Below are positions 1-64,000 of a DNA stretch of 64,000 bases, one piece after another. Under the pieces are notes generated by a model. That model was not told the DNA's origin, ran no database searches, and worked only from the letters and a program-made list of their open reading frames with translations. Made by a program: the position numbers and the translations under genes. The number at the start of each line of letters is the position of its first letter. Positions within the stretch are counted from its first letter, which is position 1. Source of the DNA: an uncultured Allomuricauda sp. (GTDB taxonomy: Bacteria; Bacteroidota; Bacteroidia; Flavobacteriales; Flavobacteriaceae). Where the stretch lies: positions 310,001 through 374,000 of the forward strand of contig NZ_CANMOO010000001.1 in assembly GCF_947499585.1 (NCBI RefSeq). Direction: 5' to 3'.

Positions 1-53
1 TAGATATTGTGGTTAATAAGGTGCTGATTAATAGTTAGTTGAAGAGAACGAAA

Positions 54-75
54 AAACCGGTGAGAACACCGGTTT
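54..75 (-). terminator. Intrinsic terminator hairpin
   Basis: The arms AAACCGGTG and CACCGGTTT form a perfect 9-bp stem with an AGAA loop. Read on the minus strand it is followed by a run of six T. It would end transcription coming leftward from the DUF4197 gene, although it lies about 170 bp past that stop codon. Confidence 0.6.
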
Positions 76-130
76 AAACTAACTAACTCAAAAAAATGCT
101 AACTCAGATAATTTGTTGCAAAATTCCAAA

Positions 131-152
131 TTAACCTTGTAGCCAAGGTTAA
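131..152. other. Perfect hairpin without T-tract
   Basis: TTAACCTTG and CAAGGTTAA pair perfectly over 9 bp around a TAGC loop. There is no clear U-run on either side, so its role is open. It lies in the 246-bp gene-free left end of the window. Confidence 0.4.
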
Positions 153-197
153 TTTAACTTTAGGATTTTGTTATAATTTTCTCTTTTTATTTGAGAT

Positions 198-223
198 AAT
201 AACGATGAAACTCCATCGTTATT
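198..223. other. Perfect hairpin just after the DUF4197 gene
   Basis: AATAACGATG and CATCGTTATT form a perfect 10-bp stem with a 6-nt loop, 24 bp beyond the stop codon of the DUF4197 gene. No T-run follows on the minus strand, so it may stabilise the mRNA 3' end rather than terminate. Confidence 0.4.
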
Positions 224-246
224 GCATAATTAAGAAAAATTTATAA

Positions 247-951
247 TTAATCTTGCAAAGCAAAGACCTTTTTTAACAATTCTGTTGATCTTGATGCAAT
301 TTTAGTTCTTATTTCCTTTTCTTCAACAGCAATCATCGCATACACTCCATTCAAAGCTTCTTGAGTTGTATAGTCCGTTAAATCTGGATTTACATCATTT
401 GTTAAGGGTAATTTGTTATACTTGGTGATAATATTATTCCAAATTTGATCTGCACCAACTTTGGCAAACGAATTTTTGATTACAGGATTAAACTTGTCAT
501 ATAATTTTACTTTGGTAGATTGTTCCAAGTAGGACGTTGCGGCATTGTCATTTCCAAGTAAGATTTGCTTGGCATCGTTAAAGGTGATTCCTTTTACAGC
601 ATCTACAAAAATAGGAGTGGCTTCCTTTACGGCATCTTCTGCGGCTCTGTTAAGAATTCTGAGTCCTTCATCCGCCAAATTCCCCAAGCCTACGTCTCTT
701 AGAGTCTTATCAACTTTCTTTAACTCTTCTGGCAATAAAATTTTAACCAATTCATTTCTAAAAAAACCATCCTTTAGGGTCAATTTATTTACCTGTTTTT
801 CTACCCCAAGGTTAAGTGCATCCCTGAGACCTTGAGCAATTTCAGCATTTCCAATACCAGTTGTTCCTTGTGGTAATTGATTTACAACTTGTTGCAATTC
901 AGCACAACCCACAAGCTGAAACACCAATATGCATAGCAGTATTCGTTTCAT
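247..951 (-). CDS. DUF4197 family lipoprotein
   Basis: This 234-residue protein begins with a lipoprotein signal whose lipobox ends LVGC, with Cys16 as the likely lipidation site. The remainder is one DUF4197 domain, recognised from blocks such as VEKQVNKLT, LLPEELKKVDKTLR, AVKGITFNDAKQIL and the C-terminal VFALQD. The length is normal for the family. It is probably anchored in the periplasm or outer membrane. The biochemical role of DUF4197 is not known to me. It is read leftward, alone, 69 bp after purU on the same strand, so co-transcription with purU is possible. Confidence 0.9.
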   Translation of the reverse strand: MKRILLCILVFQLVGCAELQQVVNQLPQGTTGIGNAEIAQGLRDALNLGVEKQVNKLTLKDGFFRNELVKILLPEELKKVDKTLRDVGLGNLADEGLRILNRAAEDAVKEATPIFVDAVKGITFNDAKQILLGNDNAATSYLEQSTKVKLYDKFNPVIKNSFAKVGADQIWNNIITKYNKLPLTNDVNPDLTDYTTQEALNGVYAMIAVEEKEIRTKIASRSTELLKKVFALQD

Positions 952-1020
952 ATATATGTTTTTATAGTTAAAGTGAAATTACTGCTAAAGCGGAAGAAAC
1001 AGAATTTTCTCAGAGTGTTT

Positions 1021-1869
1021 TTAAGAAAAAATCACCGTTTTATTATTATAAACAATAGTTTTTCTTGCAACATGAAGTTGAACTGCACGCGAAAGCACAA
1101 TTTTTTCCAAATCCCTTCCTTTTGTTATAAAATCTTTTATGGAATGTGAGTGTGACACGGTGGTTACGTCCTGCTCAATGATTGGACCGGCATCTAATTC
1201 TGCTGTTACATAATGGCTCGTAGCTCCAATAATCTTTACTCCTCGTTCAAAAGCAGCGTGATAGGGTTTTGCTCCGGCAAAAGCGGGTAAAAAGGAATGG
1301 TGGATATTTATTATTTTTTGGGGATAAACATCGATCACTTTTGGAGACAGAATCTGCATATACCTGGCCAAAACAATAAAATCAACCCGATATTTCTTTA
1401 ATAGTTCCAATTGCTTTTCCTCTGCAGACACTTTGGTGTCTTTAGTAACGGGTATATGATAATACGGAATTTGAAACTGGTCTGCTATATATTCTAAGTC
1501 TTGATGATTGCTTATTATAAATGGAATGTCTACCAATAATTCTCCAGAATGATATCTGCTTAACAAATCATAAATACAATGATTGTATTTGGATACAAAA
1601 ATGGCCATTTTCGGTTTTTCCCCATCTAAGTGCATACCCCATTTCATTTTATATTTTTCCGCCAACTTCTGTTCAAATACTTCTTTAAAAAATGAAACAT
1701 CAATGGCCTTTTCAAATTCGCTTTCCAATCTCATAAAAAATACTCCGGCCTCCTTGTCAACATGCTGATCCAAGTAAATAATATTGCCCTTGTGCTCGTG
1801 AATAAAATGAGTGACGGAACTTATAATTCCAGATTGATCAGGACAATGGATGAGTATGGTCAGCTTCAT
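1021..1869 (-). CDS. purU: Formyltetrahydrofolate deformylase
   Basis: The 282-residue protein has an N-terminal ACT domain (about residues 1-80, starting MKLTILIHCPDQSGIIS) and a C-terminal formyltransferase-fold hydrolase domain. The catalytic region shows INIHHSFLPAFAGAKPYHAA and the later GATSHYVTAELDAGPII, the family's Asn-His-Asp triad region. It hydrolyses 10-formyl-THF to formate and THF, which balances one-carbon pools and supplies formate for PurT. The length matches the E. coli enzyme. It is transcribed divergently from the icmF gene across a 143-bp gap. Confidence 0.95.
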   Translation of the reverse strand: MKLTILIHCPDQSGIISSVTHFIHEHKGNIIYLDQHVDKEAGVFFMRLESEFEKAIDVSFFKEVFEQKLAEKYKMKWGMHLDGEKPKMAIFVSKYNHCIYDLLSRYHSGELLVDIPFIISNHQDLEYIADQFQIPYYHIPVTKDTKVSAEEKQLELLKKYRVDFIVLARYMQILSPKVIDVYPQKIINIHHSFLPAFAGAKPYHAAFERGVKIIGATSHYVTAELDAGPIIEQDVTTVSHSHSIKDFITKGRDLEKIVLSRAVQLHVARKTIVYNNKTVIFS

Positions 1870-2012
1870 TAGAAATATTTTAACCAGATAAAATTATGAC
1901 ATTCAAAAAAAGCAACTTGAAGGCTCCTCAATTTTTATAAAATTCTAATCAAAATCAATTAGAAGTTGCATTTTCCGTAAATTGCAGGCCTAAAACAGAC
2001 CCTTTTTTATCA

Positions 2013-5000
2013 ATGGAACAATCAAAACCTTATAAACCTAAAAATAAAATTAGAATTGTTACCGCTGCTTCTTTGTTTGATGGTCACGATGCTGCTATCA
2101 ATATTATGAGGCGTATTATACAATCTACTGGGGTTGAAGTAATTCATTTGGGTCATGATAGAAGTGCAGAAGAGGTTGTGGATTGTGCTATCCAAGAAGA
2201 TGCCAATGCTATAGCAATGACTTCTTATCAAGGAGGGCATAATGAATACTTTAGGTATATGTTCGATTTGCTCAAAGAAAAGGGTGCAGAACATATTAAG
2301 ATTTTTGGAGGAGGAGGAGGGGTAATCCTTCCAAAAGAGATCAAGGAATTGGTCGATTATGGAATAGAAAGAATTTATTCTCCTGATGATGGTAGGGAAA
2401 TGGGCCTTCAGGGAATGATCAACGATTTGGTAAAACGTTGCGATACAGAGGTTCCCAATTTAGTATTACCGAAGGAAAAGAAACTGCCCGAATTACTTTT
2501 AGAGAAACAGGTAAATACAATTGCTAGACTTATTTCTTTAGCGGAAAATAAGCATGCGGTATTTGAAGATTACCAAAATGAAATAAGTAATGGTGCAAAG
2601 AAAGTTCCCGTCCTTGGTATAACAGGAACGGGAGGGGCAGGAAAGTCTAGCTTGGTAGACGAGTTGGTCAGGAGGTTTTTGAGTGATTTTCCAGAGAAAC
2701 ATATCGGAATAATTTCTGTTGATCCTTCCAAGAGAAAAACCGGCGGAGCATTGTTAGGCGATAGAATCAGGATGAATGCCATTAACAATGAGAGAGTTTA
2801 CATGCGTTCCTTGGCTACAAGACAGTCCAATCTGGCACTTTCCAAACATGTAGCAGAAGCAGTCCAAGTGCTTAAGGCCGCTAGTTTTGATTTGATTATT
2901 CTTGAAACTTCTGGTATTGGCCAGTCTGATACTGAAATTATAGAACATAGTGATGTTTCGCTATACGTAATGACCCCTGAATTTGGAGCTGCCACACAGC
3001 TTGAAAAAATAGACATGCTGGATTTTGCAGATGTTGTTGCCATAAACAAGTTTGATAAAAGAGGAGCTTTGGATGCTTTGCGTGATGTGAAAAAGCAATA
3101 CATGCGCAACCAAGGATTGTGGGATGTTAACCAGGATGACCTGCCAATTTTTGGAACAATTGCGTCCCAGTTCAATGACCCCGGAATGAACAAGCTCTAT
3201 AAGGTTGTGATGGATACATTGCTTTCAAAAGCAGGCTCAAAGTTGGTTTCAAATTTTGAAGTCACTAATGAAATGGCCGAAAAGATATTTGTTATTCCTC
3301 CTGCAAGGACAAGATATTTATCTGAAATAGCGGAAAGTAACAGGGCTTATGATAAAAAAGTTGATGAGCAAGTTATCGTGGCCCAAAAATTATTCGGGAT
3401 TCATCAAACCATTTTATCTGTTATTTCAGACGGGAGTGGGAAATCTCATTTAATAAAATCAGGACTTGATAATGATGTAATTCTAAAACAGGTTCAGAAC
3501 GATGAGCTTCCATTTGTGAAATTGTTATTGGCACAATTTGATAAGGTGAAACTAAATCTTGATCCCCATAACTGGGAATCTATTTTAAAATGGCAGGATA
3601 AGATAAACACATATAAATCAGAAATTTATTCCTTTAAGGTAAGAGGTAAAGAAGTCAATATTGAAACGCATACAGAATCACTCTCCCATAGCAAAATTCC
3701 CAAAGTAGCATTACCAAAGTACCAAGCTTGGGGAGATATACTTAGATGGGGTCTACAGGAAAATGTACCAGGAGAGTTTCCCTATACTTCTGGATTGTAC
3801 CCTTTTAAAAGAGAAGGGGAAGATCCAACAAGAATGTTTGCAGGTGAAGGTGGTCCAGAGCGCACTAACAGACGTTTTCATTATGTAAGTTTGGATATGC
3901 CGGCTAAAAGGCTTTCCACCGCTTTTGATTCCGTGACCCTTTATGGCAACGACCCTGACCATAGACCGGATATCTATGGTAAAATTGGAAATGCGGGAGT
4001 CTCAATCTGTTGTTTAGACGATGCTAAAAAACTGTATTCAGGGTTTGATTTAAGTAACCCGATGACCTCTGTAAGTATGACGATTAATGGTCCGGCGCCA
4101 ATGTTATTGGCATTTTTCATGAATGCTGCCATTGATCAAAATTGTGAAAAGTATATCAAGGAAAAAGGCCTGGAAAAAGAGATTGAGCAAAAAATCGAAA
4201 CAATTTTCAAGCAGAAGAAGACCCAAAGACCTACTTATTTAGGAAAACTTCCTAAGGGAAATGATGGTTTAGGCTTAATGCTTTTGGGTGTAACGGGAGA
4301 TCAGGTTTTGCCTAAACCAGTTTATGATGAAATTAGAAAGAATACGCTAAGCCAGGTACGAGGAACAGTGCAGGCTGATATTTTAAAAGAAGATCAAGCG
4401 CAGAATACATGCATATTTTCTACAGAATTTGCACTTAGATTAATGGGTGATGTACAAGAATATTTTATACAACATCAGGTTCGTAATTTCTATTCCGTTT
4501 CAATATCTGGATACCATATAGCAGAAGCAGGGGCAAACCCCATTACCCAATTGGCGTTTACTTTATCCAACGGATTTACTTATGTAGAATACTATTTAAG
4601 TAGAGGAATGGATATTAATAAGTTTGGTCCAAACCTATCATTCTTTTTCTCTAATGGAGTAGATCCAGAATATGCGGTAATAGGAAGGGTGGCGAGAAAG
4701 ATTTGGGCTAAGGCGATGAAAGAAAAATATGGAGCAGATTCTAGAGCTCAAATGTTGAAGTATCACATTCAAACTTCTGGCAGAAGTTTACATGCCCAAG
4801 AAATTGATTTTAATGATATAAGGACTACGTTACAAGCGCTTTATGCTATTTATGACAATTGTAATTCTCTTCATACCAATGCCTATGATGAAGCAATTAC
4901 AACACCTACAGAAGAATCTGTGAGAAGGGCCATGGCGATCCAATTGATTATTAACAAGGAATTGGGTTTGGCCAAAAATGAAAATCCTTTGCAGGGCTCA

Positions 5001-5459
5001 TTCATTATTGAAGAGTTAACAGATTTGGTGGAAGAAGCGGTTTTATTGGAGTTTGACAGAATCACAGAACGGGGCGGGGTTTTGGGAGCGATGGAGACAA
5101 TGTACCAGCGTTCAAAAATTCAAGAAGAAAGTCTGCACTATGAAACTTTAAAACATTCAGGGGCATATCCCATCATAGGGGTAAATACATTTTTAAGTTC
5201 CAAAGGCTCACCTACAATACTCCCTGCGGAGGTCATTAGGGCAACCGAGGATGAAAAGAAGAGTCAAATAAAAACACTGCAGAGTTTACAAATTCGGAAC
5301 CACGAGGAAACGGAAAAACAGTTGAAACAACTCCAACAGACCGCAATAAAGAATGAAAATCTATTTGAAAAGCTAATGGAAGTGAGTAAATACAGTTCCT
5401 TGGGACAGATTACAAAAGCATTGTTTCAAGTTGGGGGGCAATACAGGCGTAATATGTAA
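2013..5459 (+). CDS. icmF: Fused acyl-CoA mutase with B12, G-protein and mutase domains (IcmF type)
   Basis: The 1148-residue protein carries three parts in one chain. An N-terminal cobalamin-binding domain has DGHDAA (residues 23-28, the DxH base-off motif). A MeaB-like P-loop GTPase has GTGGAGKS (205-212). The large mutase domain starts near residue 560, with [13 protein letters not shown] near 605. This order (B12, GTPase, mutase) is that of IcmF, which interconverts isobutyryl-CoA and butyryl-CoA; ordinary methylmalonyl-CoA mutase has B12 at the C-terminus and a separate chaperone. The sequence YPFKRE before GEDPTRM is IcmF-like. Exact substrate choice (isobutyryl-, pivalyl- or isovaleryl-CoA) cannot be read from sequence alone. 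No partner gene is adjacent. Confidence 0.9.
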
Positions 5460-5488
5460 ATCTTTAAGAAGTAAAAAGTGACTTTAAG

Positions 5489-5890
5489 TTAGTCGTTTCC
5501 ATTTTGGAAAGACTTTCTCCATTTTTTAAAGGAACTCCTAAAAACTTTAATTTCCTTTCTTAGAAGGTTTAAGTACTCCTTCTCTTTAACGCCGTCTCTT
5601 TCAAGCCCATTACAATAAGCCAAAATATTGCGGGTCATGATGTTAATGAAGGTTAAACTCTTCATTCTAACAGAATATGAATTGCTTAATGCAGCTTGTT
5701 CCACCTCTTTGGTAATGAGGACTGCATCTGTCATAAGGGATTGGGTGATATCATCACGAAAACTATCATACTTCCGCAAAGACAGCATATCTCTATTATA
5801 AGAAAAATAGGAGGCAACAGCTTCGCTCAAATCACGTAAGGCTAGTGATTTACGATATACTCCTAGAGAATTTAAAGAACTTCTCTCCAT
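5489..5890 (-). CDS. Hypothetical alpha-helical protein
   Basis: The 133-residue protein has no recognised motif. It is predicted to be mostly helical, rich in Leu, Ser, Lys and Arg, with a basic C-terminal stretch (FRSSFKKWRKSF). The pattern of long helices recalls small four-helix bundle proteins, but I cannot assign a family. It has no signal peptide or membrane segment. It is convergent with the icmF gene (30-bp gap) and divergent from the Lrp gene. The start agrees with the only ATG before an upstream AT-rich region. Confidence 0.7.
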   Translation of the reverse strand: MERSSLNSLGVYRKSLALRDLSEAVASYFSYNRDMLSLRKYDSFRDDITQSLMTDAVLITKEVEQAALSNSYSVRMKSLTFINIMTRNILAYCNGLERDGVKEKEYLNLLRKEIKVFRSSFKKWRKSFQNGND

Positions 5891-5972
5891 TTTTTTTATA
5901 GCAATTTGTAGATATAAAATTACATATGAAAAAGATAATGTAACTTTACTTTTTAAAGCATAAATGATATTT

Positions 5973-5980
5973 TACTTTTG
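5973..5980 (+). promoter_or_regulatory. Putative -7 promoter box for the Lrp gene
   Basis: TACTTTTG matches the Bacteroidota -7 consensus TAnnTTTG exactly, 34 bp before the ATG of the Lrp-type regulator. No clear -33 TTG is seen. It overlaps an in-frame TTG at 5978, which argues that this TTG is promoter sequence and not the start codon. Confidence 0.5.
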
Positions 5981-6013
5981 ATTATAAAATTATTATTGTT
6001 TTTTACTTTAGAT

Positions 6014-6466
6014 ATGAAGATAGATGAATTAAACTGGGAAATCCTTAATTGTTTGCAACAAAATGCAAGGGAATCTTTTGCGAATATTGGCCGTAAAGTC
6101 GGGTTAACTCCACCGGCAGTTGCAGAACGGGTCAAAAAGATGGAAGACCTTGGTGTCATCGAGGGATATGGAACATCTGTTTCCTATGCAATGGCCGGGC
6201 ATCAATTAAAAGCAATCATTATGTTGCGGGCCTTCATGGGTAAACTGAAACCTTTTCTCAGCAAAGTAAAATCATTTCAAGAAGTGGTTAATTGTTATCG
6301 TATAACCGGCAATGAGAATATAATTATGGAAGTGGTTTTAAAAGATCAGTTTCACTTGGAAAAGTTTATAGATGAACTTATTGTCTATGGAGAATGCAGG
6401 ACGCACATAGTTTTATCTAACATTGTGGCAAATGGGCCTATAAAAGCCAGTAAGGTTTTCCAATAA
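6014..6466 (+). CDS. Lrp/AsnC family transcriptional regulator
   Basis: The 150-residue protein starts MKIDELNWEILNCLQQNAR and has an N-terminal winged HTH (LTPPAVAERVKKMEDLGVIEGY) followed by the RAM ligand-binding domain (about residues 65-145). Such proteins form dimers and octamers that sense amino acids. I chose the ATG at 6014 over the in-frame TTG at 5978 because the TTG lies in a promoter box and the Lrp domain begins right after the ATG. It stands alone; its targets are unknown, though divergent and neighbouring genes are usual candidates. Confidence 0.92.
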   Translation: MKIDELNWEILNCLQQNARESFANIGRKVGLTPPAVAERVKKMEDLGVIEGYGTSVSYAMAGHQLKAIIMLRAFMGKLKPFLSKVKSFQEVVNCYRITGNENIIMEVVLKDQFHLEKFIDELIVYGECRTHIVLSNIVANGPIKASKVFQ

Positions 6467-6527
6467 TTTTCGATTATTTTTAAGTGGTCTTATACTTTTT
6501 TGGCCGGATTTTTGTTGTTAAAGAGTT

Positions 6528-7943
6528 ATGAAAAAAAAATATGTTTTACTTTTTCTTGCCATATTCCTGTTGCAGCATGGGTTTTCGCAGCAAATGGTGT
6601 TGAAAAAGGGGACAATCTTGGATGCCCTGCCCGTCAATGATTCTGTTCCAGATACTTTCTCTCTTTATTTGCCAACAGACTTTACCACAGAAAAAAAGTG
6701 GCCACTATTGTTGATATTTGATTTAGAAGGAAAAGAAAAGCAAGCACTTTCAATGTTTGTCCAAGCTGCAGAGCAAGAAGGTTATGTGCTTGTTGCGCCT
6801 AGAATTTTGGATAGTGTTTCGCTATCCAATAGTATGGTTAAAGCGGGAAAGGTGCTTAACAAGGTGATGAGCATTCTTCCTATTCATAGAGGACGTGTGT
6901 ATTCTGCTGGGGCTGCCTCAAGTGCTCGCTTCGCTAATCTGGTTCCAATTTTTATAAAAAATGTAAAAGGCGTTATTTCCATAGGTTCTTCTATTGCAAA
7001 TACTGATTTGTTAAACATTAAACGCGCATTTCATTTTATTGGCATTACAAACAAGAGTGATTACAATTTCACTGAAATGCTTGCTACCAAAAAGGTTTTG
7101 GACAGATTTAGATTTCCAAACCAGGTGCTGTTATATGAAGAACAAAAGGAATGGCCGGATATTAGTTACCTTAAGAGGTCGATGCAATTGTTTACATTGA
7201 GTGCAATGGCAAAAGGATTCGTAGCAAAAGATTCAGCATATATTGATAAAGCATTCAATGAGGATGTTCTTAAAGCGAACAAATTGAAAAATTCTCAGAA
7301 ACTGCTTTTGGCTGAGCAGTATTTGAGCGAAATGATGTCTATTTATGGCGCACATAAAAATCTGGATTCCCTAAGACAAATTCAAAAAAGCATTAGAAGG
7401 GATCAGCGTTTTAAAACGATGCGAAGAACAGAAAATGCAGCCTTTTTTAAAGAATCCCTGTTAAAAGAAGATTACCAATATTATATGGAGGAGGATGTTA
7501 TCACACATAATTTCAACAATTTAGGTTGGTGGAGTTATCAAAAAAGTGAGATAGATAAGTTTATTTCAGGGAGCAATAGCTATGAAAAAGAAATGGGAGT
7601 TCGTTTACTTGGCTATATTAATGCTTTGACCGAAGATAATATTGATATTGTAAGGTCCGAAGCTTTAATAGATGAGGATGCGTTAGCACTCTTATACATG
7701 CTAAAGACTATTTTAGAACCTCAGAATTTTGAATTTTATTTGGAGACAATAACCTTAAGTGCAAAAAATGAAGATTTTGGAACGGCATTATTTTATTTAG
7801 AGGAAGCTTTAAAAAATGGATTTAAAGATGCTGATAGGTTATATAGCTTAGAAGGCACAGCCTTACTTCGGATAACACCAAAATTCAATAAGTTGGTCGA
7901 ACAGTATCTAAAAGATGCTCGTTACGAGATTATTGAGGAATAA
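6528..7943 (+). CDS. Exported alpha/beta-hydrolase-like protein with helical C-terminal half
   Basis: The 471-residue protein has a signal peptide (cleavage near GFSQQ, residue 20). An N-terminal domain looks like the esterase/PHB-depolymerase fold, with strands WPLLLIFDLEG and YVLVAPRIL. At the nucleophile-elbow position it reads YSAGAASSA (residues 125-133), which lacks the canonical GxSxG, so catalysis is doubtful. The C-terminal half (after about 230) is helical and repeat-like (TPR-like). Its last 14 bases overlap the convergent DJ-1 gene. Function is unknown; the assignment rests on fold-like patterns only. Confidence 0.75.
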   Translation: MKKKYVLLFLAIFLLQHGFSQQMVLKKGTILDALPVNDSVPDTFSLYLPTDFTTEKKWPLLLIFDLEGKEKQALSMFVQAAEQEGYVLVAPRILDSVSLSNSMVKAGKVLNKVMSILPIHRGRVYSAGAASSARFANLVPIFIKNVKGVISIGSSIANTDLLNIKRAFHFIGITNKSDYNFTEMLATKKVLDRFRFPNQVLLYEEQKEWPDISYLKRSMQLFTLSAMAKGFVAKDSAYIDKAFNEDVLKANKLKNSQKLLLAEQYLSEMMSIYGAHKNLDSLRQIQKSIRRDQRFKTMRRTENAAFFKESLLKEDYQYYMEEDVITHNFNNLGWWSYQKSEIDKFISGSNSYEKEMGVRLLGYINALTEDNIDIVRSEALIDEDALALLYMLKTILEPQNFEFYLETITLSAKNEDFGTALFYLEEALKNGFKDADRLYSLEGTALLRITPKFNKLVEQYLKDARYEIIEE

Positions 7944-8667
7944 GTCTTGGAAAACTATTTAGGTCCCAATCAATAACCAATCCTCCTGCAATGGATTCGG
8001 CAATTTCCTTTCCATAAAGATGTTCACATAAGTATAGGGCCGCTTCAAAACTTTTGGCACCACCAGCGGAGGTAATAAATTTTCCATCATGCACAAAAAG
8101 AACACTATCCTTAACTTTTAATTGAGGAAACATAGCTTTGTATTTTTCAATATCACTTGGAAAAGTTGTAGAAACCACCTGGTCTAAAATCCCGGTTTTA
8201 GCTAAAACAAATGCGCCATCGCAATGTGAGGTAACAAAAAGGGCATTTTCACTCACTTTTTTCACAAAATTAAGCATAGTAGTATCCTTTAAGTCTGTAT
8301 CCAAGTGGTGTTCGGCACTGGGAACTACAAGAATGTCGATATTGGGTATAGAATCTTGTGTATAATCAAAATCCGGTAGGATACGCACTCCTTCAAAAGA
8401 GGTTATGGGTTTCAAAGTATTTGCGACGGTAAAAGTATTCATGGCTTTAATGCCTTCTCTATATTGAGTATGCTGAAAAATATCATATGGAGCAGTGAAC
8501 TCCGTATTGTACACTCCATCCATAATTAGGAATGCTACATTGTATCTGTTAGCCGCTAATTCTGGAAATTCTCTTTGGGTGGTGTTAAGAATATCTCCAG
8601 TCTGTTTTTTGTCCATGCAAGAAATTGAAAATATCAAGAATGCTAAAAGAAATATGTTTTTTATCAT
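7930..8667 (-). CDS. DJ-1/PfpI family lipoprotein
   Basis: The 245-residue protein has a lipoprotein signal ending SISC (Cys17) followed by a DJ-1/PfpI domain. The nucleophile elbow is TSHCDGAFVLAKTGILD with Cys149. The block NVAFLIMDGVYNTEFTAPYDIF is the usual first strand with an acidic residue. This resembles the glutamine-amidotransferase-like domain of GlxA/FtrA regulators but without their HTH. It is likely periplasmic; substrate unknown. It overlaps the preceding plus-strand gene tail-to-tail by 14 bp and is divergent from the DUF1684 gene. Confidence 0.9.
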   Translation of the reverse strand: MIKNIFLLAFLIFSISCMDKKQTGDILNTTQREFPELAANRYNVAFLIMDGVYNTEFTAPYDIFQHTQYREGIKAMNTFTVANTLKPITSFEGVRILPDFDYTQDSIPNIDILVVPSAEHHLDTDLKDTTMLNFVKKVSENALFVTSHCDGAFVLAKTGILDQVVSTTFPSDIEKYKAMFPQLKVKDSVLFVHDGKFITSAGGAKSFEAALYLCEHLYGKEIAESIAGGLVIDWDLNSFPRLIPQ

Positions 8668-8753
8668 TTTGTAAATAATTTAAATGCGAGAGCTGTTGCG
8701 AAGGTACTATTAAGAATGATTTCCGTTACTTTTACTAGAAATTATTTGAGTAG

Positions 8754-9392
8754 ATGAAATATTCAATATGGACTCTTGTATTCTTGATATTGGCATGTGG
8801 GCCAGATAAAAAATACCATTCTTCAACAACTGGGATTCAGGTTAAATCATCAGCAATAAAAGAAGTAATCGATTTTCAGAAAAATTTAAATGCCACTTTC
8901 AAAAACCCTGAAACATCTCCTCTCCCTGATAGATATAGAAAGGATTTTGAAGGCTTGGATTTTTTTGAGCCTGACACAAATTATATCGTGAGGGCTAAAT
9001 TTGAGCGAACTCCCGACGCCATTCCATTTTTACTTGCCACCACTACAGACGAGAAAACTGAAGAAGTGGTATATGGAATTGCTCATTTTCAGCTTAATGG
9101 AATTAAACATAAGTTAGAGATATATCAAACCTTGGATTTGATGGATACGGAGGAGTATAAAGACTATCTTTTTCTACCTTTTTTAGATGAAACTAATGGA
9201 ACGGAAACTTATGGAGGAGGACGTTATATTGATTTAACCATCCCAGAAGGAGACACTATTTTAATTGATTTCAATAGGGCATACAACCCTTATTGTGTTT
9301 ATAATAAAAAGTACTCCTGCCCTCTAGTGCCAAGGCAAAATTATTTGAGAACTAATATGAGAGCAGGAGTGAAAGCCTTTAATAGGGATTAA
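8754..9392 (+). CDS. DUF1684 family lipoprotein
   Basis: The 212-residue protein has a short signal with lipobox LILAC and the DUF1684 domain. The diagnostic blocks are SPLPDRYRKDFEGLDFF and, near the C-terminus, GGRYIDLTIPEGD, IDFNRAYNPYCVYN and CPLVPRQNYL. The clustered PYC...CPL residues are typical of this family and could bind metal or form a disulfide. Molecular function is not established. It is followed at once by a hairpin terminator shared with the convergent porin gene. Confidence 0.92.
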   Translation: MKYSIWTLVFLILACGPDKKYHSSTTGIQVKSSAIKEVIDFQKNLNATFKNPETSPLPDRYRKDFEGLDFFEPDTNYIVRAKFERTPDAIPFLLATTTDEKTEEVVYGIAHFQLNGIKHKLEIYQTLDLMDTEEYKDYLFLPFLDETNGTETYGGGRYIDLTIPEGDTILIDFNRAYNPYCVYNKKYSCPLVPRQNYLRTNMRAGVKAFNRD

Positions 9393-9393
9393 A

Positions 9394-9423
9394 AAAGCCT
9401 TAATCCCTAAGGAGTAAGGCTTT
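9394..9423. terminator. Terminator between convergent genes
   Basis: AAAGCCTTA and TAAGGCTTT form a 9-bp stem directly after the DUF1684 stop codon. It carries A-rich and T-rich flanks and could serve both the DUF1684 gene and the convergent porin gene. Confidence 0.65.
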
Positions 9424-9450
9424 CTATTAGCATTAAAATATTTTTTGGGT

Positions 9451-10524
9451 CTAGAAAGAATAGATAGCGGCAAAAAGAACTGAAGCTAAACTTGCAGTTG
9501 GAGCCAAATCATTATCTATAAAAGAATCTTCAGATGAACTGTCCAATCTGATTTCAGGCTTTAAAATCAAATCGCCAATAGTAGCACTGCCAGTTAGGGT
9601 CAATGCCAATACGCTTGCATCACCATCTGCATCAAATACGCTGCCAATAGCACCAAAAGAATCACTTTCCATAAAGTACTCCCCACGAAGACCAATAGTA
9701 AAGTTTTCAGAAGTTGCATATTGAGGATAAAGGGCTACTCCTGTAAAACTACCGCCATCATCTTCTTGACTAAAGTGAGCGGCATTTATTCCCAAGAAAA
9801 AATCTTCGCTTACATCAAATCCACCAGTATAATCAATCTCAAACCCACCTTGGCTGTATAAGAAATTCAAGAACTGGCCAGAATATCCCAATTGAGCGCC
9901 AACTGCATAATCTCCGGTACCATTAAGTTCCGTTAAATCTGTTGGGTTCATAACGGCAAGCATAGCGGACCACTCATTACCTAAATCAAAGTCGGCTTTT
10001 AAACCTGTATGGCTAAAAGGGCCGTATGAAAATAAATAAGAAGTACTATAGTTGAAATTAGCTGCAGGAGAAATTACCTCATACCCCAAAAAAGTATTGA
10101 AATTTCCAAAAGTCAACGTTACTGCATCACTTACATTCCAGTATACATATAATTGGTTAAGAATCTCACCGGTTCCTCCACCAGCAGAGTTCAAGTATTG
10201 TGGTGAGTTAAATGTGGCGTCTGATCCTCTTGGTCCAAAAACCAAATCAGCTACAAATCCAACTTTTTCACCTTCATAAGCTGCGATCACATTGGCCATA
10301 CCTAGAGAAAATCCATCCAAATTTGCAAATGATGACCCGGGTGCTATAGCGTCTTCACCATTGGGAGCGGTAAGGTTGGTTCTGTAATATGCATCAACAG
10401 TTCCGCTAAATTCAAACTTTGGTTTTGCTTCTTCTTCCTCTTGCCCAAAAGCAGTTAGAGATACTAAGGCCAAAGCTGCAAAAGCTAAATTTTTTACGTA
10501 TTTTGTGTTTATAATCGTTTTCAT
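9451..10524 (-). CDS. Outer-membrane porin-like beta-barrel protein
   Basis: The 357-residue protein has a signal peptide (MKTIINTKYVKNLAFAALAL..., cleavage near AFGQ) and an acidic mature part rich in alternating aromatic and polar beta-strand patterns. It ends in the aromatic FAAIYSF typical of barrels recognised by the BAM complex. It fits the porin family often annotated next to ammonium transporters in flavobacteria. It lies 120 bp downstream of amtB on the same strand, separated by a hairpin, and could let ammonium or amines cross the outer membrane. That role is inference from position. Confidence 0.85.
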   Translation of the reverse strand: MKTIINTKYVKNLAFAALALVSLTAFGQEEEEAKPKFEFSGTVDAYYRTNLTAPNGEDAIAPGSSFANLDGFSLGMANVIAAYEGEKVGFVADLVFGPRGSDATFNSPQYLNSAGGGTGEILNQLYVYWNVSDAVTLTFGNFNTFLGYEVISPAANFNYSTSYLFSYGPFSHTGLKADFDLGNEWSAMLAVMNPTDLTELNGTGDYAVGAQLGYSGQFLNFLYSQGGFEIDYTGGFDVSEDFFLGINAAHFSQEDDGGSFTGVALYPQYATSENFTIGLRGEYFMESDSFGAIGSVFDADGDASVLALTLTGSATIGDLILKPEIRLDSSSEDSFIDNDLAPTASLASVLFAAIYSF

Positions 10525-10604
10525 ATCTTAATTATTTTAGGTGTTCTCTATTAGAGAAACATTTAATTTTAATTGTAGAGTTTTGTAATTTGAAAAGGTT
10601 ATAT

Positions 10605-10632
10605 AACGGAGCGTTCTGACAAACGCTCCGTT
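10605..10632 (-). terminator. Hairpin between amtB and the porin gene
   Basis: AACGGAGCG and CGCTCCGTT form a perfect 9-bp stem 13 bp after the amtB stop codon. The T-run on the minus-strand side is weak, so partial read-through into the porin gene is plausible. Confidence 0.55.
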
Positions 10633-10644
10633 TCCTTTTTTGCA

Positions 10645-11901
10645 TTAGTGTTGATTCATTCTAAAATCAGCGTAAGCATCCATTCCATGTTCATGGATGT
10701 CTAAACCTTCCAATTCTTCTTCTTCGGAAACCCTTAGACCTGAAACTTTCTTAATGGTGAAGAGGATGATAAATGCACTGAGGGAGCAGAATGTTGCTGC
10801 TGCACCTACACCTGCCAATTGCACTAAAAATTGGTCCATACCTGCAAGTTCTCCAAATATACCAACTGCTAGGGTGCCCCAGATACCACAGATTAAGTGT
10901 ACTGCTACAGCACCCACAGGATCATCAAGCTTAAGTTTATCAATAAGAGCAACACCAAATACAATGATAACCCCAGCTAGAAGTCCAATAATTACTGCTT
11001 CATTTGGTGACATTTGGTCTGCACCAGCGGTAATACCTACCAATCCTCCAAGAATACCATTCAAGAACATGGTCAAGTCAAAGTTTTTGTATTTGATCCA
11101 TGAGGTTAAGAATGCTGACACTCCACCTGCCGCGGCAGCTAAACAAGTAGTTGCTAAAACGAGTGAGGTGCCCGCTGGGTCTCCTGAAAGTACAGAACCA
11201 CCGTTAAAACCAAACCACCCTAGCCAAAGTATTAGCACCCCTGCTGCTGCAAAAGGTAAATTATGACCCGGTATGGCCTTGGCTTTACCGTCTTCGCCAA
11301 ATTTTCCAATTCTTGCACCTAAAAGATAGATAGCAATCAAAGCGCCCCATCCACCTACAGAGTGAACCAATGTAGAGCCTGCAAAGTCATAGAAACCTTC
11401 AGCTTCACCATAAGAAAGTGAAGAAAGGAATCCGCTTCCCCATTGCCATGAACCTACTATTGGGTAAACAAGGCCTACATATATTAAGGTGAAAATCATA
11501 AAAGCTCCAAGTTTAATCCGTTCTGCTACCGCACCAGAAACAATAGTTGCTGCTGTCGCTGCGAACATTCCTTGGAATAAGAAATCTGTCCACCAAGTAT
11601 AGCCTCCACTTGCATAATCTGGGGTCATTCCGCCCTCAGGGGCTGCAATTCCAAATCCTGCAAACTTGAAGAAACCTAAGTCTCCATCTTCAAAACCTGG
11701 GTACATTAGATTAAAGCCTCCAATATAATAGAGTAATAATCCAACACATATTATAAATACATTCTTAAATAAAATATTTACGGTATTCTTTTGTCTGGTA
11801 AGACCAATCTCTAAGAAAGAGAATCCTAAGTGCATGAAAAACACTAGGGCGGTACAAACCATCATCCATATGTTATTTGCTGTAAACAATCCTGCGTCCA
11901 T
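10645..11901 (-). CDS. amtB: Ammonium transporter
   Basis: The 418-residue integral membrane protein has about 11 transmembrane segments and the Amt/Rh signatures: GGYTWWTDFLFQGMFAATAATIVSGAVAERIK in the middle, DFAGSTLVHSVGGWGAL with a pore His, and GFNGGSVLSGDPAG. The second pore His falls in VHLICGIWGTLAVGIFG. It conducts ammonium/ammonia across the inner membrane. It follows glnK by 31 bp on the same strand, the classic glnK-amtB pair in which the P-II protein blocks the channel under nitrogen excess. The C-terminal tail GLDIHEHGMDAYADF resembles the GlnK-interacting tail. Confidence 0.97.
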   Translation of the reverse strand: MDAGLFTANNIWMMVCTALVFFMHLGFSFLEIGLTRQKNTVNILFKNVFIICVGLLLYYIGGFNLMYPGFEDGDLGFFKFAGFGIAAPEGGMTPDYASGGYTWWTDFLFQGMFAATAATIVSGAVAERIKLGAFMIFTLIYVGLVYPIVGSWQWGSGFLSSLSYGEAEGFYDFAGSTLVHSVGGWGALIAIYLLGARIGKFGEDGKAKAIPGHNLPFAAAGVLILWLGWFGFNGGSVLSGDPAGTSLVLATTCLAAAAGGVSAFLTSWIKYKNFDLTMFLNGILGGLVGITAGADQMSPNEAVIIGLLAGVIIVFGVALIDKLKLDDPVGAVAVHLICGIWGTLAVGIFGELAGMDQFLVQLAGVGAAATFCSLSAFIILFTIKKVSGLRVSEEEELEGLDIHEHGMDAYADFRMNQH

Positions 11902-11932
11902 AATCTTTAAATATTGATAGTTAGTTTAGTTG

Positions 11933-12271
11933 TTAGTTTATTCCGGCACTTCCGCTTTCCTTGGTTCTTACCCTGTAGGCTTCTATAACATCAGAAACAA
12001 AGATTTTTCCATCTCCTACGTTTCCTGTGGAAGCGGAATTCAATAAAGTTTCTACTGTGCGTTCCAAGAAGTCATCTGATACTACAATGACCAAGTACCT
12101 TCTTTGTATATCTGAAGTGCTATATGAAATACCACGATATACATGCCCTTGTTTTTCATTACCAACTCCGGTTACATCCCAGTAACTGAAGAAGTTTACC
12201 TCAATTTCATGAAGCGCTTTTTTCACCTCATCAAATTTGGATTTTCTAATAATTGCCTCGACTTTTTTCAT
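11933..12271 (-). CDS. glnK: P-II nitrogen regulatory protein
   Basis: The 112-residue protein starts MKKVEAIIRKSKFDEVKKAL, the standard P-II N-terminus. The T-loop contains GHVYRGISYSTSD with Tyr50 at the position of the uridylylated Tyr51 of E. coli GlnB/GlnK. The C-terminal signature GNVGDGKIFVSDVIEAYRVRT is the ATP/2-oxoglutarate site. It is first in a unit with amtB and probably gates that channel. Whether Tyr50 is modified depends on a GlnD enzyme not visible here. The start is the only ATG consistent with the family. Confidence 0.97.
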   Translation of the reverse strand: MKKVEAIIRKSKFDEVKKALHEIEVNFFSYWDVTGVGNEKQGHVYRGISYSTSDIQRRYLVIVVSDDFLERTVETLLNSASTGNVGDGKIFVSDVIEAYRVRTKESGSAGIN

Positions 12272-12294
12272 AATTAAGTAGTTAATTGATGCGC

Positions 12295-12302
12295 CAAATA
12301 TA
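12295..12302 (-). promoter_or_regulatory. Putative -7 box for glnK-amtB
   Basis: On the minus strand TATATTTG matches TAnnTTTG, 24 bp before the glnK ATG. No convincing -33 TTG is seen. No sigma-54 type GG-N10-GC box was recognised upstream of glnK. Confidence 0.45.
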
Positions 12303-12368
12303 TGTTAATTCAATAAAGACCATCTATAAATGGAGGCTATCACCTTTATTTTTATGTTTAAAAAAGAA

Positions 12369-12392
12369 ATACCCCTATTTTTTTAGGGGTAT
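12369..12392 (-). terminator. Terminator of the crcB transcript
   Basis: ATACCCCTA and TAGGGGTAT form a perfect 9-bp stem around a T-rich loop. On the minus strand it is followed by TTCTTTTTT, so it separates the crcB unit from glnK. Confidence 0.65.
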
Positions 12393-12458
12393 GTGATTTT
12401 AAATATACTTTTATTAAGTATTTAATGATTTTTTATTAACATGAGCATTACATATCAA

Positions 12459-12495
12459 CGATTTAAAGTGAAAATCATCGATTTAAATGAAAAAT
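12459..12495. repeat. Two near-identical 17-bp direct repeats
   Basis: CGATTTAAAGTGAAAAT (from 12459) is followed exactly 20 bp later by CGATTTAAATGAAAAAT (from 12479). The spacing of two helical turns suggests a possible protein-binding site, but the region lies between the crcB stop and its terminator, so chance in AT-rich DNA is also possible. Confidence 0.35.
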
Positions 12496-12539
12496 GTTTA
12501 ATAAATAACAAAAAGAAATAAGAAAAATTGATTTTGTAA

Positions 12540-12914
12540 CTACTCTCCTAGTTTTGAGAGCCATATGCCTAAAGCAACAGCTAGAACGCCCACTATAATA
12601 CTGGCTATGGTGTAAACGGAAAAATGAAAAAGCTCACTATTTTTTAATAGACTGTGCTTTTCAAACGCAAATGCGGAAAAAGTTGTGAATCCCCCACAAA
12701 AACCAGTTGCTAGGAAAAGGGTGCTGTTAATTGAAAGTAAATTATTTCGTGAAGATAGGCCCAGAATAATGCCAATAAGCAGACAACCAGCAATGTTGAC
12801 TAAAAAGGTACCTAAGAAAAAATTTTGAAGTAAAATATTTAGGGGTTTTGAGATAACATAGCGAAGAACGCTACCTAATCCACCGCCTAAAAAAACGAGA
12901 AAAGCCTGCTTCAT
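12540..12914 (-). CDS. crcB: Fluoride efflux channel
   Basis: The 124-residue protein has four transmembrane helices and the Fluc/CrcB signatures GGGLGSVLRYVISK at the N-terminus, GTFLVNIAGCLLIGIILG, and GFCGGFTTFSAFAFE, which holds the central Na+ site and phenylalanine box. It works as a dual-topology dimer exporting fluoride. It begins 16 bp after the stop of a 59-residue membrane protein gene on the same strand and is probably co-transcribed with it. No fluoride riboswitch was recognised upstream. Confidence 0.95.
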   Translation of the reverse strand: MKQAFLVFLGGGLGSVLRYVISKPLNILLQNFFLGTFLVNIAGCLLIGIILGLSSRNNLLSINSTLFLATGFCGGFTTFSAFAFEKHSLLKNSELFHFSVYTIASIIVGVLAVALGIWLSKLGE

Positions 12915-12930
12915 ACCCTAAAGGTACAAA

Positions 12931-13110
12931 CTATACAGCTTTTTTGTATTCGGTTTCGGAGGGTTCGTTGGGGAAAATTTTTGTAATTGAAGTCTCCGAG
13001 ATTTTTTGAATTGGTTTTCTAGACCTTTCCTTGGTTCCATTAACACTGAAAATTAATAGAATCGCATTAACCGCAAGCAAAATGAATAGAAGTGTGAAAA
13101 ATGTTGTCAT
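12931..13110 (-). CDS. 59-residue single-span membrane protein
   Basis: A complete reading frame of 59 codons runs from ATG at 13110 to TAG at 12931. It starts MTTFFTLLFILLAVNAILL, giving one transmembrane segment (residues 3-23) with Asn15 in its middle, then SVNGTKERSRKP and an acidic/basic tail ending SETEYKKAV. It lies 16 bp upstream of crcB on the same strand and has a -7 box 26 bp before its start. Its first 24 residues match, without gaps, the two micropeptides at 29476-29758 in the pattern MxTFF...N15...S22-V23-N24. I know no function. Confidence 0.75.
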   Translation of the reverse strand: MTTFFTLLFILLAVNAILLIFSVNGTKERSRKPIQKISETSITKIFPNEPSETEYKKAV

Positions 13111-13135
13111 TTGAATATGCTAAACTAATGTTAAA

Positions 13136-13143
13136 CAAAAGTA
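13136..13143 (-). promoter_or_regulatory. Putative -7 box for the 59-residue gene and crcB
   Basis: On the minus strand TACTTTTG matches TAnnTTTG, 26 bp before the ATG of the small membrane protein gene. No clear -33 element is seen. Confidence 0.45.
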
Positions 13144-13224
13144 CGTCTTTTCCTATAGTATACGAGTTGCACTCTGATTAAAGTTGTAAAACTTTTATTT
13201 TTTGTGGTGAAGTCAATGTTCTTG

Positions 13225-13413
13225 TTAATTTTTAAGAAAGTATTTAATCAAGAACAAAATAATTACGAATGTGATAAAAGAAATTAAAACCCACTTTACC
13301 CCTTTGTAATTTTTTTTGTGCATGTTTTTGTCCTTGCGGTATGATAGGGCTATGATTACTATAAAAACTACAACGAAAAGTGCTGCAAAAATTAATTGTC
13401 CTGTGCTGAACAT
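13225..13413 (-). CDS. Small two-span membrane protein
   Basis: The 62-residue protein has two hydrophobic helices (about residues 6-24 and 42-59) joined by a short basic cytoplasmic loop (SYRKDKNMHKKNYKGVK). The positive-inside rule puts both ends outside the cytoplasm. No family was recognised. An overlapping frame at 13244-13432 lacks membrane-protein or domain character and is a shadow. The gene is separated from the next minus-strand gene by about 110 bp and probably has its own promoter. It is divergent from the MazG-like gene by 40 bp. Confidence 0.7.
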   Translation of the reverse strand: MFSTGQLIFAALFVVVFIVIIALSYRKDKNMHKKNYKGVKWVLISFITFVIILFLIKYFLKN

Positions 13414-13453
13414 ATTTTTTATTTTTACGCAAAGCTAAATCAATTCAAGTGTA

Positions 13454-13840
13454 ATGGAAAGTAAAATAAAGGCGGTGGAGTTATTCCACAATTCTTTTGG
13501 TCTAGGTGTTTTAAAAGAACCAAAAGCCAATTTGGGAGAAGCAAAGAATCAATTGCGGTTCAATCTTATGGATGAAGAGAATAAGGAATATTTAGAAGCT
13601 GCCAATGACGGTGACTTGGTTGAGGTCGCCGACGCCTTGGGTGATATGCTGTATATACTTTGTGGAACCATTTTGGAGCATGGAATGCAATACAAAATTG
13701 AAGAGGTCTTTGAAGAAATCCAACGAAGCAATATGAGTAAGTTGGGATCAGACGGTAATCCTATTTATAGAGAAGATGGGAAAGTACTTAAAGGGCCTAA
13801 CTATTTTAAACCAAATATTCAAGGAGTTTTAGACAAATAA
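13454..13840 (+). CDS. MazG-like nucleoside triphosphate pyrophosphohydrolase
   Basis: The 128-residue all-helical protein belongs to the MazG/PRA-PH superfamily. The metal-binding acidic residues are visible in LMDEENKEYLEA (ExxE-like) and DLVEVADALGDMLY (ExxD). The C-terminal KLGSDGNPIYREDGKVLKGPNYF occurs in the phage-like/cyanophage MazG subgroup. It probably hydrolyses non-canonical or modified dNTPs to the monophosphate. The length is that of a single-domain enzyme. It is followed immediately by a bidirectional terminator and converges on ilvE. Confidence 0.85.
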   Translation: MESKIKAVELFHNSFGLGVLKEPKANLGEAKNQLRFNLMDEENKEYLEAANDGDLVEVADALGDMLYILCGTILEHGMQYKIEEVFEEIQRSNMSKLGSDGNPIYREDGKVLKGPNYFKPNIQGVLDK

Positions 13841-13863
13841 AAAAGCGCCTTTACGGCGCTTTT
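13841..13863. terminator. Bidirectional terminator
   Basis: AAAAGCGCC and GGCGCTTTT form a 9-bp stem with a TTTAC loop, with A- and T-runs on both sides. It lies in the 27-bp gap between the convergent MazG-like and ilvE genes. Confidence 0.85.
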
Positions 13864-13867
13864 TTAT

Positions 13868-14926
13868 TTACTGTACTTTAAATCTCCAGCCAAATTTATC
13901 TTCAGCTCTATTATATTGAATATCGGTAATTCGTTTTTTAAGTCTAGATGCGTAGCTGTCTGTCAATTCTGGCAAATCAAAGTCAGTGTCCTTATAGCCA
14001 AAAGAAGCTATTGGCGATACCACGGCAGCGGTACCAGCACCAAACATTTCTTTTAATGTTCCTGCTTTAGCCGCTTCTACAACTTCAGTAACGGATATTT
14101 TACGGACTTCAGTAACAATACCTTCATCTTTTGCTATATCCAAAATACTTTTACGAGTAATACCATCAAGTATACGATCACTGGTAGGTCCAGTTATTAA
14201 GGTGTCATTTATCCGAATAAAAATATTCATGGCACCAGCTTCTTCTATGTACTCATGCTCATTGTCATCTGTCCAAATAACCTGATTGTATCCTTTTTCA
14301 ATGGCCAATTGGGTTGGATAAAATTGTCCAGCATAATTCCCCCCAGCCTTGGCATAGCCTACACCACCGTTGGCAGCCCTAGAATAGTTCTCCTCTATCA
14401 ACACTTTTACTTTGCCTGAAAAATATGCGCCAGATGGAGCACAGGCAATAATGAACTTGTACTCATCTGCGGGTGAGGCATGGAAACCTGTTCCCGAAGC
14501 TAAAATGAATGGGCGAATATATAAGGAGCTTCCTGGGTTTTGTGGAATCCAATCTTTCTCAACTTGCAAAAGCGTGGTGAGCCCTTCCATAAAATATTCT
14601 TCAGGAAGTTCTGGTATAGCTATACGCTTGGCAGATTTGTTCAAACGTTTAAAATTTTCTAACGGTCTAAATAGCCAAACACTACCTTCATCATCTTTGT
14701 AGGCTTTCATTCCTTCAAAAATGGATTGTCCGTAATGAAAGATTTTTGCGGAAGGATCCAGGGTTAAAGGTTGGTAAGGAACAACCTTGGGAGTTTTCCA
14801 TTCGCCATCTTTATAATCACATACAAGCATGTGATCAGTATAAATACTTCCAAAAGAAAGATTATCAAAATCTACATCTTTAATTTTGGAGGTCTTTGCC
14901 TTTTCTACCGTCAAGGTGTTTGTCAT
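13868..14926 (-). CDS. ilvE: Branched-chain amino acid aminotransferase
   Basis: The protein is 352 residues from the ATG at 14926; the frame stays open to further starts at 14935 and 14968. It is a fold-type IV PLP enzyme of the longer BCAT class. The Schiff-base Lys lies in YAKAGGNYAGQF (Lys193 from this start). Other family blocks are IFHYGQSIFEGMKAY, SLYIRPFILASG, EAGAMNIFIRIND and MFGAGTAAVVSPI. It interconverts Leu/Ile/Val and their 2-oxo acids with glutamate. I chose the start MTNTLTVEKA because the residues before it (MFNFIGSNSFSMG) do not look like the family. It stands alone. Confidence 0.95.
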   Translation of the reverse strand: MTNTLTVEKAKTSKIKDVDFDNLSFGSIYTDHMLVCDYKDGEWKTPKVVPYQPLTLDPSAKIFHYGQSIFEGMKAYKDDEGSVWLFRPLENFKRLNKSAKRIAIPELPEEYFMEGLTTLLQVEKDWIPQNPGSSLYIRPFILASGTGFHASPADEYKFIIACAPSGAYFSGKVKVLIEENYSRAANGGVGYAKAGGNYAGQFYPTQLAIEKGYNQVIWTDDNEHEYIEEAGAMNIFIRINDTLITGPTSDRILDGITRKSILDIAKDEGIVTEVRKISVTEVVEAAKAGTLKEMFGAGTAAVVSPIASFGYKDTDFDLPELTDSYASRLKKRITDIQYNRAEDKFGWRFKVQ

Positions 14927-15128
14927 TGTTCCCATGCTAAAAGAATTTGAACCGATAAAATTAAACAATAAGCAATAGCATTGCTTACTTTTAGATTAAA
15001 ATTAAACAGTTTTAAACTAAAAAATTAAGTTTTTCCCAATCCCTAATTGTTTTAACATTTTTGATGCATCTTGTTCAAAGGATAACAAGAAATTGTAATG
15101 ATAGTATGGGGTAAAAGGCTATGATATT

Positions 15129-15791
15129 TTGAAAAGAAGAATAATAGTAACGGGTGATGGTTCAAAAACAATCCAAATAGAGGATTGGGATGAGCAGTAT
15201 CATTCCAAACATGGAGCAATTCAAGAGGCGTATCATGTCTTTATTGAGCATGGACTTAGATTGTTCAAGAGCACAAGGATTAGCATTCTGGAAATTGGTT
15301 TTGGTACGGGACTTAATGCGTTGATTACACTTTTAGAAGTAGAAAAATTGAATTTGCAAGTTAATTACGTTGGGGTTGAAGCATTTCCAGTTTCCTTTGC
15401 TGAGGTTAAGGAATTGGATTATTGCACGCAGTTGAATTCAAGAGAGCATCAGGGATCTTTTGAAAAAATGCACAAATCTGAATGGGAAAGTCAAGTTTCC
15501 ATTACAGATGGGTTTCAACTCAAAAAGCAGTTGAAGGATTTTAATTCGATAAACGACATTAATTTGTTCAATCTGGTTTATTTTGATGCCTTTGGCGCTA
15601 GGGTACAACCAGAATTATGGACAGAAGATGTATTTTTAAAAATGTATCAGGCAATGAAGCAGGAAGGGGTTTTGGTAACCTATGCTGCTAAGGGTAGTGT
15701 AAGAAGGGCTTTGCAGGCTGTAGGTTTTAAAGTTGAACGATTGCCAGGTCCTCCCGGTAAACGGGAAATGCTAAGGGCAACTAAGATCTAG
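15129..15791 (+). CDS. mnmD: tRNA 5-methylaminomethyl-2-thiouridine34 methyltransferase (MnmD)
   Basis: The 220-residue protein has the MnmC-like methyltransferase (DUF752) fold. The SAM-binding loop is ILEIGFGTGLNALIT, and later blocks are VYFDAFGARVQPELW and VTYAAKGSVRRALQAVGF with LPGPPGKREMLRA at the C-terminus. It lacks the FAD domain of bifunctional MnmC, so it is the stand-alone MnmD type that finishes wobble uridine 34. The start is TTG at 15129: the family N-terminus (MKRRIIVTGDGS...DWDEQYHSKHGAIQE) begins there and a nearby ATG at 15121 is out of frame. Confidence 0.93.
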   Translation: MKRRIIVTGDGSKTIQIEDWDEQYHSKHGAIQEAYHVFIEHGLRLFKSTRISILEIGFGTGLNALITLLEVEKLNLQVNYVGVEAFPVSFAEVKELDYCTQLNSREHQGSFEKMHKSEWESQVSITDGFQLKKQLKDFNSINDINLFNLVYFDAFGARVQPELWTEDVFLKMYQAMKQEGVLVTYAAKGSVRRALQAVGFKVERLPGPPGKREMLRATKI

Positions 15792-15927
15792 CTTTTTGCC
15801 AAGGCTCTGTTAATTGATGGTTCAATATTATCATAAATTTGTTTAAAGTTTAAACAATTGTGTTAAACCTAAATTAATGCCTCATAAACAGCAGTTTAAA
15901 CCATTAAATTTGCCTCAAAATGATTGT

Positions 15928-16890
15928 ATGAAGGTTTTGATTACAGGTGCCACGGGATTAGTAGGCAAAGCCATTGTAAAGGTTTTGCGAGAGAAAGGTA
16001 TCTCTGTTAATTATTTGACCACACGAAGAGAAAAAATAGTTTCATCTCAGGACTTTAGCGGTTTTTATTGGAATCCGTCTAAAGACGAAATAGATTTAGC
16101 CTGTTTAGAAGGGGTCTCTGCCATAATAAATCTTGCTGGCGCGGGTATTGCTAAAAGATGGTCGCCGGCATACAAGAAAAAAGTGCTTTCCAGCAGAATA
16201 AATAGTCTTCGAACATTACACAAGGCACTAGGGGAAATTGATTCTGCCCAAATCAAATCTTTTGTTTCAGCTTCTGCGATTGGAATTTACCCAAATTCCC
16301 TCATTAATTTTTATAATGAAAATGAAACGGATATTGATGATAGCTTTTTAGGTGAGACTGTAGAAAAATGGGAACGTGAAGTGGATACATTCAATAGTTT
16401 TAATTTTAATGTTTCCAAAATAAGAATAGGCATTGTGCTGTCAATCTTGGGAGGGGCATTGCCTAAAATGGCAAGGCCTGTTCAAAACTTTGTTGGAGCT
16501 GCTTTTGGAACTGGAAATCAGTGGCAATCATGGATTCATATTGAAGATTTAGCACAGATTTTTGTTTTTGTTATTGAAAATAATCTAAAAGGGACGTTTA
16601 ATGCAGTGGCTCCGAATCCCGTGACCAATGCGAAGATGACAAAGGAATTGGCTAGAATACTTGATAAACCCCTAATTCTGCCCAATGTGCCAAGGCTTGC
16701 AATGCAGGTTATCTTGGGTGAAATGTCGTATATCCTTTATGCCAGTCAGCGGGTTAGCAGCAAACGTATTGAGAAAAAAGGGTTTATTTTTCAACATACA
16801 AACATAGGTACTGCCTTGGAAAACCTTTATCTATCAAGGAAAGAAGATAGTGAATCACAGATGGCATCAATGAACAAAGAATTTGTGTGA
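15928..16890 (+). CDS. TIGR01777-type NAD(P)-dependent epimerase
   Basis: The 320-residue protein begins MKVLITGATGLVGKAIVKVL, a Rossmann GxxGxxG nucleotide-binding motif. It continues with SASAIGIYPNS (the SDR catalytic region, variant), WEREVD, RIGIVLSILGGALPKM and WIHIEDLAQIF, all typical of the TIGR01777/YfcH family. The C-terminal DUF1731 part spans about residues 235-285. The substrate is unknown. I chose the ATG at 15928 over an ATG 51 bp upstream because the Rossmann strand must start there. Confidence 0.9.
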   Translation: MKVLITGATGLVGKAIVKVLREKGISVNYLTTRREKIVSSQDFSGFYWNPSKDEIDLACLEGVSAIINLAGAGIAKRWSPAYKKKVLSSRINSLRTLHKALGEIDSAQIKSFVSASAIGIYPNSLINFYNENETDIDDSFLGETVEKWEREVDTFNSFNFNVSKIRIGIVLSILGGALPKMARPVQNFVGAAFGTGNQWQSWIHIEDLAQIFVFVIENNLKGTFNAVAPNPVTNAKMTKELARILDKPLILPNVPRLAMQVILGEMSYILYASQRVSSKRIEKKGFIFQHTNIGTALENLYLSRKEDSESQMASMNKEFV

Positions 16891-16923
16891 CATTGCTCAA
16901 TAATACCCTTATGAATACACATG

Positions 16924-16938
16924 TCCGCCACAGGCGGA
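16924..16938 (+). terminator. Intrinsic terminator after the epimerase gene
   Basis: TCCGCC-ACA-GGCGGA makes a short GC-rich hairpin followed by eight T. It ends the epimerase transcript just before the grpE promoter. Confidence 0.75.
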
Positions 16939-16964
16939 TTTTTTTTGTGATTTGTTGTGACATT

Positions 16965-16996
16965 TTGACATTTTTAGACAATTGGCAGTACTTTTG
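16965..16996 (+). promoter_or_regulatory. grpE-dnaJ promoter
   Basis: TTGACAT at 16965 and TACTTTTG at 16989 form a -33 TTG and an exact TAnnTTTG -7 box with a 21-bp spacer. ACAATTGG sits between them at 16978. The same layout, of the same 32-nt length, lies upstream of hsp20. Confidence 0.6.
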
Positions 16997-17028
16997 CCAC
17001 TTCAAAAAAGGAAATAAAATAATAGTAT

Positions 17029-17604
17029 ATGAGCAAGAAAAGTAAGGTTGAGGAGATGGAGGGAAAACCAAACGATTCCCAAACCGCTAACAATCCTGAA
17101 CTGAGCGATGAAAATATAGCTATGGAAAATGAAGTTGAAGAGAAAGAAGAGATTTCCATAGAAGATCAGCTACGTGAAGATTTGGCAAAGGAGAAAGATA
17201 AATTCCTCAGACTTTTTGCTGAATTTGAAAATTTTAAAAGAAGGACTTCAAAAGAACGCATGGAGCTTTTTAAAACTGCTGGGCAAGAAGTGATTGTTTC
17301 ATTGCTACCAGTTTTAGATGATTTTGATAGGGCCCTTAAAGAGATTTCAAAATCTGAGGATAAAGAAATGTTCAAAGGGGTGGAGCTCATCAGTAATAAA
17401 TTTAAAGAAACTTTGAAAGGCAAGGGGCTGGAAGAAGTTGAAGTAGGCGAAGGGGATGTTTTTGATGCTGAAGTACATGATGCCATAACTCAAATCCCTG
17501 CTCCAAACAAAAAGATGAAAGGTAAAATAATAGATGTGGTCGAAAAAGGATTCAAACTTGGAGAACGCATCATACGACACCCAAAAGTAGTCGTTGGAAA
17601 TTAA
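17029..17604 (+). CDS. grpE: GrpE nucleotide exchange factor
   Basis: The 191-residue protein has an acidic disordered N-terminus (about 50 residues), a long coiled coil with LFAEFENFKRRTSKERMELFKTAGQEVIVSLLPVLDDFDRAL as core, and a C-terminal beta-domain ending GFKLGERIIRHPKVVVG. These are the GrpE signatures. It releases ADP from DnaK as a dimer in the cytoplasm. dnaJ follows after 6 bp, so the two are co-transcribed. dnaK is not in the window. Confidence 0.97.
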   Translation: MSKKSKVEEMEGKPNDSQTANNPELSDENIAMENEVEEKEEISIEDQLREDLAKEKDKFLRLFAEFENFKRRTSKERMELFKTAGQEVIVSLLPVLDDFDRALKEISKSEDKEMFKGVELISNKFKETLKGKGLEEVEVGEGDVFDAEVHDAITQIPAPNKKMKGKIIDVVEKGFKLGERIIRHPKVVVGN

Positions 17605-17610
17605 GAGTAT

Positions 17611-18729
17611 ATGAAGGATGACTTTTACGAAATATTGGGCGTTTCCAAAGGAGCTACGGCTGCCGAAATAAAAAAAGCTTATAGAAAAAAGGCTATTGAA
17701 TTTCATCCGGATAAAAATCCGGGCGATTCCAAAGCTGAAGAAATGTTCAAAAAAGCGGCCGAAGCTTATGAAGTGCTGAGCGACCCTGATAAACGTGCTA
17801 AATATGACCAATTTGGCCATGCCGCCTTTGAAGGTGGTGCTGGATTTGGTGGTGGAGGTATGAATATGGATGATATCTTCAGTCAGTTTGGAGATATTTT
17901 CGGTAGTGCTTTTGGTGGTGGCGGATTTAGTGGTTTTGGAGGCTTTGGAGGCGGACAACGTAGGGTAAAAGGAAGTAACCTCCGCATTAGGGTTAAGTTG
18001 ACACTAGAGGAAGTTGCCAATGGCGTAGAGAAAAAAGTAAAGGTCAGAAGAAAGGTCCAAGCAGAAGGGGTAACCTACAAAACATGCCCTACTTGTAACG
18101 GCAGTGGTCAAGTTACTAAAATCACCAATACAATTTTAGGTAGAATGCAGACAGCAACTACTTGTAGTACTTGTGGTGGAGCTGGACAAACCATTGATAA
18201 AAGACCTAGCGGAGCAGATGCACAAGGACTTAAGATGGAGGAGGAAACAGTTTCCATAAAAATTCCACCTGGTGTAGAAGAAGGAATGCAGTTGAAGGTT
18301 TCCGGAAAAGGAAATGGAGCTCCAGGAGATGGAATTCCAGGAGACTTATTGGTAGCAATTGAGACGGAAGAGCATGATACCTTAAAAAGAGAAGGTGATA
18401 ATTTGCATTACGACCTATACATCAGCTTTTCTGAAGCTGTGTTGGGCAGTTCTAAAGAGATTGATGCCGTAGGAGGAAAGGTTAGGATAAAATTGGAATC
18501 TGGAATTCAATCTGGAAAGATATTGAGATTGCGTGGTAAGGGTATCTCCAGTATTAATGGGTATGGCAGTGGAGATTTACTGGTACATGTAAACGTTTGG
18601 ACCCCAAAAGAATTGAATAGGGAACAAAAAGAATTCTTTGAACGCATGCAGAATGACGAGAACTTTGTTCCGAAACCGGAAAAGTCAGATAAGTCGTTTT
18701 TTGAAAAAGTTAAAGATATGTTCTCCTAA
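17611..18729 (+). CDS. dnaJ: DnaJ co-chaperone with a reduced zinc region
   Basis: The 372-residue protein has a J domain with HPD at residues 32-34, a Gly/Phe-rich linker (about 72-117), and the two C-terminal beta domains. Type I DnaJ has four CxxCxGxG repeats forming two zinc sites; only two are seen here, CPTCNGSG (159-166) and CSTCGGAG (185-192). One zinc centre therefore appears to be absent. I recall the same reduction in other flavobacterial DnaJ proteins. It stimulates DnaK ATPase and delivers clients. It is in an operon with grpE, under the promoter at 16965. Confidence 0.96.
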   Translation: MKDDFYEILGVSKGATAAEIKKAYRKKAIEFHPDKNPGDSKAEEMFKKAAEAYEVLSDPDKRAKYDQFGHAAFEGGAGFGGGGMNMDDIFSQFGDIFGSAFGGGGFSGFGGFGGGQRRVKGSNLRIRVKLTLEEVANGVEKKVKVRRKVQAEGVTYKTCPTCNGSGQVTKITNTILGRMQTATTCSTCGGAGQTIDKRPSGADAQGLKMEEETVSIKIPPGVEEGMQLKVSGKGNGAPGDGIPGDLLVAIETEEHDTLKREGDNLHYDLYISFSEAVLGSSKEIDAVGGKVRIKLESGIQSGKILRLRGKGISSINGYGSGDLLVHVNVWTPKELNREQKEFFERMQNDENFVPKPEKSDKSFFEKVKDMFS

Positions 18730-18761
18730 CAATTAATGCTTTTCCGTTTAAATAAAAAACG

Positions 18762-18769
18762 TATATTTG
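18762..18769 (+). promoter_or_regulatory. Putative -7 box of a small RNA
   Basis: TATATTTG matches TAnnTTTG, 33 bp after the dnaJ stop. The expected start point, about 6-7 nt downstream, falls exactly at the hairpin beginning at 18775. Confidence 0.45.
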
Positions 18770-18774
18770 GAACT

Positions 18775-18857
18775 GATGTTGGGCAACCAGCATCTAATTT
18801 TCTTTTTCATAGCAATTTTTTTCCCATCCTTGATTTTTAAGGGTGGGTTTTGTTTTT
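18775..18857 (+). ncRNA. Candidate small RNA between dnaJ and the ABC transporter
   Basis: The segment opens with the hairpin GATGTTGG-GCAA-CCAGCATC, an 8-bp stem with one G-U pair and a GNRA tetraloop. An unstructured U-rich stretch follows, then a 9-bp terminator stem (CCCATCCTT at 18823, AAGGGTGGG at 18839) with a T-run. A -7 box lies just upstream. This is the anatomy of a short stand-alone RNA of about 83 nt. It contains no convincing reading frame. It could instead be only a dnaJ 3' end with two hairpins. Confidence 0.45.
18823..18857 (+). terminator. Intrinsic terminator of dnaJ and/or the small RNA
   Basis: CCCATCCTT pairs with AAGGGTGGG (one G-U) around a 7-nt loop and is followed by TTTTGTTTTT. 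Confidence 0.75.
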
Positions 18858-18889
18858 ATGAGCGTAGTAGTCTTCTTTGGTCAAATACA

Positions 18890-18897
18890 TATCTTTG
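18890..18897 (+). promoter_or_regulatory. Putative -7 box for the ABC-2 exporter
   Basis: TATCTTTG matches TAnnTTTG and lies 14 bp before the ATG of the ATP-binding subunit, which would give a very short leader. A -33 element is not clear. Confidence 0.4.
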
Positions 18898-18911
18898 AAA
18901 AAATAGTTTAA

Positions 18912-19850
18912 ATGGATCATATCCTTGTTGCCAAAAATGTCACCAAAACCTATGGTGACTTTACTGCACTGAGCAACATTTCACTAGAAATACCAGAAAA
19001 CTGTATTTACGGTCTTTTAGGTCCAAATGGGGCGGGAAAGACCACTTTTATACGCATTATCAATCAAATAACGTATCAAGATAAAGGAGAGGTGCTATTT
19101 AATGGTAGTCCTCTAGCTCCAGAACACATTGCCCATATTGGCTATTTGCCAGAAGAAAGGGGGCTGTACAAAAGTATGAAAGTAGGGGAGCAGGCATTGT
19201 ACTTAGCTCAACTTAAGGGCCTTTCTAAAAGTGAGGCAAAAAAAAGACTGAAATATTGGTTTGACCGTTTGGACATAGGAGACTGGTGGAACAAAAAAAT
19301 TCAGGAGCTTTCCAAAGGAATGGCTCAAAAAATCCAATTTATAGTCACTGTTTTACATGAACCTAAATTGTTGATTTTTGATGAACCTTTTAGTGGATTT
19401 GACCCTATTAATGCCAACATTATAAAAGATGAAATTCTTCTGCTTAAGGAAAAAGGAACTTCCATTATATTTTCAACGCACCGAATGGAATCCGTGGAAG
19501 AGTTGTGCGAGTATATTGCGCTAATTCATAAATCGGAAAAAATTCTGGACGGTAAACTTTCCGACATAAAAAAGGCATACAAAAACAACATTTTCAACGT
19601 TGGATTAGAAATACAACAGGACGGAGATACATTTGTAAAAACTTTGGAAGATAAATTTCAGATTTTATCTTCAAGCTTTGATAAGGAAGAGAAACAGCTG
19701 GACTTTACCATTCAGTTGCCATCCAATCAAACCGCAGGAGTTCTTGCTGAACTGTCTAACCAAGCAAATATCAATCGCTTTGAAGAAACCATCCCTTCAG
19801 CCAACGACATTTTTATTCAAACAGTAAACAACAAAGAGAATGACCGGTAA
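18912..19850 (+). CDS. ABC transporter ATP-binding protein (NatA/ABC-2 type)
   Basis: The 312-residue protein has Walker A GPNGAGKTT (about residue 36), Q-loop, signature LSKGMAQKIQF, Walker B LLIFDEPFSGFDP and switch His in FSTHRM. The signature LSKGM in place of LSGGQ and the C-terminal approximately 85-residue extension are common in NatA-type exporters. It powers the permease encoded next, whose start codon overlaps it by 11 bp. The substrate is unknown; Na+ or drug export is typical of the family. Confidence 0.93.
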   Translation: MDHILVAKNVTKTYGDFTALSNISLEIPENCIYGLLGPNGAGKTTFIRIINQITYQDKGEVLFNGSPLAPEHIAHIGYLPEERGLYKSMKVGEQALYLAQLKGLSKSEAKKRLKYWFDRLDIGDWWNKKIQELSKGMAQKIQFIVTVLHEPKLLIFDEPFSGFDPINANIIKDEILLLKEKGTSIIFSTHRMESVEELCEYIALIHKSEKILDGKLSDIKKAYKNNIFNVGLEIQQDGDTFVKTLEDKFQILSSSFDKEEKQLDFTIQLPSNQTAGVLAELSNQANINRFEETIPSANDIFIQTVNNKENDR

Positions 19851-21183
19851 GCTGTGGCTAATTATAAGGCGGGAATATTTGGCGAAAGTGAGGAACAAGT
19901 CGTTTATAATCATGACCATTTTGAGCCCTCTTTTAATTGTGGGGATGATTGTATTGATTGCCTATTTGACCAAAATAAATGATAGCGAGAAACGGGTAAT
20001 CTCAGTTCTAAATGAAAGCGGTTTTTTTGATGAACAATTTAAGACGTCAGAAAGCATGTCCTATGTTCACTTTAAAGGCCTTTCTTTACAGGAAGCTAAA
20101 GATTCTACAAGCTCGTTGGGATATTATGGATTGCTTCACTTGCCAAAAGGCGCGGATTTGGAGCAGGTCTCTAAATCAGCATACTTATTTACCAAGGATA
20201 ATCCCAATACCAATGTTACGCAACGGTTAGAAGGTATTTTTCAGAAGAAACTTAGACAAAAGAGGTTGGAGAACCTAGGAGTTTCTCAAGGGCAGTTTTC
20301 GGATATTGAAGCATCCTTTGAAATTAACCTAGCTACGTTTGATGGTGAGAAAAGTGTGAAAGGTATAAACGAGATAAAAGCGTTTATTGGAGGAGGATTT
20401 GGATATGCCATTATGATGTTTATCATTATTTATGGCGGTTTTGTGATGCGAAGTGTCATAGAAGAAAAAACCAGCAGAATTATTGAGGTGATTATTTCCT
20501 CAGTAAAACCTTTTCAATTGATGTTGGGCAAAATAATAGGTACTTCGTTAGCTGGAATTACACAATTTACAATTTGGATTATTTCTGCTTCACTTTTATT
20601 GTTTCTTGTATCGTTGTTTTTAGGAATTGATTTAGCAGCAATTGCCACTGAAAATCCAATGGTGCCTGGCAGTATGAATGGTATGGGGCAGTTCTCTGCG
20701 CCTCCAAGCACCGAAATGATGTTATATGCCAAGGAAATTTTAAACATTCCATGGTTTCTATTGATTAGTTCCTTTTTGGTGTACTTTATTTTAGGATATT
20801 TTATTTACAGCTCAATTTATGCGGCAATCGGTGCCGCAGTTGATAATGAAACGGACACTCAGCAATTTATTTTTCCAATAATATTACCGTTGATGCTAGC
20901 CATTTATGTAGGTTTCTTCTCAGTTTTCAGCAACCCACACGGGCCGATTGCTGTTGGCTTTTCATTGTTTCCGCTAACTTCTCCCATAGTTATGTTGATG
21001 AGGCTTCCAGGAGGAATTGGCGAAGGTGGTGTACCTTTGTGGCAACTACTGCTATCGATTACCCTGCTTATTGGAACATTTTTTGGAATAGTTTGGTTGG
21101 CGGCAAAAATTTATAGAGTGGGAATATTAATGTACGGCAAGAGACCCACATACAAGGAATTGTTCAAATGGCTGAGATACTAA
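19840..21183 (+). CDS. ABC-2 type permease (NatB-like)
   Basis: The 447-residue membrane protein has one N-terminal transmembrane helix (SFIIMTILSPLLIVGMIVLIAYL), a large extracytoplasmic domain (about residues 45-180) and a C-terminal cluster of five or six helices. The block VMRSVIEEKTSRIIEVIISSVKPFQLMLGKIIG is the hallmark of the NatB/ABC2_membrane_3 family. It pairs with the ATPase encoded upstream (11-bp overlap, translational coupling). The MscS gene follows after 6 bp and is likely in the same transcript. Confidence 0.92.
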   Translation: MTGKLWLIIRREYLAKVRNKSFIIMTILSPLLIVGMIVLIAYLTKINDSEKRVISVLNESGFFDEQFKTSESMSYVHFKGLSLQEAKDSTSSLGYYGLLHLPKGADLEQVSKSAYLFTKDNPNTNVTQRLEGIFQKKLRQKRLENLGVSQGQFSDIEASFEINLATFDGEKSVKGINEIKAFIGGGFGYAIMMFIIIYGGFVMRSVIEEKTSRIIEVIISSVKPFQLMLGKIIGTSLAGITQFTIWIISASLLLFLVSLFLGIDLAAIATENPMVPGSMNGMGQFSAPPSTEMMLYAKEILNIPWFLLISSFLVYFILGYFIYSSIYAAIGAAVDNETDTQQFIFPIILPLMLAIYVGFFSVFSNPHGPIAVGFSLFPLTSPIVMLMRLPGGIGEGGVPLWQLLLSITLLIGTFFGIVWLAAKIYRVGILMYGKRPTYKELFKWLRY

Positions 21184-21189
21184 GTTAAG

Positions 21190-22089
21190 ATGCAAGAAGA
21201 GACCAGCGAAATACAGGAAATCATCAAAGAAGATATTTGGGGCTCCATTAAGGAATTTCTAAACCTGGGATTTCATTTGGGTGAAGGAGAGAAATCTATT
21301 CACTTTACCGTGGGGTTGTTATTGCTTTTAACAATTGCCTTTATTGTCACCAAGTTTCTCTTAAAATGGCTTAGGTATCTGTTTACAAGGAAAATGGAGC
21401 AAGAGGATAAGCAAAAGTTCTCAAGCGTTTTTAAGTTCATCAATTACGTTATCTATCTAGTAGTGGTTTTGGTTACCCTAAGTGCTGCCGGTATTGACAT
21501 TACCCTTATGATAACGGCTTCTGCCGCATTATTTGTAGGGTTAGGGTTAGCCCTTCAAGAATTGTTTCAAGATATTCTTGGCGGTATTTTTATTATTGTG
21601 GATAAGTCATTACAGGTAGGTGATATTGTTGAAGTTGATAACAAAGTTGGTAAGGTTTTTGAAATTAAATTAAGAACAACAAGGGCAATAACCAGAGATG
21701 ATAAAGTCATTATTATTCCCAATCATAAGTTCATTAGTGATATTGTATATAACTACACCCAAAATCATAGAACTACACGAGAAAGAGTGAATGTTGGTGT
21801 AGCTTACGGAAGTGATGTTGTTTTGGTTACCCAACTTTTAGAACAAGTGGCAGCAGAACAAAAGCATGTGTTGAAAAACCCAAAGCCATTTGTGCTTTTT
21901 GATGATTTCGGAGATTCCGCCCTATTGTTTTCACTTCATTTTTTTACTAATGATAGTTTTGGTGACCCTAAGATTAAAAGTGAAATTCGATACAATATAA
22001 ATACGAAATTCAAAGAAAATAATGTTAGTATTCCGTTCCCGCAGCGAGATGTACATCTAATCCAGTATCAAAAACCTCAGGAAAAATAA
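21190..22089 (+). CDS. MscS-family mechanosensitive channel
   Basis: The 299-residue protein has three transmembrane helices and the MscS beta/alpha-beta cytoplasmic domain. The pore helix is visible in ITASAALFVGLGLALQELFQDILGGIFIIVDKSLQVGDIV, followed by GKVFEIKLRTTRAITRDDKVIIIPNHKFIS. It probably releases osmolytes on hypo-osmotic shock. It lies in a row with the ABC-2 exporter (6-bp gap). Its stop codon TAA is embedded in ATAA, which matters for the start of the next gene. Confidence 0.93.
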   Translation: MQEETSEIQEIIKEDIWGSIKEFLNLGFHLGEGEKSIHFTVGLLLLLTIAFIVTKFLLKWLRYLFTRKMEQEDKQKFSSVFKFINYVIYLVVVLVTLSAAGIDITLMITASAALFVGLGLALQELFQDILGGIFIIVDKSLQVGDIVEVDNKVGKVFEIKLRTTRAITRDDKVIIIPNHKFISDIVYNYTQNHRTTRERVNVGVAYGSDVVLVTQLLEQVAAEQKHVLKNPKPFVLFDDFGDSALLFSLHFFTNDSFGDPKIKSEIRYNINTKFKENNVSIPFPQRDVHLIQYQKPQEK

Positions 22090-22127
22090 AAACCTCGATA
22101 CATAATAGTGTAGTTTGGATTCTTGGA

Positions 22128-22982
22128 TTGTTCTTTGGAATGCTTACCTACCAAACAGGATACGGTCAAAGTTCGGATATATTTAAATTTGAGTATTTAA
22201 ACATCCCGGAAAATGACTCTGGTATTAAAACGCAGCGTTATAAACTACTGTTCAACCTTCCTATTAAATTGAACGAAAAAAAGGACTACTTAATAACAGG
22301 TTTAGAATATAATAGACTTGATATTGGTTATTCTCGTGATTTTCCATTTGACAAAAGCGAATTAATTCGCTTTCATGTGGCAGACCTTAACCTTGGTTTT
22401 ATAACCAAATGGAATGAAAATTGGAATTTGGTAACCATAATAACGCCAAGGTTTGCTTCCAATTTTACCAATGGAACTATTACCGATGATTTCTTCTTTA
22501 ACGCAACTGCAACTCTCTGGAAAGAAAAACCAAATGCGGACAAACCATTTAGAATAGTACTTGGACTATCTTATAACAGTACTACGGGACTTCCCGTACC
22601 CTTGCCATTGGTGAGTTATTATAGAAGATTTCACCCAAAATGGTCCTATACCTTAGGAATACCAAGGTCTAATTTTAAACACCATATTACAAAAAAGCAT
22701 ACTTTGGAAGCGACAGTGTTGTTAGATGGATATTTTATAAATGTCCAGAATGATATTGTTTTGCCAGATGGGCAATTGGGGTCAAAAATTTCCCTTTCTG
22801 CTTTAATTGGAGCATTGGGGTACCAGTACAATATATCCAAAAGAATGTCTTTGTACGCTTTAGTAGGGCGTTCATTCGAGCAAGAAGGAAAATTAAGGAA
22901 TGATAAAAGGGGCGATGTTTTTTTATTGAATGATGAGTCAAATCTTTATATTAGAACTGGATTCAAGATTGGAATTTTTTAA
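22128..22982 (+). CDS. DUF6268-like outer-membrane beta-barrel protein
   Basis: The mature part has alternating beta-strand patterns, many aromatic residues and a C-terminal strand ending TGFKIGIF, as in small outer-membrane barrels of the DUF6268 kind. The start is uncertain. TTG at 22128 is the first conventional start and gives 284 residues, but it cuts the signal peptide. Reading back in frame, a complete signal peptide (KTSIHNSVVWILGLFFGM...GYGQ) begins at ATA 22086, overlapping the mscS stop as ATAA. No ATG or GTG exists in that stretch. Co-transcription with mscS is likely. Confidence 0.75.
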   Translation: MFFGMLTYQTGYGQSSDIFKFEYLNIPENDSGIKTQRYKLLFNLPIKLNEKKDYLITGLEYNRLDIGYSRDFPFDKSELIRFHVADLNLGFITKWNENWNLVTIITPRFASNFTNGTITDDFFFNATATLWKEKPNADKPFRIVLGLSYNSTTGLPVPLPLVSYYRRFHPKWSYTLGIPRSNFKHHITKKHTLEATVLLDGYFINVQNDIVLPDGQLGSKISLSALIGALGYQYNISKRMSLYALVGRSFEQEGKLRNDKRGDVFLLNDESNLYIRTGFKIGIF

Positions 22983-22992
22983 ATAGCATAAT

Positions 22993-24156
22993 ATGTCAAA
23001 AATATTGGTAATAGAGGATGAATCTGCCATTAGAAGAGTTTTGGTAAAGATTTTAAGTGAAGAAAGTGACACTTATGAGGTTAATGAAGCCGAGGATGGT
23101 CTAAGGGGTATTGAAGCTATTAAAAAGGAAGATTTTGATTTGGTGTTGTGCGATATTAAAATGCCAAAAATGGATGGTGTCGAGGTATTGGAAGCAGCTC
23201 GAAAGATAAAACCAGAAATCCCGTTTATCATGATTTCTGGTCATGGAGATTTAGATACAGCAGTGAATACAATGCGTTTGGGTGCCTTTGATTATATATC
23301 AAAACCACCAGATTTAAATCGTTTGTTGACCACGGTAAGAAATGCACTGGACCGCAAAGAATTGGTGGTAGAGAATAAAATCCTGAAAAAGAAGGTCTCC
23401 AAAAACTACGAAATGGTTGGAGAAAGTGATGAGATCGGGGTTATAAAGGATATGATTGAGAAAGTGGCCCCCACAGATGCCCGGGTTTTAATTACTGGAT
23501 CTAATGGCACAGGAAAAGAATTGGTGGCCCATTGGTTGCATGAAAAGAGTCCCCGTTCTTCAGCACCTTTTATTGAGGTAAATTGTGCTGCTATTCCTTC
23601 AGAATTAATAGAAAGTGAACTGTTTGGACATGTAAAAGGAGCGTTTACCTCCGCTATAAAAGATAGAGCCGGAAAATTTGAAGCTGCAAATAAAGGAACC
23701 ATTTTTTTGGATGAAATTGGGGATATGAGTCTTTCCGCACAAGCTAAAGTGTTAAGGGCATTGCAGGAAAACAAAATTTCCAGGGTGGGCACGGACAAGG
23801 ATATTAAAGTTGATGTGCGAGTTTTGGCCGCTACCAATAAAGATCTTAAAAAGGAAATTGCCGATAATAAATTTAGAGAAGATTTATACCATCGATTGGC
23901 GGTAATTTTAATAAAAGTTCCTTCTTTAAACGATAGAAGAGACGACATTCCTATACTAATTGATCATTTTTCTGGTCAAATAGCTGCTGAACAAGGTACA
24001 GCAGCAAAAAGTTTTTCTAAAAAAGCCATTGAACTATTAAAGGGTTACGATTGGACTGGAAACGTACGTGAACTTCGCAATGTGGTAGAAAGATTGATCA
24101 TTCTTGGAGGCAAGGAGGTCTCAGAAGAAGATGTAAAACTTTTTGCCAGTAAATAA
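22993..24156 (+). CDS. Sigma-54 activator-type response regulator without HTH
   Basis: The 387-residue protein has a receiver domain (Asp54 in LVLCDIKMPKMDG) and an AAA+ sigma-54 activation domain with Walker A GSNGTGKE (169-176), Walker B GTIFLDEIGDM (235-245) and GAFTSA (216-221) where GAFTGA is expected. It ends right after the AAA+ lid (DWTGNVRELRNVVERLIIL...EEDVKLFASK), so the Fis-type DNA-binding helix-turn-helix of NtrC is missing. It may act from solution on sigma-54 holoenzyme. No histidine kinase is nearby. The gene starts 10 bp after the barrel-protein gene. Confidence 0.93.
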   Translation: MSKILVIEDESAIRRVLVKILSEESDTYEVNEAEDGLRGIEAIKKEDFDLVLCDIKMPKMDGVEVLEAARKIKPEIPFIMISGHGDLDTAVNTMRLGAFDYISKPPDLNRLLTTVRNALDRKELVVENKILKKKVSKNYEMVGESDEIGVIKDMIEKVAPTDARVLITGSNGTGKELVAHWLHEKSPRSSAPFIEVNCAAIPSELIESELFGHVKGAFTSAIKDRAGKFEAANKGTIFLDEIGDMSLSAQAKVLRALQENKISRVGTDKDIKVDVRVLAATNKDLKKEIADNKFREDLYHRLAVILIKVPSLNDRRDDIPILIDHFSGQIAAEQGTAAKSFSKKAIELLKGYDWTGNVRELRNVVERLIILGGKEVSEEDVKLFASK

Positions 24157-24870
24157 TTAATCAAAAGGACAATCGCCCAACTTAGAAAGCGCATCGTGTG
24201 ATATGGTCTTAACGCGCTGGTAATACTGTTTTTTTGGCTCAGATAGTTCTGTGTTGAGTAAAGTTAACCTAGCTTCTTCATGTATTTTTGTGATAAACCC
24301 TTGGGCTTCTTTACATTCTACCTCATTTACTACCTTATCAAGAGAAGTCTCAAAACCGAGCAAGCAGTTGTGCACTCGTTTTCTTAAAGCTTCTCCTTGT
24401 GGCATAAGAATGCCGTTCTGCTGGTCAATAGCATCTTTTGTGTTCAAAACCAACATGTCATTACCATATGAACTTGAAAACTCTTCTTCAAATGTTTTAA
24501 GTACTTTAATTCCAATAGTGGTACTCTCCAATGCAATATGCAATGACTTTTTTGAAGTTTCAAAGGTTTCAGCCCTTGTTGCTTCTTTAAGATAAAAAAG
24601 CGCTTTTTCAAGACTTTCTATGGTTCCTTCGCATCCACAATCTATAAAATTGAGCTTGGTTTTCTCAATACCATTTAAGGCTTTATAGACAAAGTACTTC
24701 GACATTTCAAAATCATCCGCAATTATTGCCTTCTCTGTTTGACTTTTAATGTACTCTATATTGGAATTTGCATACTCGCATGCATTGCGTGTGGTGAATG
24801 AAGCCATTAGTAATAGGCCAAGAACGCCTAAAATAAAGACTACAAAGAGAATAATCTTTTTTGTTTTCAT
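24157..24870 (-). CDS. Hypothetical helical protein with N-terminal membrane anchor
   Basis: The 237-residue protein has a transmembrane or signal segment (IILFVVFILGVLGLLLMASF, residues 6-25) and a long, mostly helical extracytoplasmic part containing cysteines (CEYANSN, DCGCEG, HNCLLGF, EVECKEA, LGDCPFD). Their even spread suggests disulfides in the periplasm. I recognise no family. It abuts the sigma-54 regulator gene tail-to-tail with no gap. It is divergent from ppk2 across 178 bp. Confidence 0.75.
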   Translation of the reverse strand: MKTKKIILFVVFILGVLGLLLMASFTTRNACEYANSNIEYIKSQTEKAIIADDFEMSKYFVYKALNGIEKTKLNFIDCGCEGTIESLEKALFYLKEATRAETFETSKKSLHIALESTTIGIKVLKTFEEEFSSSYGNDMLVLNTKDAIDQQNGILMPQGEALRKRVHNCLLGFETSLDKVVNEVECKEAQGFITKIHEEARLTLLNTELSEPKKQYYQRVKTISHDALSKLGDCPFD

Positions 24871-24976
24871 AACGCTAGATTTGGGACTGTGCGTCTTATG
24901 TTTCCTACTAAATTACGGGAAGAATCGCTTTGAGGTAAAAAAAATCGATAAAAGACCAGCTAAAACTACAAAATGT

Positions 24977-25002
24977 AAAAACTATCGTTGAATGGTAGTT
25001 TT
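24977..25002. other. Hairpin upstream of ppk2
   Basis: AAAACTATC and GGTAGTTTT can form a 9-bp stem with one G-U pair, 47 bp before the PPK2 start codon. No T-run of note follows, so it may be a leader structure or operator. Confidence 0.3.
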
Positions 25003-25048
25003 GAGGAGATGATTGAAGGAATGAACAAAAAGACCTATATTCATTCTT

Positions 25049-25930
25049 ATGGAAAAAATCAATATTACTGCATATCAAGCAGAAAATACCTTAAAACTTT
25101 CCGAAATAAGCACTTTTAATGACCTTAACAGCTCAGATAAAGAGCTTAAAGAATGGCTGGAAGACGTGCGAAAGAAATTGGGAAAATTTCAAGATACGTT
25201 ATACGCTCATGGAAAATACGGAATTCTTGTTTGTCTGCAAGGAATGGATACTTCAGGTAAGGATAGCCTTATAAGAGAGGTTTTTAAGGATTTTAATGCA
25301 AGGGGCGTGGTAGTTCACAGTTTTAAAGTCCCCACGGAGCTGGAGTTAAAACATGATTACTTGTGGAGGCATTATATTGCATTACCTGCACGGGGTAAAT
25401 TCAGTGTATTTAATAGAACCCATTATGAAAATGTATTGGTAACGAAAGTCCATCCGGAGTATATTATGGGCGAAAACATTCCAGGTATTGAGTCGGTATC
25501 AGATATAGATGATGGGTTTTGGGAAAAAAGATATCGACAAATAAATGACTTTGAAAGGCATATTTCTGAAAATGGAACACTAATATTCAAGTTTTTTCTT
25601 CACCTCTCTAAAGAAGAACAGCGGCAACGTTTATTAAGAAGGTTAAGATTGAAGGAGAAAAACTGGAAATTTTCGGCAGGCGACCTTAAGGAACGAAAGT
25701 TATGGAATGAATACCAAAGGTGTTATGAAAAAGCTATCAATGAAACCTCAAAGTCCCATGCACCATGGTATATTGTTCCCGCAGATAATAAAAAAGCTGC
25801 TCGGGTAATTGTAGCGACTATTTTATTGGAAGCGTTAAAAAAGCATAAAGATGTTACAGAACCTGAGTTGGACGAAAAAATAAAAGCTAATTTAGAAAGC
25901 TTTAAGCAACAACTGGAAAAAGAAACCTAA
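25049..25930 (+). CDS. ppk2: Polyphosphate kinase 2 family protein
   Basis: The 293-residue protein has the PPK2 P-loop kinase fold. Walker A is GMDTSGKDS (65-73), followed by the lid and FNRTHYENVLVTKVHPEYI, where other PPK2 branches have FDRS-WY. The basic block LRRLRLKEKNWKFSAGDLKER binds polyphosphate. It transfers phosphate between polyphosphate and nucleoside mono- or diphosphates; class (I, II or III) cannot be fixed from sequence here. The next gene's ATG overlaps its stop by one base (TAATG), so the two are coupled. Confidence 0.93.
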   Translation: MEKINITAYQAENTLKLSEISTFNDLNSSDKELKEWLEDVRKKLGKFQDTLYAHGKYGILVCLQGMDTSGKDSLIREVFKDFNARGVVVHSFKVPTELELKHDYLWRHYIALPARGKFSVFNRTHYENVLVTKVHPEYIMGENIPGIESVSDIDDGFWEKRYRQINDFERHISENGTLIFKFFLHLSKEEQRQRLLRRLRLKEKNWKFSAGDLKERKLWNEYQRCYEKAINETSKSHAPWYIVPADNKKAARVIVATILLEALKKHKDVTEPELDEKIKANLESFKQQLEKET

Positions 25931-27327
25931 TGAGAACAACTTTACTTCTAGCCCTTTTATTGGCTAGTACCCCTTTTTTTTCACAAACAGATGATGAGAA
26001 GCAAATTAGAGCGATCTATGATCAGGCCCTGACCAATGGAAAAGCATATGATTGGCTAAATCATCTCTCTAATCAGATTGGCGGGCGCCTTTCAGGTTCT
26101 GTGCAGGCACAACAGGCCGTGGATTATACAAAAGCACAATTAGATTCTTTAGGGTTGGACCGTGTATGGTTGCAGCCCGTGATGGTCCCAAAATGGGTAA
26201 GGGGCACTCCAGAGTTTGCTTATATAGAAACAAAGCCAGGCCTTACTACCAATGTTCCCATTTGCGCACTTGGAGGATCTGTTGCAACCCCGGACAAAGG
26301 TTTAAAGACCAATATTATTGAGGTTCAAGGAATAGAAGATTTAGAAAAACTGGGAAAAGATCAGATAGCAGGTAAAATTGTGTTTTACAACCGCCCAATG
26401 GAACCAAAGCTGATAAGCACATTTGCTTCATACTCGGGTTGTGTGGACCAAAGATATTCAGGTGCTTCAGAGGCGGGTAAATATGGTGCGGTCGGTGTTA
26501 TTGTTCGTTCTGTGACACTAAGTTTAGATGATTTTCCACATACAGGATCCATGAGCTACGGGGACACACCGGTTGAGGATCGGATTCCTGCGGCTGCTAT
26601 AAGTACTAAAGGAGCAGAATTATTGAGCACCACCCTCAAGTTAAATCCAAATATTAAGCTTTACTTCAAACAAAGCTGTAAACAGCTTGATGATGTTGAA
26701 TCCTATAATGTTATAGGAGAGATAAAAGGTTCTACATACCCAAATGAAATTATGGTTGTGGGAGGTCATTTGGATTCTTGGGATCTTGGGGACGGTTCCC
26801 ATGATGATGGAGCAGGTTGTGTGCAGAGTATGGATGTACTTCGCCTATTGAAAGAATCTGGTTATAAGCCCAAACGTACACTTCGTGTTGTGTTGTTTAT
26901 GAATGAAGAAAATGGACTTCGCGGCGGAAACAAATATGCTGAAGTGGCGCTGAGTAAAAATGAAAAGCACGTTTTTGCCCTAGAAAGCGATTCAGGAGGA
27001 TTTACACCCAGAGGTTTCTCTTTTGATTGTTCCGAAGAAAATCTGAAACAAGTACAAAGCTGGGCAAACCTGTTTGAACCTTACTTGATTCATATGTTTG
27101 TTAAAGGGTATAGTGGAGCGGATATTGGCCCTTTAAAAAATGAAGACTTGGTCTTGGCTGGATTACGACCAGACTCTCAACGATATTTTGATCACCACCA
27201 CGCAGAAAACGACACTTTTGAACATGTAAATAAGCGTGAATTAGAACTAGGCGCGGCTACCATGGCCAGTTTGGTCTATCTTATAGATAAATACGGAACT
27301 ATTCCTTCAACAAAGATTAAAGGGTAG
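25930..27327 (+). CDS. Secreted M28 metallopeptidase
   Basis: The 465-residue protein has a signal peptide (cleavage near PFFSQ) and the layout of carboxypeptidase Q-like M28 enzymes: an N-terminal part, a PA insert domain (about residues 100-230) and the zinc peptidase domain. Metal ligands and catalytic residues are visible in VVGGHLDSWDLGDGSHDDGAGC (His, Asp), FMNEENGLRGG (Glu-Glu), ALESDSGGF and YFDHHHAENDTFEHV. It probably cleaves dipeptides or N-terminal residues in the periplasm. It overlaps ppk2 by one base. Confidence 0.93.
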   Translation: MRTTLLLALLLASTPFFSQTDDEKQIRAIYDQALTNGKAYDWLNHLSNQIGGRLSGSVQAQQAVDYTKAQLDSLGLDRVWLQPVMVPKWVRGTPEFAYIETKPGLTTNVPICALGGSVATPDKGLKTNIIEVQGIEDLEKLGKDQIAGKIVFYNRPMEPKLISTFASYSGCVDQRYSGASEAGKYGAVGVIVRSVTLSLDDFPHTGSMSYGDTPVEDRIPAAAISTKGAELLSTTLKLNPNIKLYFKQSCKQLDDVESYNVIGEIKGSTYPNEIMVVGGHLDSWDLGDGSHDDGAGCVQSMDVLRLLKESGYKPKRTLRVVLFMNEENGLRGGNKYAEVALSKNEKHVFALESDSGGFTPRGFSFDCSEENLKQVQSWANLFEPYLIHMFVKGYSGADIGPLKNEDLVLAGLRPDSQRYFDHHHAENDTFEHVNKRELELGAATMASLVYLIDKYGTIPSTKIKG

Positions 27328-27347
27328 TGGTTTAGTTAAAACTTTTT

Positions 27348-27806
27348 TTATTCCGTCAGATTTGGATTTCGTGCTTTGAAATAAGCGTAAAAACTCAAAA
27401 TTATTGCTAACGAAGAAACGATGGTCATAACAGTTCCGGGAACGAATTTTACATATCCTCCTAAATCCATAAATAAGAAGTACCCCAAATCAGCTAACCC
27501 ACCTGTGATTGCAGCAAGGAAAACGGCATTTCTATTTCCTTTCCAAATAAAGAAAGCGGAAATAAAAGTCACTATTCCAATCCAAAATAAATTGAATCCA
27601 TGCTGTCCAATTACCGCACCAGCTGCTTTTGGATAGTTTATTTGCAGAGTAGCGGGGTCAGCCGCGTCAGCAATGCCAATTATGGAGGAACTAATATCGT
27701 TAGTTATTACTCCTTTCATTGTCATTACACCAGCCAGAATATGAACGAGTCCCCAAATAACCCATAGAATTGCTGAAATTTTTAGTAGAATTGGTAAGTT
27801 TTTCAT
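27348..27806 (-). CDS. Four-span membrane protein of unknown function
   Basis: The 152-residue protein has four predicted helices (around residues 8-28, 66-86, 92-112 and 119-142). It contains GHIGFN-like GQHGFNLFWIG and no charged catalytic motif. It lies 79 bp downstream of the Crp-type regulator on the same strand and may be its target. I recognise no family with certainty. Confidence 0.75.
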   Translation of the reverse strand: MKNLPILLKISAILWVIWGLVHILAGVMTMKGVITNDISSSIIGIADAADPATLQINYPKAAGAVIGQHGFNLFWIGIVTFISAFFIWKGNRNAVFLAAITGGLADLGYFLFMDLGGYVKFVPGTVMTIVSSLAIILSFYAYFKARNPNLTE

Positions 27807-27885
27807 TTGATTGTAAAAATTGGTTCAATCAAATATCTTGTTCAATTACGTACTGTGCATTAATGTAGGTTAAGAAATGCAATTG

Positions 27886-28356
27886 TTAGCTCTTTTTAAT
27901 TCGTTCCCTTTTTATTTTACTCAATGCCTCTGGTGTAATTCCTAAATATGAAGCAATCATTTTTTGGGTAACTCGCTGAAGAATTTCAGGATAGGTTTGT
28001 TCAAAATGCTCAAAACGTTCGATAGCAGAAAAACTCATGAGCATAACAACTCTTTTTTGCAATACAGAAAGACGCTTAATAAATGCGCCGACATTTTTAC
28101 CTTCCCTTTGGATGTCTTTTGTCAAAACCACTATTGAAGAATCTTCAAGAGCATCAATATATAAATCACAAGGCGTTTCTTTTGATTGGCTATCCGCTAT
28201 CGTCCAATTTTCTGGCGCAAACATAAAAATATGTTCCTTTCCTTTTTGATCAATGGTATAACTTCTCAAGAGTCCCGAATTCACTTTATAGACTTTGCTG
28301 TTTAAGTCTCCGCTTTTTTGTAAAATCTCTCCTTTTTTTACATTAATCTGTTTCAA
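27886..28356 (-). CDS. Short Crp/Fnr-type transcriptional regulator
   Basis: The 156-residue protein has a cyclic-nucleotide-binding-like beta-barrel (GEILQKSGDLNSKVYKVNSGLLRSY...GKEHIFMFAPENWTIAD) and a C-terminal helix-turn-helix (VTQKMIASYLGITPEALSKIKRER). The Arg that binds cAMP phosphate in CRP is not evident, so the ligand may differ. It is about 30 residues shorter at the N-terminus than common members. The start is TTG at 28356 with an in-frame TAA two codons upstream, so it cannot be extended. It probably regulates itself and the membrane-protein gene downstream. Confidence 0.88.
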   Translation of the reverse strand: MKQINVKKGEILQKSGDLNSKVYKVNSGLLRSYTIDQKGKEHIFMFAPENWTIADSQSKETPCDLYIDALEDSSIVVLTKDIQREGKNVGAFIKRLSVLQKRVVMLMSFSAIERFEHFEQTYPEILQRVTQKMIASYLGITPEALSKIKRERIKKS

Positions 28357-28452
28357 TTCTTATGGTTTTTCAAATCGTATAAAATAATTGGGTATATATA
28401 ATAAGACAAAAATTCGTCAAAATTTACGGAACTTCAAATACATAAAAACCCC

Positions 28453-28460
28453 TACCTTTG
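28453..28460 (+). promoter_or_regulatory. Putative -7 box for the PPIase gene
   Basis: TACCTTTG matches TAnnTTTG, 22 bp before the ATG of the fused peptidyl-prolyl isomerase. Confidence 0.5.
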
Positions 28461-28482
28461 CCGCTTATTAAAAAGAGCAAAA

Positions 28483-29415
28483 ATGCAAGAAGGAATTTAC
28501 GCAAAATTCAACACAACAAAGGGTGAGATTGTAGTAAAACTTACCCATGACAAAACACCTGGAACCGTAGGTAACTTTGTTGCCTTGGCAGAGGGAAACA
28601 TGGAGAACAGTGCCAAACCTCAAGGAAAACCATACTATGATGGACTTAAGTTCCATAGGGTTATTGCAGATTTCATGATTCAAGGTGGATGTCCACAAGG
28701 AACCGGAACAGGTGATCCAGGATACAAATTTGATGATGAGTTTCATTCAGAATTGACCCATGAGGGGCCTGGAATCCTATCCATGGCCAATGCTGGACCT
28801 GGTACTAACGGAAGTCAATTTTTTATAACACATGTTGCTACGCCTTGGTTAGATAACAAGCATACTGTTTTTGGTCATGTGGAAGAAGGAATGGAAGTGG
28901 TGGATGCCATAGCTCAAGGAGATGCAATTGATAACCTTGAAATTCTTAGAGTAGGTTCAGAAGCCGAAGCTTGGAATGCCATTGAAGCTTTTAGGGTGTT
29001 TGAAGGTGCAAGAGAGCAAAAAATTGCTGAGGCCAAAGAAAAAGCCGCCGCTGAAATGGAAAAGTTAGCCGCTGGTTTTGATACTACTGAAAGTGGACTT
29101 CGGTACAAAATGATACAACAAGGTAATGGGGCCAAAGCTGAAAAAGGAAAAACAGTTTCTGTACACTATGAAGGCAGTTTGACTAATGGACAAGTATTTG
29201 ATTCTTCATACAGCAGAAACCAACCTATAGATTTTGCTTTGGGTGTAGGTCAAGTAATTCCGGGATGGGATGAAGGTATAGCGTTGTTAAAGGTAGGAGA
29301 TAAGGCACGTTTGGTCATTCCTTCCAATTTAGCTTATGGTAGTGCTGGTGCCGGTGGTGTTATTCCTCCGGATGCTACGCTAATTTTTGATGTAGAGTTG
29401 ATGAATGTAAAATAA
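28483..29415 (+). CDS. Peptidyl-prolyl isomerase: cyclophilin-FKBP fusion
   Basis: The 310-residue protein combines two unrelated isomerase folds. Residues 1 to about 165 form a cyclophilin ([47 protein letters not shown]). A Lys/Glu/Ala-rich helical linker spans about 170-200. Residues about 205-310 form an FKBP domain ([55 protein letters not shown]). There is no signal peptide, so it acts in the cytoplasm on prolyl bonds during folding. It is a single-gene unit with its own promoter and a strong terminator. Confidence 0.95.
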
Positions 29416-29447
29416 TTGACATTCTTGTAAAGGCAAGAATACAAAAT

Positions 29448-29477
29448 AAAAAAGCTTCCTATTTAGGAAGCTTTTTT
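29448..29477. terminator. Bidirectional terminator
   Basis: AAAAAAGCTTCCTA pairs with TAGGAAGCTTTTTT. It ends the PPIase transcript on the plus strand and, on the minus strand, the micropeptide transcript, whose TAA stop overlaps the stem base. Confidence 0.85.
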
Positions 29478-29559
29478 ATTTTGATCTATTTACACTTACC
29501 AATAATAAACAAAGATTAAGGGCAAGTAATAAAAGTAATACGATAAAGAAGGTGCTCAT
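29476..29559 (-). CDS. 27-residue single-span micropeptide, copy A
   Basis: The frame runs from ATG (29559) to TAA (29476). It starts MSTFFIVLLLLLALN and ends LVSVNRSK: one transmembrane helix with a central Asn15, then S22-V23-N24 and a basic tail. Without gaps it is identical to copy B (29672-29758) at 18 of 27 positions and shares the same pattern with the 59-residue protein beside crcB. The pattern conservation, proper start and stop, and terminator at the stop support a real gene. No function is known to me. A toxin-like, regulatory or membrane-complex peptide are possibilities only. Confidence 0.65.
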   Translation of the reverse strand: MSTFFIVLLLLLALNLCLLLVSVNRSK

Positions 29560-29579
29560 TTATTCAAGATTTTGCTTGT

Positions 29580-29600
29580 GGGGAAACTATATCTATTTAA
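29580..29600 (-). repeat. Conserved upstream block of micropeptide copy A
   Basis: This 21-nt block (plus strand GGGGAAACTATATC...) matches the block at 29782-29802 in 16 of 21 positions. It lies 21 nt before the copy A start codon and may be promoter or leader sequence duplicated with the gene. Confidence 0.4.
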
Positions 29601-29671
29601 CAACCGAACGCATAAAAACCCTACTATATTGTCCGAAACTATTTTTCTCGGAGCATAAAACTCTAGAAAAT

Positions 29672-29758
29672 CTACTTTTTGGAGCTATTTACACTTAACA
29701 GCAGTAATAATAGGTTGATAACAAGGAGCAAGGAAAGAATCCCAAAGAAAGTGTTCAT
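29672..29758 (-). CDS. 28-residue single-span micropeptide, copy B
   Basis: The frame runs from ATG (29758) to TAG (29672). It starts MNTFFGILSLLLVIN and ends LLSVNSSKK, with one transmembrane helix, central Asn15, S22-V23-N24 and a lysine tail. It is a tandem paralogue of copy A, offset by 199 bp. The two genes also share 3' coding sequence CTATTTACACTTA (plus strand) and an upstream block. With copy A it fills most of the 494-bp interval between the PPIase and cold-shock genes that otherwise lacks coding sequence. Confidence 0.65.
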   Translation of the reverse strand: MNTFFGILSLLLVINLLLLLLSVNSSKK

Positions 29759-29781
29759 AGTGTTGTTTATTTAATGGTGTA

Positions 29782-29802
29782 GGGGAACCTGTGTTTGTTT
29801 AA
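29782..29802 (-). repeat. Conserved upstream block of micropeptide copy B
   Basis: The block (plus strand GGGGAACCTGTGTT...) is the partner of 29580-29600 and lies 24 nt before the copy B start codon. Confidence 0.4.
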
Positions 29803-29860
29803 AGTTTAGATTGAAAAAATGCAATAGGTTGCGTAAAGTTTAAACAAAAATGAAAATAAA

Positions 29861-29883
29861 AAACCCGGGCATTGCCCGGGTTT
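29861..29883 (-). terminator. Terminator of the cold-shock gene
   Basis: AAACCCGGGC-ATT-GCCCGGGTTT is a perfect GC-rich hairpin followed on the minus strand by TTTTTTATTTT, 27 bp after the cold-shock stop codon. Confidence 0.85.
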
Positions 29884-29909
29884 GTTCTATAAAAAAGTGT
29901 GCTGTTACC

Positions 29910-30104
29910 TTAATCTATAACTTGTACGTTTACGGCGTTCAATCCTTTTTTACCTTGCTGTAGTTCGAATTCTACTGCGTCACCTTCTCTAATTTCATCA
30001 ATTAGGCCTGAAACGTGTACGAAGTGATCTGTGTTTGAACCTTCTTCTGTAATAAAGCCGTAGCCTTTTGAATCGTTGAAGAATTTTACTGTTCCTTTAC
30101 TCAT
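29910..30104 (-). CDS. Cold-shock domain protein
   Basis: The 64-residue protein is a single cold-shock domain. It starts MSKGTVKFFNDSKGYGFITEE with RNP1 KGYGFI, and the second RNA-binding motif is DHFVHVSGL. It binds single-stranded RNA/DNA and likely melts RNA structure or modulates translation. The length is that of the CspA family. It is monocistronic, with a -7 box about 29 bp upstream and a strong terminator downstream. Its 5' leader is short, so no long thermosensor UTR is evident. Confidence 0.95.
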   Translation of the reverse strand: MSKGTVKFFNDSKGYGFITEEGSNTDHFVHVSGLIDEIREGDAVEFELQQGKKGLNAVNVQVID

Positions 30105-30132
30105 AATAAATACTAAAAAAATTAATTAGCTG

Positions 30133-30140
30133 CAAAGGTA
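30133..30140 (-). promoter_or_regulatory. Putative -7 box for the cold-shock gene
   Basis: On the minus strand TACCTTTG matches TAnnTTTG, 28 bp before the ATG. Confidence 0.5.
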
Positions 30141-30195
30141 CACTTAATTTATTGTTAATTAAGGTTTTTTGTTAATTTTTGACATTAAATTAAGG

Positions 30196-30834
30196 TTAAG
30201 CAGTAGGGTCTGGTGTTAGCCTCAAGTATGGTTTTATCTCTTCAACACCTTTTGTGAAGATTTCTTTAGCCTCCTCGGTAGGGATTGATGGACTAACCAC
30301 CACTTTTTCGCCATGCTCCCAATTGGCAGGTGTTGCCACTTTATGATGAGCTGTTAATTGCAATGAATCTATCACACGAACTAACTCATAAAAATTGCGC
30401 CCTGTTGAAGCGGGATAAGTCAAAATCAACTTCACTTTTTTGTCTGGTCCAACAATGAAAACCGAACGAACAGTTAGGGTGTCATCCGCATTGGGATGAA
30501 TCATATCATAAAGGTCAGAGACTTTTCTATCTTCATCTGCAATAATAGGAAAGTTGACAACGGTATTTTGCGTTTCATTTATATCTTTTATCCATTCTGC
30601 ATGAGACGCTGCACCATCCACACTTAATGCCATCATTTTCACATTTCGTTTTTCAAACTCACCTTTAAACTTTGCCGCAGTTCCCAGTTCTGTTGTGCAA
30701 ACAGGTGTAAAATCGGCAGGATGAGAGAAAAGGATTCCCCAACCATCGCCTAAATAGTCATAAAAATTTAATGTTCCTTGGGATGTTTCAGCGGTAAAAT
30801 CTGGAGCGGTATCGCCCAATCTAATTGTTGCCAT
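30196..30834 (-). CDS. Peroxiredoxin, Prx6 (1-Cys) subfamily
   Basis: The 212-residue protein has the peroxidatic motif HPADFTPVCTTELG (Cys near residue 47). The extended C-terminal part (PANWEHGEKVVVSPSIPTEEAKEIF) is characteristic of the Prx6 group, which often works with a single catalytic Cys. It reduces peroxides in the cytoplasm with an external thiol reductant. It stands alone and is followed by the cold-shock gene, which has its own promoter. A -7 box TAATTTTG lies upstream at 30871-30878. Confidence 0.95.
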   Translation of the reverse strand: MATIRLGDTAPDFTAETSQGTLNFYDYLGDGWGILFSHPADFTPVCTTELGTAAKFKGEFEKRNVKMMALSVDGAASHAEWIKDINETQNTVVNFPIIADEDRKVSDLYDMIHPNADDTLTVRSVFIVGPDKKVKLILTYPASTGRNFYELVRVIDSLQLTAHHKVATPANWEHGEKVVVSPSIPTEEAKEIFTKGVEEIKPYLRLTPDPTA

Positions 30835-30870
30835 AAATGTTGTTTTTTTAAATTGAAAATAGGTGTCCTA

Positions 30871-30878
30871 CAAAATTA
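30871..30878 (-). promoter_or_regulatory. Putative -7 box for the peroxiredoxin gene
   Basis: On the minus strand TAATTTTG matches TAnnTTTG, 37 bp before the ATG. Confidence 0.4.
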
Positions 30879-30998
30879 GTGGATAAATGTTCTGTATGCT
30901 TTTATTGCCGTTAAAAGTCTATTAAAGTTTTAAAAATCTAAATGATTTTAGTCATGTTTCAGCCATATAATAACTCGAAATTTTGCTACTTTTAAGCT

Positions 30999-31541
30999 AT
31001 GGAAAAAGACACTTTAGAACAACTTAGATACCCTATTGGCACTTATAAAATTCCGCAGCCTATCACTGAAAAGCACATAAACGATTGGATTGCGATTTTA
31101 GAGCATTTACCGCAAAGACTAGAAGATATGGTAACTCCACTTTCAAATGAGCAATTAGAAACGCCATACAGGCCTGGCGGCTGGACAGTGAGACAATTAG
31201 TGCACCATATATCGGATAGTCATCATCATAGCTACATTAGATTTAAGTGGGGATTGACTGAGGATAACCCTGTGATTAAACCATATCTGGAAAAAGAATG
31301 GTCCAAATTGTTCGATGCACAATCGGCACCTATTCAAATGTCTTTAGATCATCTAAAAGCTGTACATGCTAAACTGGTTTATCTTTTGAAAGGACTCTCT
31401 GGGAAAGATTTAAAACGAAAATTCACCCATCCTGAAGGTAATCAAGAGACCACTCTTGAGGAAAATATAGGTCGTTATGCATGGCATGGAAGCCATCATT
31501 TTGCACATATAGAGAGCTTGATTAAAAGAGAAGAATGGTAA
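30999..31541 (+). CDS. YfiT/DinB-family metal-dependent protein (bacillithiol-transferase-like)
   Basis: The 180-residue helical protein matches the YfiT branch of the DinB superfamily. It has an N-terminal LRYPIGTYKIP, GGWTVRQLVHHISDSHHHSYIRFK with the first metal His, and C-terminal YAWHGSHHFAHIESL with two more, giving the three-His metal site. In Bacillus the homologue is a bacillithiol S-transferase; whether the same thiol is used here is inference. It ends one base before the convergent GNAT gene. Confidence 0.88.
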   Translation: MEKDTLEQLRYPIGTYKIPQPITEKHINDWIAILEHLPQRLEDMVTPLSNEQLETPYRPGGWTVRQLVHHISDSHHHSYIRFKWGLTEDNPVIKPYLEKEWSKLFDAQSAPIQMSLDHLKAVHAKLVYLLKGLSGKDLKRKFTHPEGNQETTLEENIGRYAWHGSHHFAHIESLIKREEW

Positions 31542-31542
31542 T

Positions 31543-32064
31543 TTAAAGCTGTTTGGTTAACACCCACATCTCTTTTTCTGAAAGCTTTGCTCCTGACAGT
31601 TTTAATTCACTTTCTCTTTTGATTTTGAACCCATTTTTCAAGTAAAAGTTAATGGGGTTACCTTTTTTCATGGTGTCTAACCAAATAACATCTTTGTTTA
31701 AGTCTTTGGCATAGCTTTCTATGAGTTGTAAAACCATTTTACCAAGACCCTTACCAGAATAGGCCTGCAGAAGATAGATTTTTTCAGCTAGTAATGCATT
31801 TTCACTTGAAAGCTCATCAAGAGCTTTATTTTTAATCAACTTTACAATGCCTACTGTGGTATGTTCAGCTTGCACTAAGAAGTTTTCAATATTCGGGTCA
31901 AATAACTCATTCTGAACTATTGTTTTCGTGAAACTCTTTGAAATATACGGGGTTGAATCTTCATTTTCCCATAAATGAAGGTAATGCTCTTGATAGGATT
32001 TCTTCCCTACTAAAATATAAGTATCAATTGTTGAAGAATTGACTGGCTCAAAATAAATATTCAT
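31543..32064 (-). CDS. GNAT-family N-acetyltransferase
   Basis: The 173-residue protein has the GNAT fold. The acetyl-CoA pyrophosphate loop is KIYLLQAYSGKGLGKMVLQ (Q/RxxGxG/A), with the following strand DVIWLDTMKKGNPINFYLKNGFK typical of motif B. The acceptor substrate is unknown. It is 6 bp downstream of the cupin gene on the same strand, so they are co-transcribed, possibly with the redoxin gene further upstream. Confidence 0.88.
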   Translation of the reverse strand: MNIYFEPVNSSTIDTYILVGKKSYQEHYLHLWENEDSTPYISKSFTKTIVQNELFDPNIENFLVQAEHTTVGIVKLIKNKALDELSSENALLAEKIYLLQAYSGKGLGKMVLQLIESYAKDLNKDVIWLDTMKKGNPINFYLKNGFKIKRESELKLSGAKLSEKEMWVLTKQL

Positions 32065-32070
32065 TGGACT

Positions 32071-32391
32071 CTATTCAGATTCGCCACCTTCAGGACCATA
32101 AAAAATGACCCAGGTAGAAAAGTCATCCGTAAAGTTTTCAAATCGGTGTTCCACACCTGCAGGTACAAATAAAAAGTCGCCAGGTGAAAAAGTTGTCCGT
32201 TCACCATCATTCATAAATTCTCCTGTTCCTGAAACTACAACATATACCTCATCTCGAGAATGCGGTTGTTGTAAATCTATTCTTTCTGGTTTATAGATTT
32301 CAACAGCCAGCGTTCCATGTTCAAATAAGGTCAAGAATGGGGAATCTTGTTCAGCTAGTTTTTCAAGTGCTTTTTTTGGATTGATTTTCAT
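32071..32391 (-). CDS. Small cupin-domain protein
   Basis: The 106-residue protein is one cupin barrel. Motif 1 includes HSRDEVYVVVSGTGEFMND and motif 2 GDFLFVPAGVEHRFENF, giving metal-ligand His, Glu and His positions. The substrate is unknown; many such proteins are regulatory or small-molecule dioxygenase-like. It lies between the redoxin and GNAT genes in a compact minus-strand unit (32-bp and 6-bp gaps). Confidence 0.88.
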   Translation of the reverse strand: MKINPKKALEKLAEQDSPFLTLFEHGTLAVEIYKPERIDLQQPHSRDEVYVVVSGTGEFMNDGERTTFSPGDFLFVPAGVEHRFENFTDDFSTWVIFYGPEGGESE

Positions 32392-32423
32392 CTTAGGCAG
32401 CTTTTAGTTCAATAGGAAAATAA

Positions 32424-32984
32424 TCAGTTATCAGCCCATTTTATATTACAACCAATACTGGGTTTTTGATTTGCCTCTGGACTCCTTCCTTCCAGCAGTG
32501 CATCCATGGCATTTCTTAAATCAGTTCCGGTCAAGGGGATGCCATTGCCTGGCCTAGAATCATCCAATTGCCCACGATAGACAAGTTTTAAATCTTCGTC
32601 AAAAAGATAAAAATCTGGCGTGCATGCTGCATCATATGCTCTGGCAACCTCTTGGGTTTCATCATATAAATAGGGAAAAGAATAGCTTTCCTCTTCAGCT
32701 TTAAGTTTCATCAAATGAGGTGCATCTTGCGGATAATTGATTACGTCGTTACTCGAAATCGCAATAAAACCTACTCCTTTGGCTTGATATTCTTTTCCTA
32801 ATCTGGAAATTTCAGGATTCACATGAATTACAAATGGGCAGTGATTGCAAATAAACATCACAACAGTGCCTTTGTCACCTTTTACATCCTCTAGCGAACG
32901 CAAAGCATTCGTTGCAGTATCAATTAAATTGAAAGAAGGTGCTTTGGTGCCCAGAGGTAACATATTACTTGGTGTTCTTGCCAT
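32424..32984 (-). CDS. Thioredoxin-fold redoxin (AhpC/TSA-like)
   Basis: The 186-residue protein starts MARTPSNMLPLGTKAPSF and has the redox motif FICNHCPFV (CxxC followed by Pro) in a thioredoxin fold, with the cis-Pro in DAACTPDFYLFDE. It has no signal peptide, so it is probably a cytoplasmic thiol oxidoreductase of the family often annotated thioredoxin family protein. It leads a three-gene unit with cupin and GNAT genes. Confidence 0.9.
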   Translation of the reverse strand: MARTPSNMLPLGTKAPSFNLIDTATNALRSLEDVKGDKGTVVMFICNHCPFVIHVNPEISRLGKEYQAKGVGFIAISSNDVINYPQDAPHLMKLKAEEESYSFPYLYDETQEVARAYDAACTPDFYLFDEDLKLVYRGQLDDSRPGNGIPLTGTDLRNAMDALLEGRSPEANQKPSIGCNIKWADN

Positions 32985-33029
32985 TTTAAATAATTTAGGC
33001 GTATCCTTTTAAAAATCGTGAAACTTTAA

Positions 33030-35546
33030 TTACATCATTTGTCCAAAGAAAATAGCATTCATCAACAGTTTGTTGGTTCCATACCAAAAGGCTCTGAAAT
33101 TAGTGTTGTCAGTAAAAAGAATTACCCTCCCTTTGCCCATTCTTTTTGCTTTAAAAGGCACACTGTTCTTAATGAGTTCTTGATTTTCTTCTGAAATATA
33201 ACCACTTAAAAGTGGGTTGTTGGTATATTGAATAGGGTTGTCATAACTATTCTTTTCTGGTTTTAGATAAACATTTGTGTTTCTGAACATGGCTAGTTTA
33301 TCGTTTTTGTATCCAAAATTAATGGGATGTGAGCGATCTAGTTTTGTTTCGAAAATAGCGCCACCAGTAACTTGGGCTCCTTTAAAATCGCCTTTCTGGT
33401 CAAATGTTATGTTTTTGGCCACTAGCGTATCCTTCTTCATCTCAAGCTTCATGAACTCATGCTTGTTAAACCAATTGGCGGTGTTTCTATAGCCAATTAC
33501 AGTTCCACCATTTTTTACCCAATTTTTGATTTTTTCAGCACCTTGCTTATCCAAAATTTTATTCCCCCATCCACTAGGTAAAATCAAGTCTGTGTATTTA
33601 TCCAGATCAGCAGTGTTGAAGTACCGAGTGTCTATTTTGGTGATTTTCATATCATAGCGAGTATCAAACAGATGCCAAATCTCGCCGGCATCATAAGAAC
33701 GCACGCCATCACCAACCAAAATGGCTACTTTTTGTTTTTTGATAGGGTCAAAATCATTACTTCCCAAATCTATTCCTTTGGTAAGCCCAGTGGAAACCGC
33801 AGTAATTTTAATCCTGCTGTCTTTTGCTACTTCATTCAAAAAGTTGTGCAAATCCTCTGGGTTTAATTTCTGATTTTGCACTGGTACCATTATGGTGCCA
33901 TAATCATATTGTTTACCTTCTAAAGAAAATGGAGATTTAGCTGTTTTTGCTCGTAACCCTTTTTGCAAAATTTTATTCAAAGCTTTTGGAGTGTAATACT
34001 CATGCCACTCAAACAGATAGGCATAATTACTCTGTTTATCTGTTCCACCTTTAGGTGCTTGAAAATCGGTGACCTGAGACCCAGCATTGGAAAGCGAGGT
34101 TAAATTTGCATAATCTACATTAAAGGACAAGGGAAATGTCCATGCAGAAATATCATAAAAAAGACTGTCTTGGAAGGTTGTTCTTTTCTCAAACATGGCG
34201 TTGATCAACCTTGGATTTTTTTGATTCATAGGAACAACATAACTATATCCCTTTTTGTACGTCTTCCCAGAAATAGTTGCATCGGAGGCCAGCTCGTGAA
34301 ATTTTATTTTGTGTCGATTCAAAATTTCTGCCAAATGCCAAGTTTTGGAAGCATCCTTACTATCACCGAAAATGATTGCTTTGGTTTTGCTTTTTGCGAC
34401 TTCTGAGCGCATGTCGCGATAAAACTTCTGTTGGTAATCCAATATTTTGGTACGCATGTTTTTAGCGGCCTCTATAGTGGACATGGCTGTAGTGAATTGG
34501 TTTCTGATGGTAAATGGAAAGGTCAGCGTACCATTCTCACTTTCTTGAATATGTCCTCTGGAACTTCCTTGTTCAAAAAGAATTCCTATGCTACCATTAA
34601 CATCTGGAAAGGTGGAGCCTTTTCCGTAGTAATAGTCGTCGTAATTTTCTTCGGAATAATAGAGAGAACCAATTTTGTCCAATGCTTTTGCATGGTAAGT
34701 GGCAATTTCTTTTGTGAGCTCCTGATTAACTTTTGGGGTTAAAGGGTTTACTCTTGTAGGCTCTCCCGGCTGGAAGAAAAAGGTAGAATTTGTGCCCATT
34801 TCATGATGATCCGTCAAAATATTTGGCAACCAATTGTGAAAGGTTTCAATACGCGCCCTACTTTCTGGAAGTTGCACGGGTAACCAATCACGGTTCATAT
34901 CAAACCAATAATGGTTCGTCCGTCCACCAGGCCATACTTCATGGTATTCTCTTTCGTTATTATCAGAATTCAAGTTTTTACTTTTATTGACATTGGCCCA
35001 ATATGCAAAACGTTGAAGGCCGTCTGGATTAAAACTTGGATCTAAAAGAATGACCATATTCTCCAACATGGCATCAATTTCCGGACCTTGTGCAGCAGCC
35101 AAATAATAGGCGTAGGCCAGAGAAGCATTAGAACCACTGGGTTCGTTTCCATGAATGGAAAACCCTTGGTAGACAACTATGGGCATTTCCGAAGTATTTG
35201 TAGTACCTCCTTCGGATAATGCAACATGTTGCTGTCTTATGGTTTCAATATTTTGATGATTTTTTGGTGTGGTGATGGTTAGTAAAAGAACGGGTCTACC
35301 TTCATAAGTTTTTCCGCGATCTTCTATTGTAATTCTATCACTTGAAGCGGCAAGTTGCTGCATATAGAACGCTAGTTTATCATGGGTCACATGCCATTCT
35401 CCAACTTCATGTCCAATAACTTCGGCTGGTTTTGGAATATTAGGATTATAAGAAATATTACCGGGTAAGTAATAGTCCAAGGTTACATTTTGAGCCATTA
35501 GCCCAAGTCCAAGCATCATAAAGAACAAGATGTTGAATTGTTTCAT
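33030..35546 (-). CDS. Secreted M14 zinc carboxypeptidase-like protein
   Basis: The 838-residue protein has a signal peptide (cleavage near GLMAQ) and an N-terminal M14 domain (about 45-370). Zinc ligands are seen in GFSIHGNEPSGS (HxxE) and ILTDHHEMGTNS; a candidate catalytic Glu is in FEQGSSRG. The C-terminal approximately 250 residues (LVGDGVRSYDAGEIWHLFD...) look like the class I glutamine amidotransferase-like fold common in large bacteroidotal M14 proteins. It likely trims peptides in the periplasm or outer surface. It stands alone. Confidence 0.92.
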   Translation of the reverse strand: MKQFNILFFMMLGLGLMAQNVTLDYYLPGNISYNPNIPKPAEVIGHEVGEWHVTHDKLAFYMQQLAASSDRITIEDRGKTYEGRPVLLLTITTPKNHQNIETIRQQHVALSEGGTTNTSEMPIVVYQGFSIHGNEPSGSNASLAYAYYLAAAQGPEIDAMLENMVILLDPSFNPDGLQRFAYWANVNKSKNLNSDNNEREYHEVWPGGRTNHYWFDMNRDWLPVQLPESRARIETFHNWLPNILTDHHEMGTNSTFFFQPGEPTRVNPLTPKVNQELTKEIATYHAKALDKIGSLYYSEENYDDYYYGKGSTFPDVNGSIGILFEQGSSRGHIQESENGTLTFPFTIRNQFTTAMSTIEAAKNMRTKILDYQQKFYRDMRSEVAKSKTKAIIFGDSKDASKTWHLAEILNRHKIKFHELASDATISGKTYKKGYSYVVPMNQKNPRLINAMFEKRTTFQDSLFYDISAWTFPLSFNVDYANLTSLSNAGSQVTDFQAPKGGTDKQSNYAYLFEWHEYYTPKALNKILQKGLRAKTAKSPFSLEGKQYDYGTIMVPVQNQKLNPEDLHNFLNEVAKDSRIKITAVSTGLTKGIDLGSNDFDPIKKQKVAILVGDGVRSYDAGEIWHLFDTRYDMKITKIDTRYFNTADLDKYTDLILPSGWGNKILDKQGAEKIKNWVKNGGTVIGYRNTANWFNKHEFMKLEMKKDTLVAKNITFDQKGDFKGAQVTGGAIFETKLDRSHPINFGYKNDKLAMFRNTNVYLKPEKNSYDNPIQYTNNPLLSGYISEENQELIKNSVPFKAKRMGKGRVILFTDNTNFRAFWYGTNKLLMNAIFFGQMM

Positions 35547-35581
35547 AAGATTGTGTTTGTGTTAGTCATTGCTAAAAATAA

Positions 35582-35610
35582 AAAACGACCTGCTTAGTAG
35601 AGGTCGTTTT
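35582..35610 (-). terminator. Terminator of the PUR-domain gene
   Basis: AAAACGACCT and AGGTCGTTTT form a 10-bp stem followed on the minus strand by TTTTTTATTTTT, 22 bp after the stop of the PUR-domain gene. Confidence 0.8.
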
Positions 35611-35632
35611 AAGTTTTTTTTAGAGATTCAGT

Positions 35633-36007
35633 TTAAATGTCATCGAAATCAACATCTGTAAAGCTTCCTGTTGCCTCTCCATTTTCACTTGCATTGTTTT
35701 CTTCTTCTTTCTTGAAATCTTTTTGATGTCTTTCTGAGATCACTTCTTGACCTTTTTCATCAATAATGTAATCCATCATTTCCTCCATGATTTCTTTAAA
35801 AGCTGTAAAATCTTCCTTGTATAAGTAGATTTTATGCTTCTTGTAGTGAAAAGAACCATCATCATGTGTGAATTTTTTGCTTTCGGTGATTGTTAAATAA
35901 TAATCGCCAGCCTTGGTGCTTCTTACATCAAAAAAGTAGGTTCTTCTCCCTGCCCGTAGTACTTTGGAGTGAATTTCTTCCTGATCCATTATATCTTTAT
36001 CGCCCAT
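35633..36007 (-). CDS. PUR-domain nucleic-acid-binding protein (DUF3276)
   Basis: The protein is 124 residues from the ATG at 36007. The core EEIHSKVLRAGRRTYFFDVR...DYYLTITESKKF...KHKIYLYKEDF is the DUF3276/PUR-alpha-like domain found throughout Bacteroidota, which binds single-stranded nucleic acid as a dimer. The C-terminal tail is acidic and disordered. The frame is open to an upstream ATG (36052), but the added residues (MIELFNIALNDTLDH) do not fit the family. It lies downstream of the exporter gene on the same strand with a gap of about 80 bp. Confidence 0.9.
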   Translation of the reverse strand: MGDKDIMDQEEIHSKVLRAGRRTYFFDVRSTKAGDYYLTITESKKFTHDDGSFHYKKHKIYLYKEDFTAFKEIMEEMMDYIIDEKGQEVISERHQKDFKKEEENNASENGEATGSFTDVDFDDI

Positions 36008-36088
36008 ATGGTCTAGTGTGTCGTTTAATGCAATGTTGAATAATTCTATCAAAAATGTAAAAAAAATGCTAATCCAGCAACTTTTTTA

Positions 36089-37840
36089 TCATTCTTTCTC
36101 AGAGAGTTGGTTAAGGTAGAGCTCTTTGTAGTATCCTTCAATATTGTTTAATTTTTCATGTGTGCCTTCTTGGATTATTGTACCATTTTCAAGTACAATT
36201 ATCTTATCTGCATTTTTTGCAGAAGATACTCTATGGCTTACAATAAGTGTAGTTTTATTCTGAGACACTTGTTTTAAATTATTCAATATCTCTTCCTCTG
36301 TTTCTGTATCTACTGCAGACAAGCAATCATCAAAAAGATATATTCGCGGGTCTTTTAACAAAGCTCTGGCTATTGATACTCGTTGTTTTTGCCCACCACT
36401 TAAAGTAATGCCACGCTCGCCAAGAACAGTGTCATATTTTTTAGTAAATCCTTCAATGTTTTCGTGGACTACTGCTTTTTTGGCCACGGATACAATTTCT
36501 TCAAATGAAGCATTTTCATTTCCAAAACGAATATTGTTTTCTATCGTATCAGAAAAAAGAAAAGCATCTTGAGGCACTGCACCAATGGCGCTTCGCAAAC
36601 TATTTAGATTCAATTCCTGTATCGCTGTGCCATCAATTAAAACTTCACCAGAGGATACATCGTAAAGCCTGGCAACCAAATCTAGAATAGTTGATTTTCC
36701 AGATCCTGTCTTTCCTAAAAATGCTACCGTCTGTCCAGCTTTTATAGTAAAGGAAATATTATTGAGCGCTGTTATATTTGTGTCTTCATAGGTGAAGGTC
36801 ACGTTTCTAAATTCGATATCCCCAGTTATGGGTGTATACTCTTGGACCTCATTTTTAATTGTAGGCTGTACTTTTAAAAACTCGTTGATTCTTTTTTGGG
36901 AAGCTTCTGCCCGTTGTACAATTGATGTTAACCAACCTACAACTGCAACTGGCCACGTTAGCATGTTTACATAAAGGATAAATTCAGCAATAATACCTAT
37001 AGAAGCTATTTCGCCATTAATGTATTGTTTGCCACCGATGTAAATAACAAAAATGTTGCTTATACCAATCAATAAAATCATTAGAGGAAAGAACCAAGCG
37101 TTTACTTTGGCTAAATCCATGCTTGTATCTTTTCCTTCAATGGCCAAATCCTTAAGTTCAGCATTGATTTTTGGTTCTAATCCATATGCTTTTATTACCG
37201 AAACCCCAGAAAAAGACTCTTGTGTAAATGTTGAAAGCGTAGACAAATATTCTTGAACCTTTGTACTTCTTTTATGTATGATTTTACTTATCTGATAGAT
37301 TAAAACCGATAAAAAAGGCAAAGGAAGTAGGGTGTAAGCCGCCAAAGTAGGTGCCTTGATAAACATTAAGGGAATTAAACATACAAAGAGGGTAAGTGTC
37401 TGAATGCCGTACATGATCGCTGGCCCCCCATACATTCGCACTTGGTTAACATCTTCACTGATTCTGTTCATTAAATCACCAATTCTATTTTTTTTGTAGA
37501 AATTGAGATTTAGGAATTGATAGTGGTCAAAGACTTCATTCTTTAAATCGTACTCTATATATCTAGAAACATTGATGATGGTCTGGCGCATTAAAAAGGT
37601 GAAAAGTCCTGATAGTAATGCGGCACCAACAATAATGAGTATATATTCAAATAAAAGTCCTTTAGCTTCAGATAAAGAAATGGTCTCTGAGATAAAACCC
37701 TCCACAGCCTGTATGGATTTATTCACATAGGAAGGCATGATAAGGGAAAAAACACGGGCAATGATGGTGATTAAAATCCCCAAAAACAGTTTAAACCAGT
37801 ATTTTTTAAAGTATTTGTTAAGGTGTTTTAGTTCCTTCAT
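36089..37840 (-). CDS. MsbA/MDR-type ABC half-exporter
   Basis: The 583-residue protein has six transmembrane helices (to about residue 310) and a C-terminal ATPase with Walker A GKTGSGKSTI, signature LSGGQKQR, Walker B IYLFDDCLSAVD (Asp replaces the usual catalytic Glu at DDC/DES) and switch His in VSHR. It is a half-transporter acting as a dimer, perhaps for lipids or drugs. The residue after Walker B Asp is Asp, which is seen in one site of some heterodimeric exporters, so a partner elsewhere is possible. It is divergent from nusB. Confidence 0.93.
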   Translation of the reverse strand: MKELKHLNKYFKKYWFKLFLGILITIIARVFSLIMPSYVNKSIQAVEGFISETISLSEAKGLLFEYILIIVGAALLSGLFTFLMRQTIINVSRYIEYDLKNEVFDHYQFLNLNFYKKNRIGDLMNRISEDVNQVRMYGGPAIMYGIQTLTLFVCLIPLMFIKAPTLAAYTLLPLPFLSVLIYQISKIIHKRSTKVQEYLSTLSTFTQESFSGVSVIKAYGLEPKINAELKDLAIEGKDTSMDLAKVNAWFFPLMILLIGISNIFVIYIGGKQYINGEIASIGIIAEFILYVNMLTWPVAVVGWLTSIVQRAEASQKRINEFLKVQPTIKNEVQEYTPITGDIEFRNVTFTYEDTNITALNNISFTIKAGQTVAFLGKTGSGKSTILDLVARLYDVSSGEVLIDGTAIQELNLNSLRSAIGAVPQDAFLFSDTIENNIRFGNENASFEEIVSVAKKAVVHENIEGFTKKYDTVLGERGITLSGGQKQRVSIARALLKDPRIYLFDDCLSAVDTETEEEILNNLKQVSQNKTTLIVSHRVSSAKNADKIIVLENGTIIQEGTHEKLNNIEGYYKELYLNQLSEKE

Positions 37841-37972
37841 AAGAGGGAAAAGATGGTTTTTCAGAAGTCGTTTTTTACTGACAATTCAGCAAATATATGG
37901 GATTACTGACAAAGTAAATGTTATAAAACTGATAAGAAAACAACTTTGGTAGGTGGGAAAGAAATATAAGAT

Positions 37973-37980
37973 TACTTTTG
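37973..37980 (+). promoter_or_regulatory. Putative -7 box for nusB-DUF1573-yajC
   Basis: TACTTTTG matches TAnnTTTG, 41 bp before the nusB ATG. A TTTG at 37945 is a possible -33 element with a long 24-bp spacer. Confidence 0.45.
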
Positions 37981-38021
37981 CGCAGTGAAAGCCAATCTAT
38001 GACTTTAAAAGTTCTTTAAAA

Positions 38022-38969
38022 ATGCTTACCAGAAGGCATATCAGAGTAAAAGTGATGCAATGTATTTATGCATTGATCCAATCCAAAGATGATTCCTTGG
38101 AGAAACAACAGAAGTTTCTAAAAGTGAGTATAGAGAACATGTATGTGCTCTATTTGCTTGTTTTGAGTCTTTTGGCCGAATTGCATAAAATGGCCGAAAA
38201 GCATGTGAACCACGCTTCAAAAAAATATGTTGCTACGGAGGATGACAAGTATCCAAATGGAGAAAAATTTGTGAAAAACAAATTATTGCTTCAAATCTCT
38301 AACAACGAGTCGCTCAAAAAAGAACTCTCCAAAAGAAAATTGAATAATTGGTACTTGAACGAAGAGTACGTTAAAATTATCTACAAAGAGGTTATTGCAA
38401 GCGATATCTACAAGGAATATATGACCAATGATAAGGGTGGTTATGAAAACGATAAAGAAATAATACTTCAGCTTTACAAAAACATTATCGCTCCTAATGA
38501 TAAGATCTATGATTATTTTGAAGATGAGAAACTTACTTGGGTAGATGATATTCCAATAGTAAACACGTATTTGGCCAAACGATTGCGTAAATCAACCGCA
38601 TCTTCAGATGAAAACTTCTTTCTCCCTTCTTTGTTAAAAGATCAACAAGACATGGAATATGCCAATGAATTGCTGACCAAAACCTTGTTGAATGATGCCA
38701 AGTGGGAAAAAGAGATAGAAGGTAAAACACCTAATTGGGATAATGATCGTATTGCAGAGATTGATTCTATAATATTAAAAATGGGGATATGTGAGCTGCT
38801 CAATTTCTCATCCATACCAGAGAAAGTTACACTAAATGAATATTTGGAAATAGCGAAGGAGTATTCAACACCCAAGAGCAGTATTTTTATTAACGGGGTT
38901 TTAGATAAGCTGGCCAAGGAATATAAATCTACTGGTAAGCTGCAAAAAATAGGAAGAGGTCTACAATAA
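38022..38969 (+). CDS. nusB: Transcription antitermination factor NusB, extended form
   Basis: The 315-residue protein is about twice the length of E. coli NusB. The N-terminus MLTRRHIRVKVMQCIYAL is the NusB opening. About 150 inserted helical residues follow (Lys/Glu/Tyr-rich). The C-terminal half carries the NusB core: NDRIAEIDSIILKMGICELL, IPEKVTLNEYLEIAKEYSTPKSSIFINGVLDKLAKE. It binds boxA RNA with NusE and supports rRNA transcription. The same long form is usual in Bacteroidota. DUF1573 and yajC genes follow closely. Confidence 0.94.
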   Translation: MLTRRHIRVKVMQCIYALIQSKDDSLEKQQKFLKVSIENMYVLYLLVLSLLAELHKMAEKHVNHASKKYVATEDDKYPNGEKFVKNKLLLQISNNESLKKELSKRKLNNWYLNEEYVKIIYKEVIASDIYKEYMTNDKGGYENDKEIILQLYKNIIAPNDKIYDYFEDEKLTWVDDIPIVNTYLAKRLRKSTASSDENFFLPSLLKDQQDMEYANELLTKTLLNDAKWEKEIEGKTPNWDNDRIAEIDSIILKMGICELLNFSSIPEKVTLNEYLEIAKEYSTPKSSIFINGVLDKLAKEYKSTGKLQKIGRGLQ

Positions 38970-39008
38970 ACAATATTTGATTAATTTTGGAAAAAATAAT
39001 TTTTTAGT

Positions 39009-39488
39009 ATGAAAAAAATAACAACAATTTTAAGTTTGATTTTGACTGTTGCTCTTGTAAGTGTTTCCTGCAAGGATAAGGCTTCAAGTAAAATAGTTGC
39101 TGACAATGTTGAAAGTGCTACAGATAGAGATGAAGCACAAAAGCAGCTTCCTGTAATGAGTTTTGAAAAATCAGAACATGATTTTGGTACAATTGCTCAA
39201 GGTACTCCACAAGAGACCGTGTTTAAATTTACCAATACTGGGAATGCTCCTTTAATTATTACTGATGCCAAGAGCAGCTGTGGATGTACTGTTCCAGAAT
39301 ATCCAAAAAATACGCCAATTGCGGCAGGTGAAAGCGGTGAATTATTGGTTAAGTTTAATGGTTCTGGTCAAAATCAAGTGACCAAAACGGTAACTGTTAC
39401 TGCGAATACTGAAAAAGGTTCAGAACTTTTAAGAATAAAGGCCTTTGTTAACCCAAAGAACGCACAAGCTGCGGGTCCTGTTAAATAG
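39009..39488 (+). CDS. DUF1573 lipoprotein
   Basis: The 159-residue protein has a lipoprotein signal (lipobox SVSC, Cys21) and one DUF1573 domain, an ASH/MSP-like beta-sandwich with KSEHDFGTIAQGTPQETVFKFTNTG and ITDAKSSCGCTVPEYPK. The CGC is typical and may bind metal or form a disulfide. It is periplasmic and of unknown exact role. It lies between nusB (39 bp) and yajC (13 bp) in one transcription unit. Confidence 0.92.
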   Translation: MKKITTILSLILTVALVSVSCKDKASSKIVADNVESATDRDEAQKQLPVMSFEKSEHDFGTIAQGTPQETVFKFTNTGNAPLIITDAKSSCGCTVPEYPKNTPIAAGESGELLVKFNGSGQNQVTKTVTVTANTEKGSELLRIKAFVNPKNAQAAGPVK

Positions 39489-39501
39489 AGCAAATTTTTA
39501 G

Positions 39502-39792
39502 ATGGAAAATATTGGACAGTTTTTACCACTGATATTGATTTTTGTAGTGGCGTATTTTTTTATGATTCGCCCGCAAATGAAACGTCAGAAGGATGAGAAA
39601 AAATTTACTTCGGAGCTTAAAAAAGGAGATCGAATTATAACGAAAAGTGGACTTCACGGCAAGATTGTGGAATTAAATGACAAAGATTTTTCTTGTGTTA
39701 TTGAAACCATGGCCGGTCGCTTAAAATTTGATCGTTCTGCTATCTCTATGGAGATGAGTAAGAAAGCGGCAGCTCCTCCAGCTAAAAAATAA
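39502..39792 (+). CDS. yajC: Sec translocon accessory protein YajC
   Basis: The 96-residue protein has one N-terminal transmembrane helix (FLPLILIFVVAYFFMIRPQMKRQK) and the cytoplasmic YajC domain (LKKGDRIITKSGLHGKIVELNDKDF). It associates with SecDF and SecYEG at the inner membrane. It is the last gene of the nusB unit and is followed by a strong terminator. Confidence 0.96.
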   Translation: MENIGQFLPLILIFVVAYFFMIRPQMKRQKDEKKFTSELKKGDRIITKSGLHGKIVELNDKDFSCVIETMAGRLKFDRSAISMEMSKKAAAPPAKK

Positions 39793-39814
39793 AATTCAAT
39801 CCTTTTAGGAAGTA

Positions 39815-39840
39815 AAAAGCACCTGTTATCAGGTGCTTTT
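39815..39840 (+). terminator. Intrinsic terminator after yajC
   Basis: AAAAGCACCTG-TTAT-CAGGTGCTTTT followed by more T gives a perfect 11-bp stem. Confidence 0.88.
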
Positions 39841-39898
39841 TTTGTTTCAGACCGAAAACGATAAAAAAGTGATAACTTGTTGAACATCAATTTTTATC

Positions 39899-41248
39899 AT
39901 GGAAACTAGAAGGAATTTCATCAAAAGAAACACATTATTTGCTGGAGGAGTGGCAGTCTCAACACTATTACCAATGGAACTTTTGGCAACAATGCGAAAG
40001 AAAGTTGGAGCCAACGACAGAATTAATGTGGGCCTAATTGGATGCAAGGGGATGGGCTTTGCCAATCTGACTTCCATGCTAAAAATGTCGGAAATCAATG
40101 TCTTGGCGCTGTGCGATATAGACGAAAATGTACTTAAACAACGTGTGGCAGATTTAGAAGAAGCAGGTCTTAAAAAACCCAAGTTATATAGCGACTACCG
40201 TAAATTACTAGAGAATAAAGATTTGGATATTGTAATTGTGGGTACTCCAGACCATTGGCATTGCTTACAGTTGATTGATGCTTTACAAGCAGGGAAAGAT
40301 GTGTATTGCGAGAAACCTATTGCCAACTCCATAGCCGAGTGCGATGTAATGTTAAACCGTGTCAATTCTAGCGATCGGATGGTCCAAATAGGTCAATGGC
40401 AGCGAAGCCAACCTCATTTTGTTGACGCGATCAATTATGTGCACTCCGGGGCCTTGGGAAAAATACGCATGGCCAAAGCCTGGGCATTTCAAGGTTGGAT
40501 GAAACCCGTGCCGGTAGTTCCCAATAGTTCCGTTCCAAACGGAGTGGATTATAAAATGTGGCTAGGACCTGCGCAAAACCGTCCTTTCAATCAAAATCGA
40601 TTCCACTTTAACTTTAGATGGTTTTGGGATTATGCGGGTGGATTAATGACTGATTGGGGGGTTCACCTAATAGATTATGCCCTGTATGGAATGAAAGCTT
40701 CAACACCTAAGTCTGTTATGGCTTTGGGTGGAAAATTCGCATACCCCGATGATGCATCTGAAACCCCGGACACTTTACAGACTGTTTATGAATTTGATGA
40801 TTTCTCACTTTTGTGGGAACATGCAACGGGTATTGATGGAGGTAATTATGGACGAAACCACGGAATAGCTTTTATTGGAAACAATGGTACTTTGGTGTTA
40901 GATCGTGGAGGTTGGGAAGTAATTCCAGAAAAAAACCGTCCGAATTGGAGTGAGGACCTTGGACCCAAAATAGAACCGGTTCCATTACAACCCAATACAG
41001 GTAATGGATTGGACTTGCATACAGCCAACTTTGTTGAAGCAGTAAAACAGCGAGATAAAACCATATTAAGAGCCCCTATAAAAGTTGGATACGATGCGGC
41101 CAAGGTTTGCCACATGGGCAATATTGCTTTTAAAACGGGAGAGCGGTTGTTCTGGGATGCCGAAAAATCAAGTTTTAATAAAAGTGAAGCCGATGCGCTT
41201 TTGAAGACAGCCTATCACAATGGCTGGAAGCTACCAAAAGTTGGATAA
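39899..41248 (+). CDS. Gfo/Idh/MocA-family oxidoreductase with Tat-like signal
   Basis: The 449-residue protein begins METRRNFIKRN followed by a hydrophobic stretch (TLFAGGVAVSTLLPMELLA), which resembles a twin-arginine signal with cofactor-loaded export. The NAD(P) Rossmann motif is NVGLIGCKGMGFANL, and the family EKP motif is in DVYCEKPIANSIAECD. The C-terminal half is the substrate-binding alpha/beta domain (WFWDYAGGLMTDWGVHLIDYAL). Sugar or cyclitol oxidation is likely; substrate unknown. It stands alone next to the left edge of the mobile cassette. Confidence 0.92.
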   Translation: METRRNFIKRNTLFAGGVAVSTLLPMELLATMRKKVGANDRINVGLIGCKGMGFANLTSMLKMSEINVLALCDIDENVLKQRVADLEEAGLKKPKLYSDYRKLLENKDLDIVIVGTPDHWHCLQLIDALQAGKDVYCEKPIANSIAECDVMLNRVNSSDRMVQIGQWQRSQPHFVDAINYVHSGALGKIRMAKAWAFQGWMKPVPVVPNSSVPNGVDYKMWLGPAQNRPFNQNRFHFNFRWFWDYAGGLMTDWGVHLIDYALYGMKASTPKSVMALGGKFAYPDDASETPDTLQTVYEFDDFSLLWEHATGIDGGNYGRNHGIAFIGNNGTLVLDRGGWEVIPEKNRPNWSEDLGPKIEPVPLQPNTGNGLDLHTANFVEAVKQRDKTILRAPIKVGYDAAKVCHMGNIAFKTGERLFWDAEKSSFNKSEADALLKTAYHNGWKLPKVG

Positions 41249-41325
41249 GCAATATCCTTTGTTATGGTTGCACTTATCGTTTAGTATAAGAGTAGTAGCG
41301 GGATTAATATACAACTACTTTTCAG

Positions 41326-41405
41326 ATAACAACATACCTAATTAAACGCAAAAACGGTTTGGATTAAAACCCAAACCGCTATTACTTTTATACATTGTTA
41401 TGCAC
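41326..41405 (-). mobile_element. attC-like recombination site at the cassette's 3' end
   Basis: The site lies directly after the last SRPBCC gene. Outer arms ATAACAA (41326-41332) and TTGTTAT (41395-41401) pair perfectly, with a central stem CGGTTTGG (41355) / CCAAACCG (41371). Read on the minus strand it opens GTGCATAAC, which matches the complement of the cassette's beginning GTTAGGCAC in 8 of 9 positions. That circular relation is the hallmark of integron attC sites. The central stem also has a T-run on the minus strand and may act as terminator. Confidence 0.55.
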
Positions 41406-41410
41406 TGGCT

Positions 41411-41893
41411 TTATTTCAACAATTTAACTATATTTTCTACCATTTCTACTCGCGCACTAGTTATAAACCCATCAAATTGCTCTCTGGTCATATTTGGGTT
41501 TTCCATAAATTCATAACTTGATGTCCAAACAATCATTGATTTATTATAGCCTAAATCAACAACTTTTATCGCATTGTTCATGTTTTTAGCCGGTACACCT
41601 TCTATAACTTGATAAGAGTAAGTTCTAGTTTTGTCATCGAATCCTGTTATCTTTTCTTTAAAATAACCTTTTCCGTCAGCAGAAGTACAAACTCTTTCTC
41701 CACCAATACCTTTTGGACCTTTCCATTGTACTTTAGACACAAAAGATGAAAGCTCATCAATATTGTCCATTTTTCGAATTTGCTCCCAAACTTTATCTGC
41801 TGAGCTTTCTATTTCTGTTACTAATGGTGTTTGTGCTTGCAACATTGTAGTTACAGAAATTAATAAGATGAATAGAATTTTTACTTTTTTCAT
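41411..41893 (-). CDS. Exported SRPBCC (START-like) protein
   Basis: The 160-residue protein has a signal peptide (cleavage near MLQAQ) and a polyketide-cyclase/START-like fold: EIESSADKVWEQIRKMDNIDELSSFVSKVQWKG at its start, GGERVCTSADGKGYFKEKITGFDD, and a long C-terminal helix. Such folds hold a hydrophobic ligand. Periplasmic location is unusual for the family. It is 36 bp downstream of the 205-residue SRPBCC gene and has no sigma-type promoter of its own, so it is co-transcribed. Confidence 0.85.
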   Translation of the reverse strand: MKKVKILFILLISVTTMLQAQTPLVTEIESSADKVWEQIRKMDNIDELSSFVSKVQWKGPKGIGGERVCTSADGKGYFKEKITGFDDKTRTYSYQVIEGVPAKNMNNAIKVVDLGYNKSMIVWTSSYEFMENPNMTREQFDGFITSARVEMVENIVKLLK

Positions 41894-41929
41894 TGTCTTG
41901 ATTTTTAGATGTTAATTAAAATTTATTAT

Positions 41930-42547
41930 TTATGTTTTTATTATTGTAGCTTTAGGATACTTCTTCTTTATTTCCTTGTATTTGTCAGTTCCACCAGTAA
42001 CACGTTCACCAGTTTCTATGTAGTGCTTTAGACCTACAAGAGTACCAGATAATTGTTTTTTGAATCCACCTTTTGCAATTATGCCTAAAAATGCTGGTTT
42101 AGTTCTAAATTGAAACTCGTATGAAGCGGTTGAAGTACCATCACCATTATCTTTTACTCTATAAAAAGCTTGAGAATTGTCAAAATTTAAAGGTAGTTTA
42201 GCTCCATCTAGGACTACATTGCGCATTACCATATTCTCATTGTCAATCTCTGCAATACGCTCTTTAGACCATTGTGTTCCTTTTTCATTAAAATTGCACT
42301 TGCGCTCAGCTCCTAATTCGCCTTTTAATGAACCGTTAGTATATTCTGAAGTATAGATATATGGTGAGAAGTTTGATATTTCTCCATAATCTAAAACCAT
42401 TGCTTCCCATACTCGTTCTGCAGGTGCATTAATTTTCATTTCTACTTTTACTGTACGGAACTTTTTTGCCATACTTTGGGCTGAAGCATTCAGACTCATT
42501 ATTGCTAAGACTGTGAATGTTAATATTGATTTCGTTGTGATTTTCAT
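41930..42547 (-). CDS. Exported SRPBCC (START-like) protein
   Basis: The 205-residue protein has a signal peptide (cleavage near NASAQ) and an SRPBCC domain (TVKVEMKINAPAERVWEAMVLDYGEISNFSPYIYTSEYTNG...). The pattern with GAERKCNF and a broad hydrophobic cavity is typical. The ligand is unknown. It is preceded by the motif TTTTGTAACAC-N14-TATCAAAG that also lies before the sigma gene, so transcription by that sigma factor is inferred. Confidence 0.87.
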   Translation of the reverse strand: MKITTKSILTFTVLAIMSLNASAQSMAKKFRTVKVEMKINAPAERVWEAMVLDYGEISNFSPYIYTSEYTNGSLKGELGAERKCNFNEKGTQWSKERIAEIDNENMVMRNVVLDGAKLPLNFDNSQAFYRVKDNGDGTSTASYEFQFRTKPAFLGIIAKGGFKKQLSGTLVGLKHYIETGERVTGGTDKYKEIKKKYPKATIIKT

Positions 42548-42570
42548 AATTTAAAATTTAAGTTCTAGTA

Positions 42571-42603
42571 CTTTGATACAATGCTTGGATAAGTGTTACA
42601 AAA
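42571..42603 (-). promoter_or_regulatory. ECF-type promoter of the 205-residue SRPBCC gene
   Basis: Minus strand TTTTGTAACAC-N14-TATCAAAG, ending 23 bp before the ATG. Same sequence and spacing as the promoters at 43135 and 44118. Confidence 0.7.
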
Positions 42604-42604
42604 C

Positions 42605-43108
42605 CTAAGCAACCTTATTTGATAGTTTTTCAATTTCTTTTGCTTTGTTTTGACTTGGATTTCCTGTTTCAACATAGTATTTCAAGTCATTTGGAATATG
42701 CGCAATTTGTTTTTTTAATTGCATTTTCATCATAGGGTTCATAATACTACCTACTAAACCCTTAGTCTTCACTATTAGATGCATATCCACTTTTGTCCTC
42801 TCTGGGCTTATTGCAGTTAGTTGCCAATTATTAATTGCCGTATCTACAAAAAATGGAAAACCTTCAATGACTTCGTATTCAAGTACGTAATTGCCAGGGT
42901 CAAATTTCCTTATGACTTCCTTAATTTTCCCAGACGGTAGTTCGCAAGACCTATTGTTTGAAGGTGCTCCTTTAATTACTGGTGGGCTAAATGCTTTAGA
43001 ATGATTTAAACCTGAAGCCCATTTGTAAGCATCACCAAATTGATTTCCCAAGACTTCCCAAATAGCTTCAATAGGTTTGTTGATAATAATCTCTTTTTTA
43101 AATTCCAT
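42605..43108 (-). CDS. Cytoplasmic SRPBCC (START-like) protein
   Basis: The 167-residue protein has no signal peptide. It begins MEFKKEIIINKPIEAIWEVLGN, the first strand and helix of the SRPBCC fold, and includes NNRSCELPSGKIKEVIRKFDPG and a C-terminal helix rich in Lys. It is the first of the three SRPBCC genes after the sigma gene and has its own TTTTGTAACAC-N14-CATCAAAA promoter. Together with the two exported paralogues it suggests the same class of hydrophobic ligand is met in both compartments; that is inference. Confidence 0.87.
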   Translation of the reverse strand: MEFKKEIIINKPIEAIWEVLGNQFGDAYKWASGLNHSKAFSPPVIKGAPSNNRSCELPSGKIKEVIRKFDPGNYVLEYEVIEGFPFFVDTAINNWQLTAISPERTKVDMHLIVKTKGLVGSIMNPMMKMQLKKQIAHIPNDLKYYVETGNPSQNKAKEIEKLSNKVA

Positions 43109-43134
43109 TTCAATAAATTATATATGATTTACTG

Positions 43135-43167
43135 TTTTGATGTGAGAATATGGAATGTGTTACAAAA
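43135..43167 (-). promoter_or_regulatory. ECF-type promoter of the 167-residue SRPBCC gene
   Basis: Minus strand TTTTGTAACAC-N14-CATCAAAA, ending 26 bp before the ATG. It immediately follows the terminator of the sigma gene. Confidence 0.7.
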
Positions 43168-43170
43168 GCA

Positions 43171-43201
43171 AAAAAGTTGCCTCAAAATGAAACAACTTTT
43201 T
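43171..43201 (-). terminator. Terminator of the sigma factor gene
   Basis: AAAAAGTTG and CAACTTTTT form a 9-bp stem with a 13-nt loop, 26 bp after the sigma stop codon. It separates the sigma gene from the first SRPBCC gene, which has its own promoter. Confidence 0.6.
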
Positions 43202-43227
43202 TATATGTAAACCTTAAAAAAATGGGT

Positions 43228-44100
43228 TTATAATCTAAAGTAACTTGATAATTTATCGTTATTTATAAGTTCATTAATAATGGTCTCTTTGTTAAAATCT
43301 TCTTTAACAGGATGCTCTTGAAATAATTTAGTGTAAGTTGTAGTAAAATCGTCTAAAGCTTCTTCGTGATTATTTTCTACAAAATCTTTTACTTTCGTTT
43401 TTGTTTTGATATTGAAGAGCATTTTTTCCTCATCTAAAACGCCCATTTGCTTCAAGGCTTTTGCTTTTTTAGGGCATCTACAAGGGTTTTCTTTATTTAC
43501 TAAGCCACACTTGTTGTTCATATAGTTAAACAAATCTTTACGTGCTCTGTGAAGTTTTATTCTAAAATTTTGTGGACTAACACCAAAGATATCAGCTCCA
43601 AGTGTGTGATCAATACCAAAACTTGCACCTAAAATAAAAATTAGGCGTTGTTCTCTGTTTAAACACATAATCATTCCGCTCATACACCGAACTTGCATCT
43701 CTTTAGATAACTCTTGGTAGCTAATTTCTTCTTCAATACTTAATTCTGGATTAGGAACTTGGTCTAAACGTTCTCCATAATCATCAAAATCTGAAAATTG
43801 TGCTTCGTCTTTTCTTCTTTTAGATTGTAAAAACTCATTAACAACGATACGATAAAGCCAAGTTCTAAATTTACTTTTAAAGTTGAACTGTCCTAATTTG
43901 GTAATGACTTTAATAAGCACTTCTTGAGTTAAATCTTGAGCATCTATAGGATTGTGACACATTCTCCAAGCTACATTATAAATGAAAGGTTGATGAAAGC
44001 TTATAATTTCACTTAAAGATTCTTTGTTGCCATCTATAGCTTGTTTAACAAGATTTTGTTGTTCTGTATCTGAATATGATTTGCTAAAAGGAAACTGCAT
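43228..44100 (-). CDS. ECF sigma factor with Cys-rich C-terminal extension
   Basis: The 290-residue protein has region sigma2 (about 15-95, with DAQDLTQEVLIKVITKLGQF and FRTWLYRIVVNEFLQSKRR) and sigma4 (about 135-195, HTH in GADIFGVSPQNFRIKLHRARKDL). About 95 extra residues follow, opening with C198-x8-C207-x-C209 (CGLVNKENPCRC). No anti-sigma gene is adjacent, so the extension may serve as a built-in sensor of metal or redox state, or a lock. It is preceded by TTTTGTAACAC-N14-TATCAAAA, shared with two SRPBCC genes, suggesting autoregulation. Confidence 0.9.
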   Translation of the reverse strand: MQFPFSKSYSDTEQQNLVKQAIDGNKESLSEIISFHQPFIYNVAWRMCHNPIDAQDLTQEVLIKVITKLGQFNFKSKFRTWLYRIVVNEFLQSKRRKDEAQFSDFDDYGERLDQVPNPELSIEEEISYQELSKEMQVRCMSGMIMCLNREQRLIFILGASFGIDHTLGADIFGVSPQNFRIKLHRARKDLFNYMNNKCGLVNKENPCRCPKKAKALKQMGVLDEEKMLFNIKTKTKVKDFVENNHEEALDDFTTTYTKLFQEHPVKEDFNKETIINELINNDKLSSYFRL

Positions 44101-44117
44101 AATTAAAAGGTTTTATG

Positions 44118-44150
44118 TTTTGATACAGAATAGTTGAAGGTGTTACAAAA
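44118..44150 (-). promoter_or_regulatory. ECF-type promoter of the sigma factor gene
   Basis: Minus strand TTTTGTAACAC-N14-TATCAAAA, ending 17 bp before the ATG and starting 22 bp inside the cassette's GTTAGGC end. Same spacing as the two SRPBCC promoters. Confidence 0.7.
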
Positions 44151-44171
44151 GTTCCTGTTTTTTTAGCTTGT

Positions 44172-44178
44172 GCCTAAC
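44172..44178 (-). mobile_element. GTTAGGC core site at the cassette's 5' end
   Basis: On the minus strand GTTAGGC fits the integron core-site consensus GTTRRRY and is followed by AC, so GTTAGGCAC mirrors GTGCATAAC at the other end of the cassette. Confidence 0.5.
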
Positions 44179-44300
44179 GATAGGCTAAAAATCGTTTCAA
44201 TGATTCTTTAGCAACTGATAAGTGAAGTTCGGGAATTTTATTGTAAAGATCCAGACCAAATTAATGGATGACCCGTATGAATTTAGGAACATGATTCCTT

Positions 44301-44322
44301 CCTTCGACAGGCTCAGGATGAC
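44301..44322. repeat. Single copy of a widespread intergenic motif
   Basis: CTTCGACAGGCTCAGG followed by ATGAC resembles a short intergenic repeat I recall from many Bacteroidota genomes. Only one copy is in the window. It lies in the 244-bp gap upstream of the sigma cassette. Confidence 0.35.
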
Positions 44323-44345
44323 GAGCAAAGGAGCTTTTAAACTTG

Positions 44346-44939
44346 TTAGCGGTAAGCATCATTAAGGCCTATACCTTTTTTAATCATGGGTAGAATTTTT
44401 TCCAATCTTCTGGCTTTGGTCTTTTCTTGTTTGGCCTCCATAATATATTCGCAGAATTCTTTTTGCTTATATGGAGAAAGGGCTTCAAATGTAGCTTTAA
44501 CAGTATTGTCTTTTGCCAAAGCTTGCTTTAAAAATGATGGCACTTGCAATTCTTTTGAAGACTTTTCCGGGGCAATGGAAAGTTCTTTTTCTTGGTTTTC
44601 GATGGACTCTATCATATAAGCTAAGACCGCCTCCCTATCAATATCCTTTTCAGAAGAAAAATACCAATGGCGCATTGCTTTGGTTTTTCCTTCTTGAGCG
44701 TTACGCAATACCTTTTTAGAATCTTTTAGAAAAACACCATTATAGAACCACACCCCAAAATGGTTTTTAAATCTACAAATACCAAACACATTTTTGCCGT
44801 TTACGGTATAAACAGGAATGTTCCATTTGTAATCTTCTACACTCTTGGTTTGTAAAGCTAGTTCTCGCAATGCGCAGATTCCTTCCCTAAAGTGATGTTC
44901 TGCTTGGTAGTATATATTCAGTTTTTCAGCTTTTTCCAC
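44346..44939 (-). CDS. YdeI/DUF1801-family protein
   Basis: The 197-residue protein has an N-terminal DUF1801-like domain (YKWNIPVYTVNGKNVFGICRFKNHFGVWFYNG) and a C-terminal YdeI-type helical region (VPSFLKQALAKDNTVKATFEALSPYKQKEFCEYIMEAKQEKTKARRLEKIL). The family is cytoplasmic and of unclear function; some members are linked to envelope stress. It lies one base after the pepT stop on the same strand, i.e. pepT is downstream and this gene is last in the pair. Confidence 0.88.
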   Translation of the reverse strand: MEKAEKLNIYYQAEHHFREGICALRELALQTKSVEDYKWNIPVYTVNGKNVFGICRFKNHFGVWFYNGVFLKDSKKVLRNAQEGKTKAMRHWYFSSEKDIDREAVLAYMIESIENQEKELSIAPEKSSKELQVPSFLKQALAKDNTVKATFEALSPYKQKEFCEYIMEAKQEKTKARRLEKILPMIKKGIGLNDAYR

Positions 44940-44940
44940 C

Positions 44941-46170
44941 TTACTTAATTTGAATTGCGGTAAGCTCGCAAATTTTCACAATGACCTGTACGGCCTTTTC
45001 CATACTTTCCAAAGGCACATATTCATATTTTCCATGAAAATTATGACCTCCAGCAAAAATATTGGGGCAAGGCAAGCCCATAAAACTTAATTGAGAACCA
45101 TCAGTGCCACCCCTTATCGGTTTTATAATGGGCTCAATACCTAGAGATTCCATAGCTTCCCTTGCAATTTCAACAATATGGAAGACCGGCTCCACTTTTT
45201 CACGCATGTTCCGGTATTGGTCATCAATATGAAGCGCTACATAATCCCCATATTTTTTATTGAGTTTATAGGTAATATCCTTTAGCAGTTCTTTTCTAGC
45301 TTCAAAATGGTTTTCATCATGATCTCGGATAATAAGTTCTATGTCCGCTTTCTCAATTTCTCCCTTTATTTTGTGCACATGGAAAAAACCTTCCCTGTCC
45401 GAAGTCTTTTCTGGGACTTCCCTGGAAGGCATAAAGCTCAAAAACTCATTGGCAATACCTATGGCATTCACCATTTTATTCTTGGCATAGCCCGGGTGAA
45501 CGCTCTTGCCCCCAATTTTTATTTTGGCACTGGCAGCATTAAAATTTTCAAACTCCAGCTCACCCACTTGACTTCCATCCATAGTATAGGCCCAAGCTGC
45601 ACCAAATTTTTCCACATCAAATTTATGGGCTCCCCTTCCAATTTCTTCATCAGGTGTAAAAGCAATACGAATTTCACCATGCTTTATTTCTGGGCGCTGT
45701 GTTAGGTATTCCATTGCAGTAATAATCTCTGCAATTCCCGCTTTGTCATCTGCACCCAATAAGGTGGTGCCATCTGTGGTAATCAACGTTTGGCCTTCAT
45801 ATTGCAACAAATCTTCAAAATAGTCTGGAGATAACACAATGTCTTTTGCTTTGTTGAGCACAATGTCTTTTCCGTCGTAATTTTCTACTATTTGCGGTTT
45901 TATGTTTTTTCCAGTAAAATCTGGCGTGGTATCTATGTGAGAAATGAAACCTATAATGGGTACTTTTTTATCAATGTTACTGGGTAGGGTTGCCATGATG
46001 TAGGCGTTTTCATCTATGGATACGTCCTGCATTCCAATTTGATGAAGTTCCATGACCAGTTTTTTAGCCAAATTCCATTGTTTTTCTGTACTGGGAGTAG
46101 TTTTGGAATAAGGGTCACTTTGCGTATCAATGGACACATATTCTAGAAATCGGGGTAGTAATTTTTCCAT
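44941..46170 (-). CDS. pepT: Tripeptide aminopeptidase PepT
   Basis: The 409-residue protein is an M20B zinc peptidase. Metal and catalytic residues are visible in [12 protein letters not shown] (His), [19 protein letters not shown] (Asp), [15 protein letters not shown] (Glu-Glu), [12 protein letters not shown] and a C-terminal His in [13 protein letters not shown]. It removes the N-terminal residue from tripeptides in the cytoplasm. Length and layout match E. coli PepT. It is divergent from the small secreted-protein gene at 46269. Confidence 0.96.
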
Positions 46171-46268
46171 AAAGTGCGTTTCATCAAAAATAACGTTTAT
46201 TCAATCGTGATTTTAAGAAAAAGAGTACTTGAAAAGTTATCTTTCCCAACTTTTGAAAATCAACCCAA

Positions 46269-46688
46269 TTGAAAGGATTTCTTTTTTATTTTTTTTTGAT
46301 ATGCAGTCTACATTGCGTAGCGCAAGAAGAGTGTATTTTAGGCATTGGTGGACAGGATGATGAAGTGATTGAAGAAGTTTTTCAGCTCAATGATGATCAA
46401 ATTGAAAAAATGAAGAATTGGGGGGCGGAACTTAAAATCAGAAATGAAATTTTAAAAGATCAAGCAGATTTTCTTTTAAGAAAACATGCGCAGAGTTCAC
46501 CGGAAGATTTAGTGGCAATGTCCTATAAATACAAAGATATTCTAGATAGCATGAAACAAAACGTGCGAATGCTGGACAAACGATTATTATCAATTTTTAA
46601 CGCCAAACAATATAATTTCTATTTAGAACTTTGCAATCAATTAAGCTTGCTGCCTATTTATGTAGATAGGTCAGTTGACGAAAAATAG
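46269..46688 (+). CDS. Small secreted helical protein
   Basis: The 139-residue protein starts with TTG at 46269, giving a signal peptide (MKGFLFYFFLICSLHCVAQ). The mature part is helical and acidic with long amphipathic segments (LNDDQIEKMKNWGAELKIRNEILKDQADFLLRK), similar in character to Spy/CpxP-like periplasmic proteins. That similarity is of pattern only. It is conserved enough in composition to be real but I cannot name a family. pyrD follows after 53 bp with its own promoter. Confidence 0.7.
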   Translation: MKGFLFYFFLICSLHCVAQEECILGIGGQDDEVIEEVFQLNDDQIEKMKNWGAELKIRNEILKDQADFLLRKHAQSSPEDLVAMSYKYKDILDSMKQNVRMLDKRLLSIFNAKQYNFYLELCNQLSLLPIYVDRSVDEK

Positions 46689-46692
46689 TTGA

Positions 46693-46727
46693 TTTGTTAA
46701 AATCTGATTTAAGAGTTTATATTTTTG
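46693..46727 (+). promoter_or_regulatory. Putative pyrD promoter
   Basis: TTTG at 46693 and TATTTTTG at 46720 form a -33/-7 pair with a 23-bp spacer, ending 14 bp before the pyrD ATG. Confidence 0.45.
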
Positions 46728-46741
46728 TTCAAATTTTTTAA

Positions 46742-47794
46742 ATGTACAAGTTCCTCATTCGCCCATTAGTTTTTCTGCTTGATGCTGAAACTGCTCATCA
46801 TTTTTCTTTTCGGGCAATAAAGATACTTTCCAAATTAGGACTCTCAGGACTATTCAGGAAGGCCTTTGCAATTAATGATCCATTATTAGAAAGGGAAGTT
46901 TTTGGGCTAAAGTTCAAAAACCCTGTTGGACTGGCGGCAGGATTTGATAAAGACGCTAAGCTTTACAACGAACTGTCCGATTTTGGTTTTGGTTTTGTGG
47001 AAATAGGCACGCTTACTCCCAAGCCGCAAGACGGGAATCCTAAAAAACGATTGTTTAGATTATTGGATGATGAAGCCATCATCAATCGTATGGGATTTAA
47101 TAATAAAGGGGTTTTTGAAGCGGTTGAACAATTAAAGAAAAAACACAGAGTATTTATTGGCGGTAACATTGGAAAGAATAAATTAACCCCCAATGAGAAT
47201 GCCATAAAGGATTATCTCATATGTTTTGAAGCACTTTTTGAATATGTAGATTATTTTGTGGTCAATGTAAGTTCTCCAAACACCCCAGGTTTAAGGGAAC
47301 TACAAGATAAAGAACCATTAACCAATTTGTTGAAAAAGTTAAAACGTCAAAATGGAAAATTGGCGAAGAAACGAGCGGTAAAAGAAAAACCAATCTTATT
47401 AAAAATTGCTCCCGATTTAACAGATGATCAATTACTCGATATTGTGTCTATAATGGCGGATACTGCAATTGACGGAATTATTGCAACCAACACGACCATT
47501 TCCAGAAAAGGATTGAAGTCGCACCTTATAATTTCAGAAGAAAAAGGGGGATTAAGTGGAAAACCTCTTGCCAAAAGGAGTACCGAAGTGATTCGGTTTT
47601 TGGCCGAAAAAAGTAATAAGGCATTTCCAATTATTGGAGTAGGGGGAATACATTCCGCAGAAGATGCATTGGAAAAGTTAGATGCCGGAGCCGATTTAAT
47701 TCAACTTTATACAGGGTTCGTATATGAGGGGCCTTCTTTGGTTAAAAAGATAAACCAAGCTATTTTGGCAAAAGCTCAATCTAATACCCAATAA
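46742..47794 (+). CDS. pyrD: Quinone-dependent dihydroorotate dehydrogenase
   Basis: The 350-residue protein is a class 2 PyrD. It has an N-terminal membrane-associating helix ([23 protein letters not shown]) and a FMN-binding TIM barrel: [47 protein letters not shown] with catalytic Ser, [11 protein letters not shown] and [27 protein letters not shown]. It oxidises dihydroorotate to orotate and passes electrons to quinone in pyrimidine synthesis. The next gene's ATG overlaps its stop by one base. Confidence 0.96.
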
Positions 47795-48330
47795 TGAGAA
47801 ATATAGTTTGCACCTCAGTCCTTTTATTGTTTACAGTGGCAATGGTTGCTCAAACCCAAAAAGTACCCAAAACGGATTTTACCAAAATGTATCTTCCTGT
47901 TTGGTTAGAAGCAGAAAAACACTGTTTAGAAGTTGCAAATGCTATGCCCGAAGAGCTATATGGTTATAGACCAACACCTGAAAGCAAAACTTTTGCTGAA
48001 CAACTGGTACATATTGGGTATACAGTAGAATTGCTTACAAAAAGATACGTGCAAGGCATGGAGGTAAAACCAAATACGCCGGATGCCTCTACAATGAGTA
48101 AGCAAGAAATTTTACAACTACTAAAAAATGGATTTGCTTACACCACGGAAGTAATTTACGCTGTGGAACAATCAAAACTGGATGAGACTTGTGTCATGTA
48201 CCATAGCGGAAATACAGTAAGCAGGGCTTTTGCCTTTTTCTATGTACAGGACCATTTAACCAATCATAGGGCCAAGGCCAATCTTTATCTGCGCATGAAC
48301 AATATTAAGCCGCCATCATATACTTGGTAG
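47794..48330 (+). CDS. Secreted DinB-family protein
   Basis: The 178-residue protein has a signal peptide (cleavage near MVAQ) and a DinB-like four-helix bundle: the metal His are in FAEQLVHIGYTVELL and YVQDHLTNHRAKANLYLRMN. Export is uncommon for the superfamily but frequent in Bacteroidota. The substrate is unknown. It is translationally coupled to pyrD (TAATG). Confidence 0.88.
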   Translation: MRNIVCTSVLLLFTVAMVAQTQKVPKTDFTKMYLPVWLEAEKHCLEVANAMPEELYGYRPTPESKTFAEQLVHIGYTVELLTKRYVQGMEVKPNTPDASTMSKQEILQLLKNGFAYTTEVIYAVEQSKLDETCVMYHSGNTVSRAFAFFYVQDHLTNHRAKANLYLRMNNIKPPSYTW

Positions 48331-48387
48331 GTTTCCGTACTGGGCACATGTATTATTTTGTATTTTTCAAGGCTAAATCCATTTGGT

Positions 48388-49014
48388 TTGAATTATGATA
48401 CGCTCTTTGTGTTTATGATGGCTTCTACTGCGCTGGCCATTTCGCCAGGGCCGGATAACATCTTTGTGCTCACCCAAAGCATATCAAACGGAGTAAAATC
48501 TGGATTGGCAATAGTTGCCGGACTTGTAAGTGGATGTTTGGTGCACACCACATTCTTGGCTTTTGGTGTTTCAGAAGTCATTAAAAGAAGTGATATACTC
48601 TTTTTTATCATTAAACTATTCGGGGGAATCTACCTCCTCTACTTGGCTGTGATGGTTTATAAAAGCGATTCCTCAATTCAATTCAATGTAAAAGGCAATT
48701 CAAAAAAAGGATTGACAAAGTTATTTTGGAAAGGGTTTACTATGAACGTGCTTAATCCAAAAGTCACGATCTTCTTTTTGGCGTTTTTCCCTGGATTTTT
48801 ATTTAGCAACGAACTAAATACAGTAGTGCAGTTCTATGTGCTTGGAATACTTTTTATGTTATCCGCCTTTGTTGTTTTTAGCACTATAGCCTTGTTGGCC
48901 GGAAGCATATCTACATATATTTTAGCACGTCAAAAAGTGGGAGTCTATCTAAAATGGCTACAAATTATTGTGTTTGTTGGGATTGCCATTTATCTGTTTC
49001 TATCGGATAAATAG
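48388..49014 (+). CDS. LysE/RhtB-family exporter
   Basis: The protein is 208 residues from TTG at 48388. It has six predicted helices and the LysE signature SPGPDNIFVLTQSISNGVKSGLAIVAGLVSGCLVHT. The family exports amino acids or homoserine lactones; the substrate is unknown. The frame is open to TTG at 48358, but the family starts about ten residues before the first helix (NYDTLFVF), which favours 48388. It is followed after 21 bp by the HMG-CoA lyase gene. Confidence 0.88.
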   Translation: MNYDTLFVFMMASTALAISPGPDNIFVLTQSISNGVKSGLAIVAGLVSGCLVHTTFLAFGVSEVIKRSDILFFIIKLFGGIYLLYLAVMVYKSDSSIQFNVKGNSKKGLTKLFWKGFTMNVLNPKVTIFFLAFFPGFLFSNELNTVVQFYVLGILFMLSAFVVFSTIALLAGSISTYILARQKVGVYLKWLQIIVFVGIAIYLFLSDK

Positions 49015-49035
49015 TGGTAATTTTACATTCAGGCT

Positions 49036-49899
49036 ATGTCAAAAGTTAAACTCATAGAATGTCCACGAGATGCCATGCAAGGCATTAAAACCTTTATTCC
49101 TACAAAAGAAAAGGTAAAGTACATTCAATCTTTGTTGGGATGCGGTTTTGATACCATAGATTTTGGAAGTTTTGTTTCGCCAAAAGCTATTCCTCAGATG
49201 GTCGATACTGCGGACGTTTTGTCTCAGTTGGACCTTTCCAAAACTAAAAGTAAACTTTTGGCCATTATTGCCAATATAAGAGGAGCCAGCGATGCATGTA
49301 AACATCCAGAAATTGACTATTTGGGATATCCTTTTTCTATTTCTGAAAACTTTCAGATGCGTAACACCCATAAAACTATTGCGCAATCAGTGGAAACGTT
49401 AAAGGGTATTTTAGAAATAGCCAATGCCAATAATAAGGAAGTGGTAACTTATATTTCAATGGGTTTTGGAAATCCGTATGGAGACCCTTGGAATGTTGAG
49501 ATTGTTGGTGAATGGACCGAGAAATTGGCAGCAATGGGGGTGAAAATCTTATCACTTTCAGATACCATAGGAAGCTCTACACCAGAAGTTATTGAATACT
49601 TATTTTCAAATTTGATACCCAAATACCCAGACATTGAGTTTGGAGCACATCTACATACAACACCTACCAGATGGCATGAAAAAGTAAATGCTGCTTACAA
49701 GGCGGGTTGTCGTCGTTTTGATGGTGCGGTGCAAGGTTTTGGAGGTTGTCCTATGGCAAAAGATGAACTCACCGGAAATATGCCAACAGAAAAGATGTTA
49801 TCTTATTTTACAGCAGAAAAAGCTCATTCAGGGGTGAACTGGATGGTTTTTGAAGCTGCTTACAACAAGGCTACTGAACTGTTTTCTGTATATCATTAA
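49036..49899 (+). CDS. Hydroxymethylglutaryl-CoA lyase
   Basis: The 287-residue TIM-barrel protein belongs to the HMGL-like family: CPRDAMQGIKTFIPTKEKVKYIQSL with the metal Asp and substrate Arg, LSLSDTIGSSTPEVI, FGAHLHTTPTRWHEKVNAAYKAGCRRFDGAVQGFGGCPMAKDELTGNMPTE with catalytic Cys and metal His. It splits HMG-CoA into acetoacetate and acetyl-CoA in leucine catabolism. The loop around GGCPMA is complete. Other leucine-pathway genes are not adjacent, although the IcmF mutase at the left end of the window could also serve branched-chain catabolism. Confidence 0.93.
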   Translation: MSKVKLIECPRDAMQGIKTFIPTKEKVKYIQSLLGCGFDTIDFGSFVSPKAIPQMVDTADVLSQLDLSKTKSKLLAIIANIRGASDACKHPEIDYLGYPFSISENFQMRNTHKTIAQSVETLKGILEIANANNKEVVTYISMGFGNPYGDPWNVEIVGEWTEKLAAMGVKILSLSDTIGSSTPEVIEYLFSNLIPKYPDIEFGAHLHTTPTRWHEKVNAAYKAGCRRFDGAVQGFGGCPMAKDELTGNMPTEKMLSYFTAEKAHSGVNWMVFEAAYNKATELFSVYH

Positions 49900-49903
49900 A
49901 AAA

Positions 49904-49925
49904 GGCACCTGTATAAACAGATGCC
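49904..49925. terminator. Terminator between HMG-CoA lyase and the TonB receptor
   Basis: GGCACCTGT and ACAGATGCC form a 9-bp stem with one mismatch in the 51-bp gap between two convergent genes. Confidence 0.55.
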
Positions 49926-49950
49926 TACTTAGAATTAATTTCAACTCAAA

Positions 49951-52173
49951 TTAATATCTGAATTCCAGTCCTGCATAGATTCCAAAAGGATGTCCAGGGC
50001 GTAATCCTGCAGGAACCCTTGCCACGGCATAGGTTTTGTCAAACAAGTTGATGACATTGGCAGTTATTCCAATGTGTTCGTTAAGTCTATATTTACCGGC
50101 TAAATCAAAGATGAAATTTGAAGCAACTCGTTCATTCGCAGGAATAGTCCCTCTACCAGCTTCAGTTCTAAATTCACCATTGAATCTGCCGCTTAGATTG
50201 ATTTCATATTTTTGATGCTCTAAGGAAAGGGTCCCATTAAATTGATGTTTGGATAGATATGGTAACTCATCACCTGCTGTAACTTCTCCCCAAAGATCGT
50301 CTTCACTCCCAAAACTGTTCAAGAATTCAGTATCAGTAAACGTATACCCAAAGGTAAACGGCAGAATAATTTTCTTTCCATTCGGCAAGAAATTGTAGTT
50401 GATTAGAAATTCCAACCCTTGTACTTTTACCTCACCAGCATTGAACTGGTCCAGCGAGCCTGTACCACCTGTAGCTGCTAAATCACTTCCCAACAAATTA
50501 CTATAATCGTTGTAAAACCCAACAAGTTCACCTGTGAATCCTGCATATGAAAAACGTGTCCCAAGCTCATAATTAACGCTTTCTTCAGGATCTTCTCCTT
50601 CCTGATTGCTTGGTGGAGAAAATCCTTTATGCACACCGCCAAATACAGATATATTACTAAAGTTGTAGTTAAAGCCCATTCCGGGGATAAAGACATCTAC
50701 TTTGTTTTCGCGTTCCGAAAGGTCAGCACCTGTTCTGTCTACATCGCTATTCCCGTAGTTCATTCTTCGCAATGTGATGTTTTCATAGCGTAATCCTGGT
50801 GTTAGTGTAAGATTTTTGTATTTAAGCTTATATAATGCATAGCTTGAGAACGCCCTTGCATCACTGATTCGGTTTGCATTGGTTCCGGGAATTCCTGCAT
50901 TTGTTAGTTGGAGTGAGCCATTAGCTATGCCATAATCGTCAATCCATTGAAAACGATCTTCTTCATCAAAATGATAGCGTAATCCTATTTCTAGGTCATG
51001 AAAACTGTTTTCCCCAGACCAGTGGTAATCAAACTTTGTTTGGATGCCTGTAGACAGATAACTTCTATTATTGGCTCTTACATTAAGGGCATCATCTGCA
51101 TTGCTATCAGCTTCCCCAGTTACAAGGTCAATGTATGGAGCAAATGCCATAGGATCATCGAAAATGTTTCCAATCCCTTCTCTCTCACCATCTACAGTGA
51201 CAAAATCAACTTTATACCAGTTACGGCTAAAATCATTGTAGTAACCCGTAGTGGTAATCCTAAAGTAATCACTGAATTTAAAGGTGTGAGTACCCGTAAA
51301 TTGTATGTGTTCTGTTGTCATCTCGTCTACTTGTGAACCTGCGTAGCGTCTAAAAGGAGTGGCATCAAAATCACTTTGAGTTAAACCCAGATAGGTCTCA
51401 TCTGAATTCTCATCGGAGTATTGGAATTTTACTTCAAACTCTTGCCCAAGCTTGGCACCGGGACTAGTGTTTATAAGAAACTTGGCAACTAAATCATTTT
51501 TATCAAAACCAGTGTCTCCATCGTTATCCAAATTTTTAAAACCATTGGAGCTATAATTTAAGTATTCAATTGAATACCCAAAATTCTTCTTGCTGTCACC
51601 AAGTTGGGCATGTACGCGTCCACTTTGGAAACTGCCGTAACTGGTATTGACAAAGGATTTAAATTTGTTAGGAACCTCTGTAGAGATCATATTGATAGCA
51701 CCACCTGTAGTGTAGGGGCCGTATTGCACTTGGCTGCTGCCTTTAAGGATTTCTACTGCTTGCATACGGGCAATTGTAGGAAAATAGTAGGCAGATGGTG
51801 CGCTATAAGGAGCAGGAGCAATTAGAACGCCATCTTCCATTAAAGTAATTTTTGCGCTTCGTTCTGGAGATGTTCCCCTAAGACTTATGTTTGGGCGAAG
51901 TCCAAAACCATCCTCTTCATAAACATTTACACCGGGAACGCTTCTTAGCGTACGGTTAACATCTGTGTAGTTGAATTTTTTGATTTCCTGTTCTGACAGG
52001 TAGTATGCAGAACCAGTACGGTTTTTAGCTTCAAACTTGCTTCCAAGAATCACTTTGGCAGATAAAACAACTTCATCTAATTTTATAAGCGTGGAGTCAT
52101 TTGAAATAGGAGTTTGTTGTGCGTTAATTAGAATTGTGAAAAAGAACAGTAGGTAGGTTGTGAATCTCAACAT
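49951..52173 (-). CDS. TonB-dependent receptor, FecA-like
   Basis: The 740-residue protein has a signal peptide (cleavage near LINAQ), a plug domain (about 45-160, GSAYYLSEQEIKKFNYTDVNRTLRSVPGVNVYEEDGFG and RPNISLRGTSPERSAKITLMEDG) and a 22-strand barrel ending GIYAGLEFRY. The plug most resembles iron(III)-citrate or catecholate siderophore receptors; it lacks the N-terminal carboxypeptidase-like domain of SusC proteins. It takes up an iron chelate through the outer membrane. It has a good promoter and stands alone. Confidence 0.93.
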   Translation of the reverse strand: MLRFTTYLLFFFTILINAQQTPISNDSTLIKLDEVVLSAKVILGSKFEAKNRTGSAYYLSEQEIKKFNYTDVNRTLRSVPGVNVYEEDGFGLRPNISLRGTSPERSAKITLMEDGVLIAPAPYSAPSAYYFPTIARMQAVEILKGSSQVQYGPYTTGGAINMISTEVPNKFKSFVNTSYGSFQSGRVHAQLGDSKKNFGYSIEYLNYSSNGFKNLDNDGDTGFDKNDLVAKFLINTSPGAKLGQEFEVKFQYSDENSDETYLGLTQSDFDATPFRRYAGSQVDEMTTEHIQFTGTHTFKFSDYFRITTTGYYNDFSRNWYKVDFVTVDGEREGIGNIFDDPMAFAPYIDLVTGEADSNADDALNVRANNRSYLSTGIQTKFDYHWSGENSFHDLEIGLRYHFDEEDRFQWIDDYGIANGSLQLTNAGIPGTNANRISDARAFSSYALYKLKYKNLTLTPGLRYENITLRRMNYGNSDVDRTGADLSERENKVDVFIPGMGFNYNFSNISVFGGVHKGFSPPSNQEGEDPEESVNYELGTRFSYAGFTGELVGFYNDYSNLLGSDLAATGGTGSLDQFNAGEVKVQGLEFLINYNFLPNGKKIILPFTFGYTFTDTEFLNSFGSEDDLWGEVTAGDELPYLSKHQFNGTLSLEHQKYEINLSGRFNGEFRTEAGRGTIPANERVASNFIFDLAGKYRLNEHIGITANVINLFDKTYAVARVPAGLRPGHPFGIYAGLEFRY

Positions 52174-52213
52174 TTTATTTAGACTGATTTAAAATAACTA
52201 ATTTATTGGAGGA

Positions 52214-52244
52214 CAAAAGTAATGTTCGAGTTTGAAAAAACAAA
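52214..52244 (-). promoter_or_regulatory. Promoter of the TonB receptor gene
   Basis: On the minus strand TTTG (52244-52241) and TACTTTTG (52221-52214) fit the -33/-7 consensus with a 19-bp spacer, 41 bp before the ATG. No Fur-like box was recognised with certainty. Confidence 0.6.
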
Positions 52245-52372
52245 GCTTATTTAGAATAAATAAAAATAATTTTAGGTTACGTTTTTGTTATCAACTAGTT
52301 GTGTGATCAAGTTGTGAAATGGATGTGCACTTAATCCATCTAAGCTTAAAGAATTTGGTATATAAAAAAGCG

Positions 52373-52380
52373 TACCTTTG
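52373..52380 (+). promoter_or_regulatory. Putative -7 box for guaB
   Basis: TACCTTTG matches TAnnTTTG, 23 bp before the ATG. A TTTG at 52354 could be the -33 element, though the spacer of 15 bp is short. Confidence 0.5.
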
Positions 52381-52403
52381 CACGCAATTAATCCGTAATT
52401 GCA

Positions 52404-53876
52404 ATGGAAGCCCACCTTAACAAAATTGTTGGCGAAGGACTAACATATGATGATGTTCTCCTAGTCCCTGGATATTCAGAAGTACTTCCCAGAGAAGTTA
52501 GTATCCAGACAAAATTCACAAGAAATATAATTATTAATGTTCCTATTGTTTCCGCAGCAATGGATACTGTTACCGAGTCGCAAATGGCAATTGCCATGGC
52601 CCAGGAAGGTGGTATAGGTGTTTTGCATAAAAACATGACCATTGAGCAGCAGGCCATTAAAGTGAGAAAAGTAAAGAGAGCGGAAAGTGGGATGATAATG
52701 GACCCTGTTACACTTCCCTTAAATTCCATTGTTGGAGATGCAAAGGCTAACATGAAAGAGCACAGCATTGGCGGAATTCCCATTGTCGATTCGGATAAAA
52801 AACTAATAGGGATTGTTACCAATCGTGATTTACGTTTCGAGAAAAATGATGATAGACCTATTGCAGAAGTGATGACCACAGAAAACTTGGTTACAGTAGG
52901 TGAAGGAACATCACTAGAAGAGGCAGAGGTAATTTTGCAAAAGAACAAGATTGAAAAACTCCCGGTGGTTAATGATGATTATGTGCTGGTTGGGTTAATC
53001 ACTTTTAGGGATATTACCAAACTTACCCAAAAACCAATGGCCAATAAGGATCAATATGGTCGACTGCGTGTGGCAGCAGCTATAGGTGTAACTGCAGATG
53101 CAGTGGATAGGGCAGGAGCTTTGGTCAATGCTGGAGTGGATGCCATTGTAATTGATACGGCGCATGGCCATACCAAAGGAGTGGTTACTGTCCTTAAAGA
53201 AGTTAAAAAGGCTTTTCCAGAGTTAGAGGTTATTGTCGGAAATATTGCCACTGGTGAAGCCGCTAAATATCTAGTTGAAGCTGGAGCGGATGCCGTTAAA
53301 GTGGGTATTGGTCCAGGTTCTATTTGTACCACTCGAGTTGTTGCTGGTGTAGGTTTTCCCCAGTTTTCAGCTGTTTTGGAGGTTGCTGCCGCTATAAAAG
53401 GCAGTGGAGTGCCCGTAATTGCAGATGGTGGAATTAGGTATACAGGAGATATTCCCAAAGCTATTGCAGCAGGGGCAGATACGGTTATGCTAGGTTCATT
53501 GTTGGCAGGGACAAAAGAATCTCCAGGAGAAACCATTATTTATGAAGGACGAAAATTTAAATCTTATCGAGGAATGGGTTCTGTTGAAGCCATGAAGGAA
53601 GGTAGTAAGGACCGCTATTTCCAAGATGTGGAAGATGATATTAAAAAATTGGTTCCTGAAGGTATCGTAGGTCGTGTTCCCTACAAAGGAGATTTGTTTG
53701 AGAGTATTCATCAATTTGTTGGCGGATTGCGAGCTGGAATGGGTTATTGCGGTGCAAAGGATATAGAGACCTTAAAAGAATCTGGTCGTTTTGTCAAAAT
53801 TACTGCCAGTGGAATCAATGAGAGCCACCCACACGATGTTACCATTACCAAAGAGAGTCCAAACTATAGCAGATAA
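52404..53876 (+). CDS. guaB: IMP dehydrogenase
   Basis: The 490-residue protein is a TIM barrel with a tandem CBS module inserted at about residues 95-205. The active-site loop is [15 protein letters not shown] with the catalytic Cys, the flap region includes [14 protein letters not shown], and [24 protein letters not shown] is the N-terminal signature. It oxidises IMP to XMP, the first step of GTP synthesis, as a tetramer. The CBS pair binds ATP/GTP for control. Full length. Confidence 0.97.
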
Positions 53877-53979
53877 TATATAATCTGAAATTGCCAGTCT
53901 TTCGGCTAGTTGTCAAAAACGGTTTTTTAGATAACTAAACCAATTCGTTATGTTTGCTATTCTGTTTGCATTCTAACAC

Positions 53980-55113
53980 ATGAATTTCATAGAAAATCCT
54001 GTTTACGTATTGACTGTTTTATGTCTAATGGTGATTTTATCATTATACGCAGCTAAAACAAAATGGGGTAAACCAATGGGTGCTGCATTATTGGTCATTG
54101 TTTTTACCGCAATTGTTGCCAATCTGAAACTGATTCCCTCTGCCTCAAATACGATTCCCTTGTATGACGCTATTTTTAACTATTTAGCACCTATTTCCAT
54201 ATTCTTTTTATTACTAGGGGCAAACCTTAGGTCGATTAAAAAGGCAGGCGCACCAATGATCGGTTTATTTTTAATAGGTTCATTGGCTACGGTATTGGGC
54301 ATTTTGGTTTCATGGCACTTGGTTTCTCCTCAAAATGTTTTGGGTGATGACGGAAGAATATTGGCAGGGATGCTTACTGGGACATATACTGGGGGTAGCG
54401 TTAATTTTAATGCGGTTGCATTGGCATATGATTTTCAGGAACGTGGAACGCTTTATGCTGGAGCCATTGCTGTGGATAATGTAATTACCGCAATTTGGGT
54501 GATTGTTACTATAGCTTTCCCCGTTTTGCTGAGACGCTTTTTCAAGGACAAAAAAATCAGTGCTTCTTCCACTGAAAATGATAAAACCGATAACGATGCA
54601 ATCAATTTGCAATCAATGGGTTGGTTATTGTTTATAGGTTTGGCCGCATTCTTGGTTTCCGAGCTCATTGCTGAGGTTCTTCCAAAAATACCGTCCATCA
54701 TTACACTTTCTACTTTTGGTATTATACTTGCACAGACTTCTTTTGTTTCCAAATTAAAAGGAGGTCACACACTGGGGTTGTATTTGGTTTATCTATTTCT
54801 TGCCGTAATTGGTGCCTATTGTGAAATAAGTTCGGTAATAGCGCTAAAAGAAGTTGGACTCACGCTATTGTTGTTTACATCAATAGCGGTTCTTATACAC
54901 GGATGTGTCATTATTCTATTGGGAGCTTTTACGTTTAGGGATTGGGATATGATTTCAATTGCAAGTCAGGCAAATATCGGTGGAGGAACTTCCGCCATTG
55001 CACTTGCCGAAACTTTTAATCGAAAAGAGTTGATTTTACCTGCAATACTGGTTGGTACTTTAGGCAATGCTCTGGGAACGTATTTAGGATTTCTGGTAGT
55101 CTCTATTTTGTAA
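53980..55113 (+). CDS. DUF819-family membrane protein
   Basis: The 377-residue protein has about ten transmembrane helices and matches the DUF819 family: GKPMGAALLVIVFTAIVANL, IFFLLLGANLRSIKKAG, GMLTGTYTGGSVNFNAVA and a repeat-like second half with SQANIGGGTSAIALAETF. The two similar GG-rich motifs suggest inverted-repeat transporter topology. The substrate is unknown. It is convergent with the thioredoxin-like gene (12-bp gap). Confidence 0.88.
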   Translation: MNFIENPVYVLTVLCLMVILSLYAAKTKWGKPMGAALLVIVFTAIVANLKLIPSASNTIPLYDAIFNYLAPISIFFLLLGANLRSIKKAGAPMIGLFLIGSLATVLGILVSWHLVSPQNVLGDDGRILAGMLTGTYTGGSVNFNAVALAYDFQERGTLYAGAIAVDNVITAIWVIVTIAFPVLLRRFFKDKKISASSTENDKTDNDAINLQSMGWLLFIGLAAFLVSELIAEVLPKIPSIITLSTFGIILAQTSFVSKLKGGHTLGLYLVYLFLAVIGAYCEISSVIALKEVGLTLLLFTSIAVLIHGCVIILLGAFTFRDWDMISIASQANIGGGTSAIALAETFNRKELILPAILVGTLGNALGTYLGFLVVSIL

Positions 55114-55125
55114 ACAAAGGCTCAT

Positions 55126-55656
55126 TTATTTCCCTAGACCGGCATATGTGTTCCAATCCTTATCCTTGTAAATATTGTCACCAAAATAACGAGCAATCTG
55201 TAAAAAAGGTTTTACTTTTTGATATCCGGGAACCGGAGAAAGCATATTCAATTTTTCATCTAGAAATACTACGGTAGGGTAACTCATTTTGCCTTGTAAC
55301 AATGCAGCAGCAAACTCATGATACCCTCGTCTGCCCGAAGCTACAAAATTGAAAGTTTTACCTTGAAAATCTATAGGGTCCTTACCTTCAGCGTCCAATT
55401 TTACCATGTAAAAGTTGTTTCGCATATAAGCGGCAACTTCTTCATTTTGAAAAGTATCCTTATCCATTTTCTTGCACCAGCCACACCAGTCCGTATAAAC
55501 ATCGATAAACATTTTTTTGGGTTTGGCATCGGTTTGGGATAATTCAACCGCTTCATTCCAACTTAGCCATTCTACATTTTGGGCTTGGGTTTGAAATCCG
55601 ACCAAAAGAAAAAGAAGTAAACTTATTTTAGTCATGTAGGTAAAAACTGCGCGCAT
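55126..55656 (-). CDS. Secreted thioredoxin-fold protein
   Basis: The 176-residue protein has a signal peptide (cleavage near TQAQ) and a thioredoxin_7/DUF255-like domain with the redox motif DWCGWCKKMDKDTF (CxxC) and the cis-Pro in KMSYPTVVFLD. It is probably a periplasmic thiol-disulfide protein. It stands alone, 69 bp upstream of the DUF3995-like gene's end on the same strand. Confidence 0.9.
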   Translation of the reverse strand: MRAVFTYMTKISLLLFLLVGFQTQAQNVEWLSWNEAVELSQTDAKPKKMFIDVYTDWCGWCKKMDKDTFQNEEVAAYMRNNFYMVKLDAEGKDPIDFQGKTFNFVASGRRGYHEFAAALLQGKMSYPTVVFLDEKLNMLSPVPGYQKVKPFLQIARYFGDNIYKDKDWNTYAGLGK

Positions 55657-55725
55657 CGTTCCTTGTTTTGAGGGTTTAGTCTTACGACTATTACAAAACT
55701 AACGAAAATTGTGCCAAAATAGTAT

Positions 55726-56139
55726 TTAACCTAATAGCTCTAAAATTAGGATAAGTGCACCCAGAAACAGACATAAAGGTGAATAGTATCGGGTATCCAG
55801 AGCTGAAAACCGACTGTTCTTGGCAGACTTGAAAAAACCAACATATTTAAAATCTCCCAAAGCACGAATTATAAACAAAAGACCAATGCCTATGGTAGCA
55901 TAGCTTAACCAGTCTGATTCAATATAAACCGATACTTTGTTAATGAAGACAAAGGCGAAGAAGAGTAAAGCAATACCCACGAAGACAGCACCAAATTTAC
56001 CCGGAGACTTTACTTTGTTACTCTTTAAGTTTGTGGGAAGCACTGTAGAAGGGTCCTTAATGCCAAATATGGCCCAGTAAAAATGCAGGCCAGCCAAAAA
56101 GATTAAAGTTATTGATATGAATATAGCAATAACCCCCAT
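55726..56139 (-). CDS. DUF3995-family membrane protein
   Basis: The 137-residue protein has four predicted helices: ISITLIFLAGLHFYWAIFG, FGAVFVGIALLFFAFVFI, WLSYATIGIGLLFIIRALGDF and PLCLFLGALILILELLG. The HFYWAIFG motif and topology fit DUF3995. Function is unknown. It lies one base after the lysA stop on the same strand, so it is probably co-transcribed. Confidence 0.85.
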   Translation of the reverse strand: MGVIAIFISITLIFLAGLHFYWAIFGIKDPSTVLPTNLKSNKVKSPGKFGAVFVGIALLFFAFVFINKVSVYIESDWLSYATIGIGLLFIIRALGDFKYVGFFKSAKNSRFSALDTRYYSPLCLFLGALILILELLG

Positions 56140-56140
56140 A

Positions 56141-57379
56141 CTACTTGGCGGCTATTTTTTCTGGAGATTCAAATAGTTCTTTTACGTCTACTTGATTTCT
56201 AAGAATATCATCAAAAGTCTCTCGTTCTCTTATTAAATGTGCTTTTCCATTGTGCCAAAGCACTTCAGGAGGTCTAAATCTGGAGTTATAATTGCTGGCC
56301 ATGGTAAAACAATAGGCACCGGCATTCTTAAAACATAAAACATCACCTTCAGAGATTTCGCTAATCCTTCGGTTGCTTCCAAAAGTGTCTGTTTCACATA
56401 TATAGCCAACAACAGAGTAATAACGTTCTCTTCCCTTTGGGTTGGAAATATTACTTATTTCATGTGATGCTCCGTATAACATAGGCCTAATTAGGTGGTT
56501 GAACCCTGAATCTACACTAGCAAAAACAGTAGAAGTTGTTTGTTTTACCACATTGACTTTGGCCAAAAAGTGACCTGCCTCACTCACTAAAAACTTCCCC
56601 GGTTCAAAAGCTAAGGTAAGCTCTTTTCCATACTCTGCGCAGAATTCGTTGAATCTAGTTGTCAATTTTTTTCCTAATTCTTCAATGTTGGTTTCAATGT
56701 CTCCAGCTTTGTAGGGAACTTTAAAACCGCTTCCAAAGTCTATGAAATCCAAATCTTTGAAATTTTTGGCTGTTTCAAACAAGATTTCAGACGCATAAAG
56801 AAAGACGTCAATGTCCAAAATATCACTTCCTGTATGCATATGGATGCCATTGATATTCATTTGGGTCAAATCTACAATGCGCAATAAATGCGGAATCTGA
56901 TGGATACTGATACCGAATTTTGAATCTATATGGCCTACAGAGATATTAGAATTACCTCCTGCCATTACATGTGGATTAATTCTGATGCAAACGGGAACAT
57001 CTGGATGTTTACTGCCAAACTGTTCTAAAACCGATAGATTGTCGATATTGATTTGAACACCAAGAGCGGAAGCTTCTTCAATTTCTTCTAAAGAAACTCC
57101 ATTTGGTGTATAGATAATGGACTCAGGCTTAAAGCCCGCCATAAGTCCTAATTTCACTTCTTGAATGGAAACGGTATCTAAACCGCTGCCCAAATGGTCC
57201 ATTAAACGAAGGATTGATATATTGGAAAGCGCTTTGGCGGCATAGTTTAAACGTAGGTTACTAACACCTTTAAAAGCATTGGTTAAACGTTGAAACTGTG
57301 AAGAAATTTTTTCTGCATCATATATATACAGTGGTGCACCAAATTGCTCAGCAATTTTCAATAGATTTAAGGAATTCAT
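56141..57379 (-). CDS. lysA: Diaminopimelate decarboxylase
   Basis: The 412-residue protein has a fold-type III PLP barrel. PLP Lys49 lies in RLNYAAKAL, HMHTGSDI and FGSGFKVPY are the His and Gly-rich phosphate loop, and C-terminal ICETDTFGSNR supplies the catalytic Cys-Glu-Ser/Thr-Asp region. GAYCFTMASNYNSRFRPPEVL is the family C-terminal block. It converts meso-DAP to lysine. A promoter at 57399-57429 lies upstream. It is divergent from the LON-domain gene across 162 bp. Confidence 0.94.
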   Translation of the reverse strand: MNSLNLLKIAEQFGAPLYIYDAEKISSQFQRLTNAFKGVSNLRLNYAAKALSNISILRLMDHLGSGLDTVSIQEVKLGLMAGFKPESIIYTPNGVSLEEIEEASALGVQINIDNLSVLEQFGSKHPDVPVCIRINPHVMAGGNSNISVGHIDSKFGISIHQIPHLLRIVDLTQMNINGIHMHTGSDILDIDVFLYASEILFETAKNFKDLDFIDFGSGFKVPYKAGDIETNIEELGKKLTTRFNEFCAEYGKELTLAFEPGKFLVSEAGHFLAKVNVVKQTTSTVFASVDSGFNHLIRPMLYGASHEISNISNPKGRERYYSVVGYICETDTFGSNRRISEISEGDVLCFKNAGAYCFTMASNYNSRFRPPEVLWHNGKAHLIRERETFDDILRNQVDVKELFESPEKIAAK

Positions 57380-57398
57380 ATGCTATTAGTCTTTTGAA

Positions 57399-57429
57399 CA
57401 AATCTAAACGTTGCCATTTAGTTCCACAA
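57399..57429 (-). promoter_or_regulatory. Promoter of lysA
   Basis: On the minus strand TTG (57429-57427) and TAGATTTG (57406-57399) fit the -33/-7 consensus with a 20-bp spacer, 19 bp before the ATG. Confidence 0.55.
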
Positions 57430-57482
57430 GAATATTAGACTTAATAATATAAATATAACAATTTGTTTTAAAAATAACAATC

Positions 57483-57496
57483 GATAACTTGTTATC
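57483..57496. other. Inverted repeat in the lysA / LON-domain gap
   Basis: GATAAC-TT-GTTATC is a perfect palindrome with a 2-bp centre, roughly midway between the divergent genes. It could be an operator or chance. Confidence 0.35.
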
Positions 57497-57541
57497 ACTT
57501 GTTCATTTAAACTTGGCATTGTACATTTAGCACAAATTACG

Positions 57542-58183
57542 ATGATGAGATTACCCCTATTACCATTGCAATCTGTTTTCTTTCCTGGAGAAACTGTACC
57601 ACTGCATATTTTTGAAGAACGCTACAAGCAATTGATTAATGATTGCAGGCAAGAGGCCATAACATTTGGCATTCCTGTTTTTATAAACAACACTCTTGTT
57701 TACGGCACTGAAGTACAGTTGGTTGAAGTTGTAACGACCTATGAAAGCGGGGAAATGGATGTGGTTTGTGTGGCGCGGCAAGTTTTTAAAATTTTATCTT
57801 TTGAGAATCAATTGGAAGGAAAACTTTATGCAGGAGGAGATGTTGAATTTTTGGATGTTGAAAATGATGCGAACGAAGAATTGAGGAAAGAAGTGCTGCT
57901 TCTGCTTGAAAAATTATACGATTTAATGGATGTACCGTTCACTAAAATCTCTCCTAAGCAGTTTAATAGTTATTCTCTTGCCCACAAAATGGGACTTTCT
58001 TTTGAACAGGAATATAAACTTCTTCAGATTTCAAATGAGACAGACCGGTTGTTGTTTATTAAAAACCACCTAAAAGCTACTACAACAGTGCTGAGCGAAG
58101 TTAACCGTACAAAGGGAATCATTGAAATGAATGGACATTTTAAAAATTTTGACCCTTTGGATTTTAAAAATTTCACGGTTTAG
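57542..58183 (+). CDS. LON substrate-binding domain protein
   Basis: The 213-residue protein begins with a LON N-terminal (substrate-binding) domain: LPLLPLQSVFFPGETVPLHIFEERYKQLINDC. No AAA+ or protease domain follows; helices fill the C-terminal half. Stand-alone LON domains are common in bacteria and their role is unclear. An ATG at 57545 is an alternative start. It is divergent from lysA. Confidence 0.88.
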   Translation: MMRLPLLPLQSVFFPGETVPLHIFEERYKQLINDCRQEAITFGIPVFINNTLVYGTEVQLVEVVTTYESGEMDVVCVARQVFKILSFENQLEGKLYAGGDVEFLDVENDANEELRKEVLLLLEKLYDLMDVPFTKISPKQFNSYSLAHKMGLSFEQEYKLLQISNETDRLLFIKNHLKATTTVLSEVNRTKGIIEMNGHFKNFDPLDFKNFTV

Positions 58184-58294
58184 TTTGTTACCGGCCTAAG
58201 CAGTATTTAGAGCTGTTTTTTTCAATTATTCCATCAAAATGGAACTCATTTCTAATTATTCTTTCTTCACCTTCTATTTGTCAATGTCGTTTTC

Positions 58295-58302
58295 TATTTT
58301 TG
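58295..58302 (+). promoter_or_regulatory. Putative -7 box for sucC
   Basis: TATTTTTG matches TAnnTTTG, 25 bp before the sucC ATG. Confidence 0.45.
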
Positions 58303-58327
58303 TCGGCAAATAAAAGTTAGTTCACAG

Positions 58328-59521
58328 ATGAATCTTCACGAATATCAAGGGAAAGAAATTTTAGCAAGTTTTGGAGTTAGAATCCAACGCGGATTAGTTG
58401 CTCGCAATGCTAAAGAAGCAGTGGATGCTGCCAAACGACTTACACAAGAAACAGGTACAGGATGGCACGTGATAAAAGCACAGGTCCATGCAGGTGGTCG
58501 AGGTAAAGGTGGCGGAGTAAAATTGGCCAAAAACTTGAAAGAAGTAGAAGAAATAGCAGGAAATATAATAGGAATGAACCTAATCACTCCTCAGACTTCT
58601 GCAGAAGGTAAAAAAGTACACCAAGTGCTTGTTGCTGAGGATGTTTATTACCCTGGGGATAGTGAGACCAATGAATTTTACATGTCGGTCTTATTAAATA
58701 GGGCCACTGGTAGAAATATGGTTATGTATTCCACAGAAGGAGGAATGGATATTGAGGAAGTTGCGGAAAAGACCCCACATTTAATTTTTACCGAAGAGAT
58801 TGACCCGGCAACAGGATTAATGCCTTTTCAAGCCCGTAAAATTGCTTTTAATCTCGGACTATCCGGTATGGCTTTCAAAGAAATGACAAAGTTTGTTTCG
58901 TCATTGTATAAGGCATATGTTGAAAGTGATTCAAGTATGTTCGAAATCAACCCTGTTTTAAAGACATCAGATGATAAAATAATGGCTGTGGATGCTAAGG
59001 TGTCCATAGATGACAATGCGTTATACAGAAGAAAGAACTATGCTGAAATGCGCGACTTACGTGAAGAAAATCCAATTGAGGTTGAAGCACGCGAAGTAGG
59101 GTTGAACTATGTTGATTTGGATGGAAATGTAGGGTGCATGGTGAATGGAGCCGGACTTGCAATGGCAACGATGGATTTGATAAAAATGGCAGGCGGTGAA
59201 CCGGCTAACTTTTTAGATGTTGGAGGTACTGCAGATGCTAAAAGAGTAGAGGAAGCTTTCCGAATCATTTTAAAAGATCCTAATGTAAAAGCAATCCTTA
59301 TCAATATTTTTGGTGGTATTGTGCGTTGTGACCGTGTAGCACAGGGTGTTGTAGATGCCTATAAAAATATGGGAGATGCCATTAAAGTGCCAATCATAGT
59401 TAGGTTACAAGGAACAAATGCTGAATTGGCCAAAGAAATTATAGACAATTCTGGATTGGCGGTACATTCCGCTGTTCAGTTTCAAGAAGCGGCTGATAAG
59501 GTCAAAGAAGTATTGGGGTAA
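58328..59521 (+). CDS. sucC: Succinyl-CoA synthetase beta subunit
   Basis: The 397-residue protein has an N-terminal ATP-grasp domain (MNLHEYQGKEILASFGV, VHAGGRGKGGGVKLAKN) and a C-terminal CoA-ligase domain (FLDVGGTADAKRVEEAFRIIL, LINIFGGIVRCDRVAQGVVDA, LQGTNAELAKEII). It catalyses the substrate-level phosphorylation step of the TCA cycle with SucD. sucD is not adjacent in this window. A strong terminator follows. Confidence 0.96.
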   Translation: MNLHEYQGKEILASFGVRIQRGLVARNAKEAVDAAKRLTQETGTGWHVIKAQVHAGGRGKGGGVKLAKNLKEVEEIAGNIIGMNLITPQTSAEGKKVHQVLVAEDVYYPGDSETNEFYMSVLLNRATGRNMVMYSTEGGMDIEEVAEKTPHLIFTEEIDPATGLMPFQARKIAFNLGLSGMAFKEMTKFVSSLYKAYVESDSSMFEINPVLKTSDDKIMAVDAKVSIDDNALYRRKNYAEMRDLREENPIEVEAREVGLNYVDLDGNVGCMVNGAGLAMATMDLIKMAGGEPANFLDVGGTADAKRVEEAFRIILKDPNVKAILINIFGGIVRCDRVAQGVVDAYKNMGDAIKVPIIVRLQGTNAELAKEIIDNSGLAVHSAVQFQEAADKVKEVLG

Positions 59522-59542
59522 CTTTTCTATCTTAAAAATATA

Positions 59543-59574
59543 GGGCAACGTTGAGTAAACGTTGCCCTTTTTTG
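59543..59574 (+). terminator. Intrinsic terminator after sucC
   Basis: GGGCAACGTT-GAGTA-AACGTTGCCC followed by TTTTTTG forms a perfect 10-bp stem. Confidence 0.88.
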
Positions 59575-59685
59575 TTTTACTTCAATTCCTACAAATGAAT
59601 TCTCTTTCAAATGCAAATTGAATTATGAAGAATGAGAGCTTAATAGTGCAGTTAAGGGTAAAGGATATAGGGTTCCAGTGAGAGT

Positions 59686-59740
59686 AATTGCCTAATTCCT
59701 TGTAATCATTTAAGTTAACTGGTTTGATTCTGAGGCAATT
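59686..59740 (+). other. Long-range inverted repeat before the TerB-like gene
   Basis: AATTGCCT (59686) and AGGCAATT (59733) are perfect complements about 39 bp apart, followed by CAGGGTTTTTT. The 239 bp between the sucC terminator and the TerB-like gene hold no convincing reading frame. The structure may be a leader or terminator-like element. Confidence 0.3.
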
Positions 59741-59812
59741 CAGGGTTTTTTATGCACTAAAGTTGGTTGTTTTGGAGTTATCTTATATGAACCAAGCCTC
59801 AAAACCAGCGTA

Positions 59813-60214
59813 ATGGGTACTCAAAAAGAAAAATTAAGCATTCTTTCAGAAATGATTGCCTTTGCCAGGGTGGATTATTCACTTAAAGAATCTGAGTACC
59901 ATTTTTTACTTGGGGTAGCTTCTAATTTAGGTGTTGATAAGGAAATATTTGATGAGCTCCTAAAGCAGAAATCTCCAAAAGTAGTCCTAAAGTCCCAATC
60001 AGAGCGCATTGTTCAGTTTAATAGATTGTTGCTTTTAATGAATATAGATCAAGAGCAGCATGAAAAAGAAATACATACACTACATAATATAGGTCTTGCC
60101 ATGGGACTTCCCCCATCTGCAATTGGGCAAGTTTTGGAGGTGATGCACAAATACCCAGATAAGGTTGTTCCACCAGATGTACTCATTAATATTTTTAAAG
60201 CTCATTACAACTAA
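59813..60214 (+). CDS. TerB-like helical protein
   Basis: The 133-residue protein is all-helical and resembles TerB/tellurite-resistance-fold proteins: ILSEMIAFARVDYSLKESEYHFLLGVASNLGVDKEIFDELL and HNIGLAMGLPPSAIGQVLEVMHKYP. TerB family acidic metal-binding residues are plausible (DY, E). It lacks a signal or membrane segment. Its role is unknown and it stands 116 bp upstream of hsp20. Confidence 0.75.
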   Translation: MGTQKEKLSILSEMIAFARVDYSLKESEYHFLLGVASNLGVDKEIFDELLKQKSPKVVLKSQSERIVQFNRLLLLMNIDQEQHEKEIHTLHNIGLAMGLPPSAIGQVLEVMHKYPDKVVPPDVLINIFKAHYN

Positions 60215-60245
60215 GGACATTATGGCAGTATTATTTGTTAATAAA

Positions 60246-60260
60246 ATGTCAAATTGACAT
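60246..60260. other. 15-bp palindrome upstream of hsp20
   Basis: ATGTCAA-A-TTGACAT is a perfect inverted repeat. Its right arm forms the -33 element TTGACAT of the hsp20 promoter. Confidence 0.45.
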
Positions 60261-60285
60261 GATATTTACAATGGTATAAGATTTG
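60254..60285 (+). promoter_or_regulatory. hsp20 promoter region
   Basis: TTGACAT, ACAATGG (60268) and a degenerate -7 (TAAGATTTG, 60277) repeat the layout of the grpE promoter, with the same 32-nt length. Confidence 0.5.
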
Positions 60286-60330
60286 ACTATAGTTGGTTGA
60301 TTTGAATGTTTAATATAAAAATGAATCAAC

Positions 60331-60756
60331 ATGAGTATAGTAAAAAGAAATAGCTTGTTTTTTCCATCTTTAATGAATGACTTGGTAAGACCAGATTGGT
60401 TTGGAGGTATGGAAAATTTGAATACTAATTTACCAGCTGTCAATATAAAAAACAACACGGAGAATTTTGAATTGGAATTAGCTATTCCAGGAGGTAAAAA
60501 AGACGATTTTAAAATTGAAGTGGATAATGATGTTTTGACCATTTCCAATGAAGTGAAATCAGAAAATGAAGAAACCAAGGAAAATTATTCACGAAGAGAG
60601 TTCTCATATTCATCCTTTAAAAGAGTTTTTACACTACCAGAAACAGTGGACGGTACTAAAATTGACGCTGCTTACGAAAATGGAATTTTAAAGTTGACTT
60701 TGCCCAAAAAAGAAGAAGCTTTGCCAAGACCCAAACGATTGATTACAATCGGGTAA
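60331..60756 (+). CDS. Hsp20/alpha-crystallin small heat-shock protein
   Basis: The 141-residue protein has the alpha-crystallin domain (LPAVNIKNNTENFELELAIPGGKKDDFKIEVDNDVLTIS and FKRVFTLPETVDGTKIDAAYENGILKLTLPKKE) and a short C-terminal tail with an anchoring motif-like KRLITIG. It holds unfolding proteins in the cytoplasm. The promoter resembles that of grpE. Confidence 0.95.
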   Translation: MSIVKRNSLFFPSLMNDLVRPDWFGGMENLNTNLPAVNIKNNTENFELELAIPGGKKDDFKIEVDNDVLTISNEVKSENEETKENYSRREFSYSSFKRVFTLPETVDGTKIDAAYENGILKLTLPKKEEALPRPKRLITIG

Positions 60757-60826
60757 GTCTAAGGATAATATTAAAAGAGCACCTAACTAGGTGTTTCATG
60801 ATGGTTGGTTTAGTTGGTTAGTTTGG

Positions 60827-60864
60827 AAGCGCGTTCCTGAACATTTTGTTCTGGGAGCGCGCTT
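60827..60864. terminator. Strong bidirectional terminator
   Basis: AAGCGCGTTCC and GGGAGCGCGCTT form a long GC-rich stem with a T-run on the plus side, between hsp20 and the convergent M20 peptidase gene. Confidence 0.82.
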
Positions 60865-60906
60865 TCTTTTTTAACCTTAACAATAAAGAATGCAAAAAGA
60901 ACTGTG

Positions 60907-62442
60907 TTATTCCATTTGTTCATCAAGAACAGCGATACAGGACATAATGCCTTCTAAAAAGTTTCCAATTCTCAGATTCTCGTTTGGCGCATGAATGCTG
61001 TTGTCCGGATTAGGTATTCGCAAGGCTACGGCGGGCACGCCAAGTGTGTTTATAAAAGGACCAATAGGTTGTGACCCTCCCGTTGTTCTCATATTGATGT
61101 ACTTATCATCAAACAATCTAGTCATTGCTCTATTCAGCATCTTACCCAGAGATGAATCAAATGACGTACGGAAAGGACTGGAACCTAGACGATAACTAAA
61201 GGATGCCAATTTTTTGTGTTTGGCTCGTTCTTCATCTGTTGGAATGGAGTCTACAAGATGAAAACCACGTTCAACAATATATGTCTTAAGAGATTCCATT
61301 AGTCTTTTTCCATCTGACTCTGGAACCAACCTCATATCTATTTCAGCAATAACTTCGGATGGAATAAGTGTTCGCACTTTCTGGCCGACCCAAGCGGCGT
61401 TTAATCCTCTTATGTTTAAAGATGGATATTGAAGCGATTCTTGATAGGTCTCTCCAACCATATCCGGCTGGGAAATTCCCAGGCTTGATTTGATTAGTTC
61501 CATATCTTCAGGAACCTGATTCAGCTTCTCCTTTTCAACAGTACTTAATTGAATACCATCATAAAATCCTGGAATTGTAACTATTCCATCCTCATTCTTT
61601 AAGGAACCCAATAGACGAGCTGTCTCAAAAACTGGATTTGGGGCAAAGTTTCCATATTGACCACTGTGCAAAGACCTTCTAGCACCAAAAACTTTTAGTG
61701 TAGCAGTTGCAATTCCACGGGCGCCATATGTAAGAGTAGGTAAGTTGGATAGATGTCTAGTACCGTCCATGATCAGTATGGCGTCAGCTTTAAGAAGTGT
61801 GCTGTAACTTTTGACCAAGCCTGGGAGGTCTGGTGAACCAAGTTCTTCTTGAAAATCCATGATGACCTTAATATTGTATTTTGGTGTCTTGCCCATTTTT
61901 CCCAAAACTCGCAGCGCTGAAATAAAGGCCATGGCAGGTCCCTTGGAATCTGATGCTGAGCGTGCAAATATTCTCCAATCCTTATCAAGGTCTTCCTTGT
62001 TTTCTACTTTAGGGACAATTACCCAGTTGTCACCAACTTTTTTCTTGATTACTGGTAGATAGGGGTTAGGTTGATCCCATGCCGAAGTATCAACTGGCTG
62101 ACCATCAATCTGTAAATAAAACAACATGGTCTTTGCCTTTTTTTTATATGTTTTTTCTGCAAAAAGGAGTGGGGCGCCCGTAGTTTCCAATCTTTGGGTT
62201 TTAAATCCCAAATCAGAGAAAATGACTGTACATCTGTCTAAGTTTTGCTCAATGTGGTCAGTATAGTTACCATCATTGGGAATTAGTAAAAACTCAAATA
62301 AGTCCTTCACGGCATCTGGCAATGCATCTTCAGCAGCAGTTTCAATGTGTTTTTTGCTTAGACTTTGTGCTTGGGTTGCAAATACAAATAGCACATTGAC
62401 GAAAACGAGTAAATAACGATTTGGTAAAAGGTTTTTTATCAT
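60907..62442 (-). CDS. Secreted M20-family dipeptidase
   Basis: The 511-residue protein has a signal peptide (cleavage near FATQAQ) and the M20 layout with a dimerisation (lid) domain. Metal and catalytic residues are visible in FARSASDSKGPAM (Asp), DFQEELGSPDL (Glu-Glu), LIMDGTRHLSN and the C-terminal NPDNSIHAPNENL (His). It probably hydrolyses dipeptides in the periplasm. Its start overlaps the uvrB stop by 4 bp (ATGA), so it is translated from the same transcript. Confidence 0.93.
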   Translation of the reverse strand: MIKNLLPNRYLLVFVNVLFVFATQAQSLSKKHIETAAEDALPDAVKDLFEFLLIPNDGNYTDHIEQNLDRCTVIFSDLGFKTQRLETTGAPLLFAEKTYKKKAKTMLFYLQIDGQPVDTSAWDQPNPYLPVIKKKVGDNWVIVPKVENKEDLDKDWRIFARSASDSKGPAMAFISALRVLGKMGKTPKYNIKVIMDFQEELGSPDLPGLVKSYSTLLKADAILIMDGTRHLSNLPTLTYGARGIATATLKVFGARRSLHSGQYGNFAPNPVFETARLLGSLKNEDGIVTIPGFYDGIQLSTVEKEKLNQVPEDMELIKSSLGISQPDMVGETYQESLQYPSLNIRGLNAAWVGQKVRTLIPSEVIAEIDMRLVPESDGKRLMESLKTYIVERGFHLVDSIPTDEERAKHKKLASFSYRLGSSPFRTSFDSSLGKMLNRAMTRLFDDKYINMRTTGGSQPIGPFINTLGVPAVALRIPNPDNSIHAPNENLRIGNFLEGIMSCIAVLDEQME

Positions 62443-64000
62443 GATTCTTGCAATATTTTGATTTCATCCCTTAGTTTGGCAGCTTCCATGAAGTTTAATT
62501 CCTTGGCCGCTTTTTCCATTTCTTTGCGTTTTCCCCGTATCATTTTTTCCTTTTGATCCTGGGTAAGATATTCCAAGTCTGGTTCGGCGGCACGTAATTC
62601 TTCTTTTTGGAAATGGTAAGTAGAAACAGAATTTTTTACCAAAGCGCTGTCCAAATTTTTGTTTAATGCTCTGGGTATAATATTATTTTCGGTATTATAA
62701 GTCATTTGTTTCTCTCTTCTGTAGTTGGTCTCATCTATGGTTTTCTGCATACTGGCTGTTATAGTGTCAGCATACATAATGGCTTTGCCATTTAAGTTAC
62801 GCGCAGCGCGACCAACAGTTTGAGTTAAGGAGCGGTTGCTACGTAAAAACCCCTCTTTGTCAGCATCCAAAATGGCCACTAGTGATACTTCAGGTAGATC
62901 CAGTCCCTCTCTTAAAAGGTTTACCCCGATTAAAACATCAAAAATTCCTTTTCTTAAATCTTGCATAATCTCAACACGTTCAAGAGTGTCTACATCACTA
63001 TGAATATAGCGACACCTAACATCAATTCTTGTCAGGTATTTTGCCAATTCTTCAGCCATACGTTTGGTCAAGGTAGTCACCAAGGTACGTTCATCTTTGT
63101 CAACACGCTGTTGAATTTCTTCAACTAAATCATCAATTTGATTTAAGCTGGGCCGTACTTCAATGATTGGATCCAATAGACCTGTGGGTCTAATTACCTG
63201 CTCTACATAAACCCCTTGACTTAATTGCAGTTCATAATCAGCTGGCGTAGCACTTACATAGATTACCTGATTTTGTAATGCTTCAAATTCTTCGAACTTA
63301 AGAGGTCTGTTATCCATTGCAGCGGGAAGACGGAAACCATATTCCACTAGGTTTTCCTTTCTAGAACGGTCACCCCCGTACATGGCATGAACTTGCGGAA
63401 GCGTTACATGGCTTTCGTCAATGATCATTAGAAAATCATCAGGAAAATAATCCAATAAGCAAAAAGGTCTTGTGCCTGGTTCTCTGCCATCCAGATATCT
63501 AGAGTAGTTTTCAATCCCAGAGCAATACCCGAGTTCTCTTATCATTTCTAAATCAAAATTGGTTCTTTCTTCCAAACGTTTCGCTTCAAGAGGTCTGCCT
63601 ATTTCCTTGAAATAATCTATTTGCTTTACTAAATCATCTTGAATTAAATGAATAGCATTCTGAAGAATATCTGGAGAGGTGACAAACATATTTGCGGGAT
63701 AGATATTCAGTGAATCATAGACCTCGATTACATTATTGTTAAAAGGATCTAGCGCTTCAATTTCTTCAATCTCATCACCAAAAAAGTGAATTCTAAACGC
63801 ATGATCTGCATAACCTGGAAATACATCCACTACATCTCCCTTAACTCTAAAATTCCCATTTCTAAAATCGGCAGTAGTTCTAGAATATAGACTTTGTACC
63901 AATTGCTTAAGAAATTTTGTTCTTGAGATTACTTGATCTTTATGGATAGATATTACGTTCTTTTGAAATTCAACCGGGTTTCCTATACCGTATAAACAAG
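62439..64000 (-). CDS. uvrB: Excinuclease ABC subunit B, C-terminal three quarters (truncated by window edge)
   Basis: The frame continues open to the right edge (reading CLYGIGNPVEFQKN at the edge), so the gene extends beyond the window; about 520 residues are visible of about 660. Seen are DVFPGYADHAFRIHFFGDEIE, the beta-hairpin-downstream helicase motifs (FLMIIDESHVTLPQV, YVSATPADYEL, VGVNLLREGLDLPEVSLVAILDADKEGFLRS, QTVGRAARN) and the C-terminal UVR motif (KRKEMEKAAKELNFMEAAKLRDEI). It performs damage verification in nucleotide excision repair with UvrA and UvrC. Confidence 0.96.
   Translation of the reverse strand, partial: CLYGIGNPVEFQKNVISIHKDQVISRTKFLKQLVQSLYSRTTADFRNGNFRVKGDVVDVFPGYADHAFRIHFFGDEIEEIEALDPFNNNVIEVYDSLNIYPANMFVTSPDILQNAIHLIQDDLVKQIDYFKEIGRPLEAKRLEERTNFDLEMIRELGYCSGIENYSRYLDGREPGTRPFCLLDYFPDDFLMIIDESHVTLPQVHAMYGGDRSRKENLVEYGFRLPAAMDNRPLKFEEFEALQNQVIYVSATPADYELQLSQGVYVEQVIRPTGLLDPIIEVRPSLNQIDDLVEEIQQRVDKDERTLVTTLTKRMAEELAKYLTRIDVRCRYIHSDVDTLERVEIMQDLRKGIFDVLIGVNLLREGLDLPEVSLVAILDADKEGFLRSNRSLTQTVGRAARNLNGKAIMYADTITASMQKTIDETNYRREKQMTYNTENNIIPRALNKNLDSALVKNSVSTYHFQKEELRAAEPDLEYLTQDQKEKMIRGKRKEMEKAAKELNFMEAAKLRDEIKILQES

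What the first reader, a model, noticed from the sequence alone, without database searches (positions are those of the whole stretch)
42571..44150. Three identical-spacing promoter motifs define a self-contained ECF sigma regulon
Upstream of the sigma gene and of two of the three SRPBCC genes, the minus strand reads TTTTGTAACAC, then exactly 14 nt, then YATCAAAR. The first 11 bases are identical in all three and the N14 stretches differ, so this is not a simple duplication. The TGTAAC/ATCAAA pair with 17 bp between fits an ECF -35/-10 promoter. The third SRPBCC gene lacks the motif and lies 36 bp behind the second. I infer that the sigma factor drives its own gene and the SRPBCC genes, with no anti-sigma gene visible.
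Basis: partly seen in the sequence, partly recalled or inferred. Interest (0 to 1): 0.85.

Follow-up and report, generated by a model that had tools for sequence, protein, structure and literature searches.

The report
Mobile cassette carrying its own sigma
A 2,900-base block of bacterial DNA holds a sigma-factor gene, three SRPBCC-family genes and three copies of one predicted promoter motif that occurs nowhere else in the genome, ends in a site resembling an integron attC, and recurs with the same two edges at unrelated places in other genera, so it likely moves as one gene cassette that would switch on its own genes in whatever host receives it.

Summary
In detail: TTTTGTAACAC-N14-YATCAAAR occurs exactly three times in the window and nowhere else in the 3.77-Mb genome; a relaxed form finds the same three. 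Comparison supports an ECF regulon. In 80 related loci plus the window, 119 strict sites precede sigma and neighbour genes in 64 of 81 loci, all with spacing 17. One sigma-4 helix residue tracks one -35 base: I/V with TGTAAC, K/Q with TGTCAC, in 63 of 64 loci (the other is T) and in 23 of 23 held-out I/V/Q rows with a site. The sigma factor has five invariant cysteines and a C-terminal extension; no conserved anti-sigma neighbour was seen.

The larger finding lies outside the given coordinates. The regulon is one 2,900-bp block (41278-44177) with sharp edges shared by other genera: G|TTAGGCAC at one end, an attC-like imperfect palindrome at the other. In several relatives it sits in same-strand attC-like arrays; a different cassette occupies the same site in the closest relative examined. 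It looks like an integron-type gene cassette bringing its own sigma factor and promoters. Transcription, mobility and inducing signal are untested; attC-like sites were found beside sigma in only 15 of 81 loci.

The parts
41278..44177 (-). Gene cassette: the whole regulon as one 2,900-bp unit (minus-strand 5' end at 44177, 3' end at 41278)
   Evidence: DNA homology with L054, L055, L056 and L058 stops at 41281-41329 and 44178-44179, with unrelated flanks; exact ends read from the junctions printed
44172..44178 (-). 5' edge GTTAGGC (R'-like; crossover predicted between G44178 and T44177)
   Evidence: G|TTAGGCA in WIN, L054, L055, L056 and L059, G|TTAAGCA in L058, each after unrelated sequence; not seen in L057 and L060
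44118..44150 (-). Predicted sigma-dependent promoter of the sigma gene
43228..44100 (-). ECF-type sigma factor, 290 aa, with C-terminal Cys extension (C198, C207, C209; C139 and C146 nearer the middle)
   Evidence: Sigma70_r2 62.6 bits, TIGR02937 79.9 bits (cut-off 42.9); five Cys invariant in 81 of 81
43558..43560 (-). Codon of I181, the sigma-4 helix residue that tracks the fourth base of the -35
43135..43167 (-). Predicted promoter of SRPBCC-1
42605..43108 (-). SRPBCC-1, 167 aa, no signal-like N-terminus (predicted cytoplasmic)
   Evidence: PF10604 27.6 bits (cut-off 27.4); model pLDDT 94.9 with START/Bet v 1 matches
42571..42603 (-). Predicted promoter of SRPBCC-2 and SRPBCC-3
41930..42547 (-). 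SRPBCC-2, 205 aa, hydrophobic N-terminus (predicted exported)
   Evidence: PF10604 44.9 bits
41411..41893 (-). SRPBCC-3, 160 aa, hydrophobic N-terminus, no site of its own, 36 bp behind SRPBCC-2
   Evidence: PF10604 50.9 bits
41278..41405 (-). attC-like site: R'' GCATAAC, long imperfect palindrome with an inner hairpin, ends ..TAAACG
41266..41277 (+). Chromosomal flank at the insertion site (GGTTGCACTTAT), shared with relative L208
44179..44206 (+). Chromosomal flank on the other side (GATAGGCTAAAAATCGTTTCAATGATTC), shared with relative L208 but for one base

Best explanation
This is a 2,900-bp block with integron-cassette-like ends that carries an ECF-type sigma factor, three SRPBCC genes and three copies of one promoter-like motif; the sigma factor likely reads that motif to drive its own gene and the SRPBCC genes, and the block likely moves between genomes as one unit. 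Shown by sequence: the motif is confined to this locus; it recurs before the same gene kinds in relatives at a fixed spacing of 17; its -35 base co-varies with sigma residue 181; the block has sharp edges shared with other genera, an attC-like 3' end, and a different cassette at the same site in the closest relative examined. Inferred: the sigma factor is held inactive until its C-terminal extension and five invariant cysteines sense a metal, redox state or reactive compound; once free it starts a positive loop from its own promoter and raises SRPBCC-1 (cytoplasm) and SRPBCC-2/3 (predicted exported), which bind or modify a hydrophobic compound on both sides of the inner membrane and so damp the signal. 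Because the cassette brings sigma factor and promoters together, it would be expressed wherever it lands, without an integron's cassette promoter or a host regulator.
For: Motif uniqueness. Conservation: with up to 1 mismatch at spacing 17, before 47 of 80 sigma genes (0 of 80 at spacings 14-16 and 18-20) and 54 of 106 nearby SRPBCC genes; other ORFs 32 of 867, many of them family genes or first genes of operons with sigma second. 119 strict sites in 64 of 81 loci; 88 distinct spacers among 97 sites. Co-variation: residue 181 is I/V in 49 of 49 loci with TGTAAC and K/Q/T in 15 of 15 with TGTCAC, the highest of all columns; promoters of one locus agree in 72 of 73 pairs, 49.5 expected; TGTCAC lies in four separate places of the tree. 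Held out: V/I with TGTAAC 11 of 11, Q with TGTCAC 12 of 12. Cassette: shared edges; no orthologue in 23 same-genus genomes, best match 45%; attC-like half-sites 48 on the sigma strand, 2 opposite, 1 in shuffles; arrays L270 and L271, 17 sites on one strand, 0 on the other; another cassette with perfectly complementary ends at the same site in L208.
Against: No expression or binding data. 33 of 80 sigma genes lack the site directly upstream. T at residue 181 goes with C once and A once; 19 of 43 held-out rows, all 13 K rows included, show no site. In 27 genomes of relatives, 84 motif places against 6 for the control; 7 of 30 fetched places have no sigma or SRPBCC gene within 1.5 kb, two of these before SnoaL_5 genes. 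attC-like half-sites lie near sigma in only 15 of 81 loci; L057 and L060 lack the edge motif. The window's attC-like site folds moderately better than shuffles (z -2.5), and in 5 of 6 cassettes the bottom strand is no more stable than the top. 0 of 33 genomes reach the IntI cut-off; the window's genome reaches only 80 bits; recombinases beside arrays fall short too. L270 and L271 were chosen because one search had shown hits there. No exact empty site was found. The sigma model is of middling confidence (pTM 0.54); cysteine distances could not be measured.
Confidence: 0.75

Rival explanations
1. The motif is the operator of another regulator, or the promoter of another sigma factor, and the resident sigma factor only happens to lie beside it.
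For: No binding data. The genome holds 20 matches to this sigma factor at E up to 0.001.
Against: The site has the two-block, fixed-spacing form of an ECF promoter, is not palindromic, ends 17-26 bp before start codons, follows this sigma family across relatives, and its -35 base co-varies with a residue of this sigma factor's helix in derivation and held-out sets.
Confidence: 0.08
2. The 2.9-kb island moved by another route (transposon, Xer/dif module, or homologous recombination at short palindromes), and the attC resemblance is superficial.
For: The array-linked recombinases score below the IntI cut-off and also resemble XerA/XerC/XerD. The host genome has only weak matches to the IntI model. 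Bottom-strand folding is not favoured over top.
Against: Complementary ends (GTGCCTAAC and G|TTAGGCAC in L054 and L056, with mismatches in the window), about 115-140-nt imperfect palindromes, same-strand arrays with about one gene between most sites, and a different cassette at the same site.
Confidence: 0.2
3. [quoted passage not shown]
For: No ligand is known. The extension has no Pfam match, and the model is of middling confidence.
Against: Five cysteines invariant in 81 of 81 sequences. No anti-sigma-like recurring neighbour. Cys-bearing extensions act as on-board sensors in CorE and OrbS (PMC8999054 section 3.5, first part; PMC9023288 passages).
Confidence: 0.3

Closest known systems
ECF41 sigma factors (Ecf41 of Bacillus licheniformis and Rhodobacter sphaeroides; PMC3426412, passages read)
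   Same: No anti-sigma gene, a C-terminal extension, neighbours that handle small molecules, a family promoter before both the sigma gene and the neighbour, a single target transcript, a TGTNACA-type -35.
   Different: The ECF41 extension is SnoaL-like (PMC8999054) and its promoter is TGTCACA with -10 CGTC; here there is no SnoaL match, a Cys motif, TGTAACA with -10 ATCAAA, and SRPBCC targets. A separate ECF41-like gene, below the model's cut-off, exists in this genome (L183).
CorE-like (former ECF44, now ECF238) and OrbS sigma factors with cysteine sensors (PMC8999054 section 3.5, first part; PMC9023288 passages)
   Same: Cysteines in a C-terminal extension, further Cys between or within the sigma domains, no anti-sigma factor.
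   Different: Cys spacing here is C-x6-C then C-x8-C-x-C and there is no CXC in the linker; metal response unknown.
Integron gene cassettes, including those with their own promoters (PMC8876359, PMC8618304, PMC2426708, passages read)
   Same: attC-like 3' end, G|TT edge, same-strand arrays, single insertions outside arrays.
   Different: Cassettes usually hold one gene, some two (as in toxin-antitoxin cassettes), read from Pc or a cassette-borne promoter; this one holds four genes including the sigma factor predicted to read its own promoters. The linked recombinase is not a typical IntI.
SRPBCC / START / Bet v 1 ligand-binding fold
   Same: Pfam PF10604 on all three proteins; the SRPBCC-1 model matches PYL2, cytokinin-binding protein and Bet v 1.
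   Different: Ligand unknown; two of the three copies are predicted to be exported.

Membership tests
[quoted passage not shown]
   PF04542 62.6 bits; PF08281 24.4 bits, just under its cut-off of 25.7; TIGR02937 79.9 bits over 42.9; PDB matches are ECF and other sigma factors
ECF41 | SnoaL-like C-terminal domain | tested here: not met
   No SnoaL match in Pfam up to E = 1
ECF41 | TGTCACA -35 with CGTC -10 | tested here: not met
   TGTAACA and ATCAAA; consensus from PMC3426412
ECF41 | no anti-sigma gene; promoter before sigma and neighbour genes | tested here: met
CorE-like / former ECF44 | CXC motif in the sigma2-sigma4 linker | tested here: not met
   C139-x6-C146 instead
CorE-like / former ECF44 | metal-dependent activity | not testable with these tools
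   needs an experiment
Integron gene cassette | attC with complementary R''/R' and G|TTRRRY edge | tested here: met
   9-bp complementary ends in L054 and L056; mismatches in the window, L055, L058 and L059; G|TTAGGCAC edge in the window
Integron gene cassette | found in same-strand cassette arrays | tested here: met
   Met for relatives (L055, L077, L080, L081, L087, L092); the window copy itself stands alone
Integron (platform) | IntI integrase | tested here: not met
   0 of 33 genomes over the TIGR02249 cut-off; array-linked recombinases at 185-211 bits against 265
Integron gene cassette | recombination by the integrase | not testable with these tools
   needs an experiment
SRPBCC (PF10604) | profile match and helix-grip fold | tested here: met
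   27.6, 44.9 and 50.9 bits over 27.4; fold of SRPBCC-1 only

The most novel reading that the evidence does not exclude
Bacteroidota have an overlooked integron-like system whose gene cassettes can be complete transcription circuits: a cassette that carries its own sigma factor plus matching promoters and is therefore expressed independently of position, platform and host, spread across genera, and insulated from related circuits by a one-residue/one-base code (sigma residue 181 and the fourth base of the -35).
Probability: 0.55. Interest if true: 0.88.

Novelty: new variant of a known kind. Interest (0 to 1): 0.78.

Why it matters
Gene cassettes are usually thought to depend on the platform's promoter or on cassette-borne promoters read by the host. 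A cassette with its own sigma factor would solve the expression problem of horizontal transfer in one step, and would explain why the same small regulon can be kept by different hosts. The residue-181/-35 rule makes promoter recognition in this sigma family directly testable and could give orthogonal sigma-promoter pairs for Bacteroidota. The attC-like arrays with a XerA/IntI-like recombinase suggest a cassette system in a phylum where complete integrons were rarely reported (PMC9024848, passages).

Tried and rejected
ECF41 or CorE membership: rejected on defining features (membership table). Chance motif: rejected. A duplicated promoter: rejected, since spacers differ (88 distinct among 97 sites). 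RNA element or tRNA at the locus: none at the thresholds used. A strict attC pattern scan found nothing and a loose one was noisy; a half-site matrix worked better. An exact empty site in the genus was sought in 29 relative loci: 10 show the Gfo/Idh gene within the 1.5-kb flank, 7 of them 11-146 bp from the OmdA-type gene but too diverged to align base by base, and 3 with 856-1075 bp between; one of these 3 (L208) holds another cassette, the other two (L219, L228) show no attC-like half-site at score 10. Literature: searches returned 0 papers; some gave the ECF papers and review used here; one returned 4 papers, none on this by title; 80 and 81 listed integron papers, and none seen in listing or passages describes a cassette with a sigma factor. 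The ECF reclassification paper and a paper on -35 recognition are not held, so the official ECF group number stays unknown.

Full report
1. The observation. The three minus-strand matches to TTTTGTAACAC-N14-YATCAAAR are at the stated places, and with up to 3 mismatches the window holds 4 against 0.35 expected. In the whole genome (3.77 Mb) the same three are the only exact matches; 23 places with up to 3 mismatches compare with 18 for the reversed control. The relaxed family form TGTMACACN{15}ATCNAA gives the same three and no control hit. The sites end 17, 26 and 23 bases before the start codons of sigma, SRPBCC-1 and SRPBCC-2.

2. The genes. [quoted passage not shown] All three neighbours match PF10604, SRPBCC-1 only just over the cut-off. 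A model of SRPBCC-1 (pLDDT 94.9) matches START/Bet v 1 proteins, hormone-binding ones such as PYL2 among them. SRPBCC-2 and -3 have hydrophobic N-termini of the signal-peptide kind, SRPBCC-1 has none; export is a prediction.

3. The family. A protein search found 3,811 proteins at E up to 0.001, the best 120 of which were listed. SRPBCC-like genes lie within 4.5 kb of sigma in 52 of 81 loci, the window included. Other neighbours in relatives are SnoaL_5, CMD-like (below the Pfam cut-off), alpha/beta-hydrolase, esterase, DinB-like and short-chain dehydrogenase genes. None of the recurring clusters looks like an anti-sigma gene (judged from the sequences shown). The family is sparse: 11 of 395 genomes of the phylum (E up to 1e-40), 9 of 395 of the order and 16 of 395 of the class (E up to 1e-60), the window's genome counted each time. 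In 23 same-genus genomes the best match is 45% identical, so this copy has no close orthologue there.

4. The promoter across the family. With at most 1 mismatch, TGTMAC-N17-ATCNAA precedes 47 of 80 sigma genes, and 0 of 80 at any other spacing from 14 to 20; 54 of 106 nearby SRPBCC genes; and 32 of 867 other ORFs (one of the 81 sigma genes was dropped because its upstream stretch is too short). Many of the 32 are SnoaL, CMD-like, dehalogenase-like or dehydrogenase genes of the same clusters, or the first gene of an operon whose second gene is sigma; others look like chance. Strict sites: 119 in 64 of 81 loci, all with spacing 17 although 18 was allowed. Consensus from 97 sites: TTTTGTAACACCT-N10-TGYATCNAA, with 88 distinct spacers. 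In 27 genomes of relatives (two of the 30 loci named are not held) the pattern TGTAACACN{15}ATCNAA occurs 84 times against 6 for the reversed pattern (sums of its columns). Of 30 places fetched, 23 have a sigma or SRPBCC gene within 1.5 kb; two of the other 7 (L139, L165) precede SnoaL_5 genes, and the rest are unexplained.

5. Who reads it. The fourth base of the -35 is A or C. Promoters of one locus agree in 72 of 73 pairs, 49.5 expected from base frequencies. Among all sigma columns, residue 181 separates the two states best: A with I (19) or V (30) in 49 of 49 loci, C with K (8), Q (6) or T (1) in 15 of 15. On the tree the C state lies in four separate places, by my reading; the tool's own count for the TGTCAC/ATC group, 5 changes with at least 4 forced, also counts loci without a site. 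Related loci are not independent. Held-out loci (43 sigma rows; the pattern left the base open): 24 have a site, with V/I and A in 11 of 11, Q and C in 12 of 12, and one T with A; 19 rows have no site (13 K, 4 Q, 1 A, 1 M). L168, L254 and L255 are at least 99% identical to derivation rows and L250 repeats L027; without them the counts are 9 of 9 and 10 of 10. Seven ECF41-like sigma factors, one of them from this genome, carry K or Q there, and 5 of the 7 loci show a TGTCAC-type site, one of these also a TGTTAC; these matches are below the ECF41 model's cut-off, and no control was run for those sites. The own-genome paralogue (41% identical) has V and a TGTAAC site with spacing 18 before a DUF4440-like gene, just below that model's cut-off. 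Residue 181 aligns with the Ser of the VRSR stretch of M. tuberculosis SigE; that this position touches the -35 in E. coli sigma-E is recalled.

6. A possible on-board sensor. C139, C146, C198, C207 and C209 are invariant in 81 of 81 sequences while C48 is not; the same five are invariant in the 85-row alignment. CorE and OrbS use Cys-bearing extensions as sensors (PMC8999054 section 3.5, first part read; PMC9023288 passages). That these cysteines sense anything here is inference.

7. The cassette. DNA similarity between the window and L054 (90%), L055 (88%), L056 (86%, in two pieces, with one gene replaced) and L058 (82%) stops at 44178-44179 and at 41281-41329, with unrelated flanks. On the minus strand the block begins G|TTAGGCA (G|TTAAGCA in L058) and its 3' part begins GTGCCTAAC (GTGCATAAC in the window, GTACCTAAC in L055), followed by a long imperfect palindrome and a final G before unrelated DNA: the layout of an integron gene cassette with attC. 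L059 shows the same edges; L057 and the more distant L060 do not. Folds of the joined ends give z from -2.4 to -7.7 in six cassettes, but the bottom strand is no more stable than the top in 5 of 6. A half-site matrix from 7 sites finds more such sites around the sigma block in relatives: at score 12, 79 against 30 in shuffles, with one in the 64-kb window, at the 3' end of the block. With a matrix of 20 sites at score 16, 48 lie on the sigma strand, 2 on the other and 1 in shuffles; some of the 48 were used to build it. Such sites lie within 420 bp upstream or 3.2 kb downstream of sigma in 15 of 81 loci; for the rest cassette status is not shown. With the 7-site matrix, two regions that gave no seed show 8 and 9 sites on one strand and none on the other, next to a 386-aa and a 355-aa tyrosine recombinase (L270, L271); these regions were chosen because one search had shown pattern hits there. 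The recombinases score 211 and 185 bits with the integron integrase model (cut-off 265) and 219.9 and 202 with the XerA/integron integrase model (cut-off 220), so the platform is called integron-like here.

8. The site in the window. The block lies between a Gfo/Idh gene and an OmdA-type gene. Of 29 relative loci of the genus, 10 show the Gfo/Idh gene within the flank held: 7 at 11-146 bp from the OmdA-type gene, 3 at 856-1075 bp. The closest relative among them, L208 (left flank 95% identical), carries at the same junctions another block with one intact gene; its ends GTTGTACGC and GCGTACAAC are perfectly complementary and the only attC-like half-site of that locus (score 12.7) lies directly behind the gene on the same strand as here. 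The gene resembles one in the L058 region that matches Cupin_2. The window's genome has 5 scattered half-sites, its own included (control 1), and no strong match to the integron integrase model, so this copy may be stranded; insertion at secondary sites leaving a single recombination site is described for integrons (PMC2426708 passage).

9. Judgement. A self-contained ECF regulon is well supported by comparison, and a mobile cassette carrying it is likely. Each half has known relatives (ECF41; integron cassettes with own promoters, PMC8876359 passages); no paper seen joins them. Signal, ligand and activity remain unknown.

Noticed in passing
L270 (1581-2741 and 3365-14571), L271 (1904-2971 and 4233-16763), L272 (1819-3006 and 7475-9492): Integron-like arrays: a XerA/IntI-like recombinase with some 85-105 N-terminal residues outside the match, near 8, 9 and 3 same-strand attC-like half-sites, about one gene between most of them; L271 is from the window's own genus.
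   Followed up: partly
L134:4441-5832 (own genome C6): A second sigma factor of the same Cys family (41% identical), directly behind a secreted-looking DUF4440-like gene, with its own TGTAAC-N18-GTCTAA promoter-like site.
   Followed up: partly
L183 (own genome C2:704675-705496): An ECF41-like sigma factor (below the model's cut-off) with K at the residue-181 position and TGTCAC-type sites nearby.
   Followed up: partly
own genome C1:882930, C1:1197535, C2:862184, C3:151846: Four further attC-like half-sites scattered in the genome, possibly other solitary cassettes (control gave 1).
   Followed up: no
L208, about 680-1330: A different cassette (cupin-like gene, complementary ends) at the same chromosomal site as the sigma cassette of the window.
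   Followed up: yes
L092 genome (G063) C1:261425 and C1:661667: The same sigma-promoter spacer occurs twice 400 kb apart, with an attC-like half-site beside the second, which suggests a second copy of the cassette or of its 5' end.
   Followed up: no
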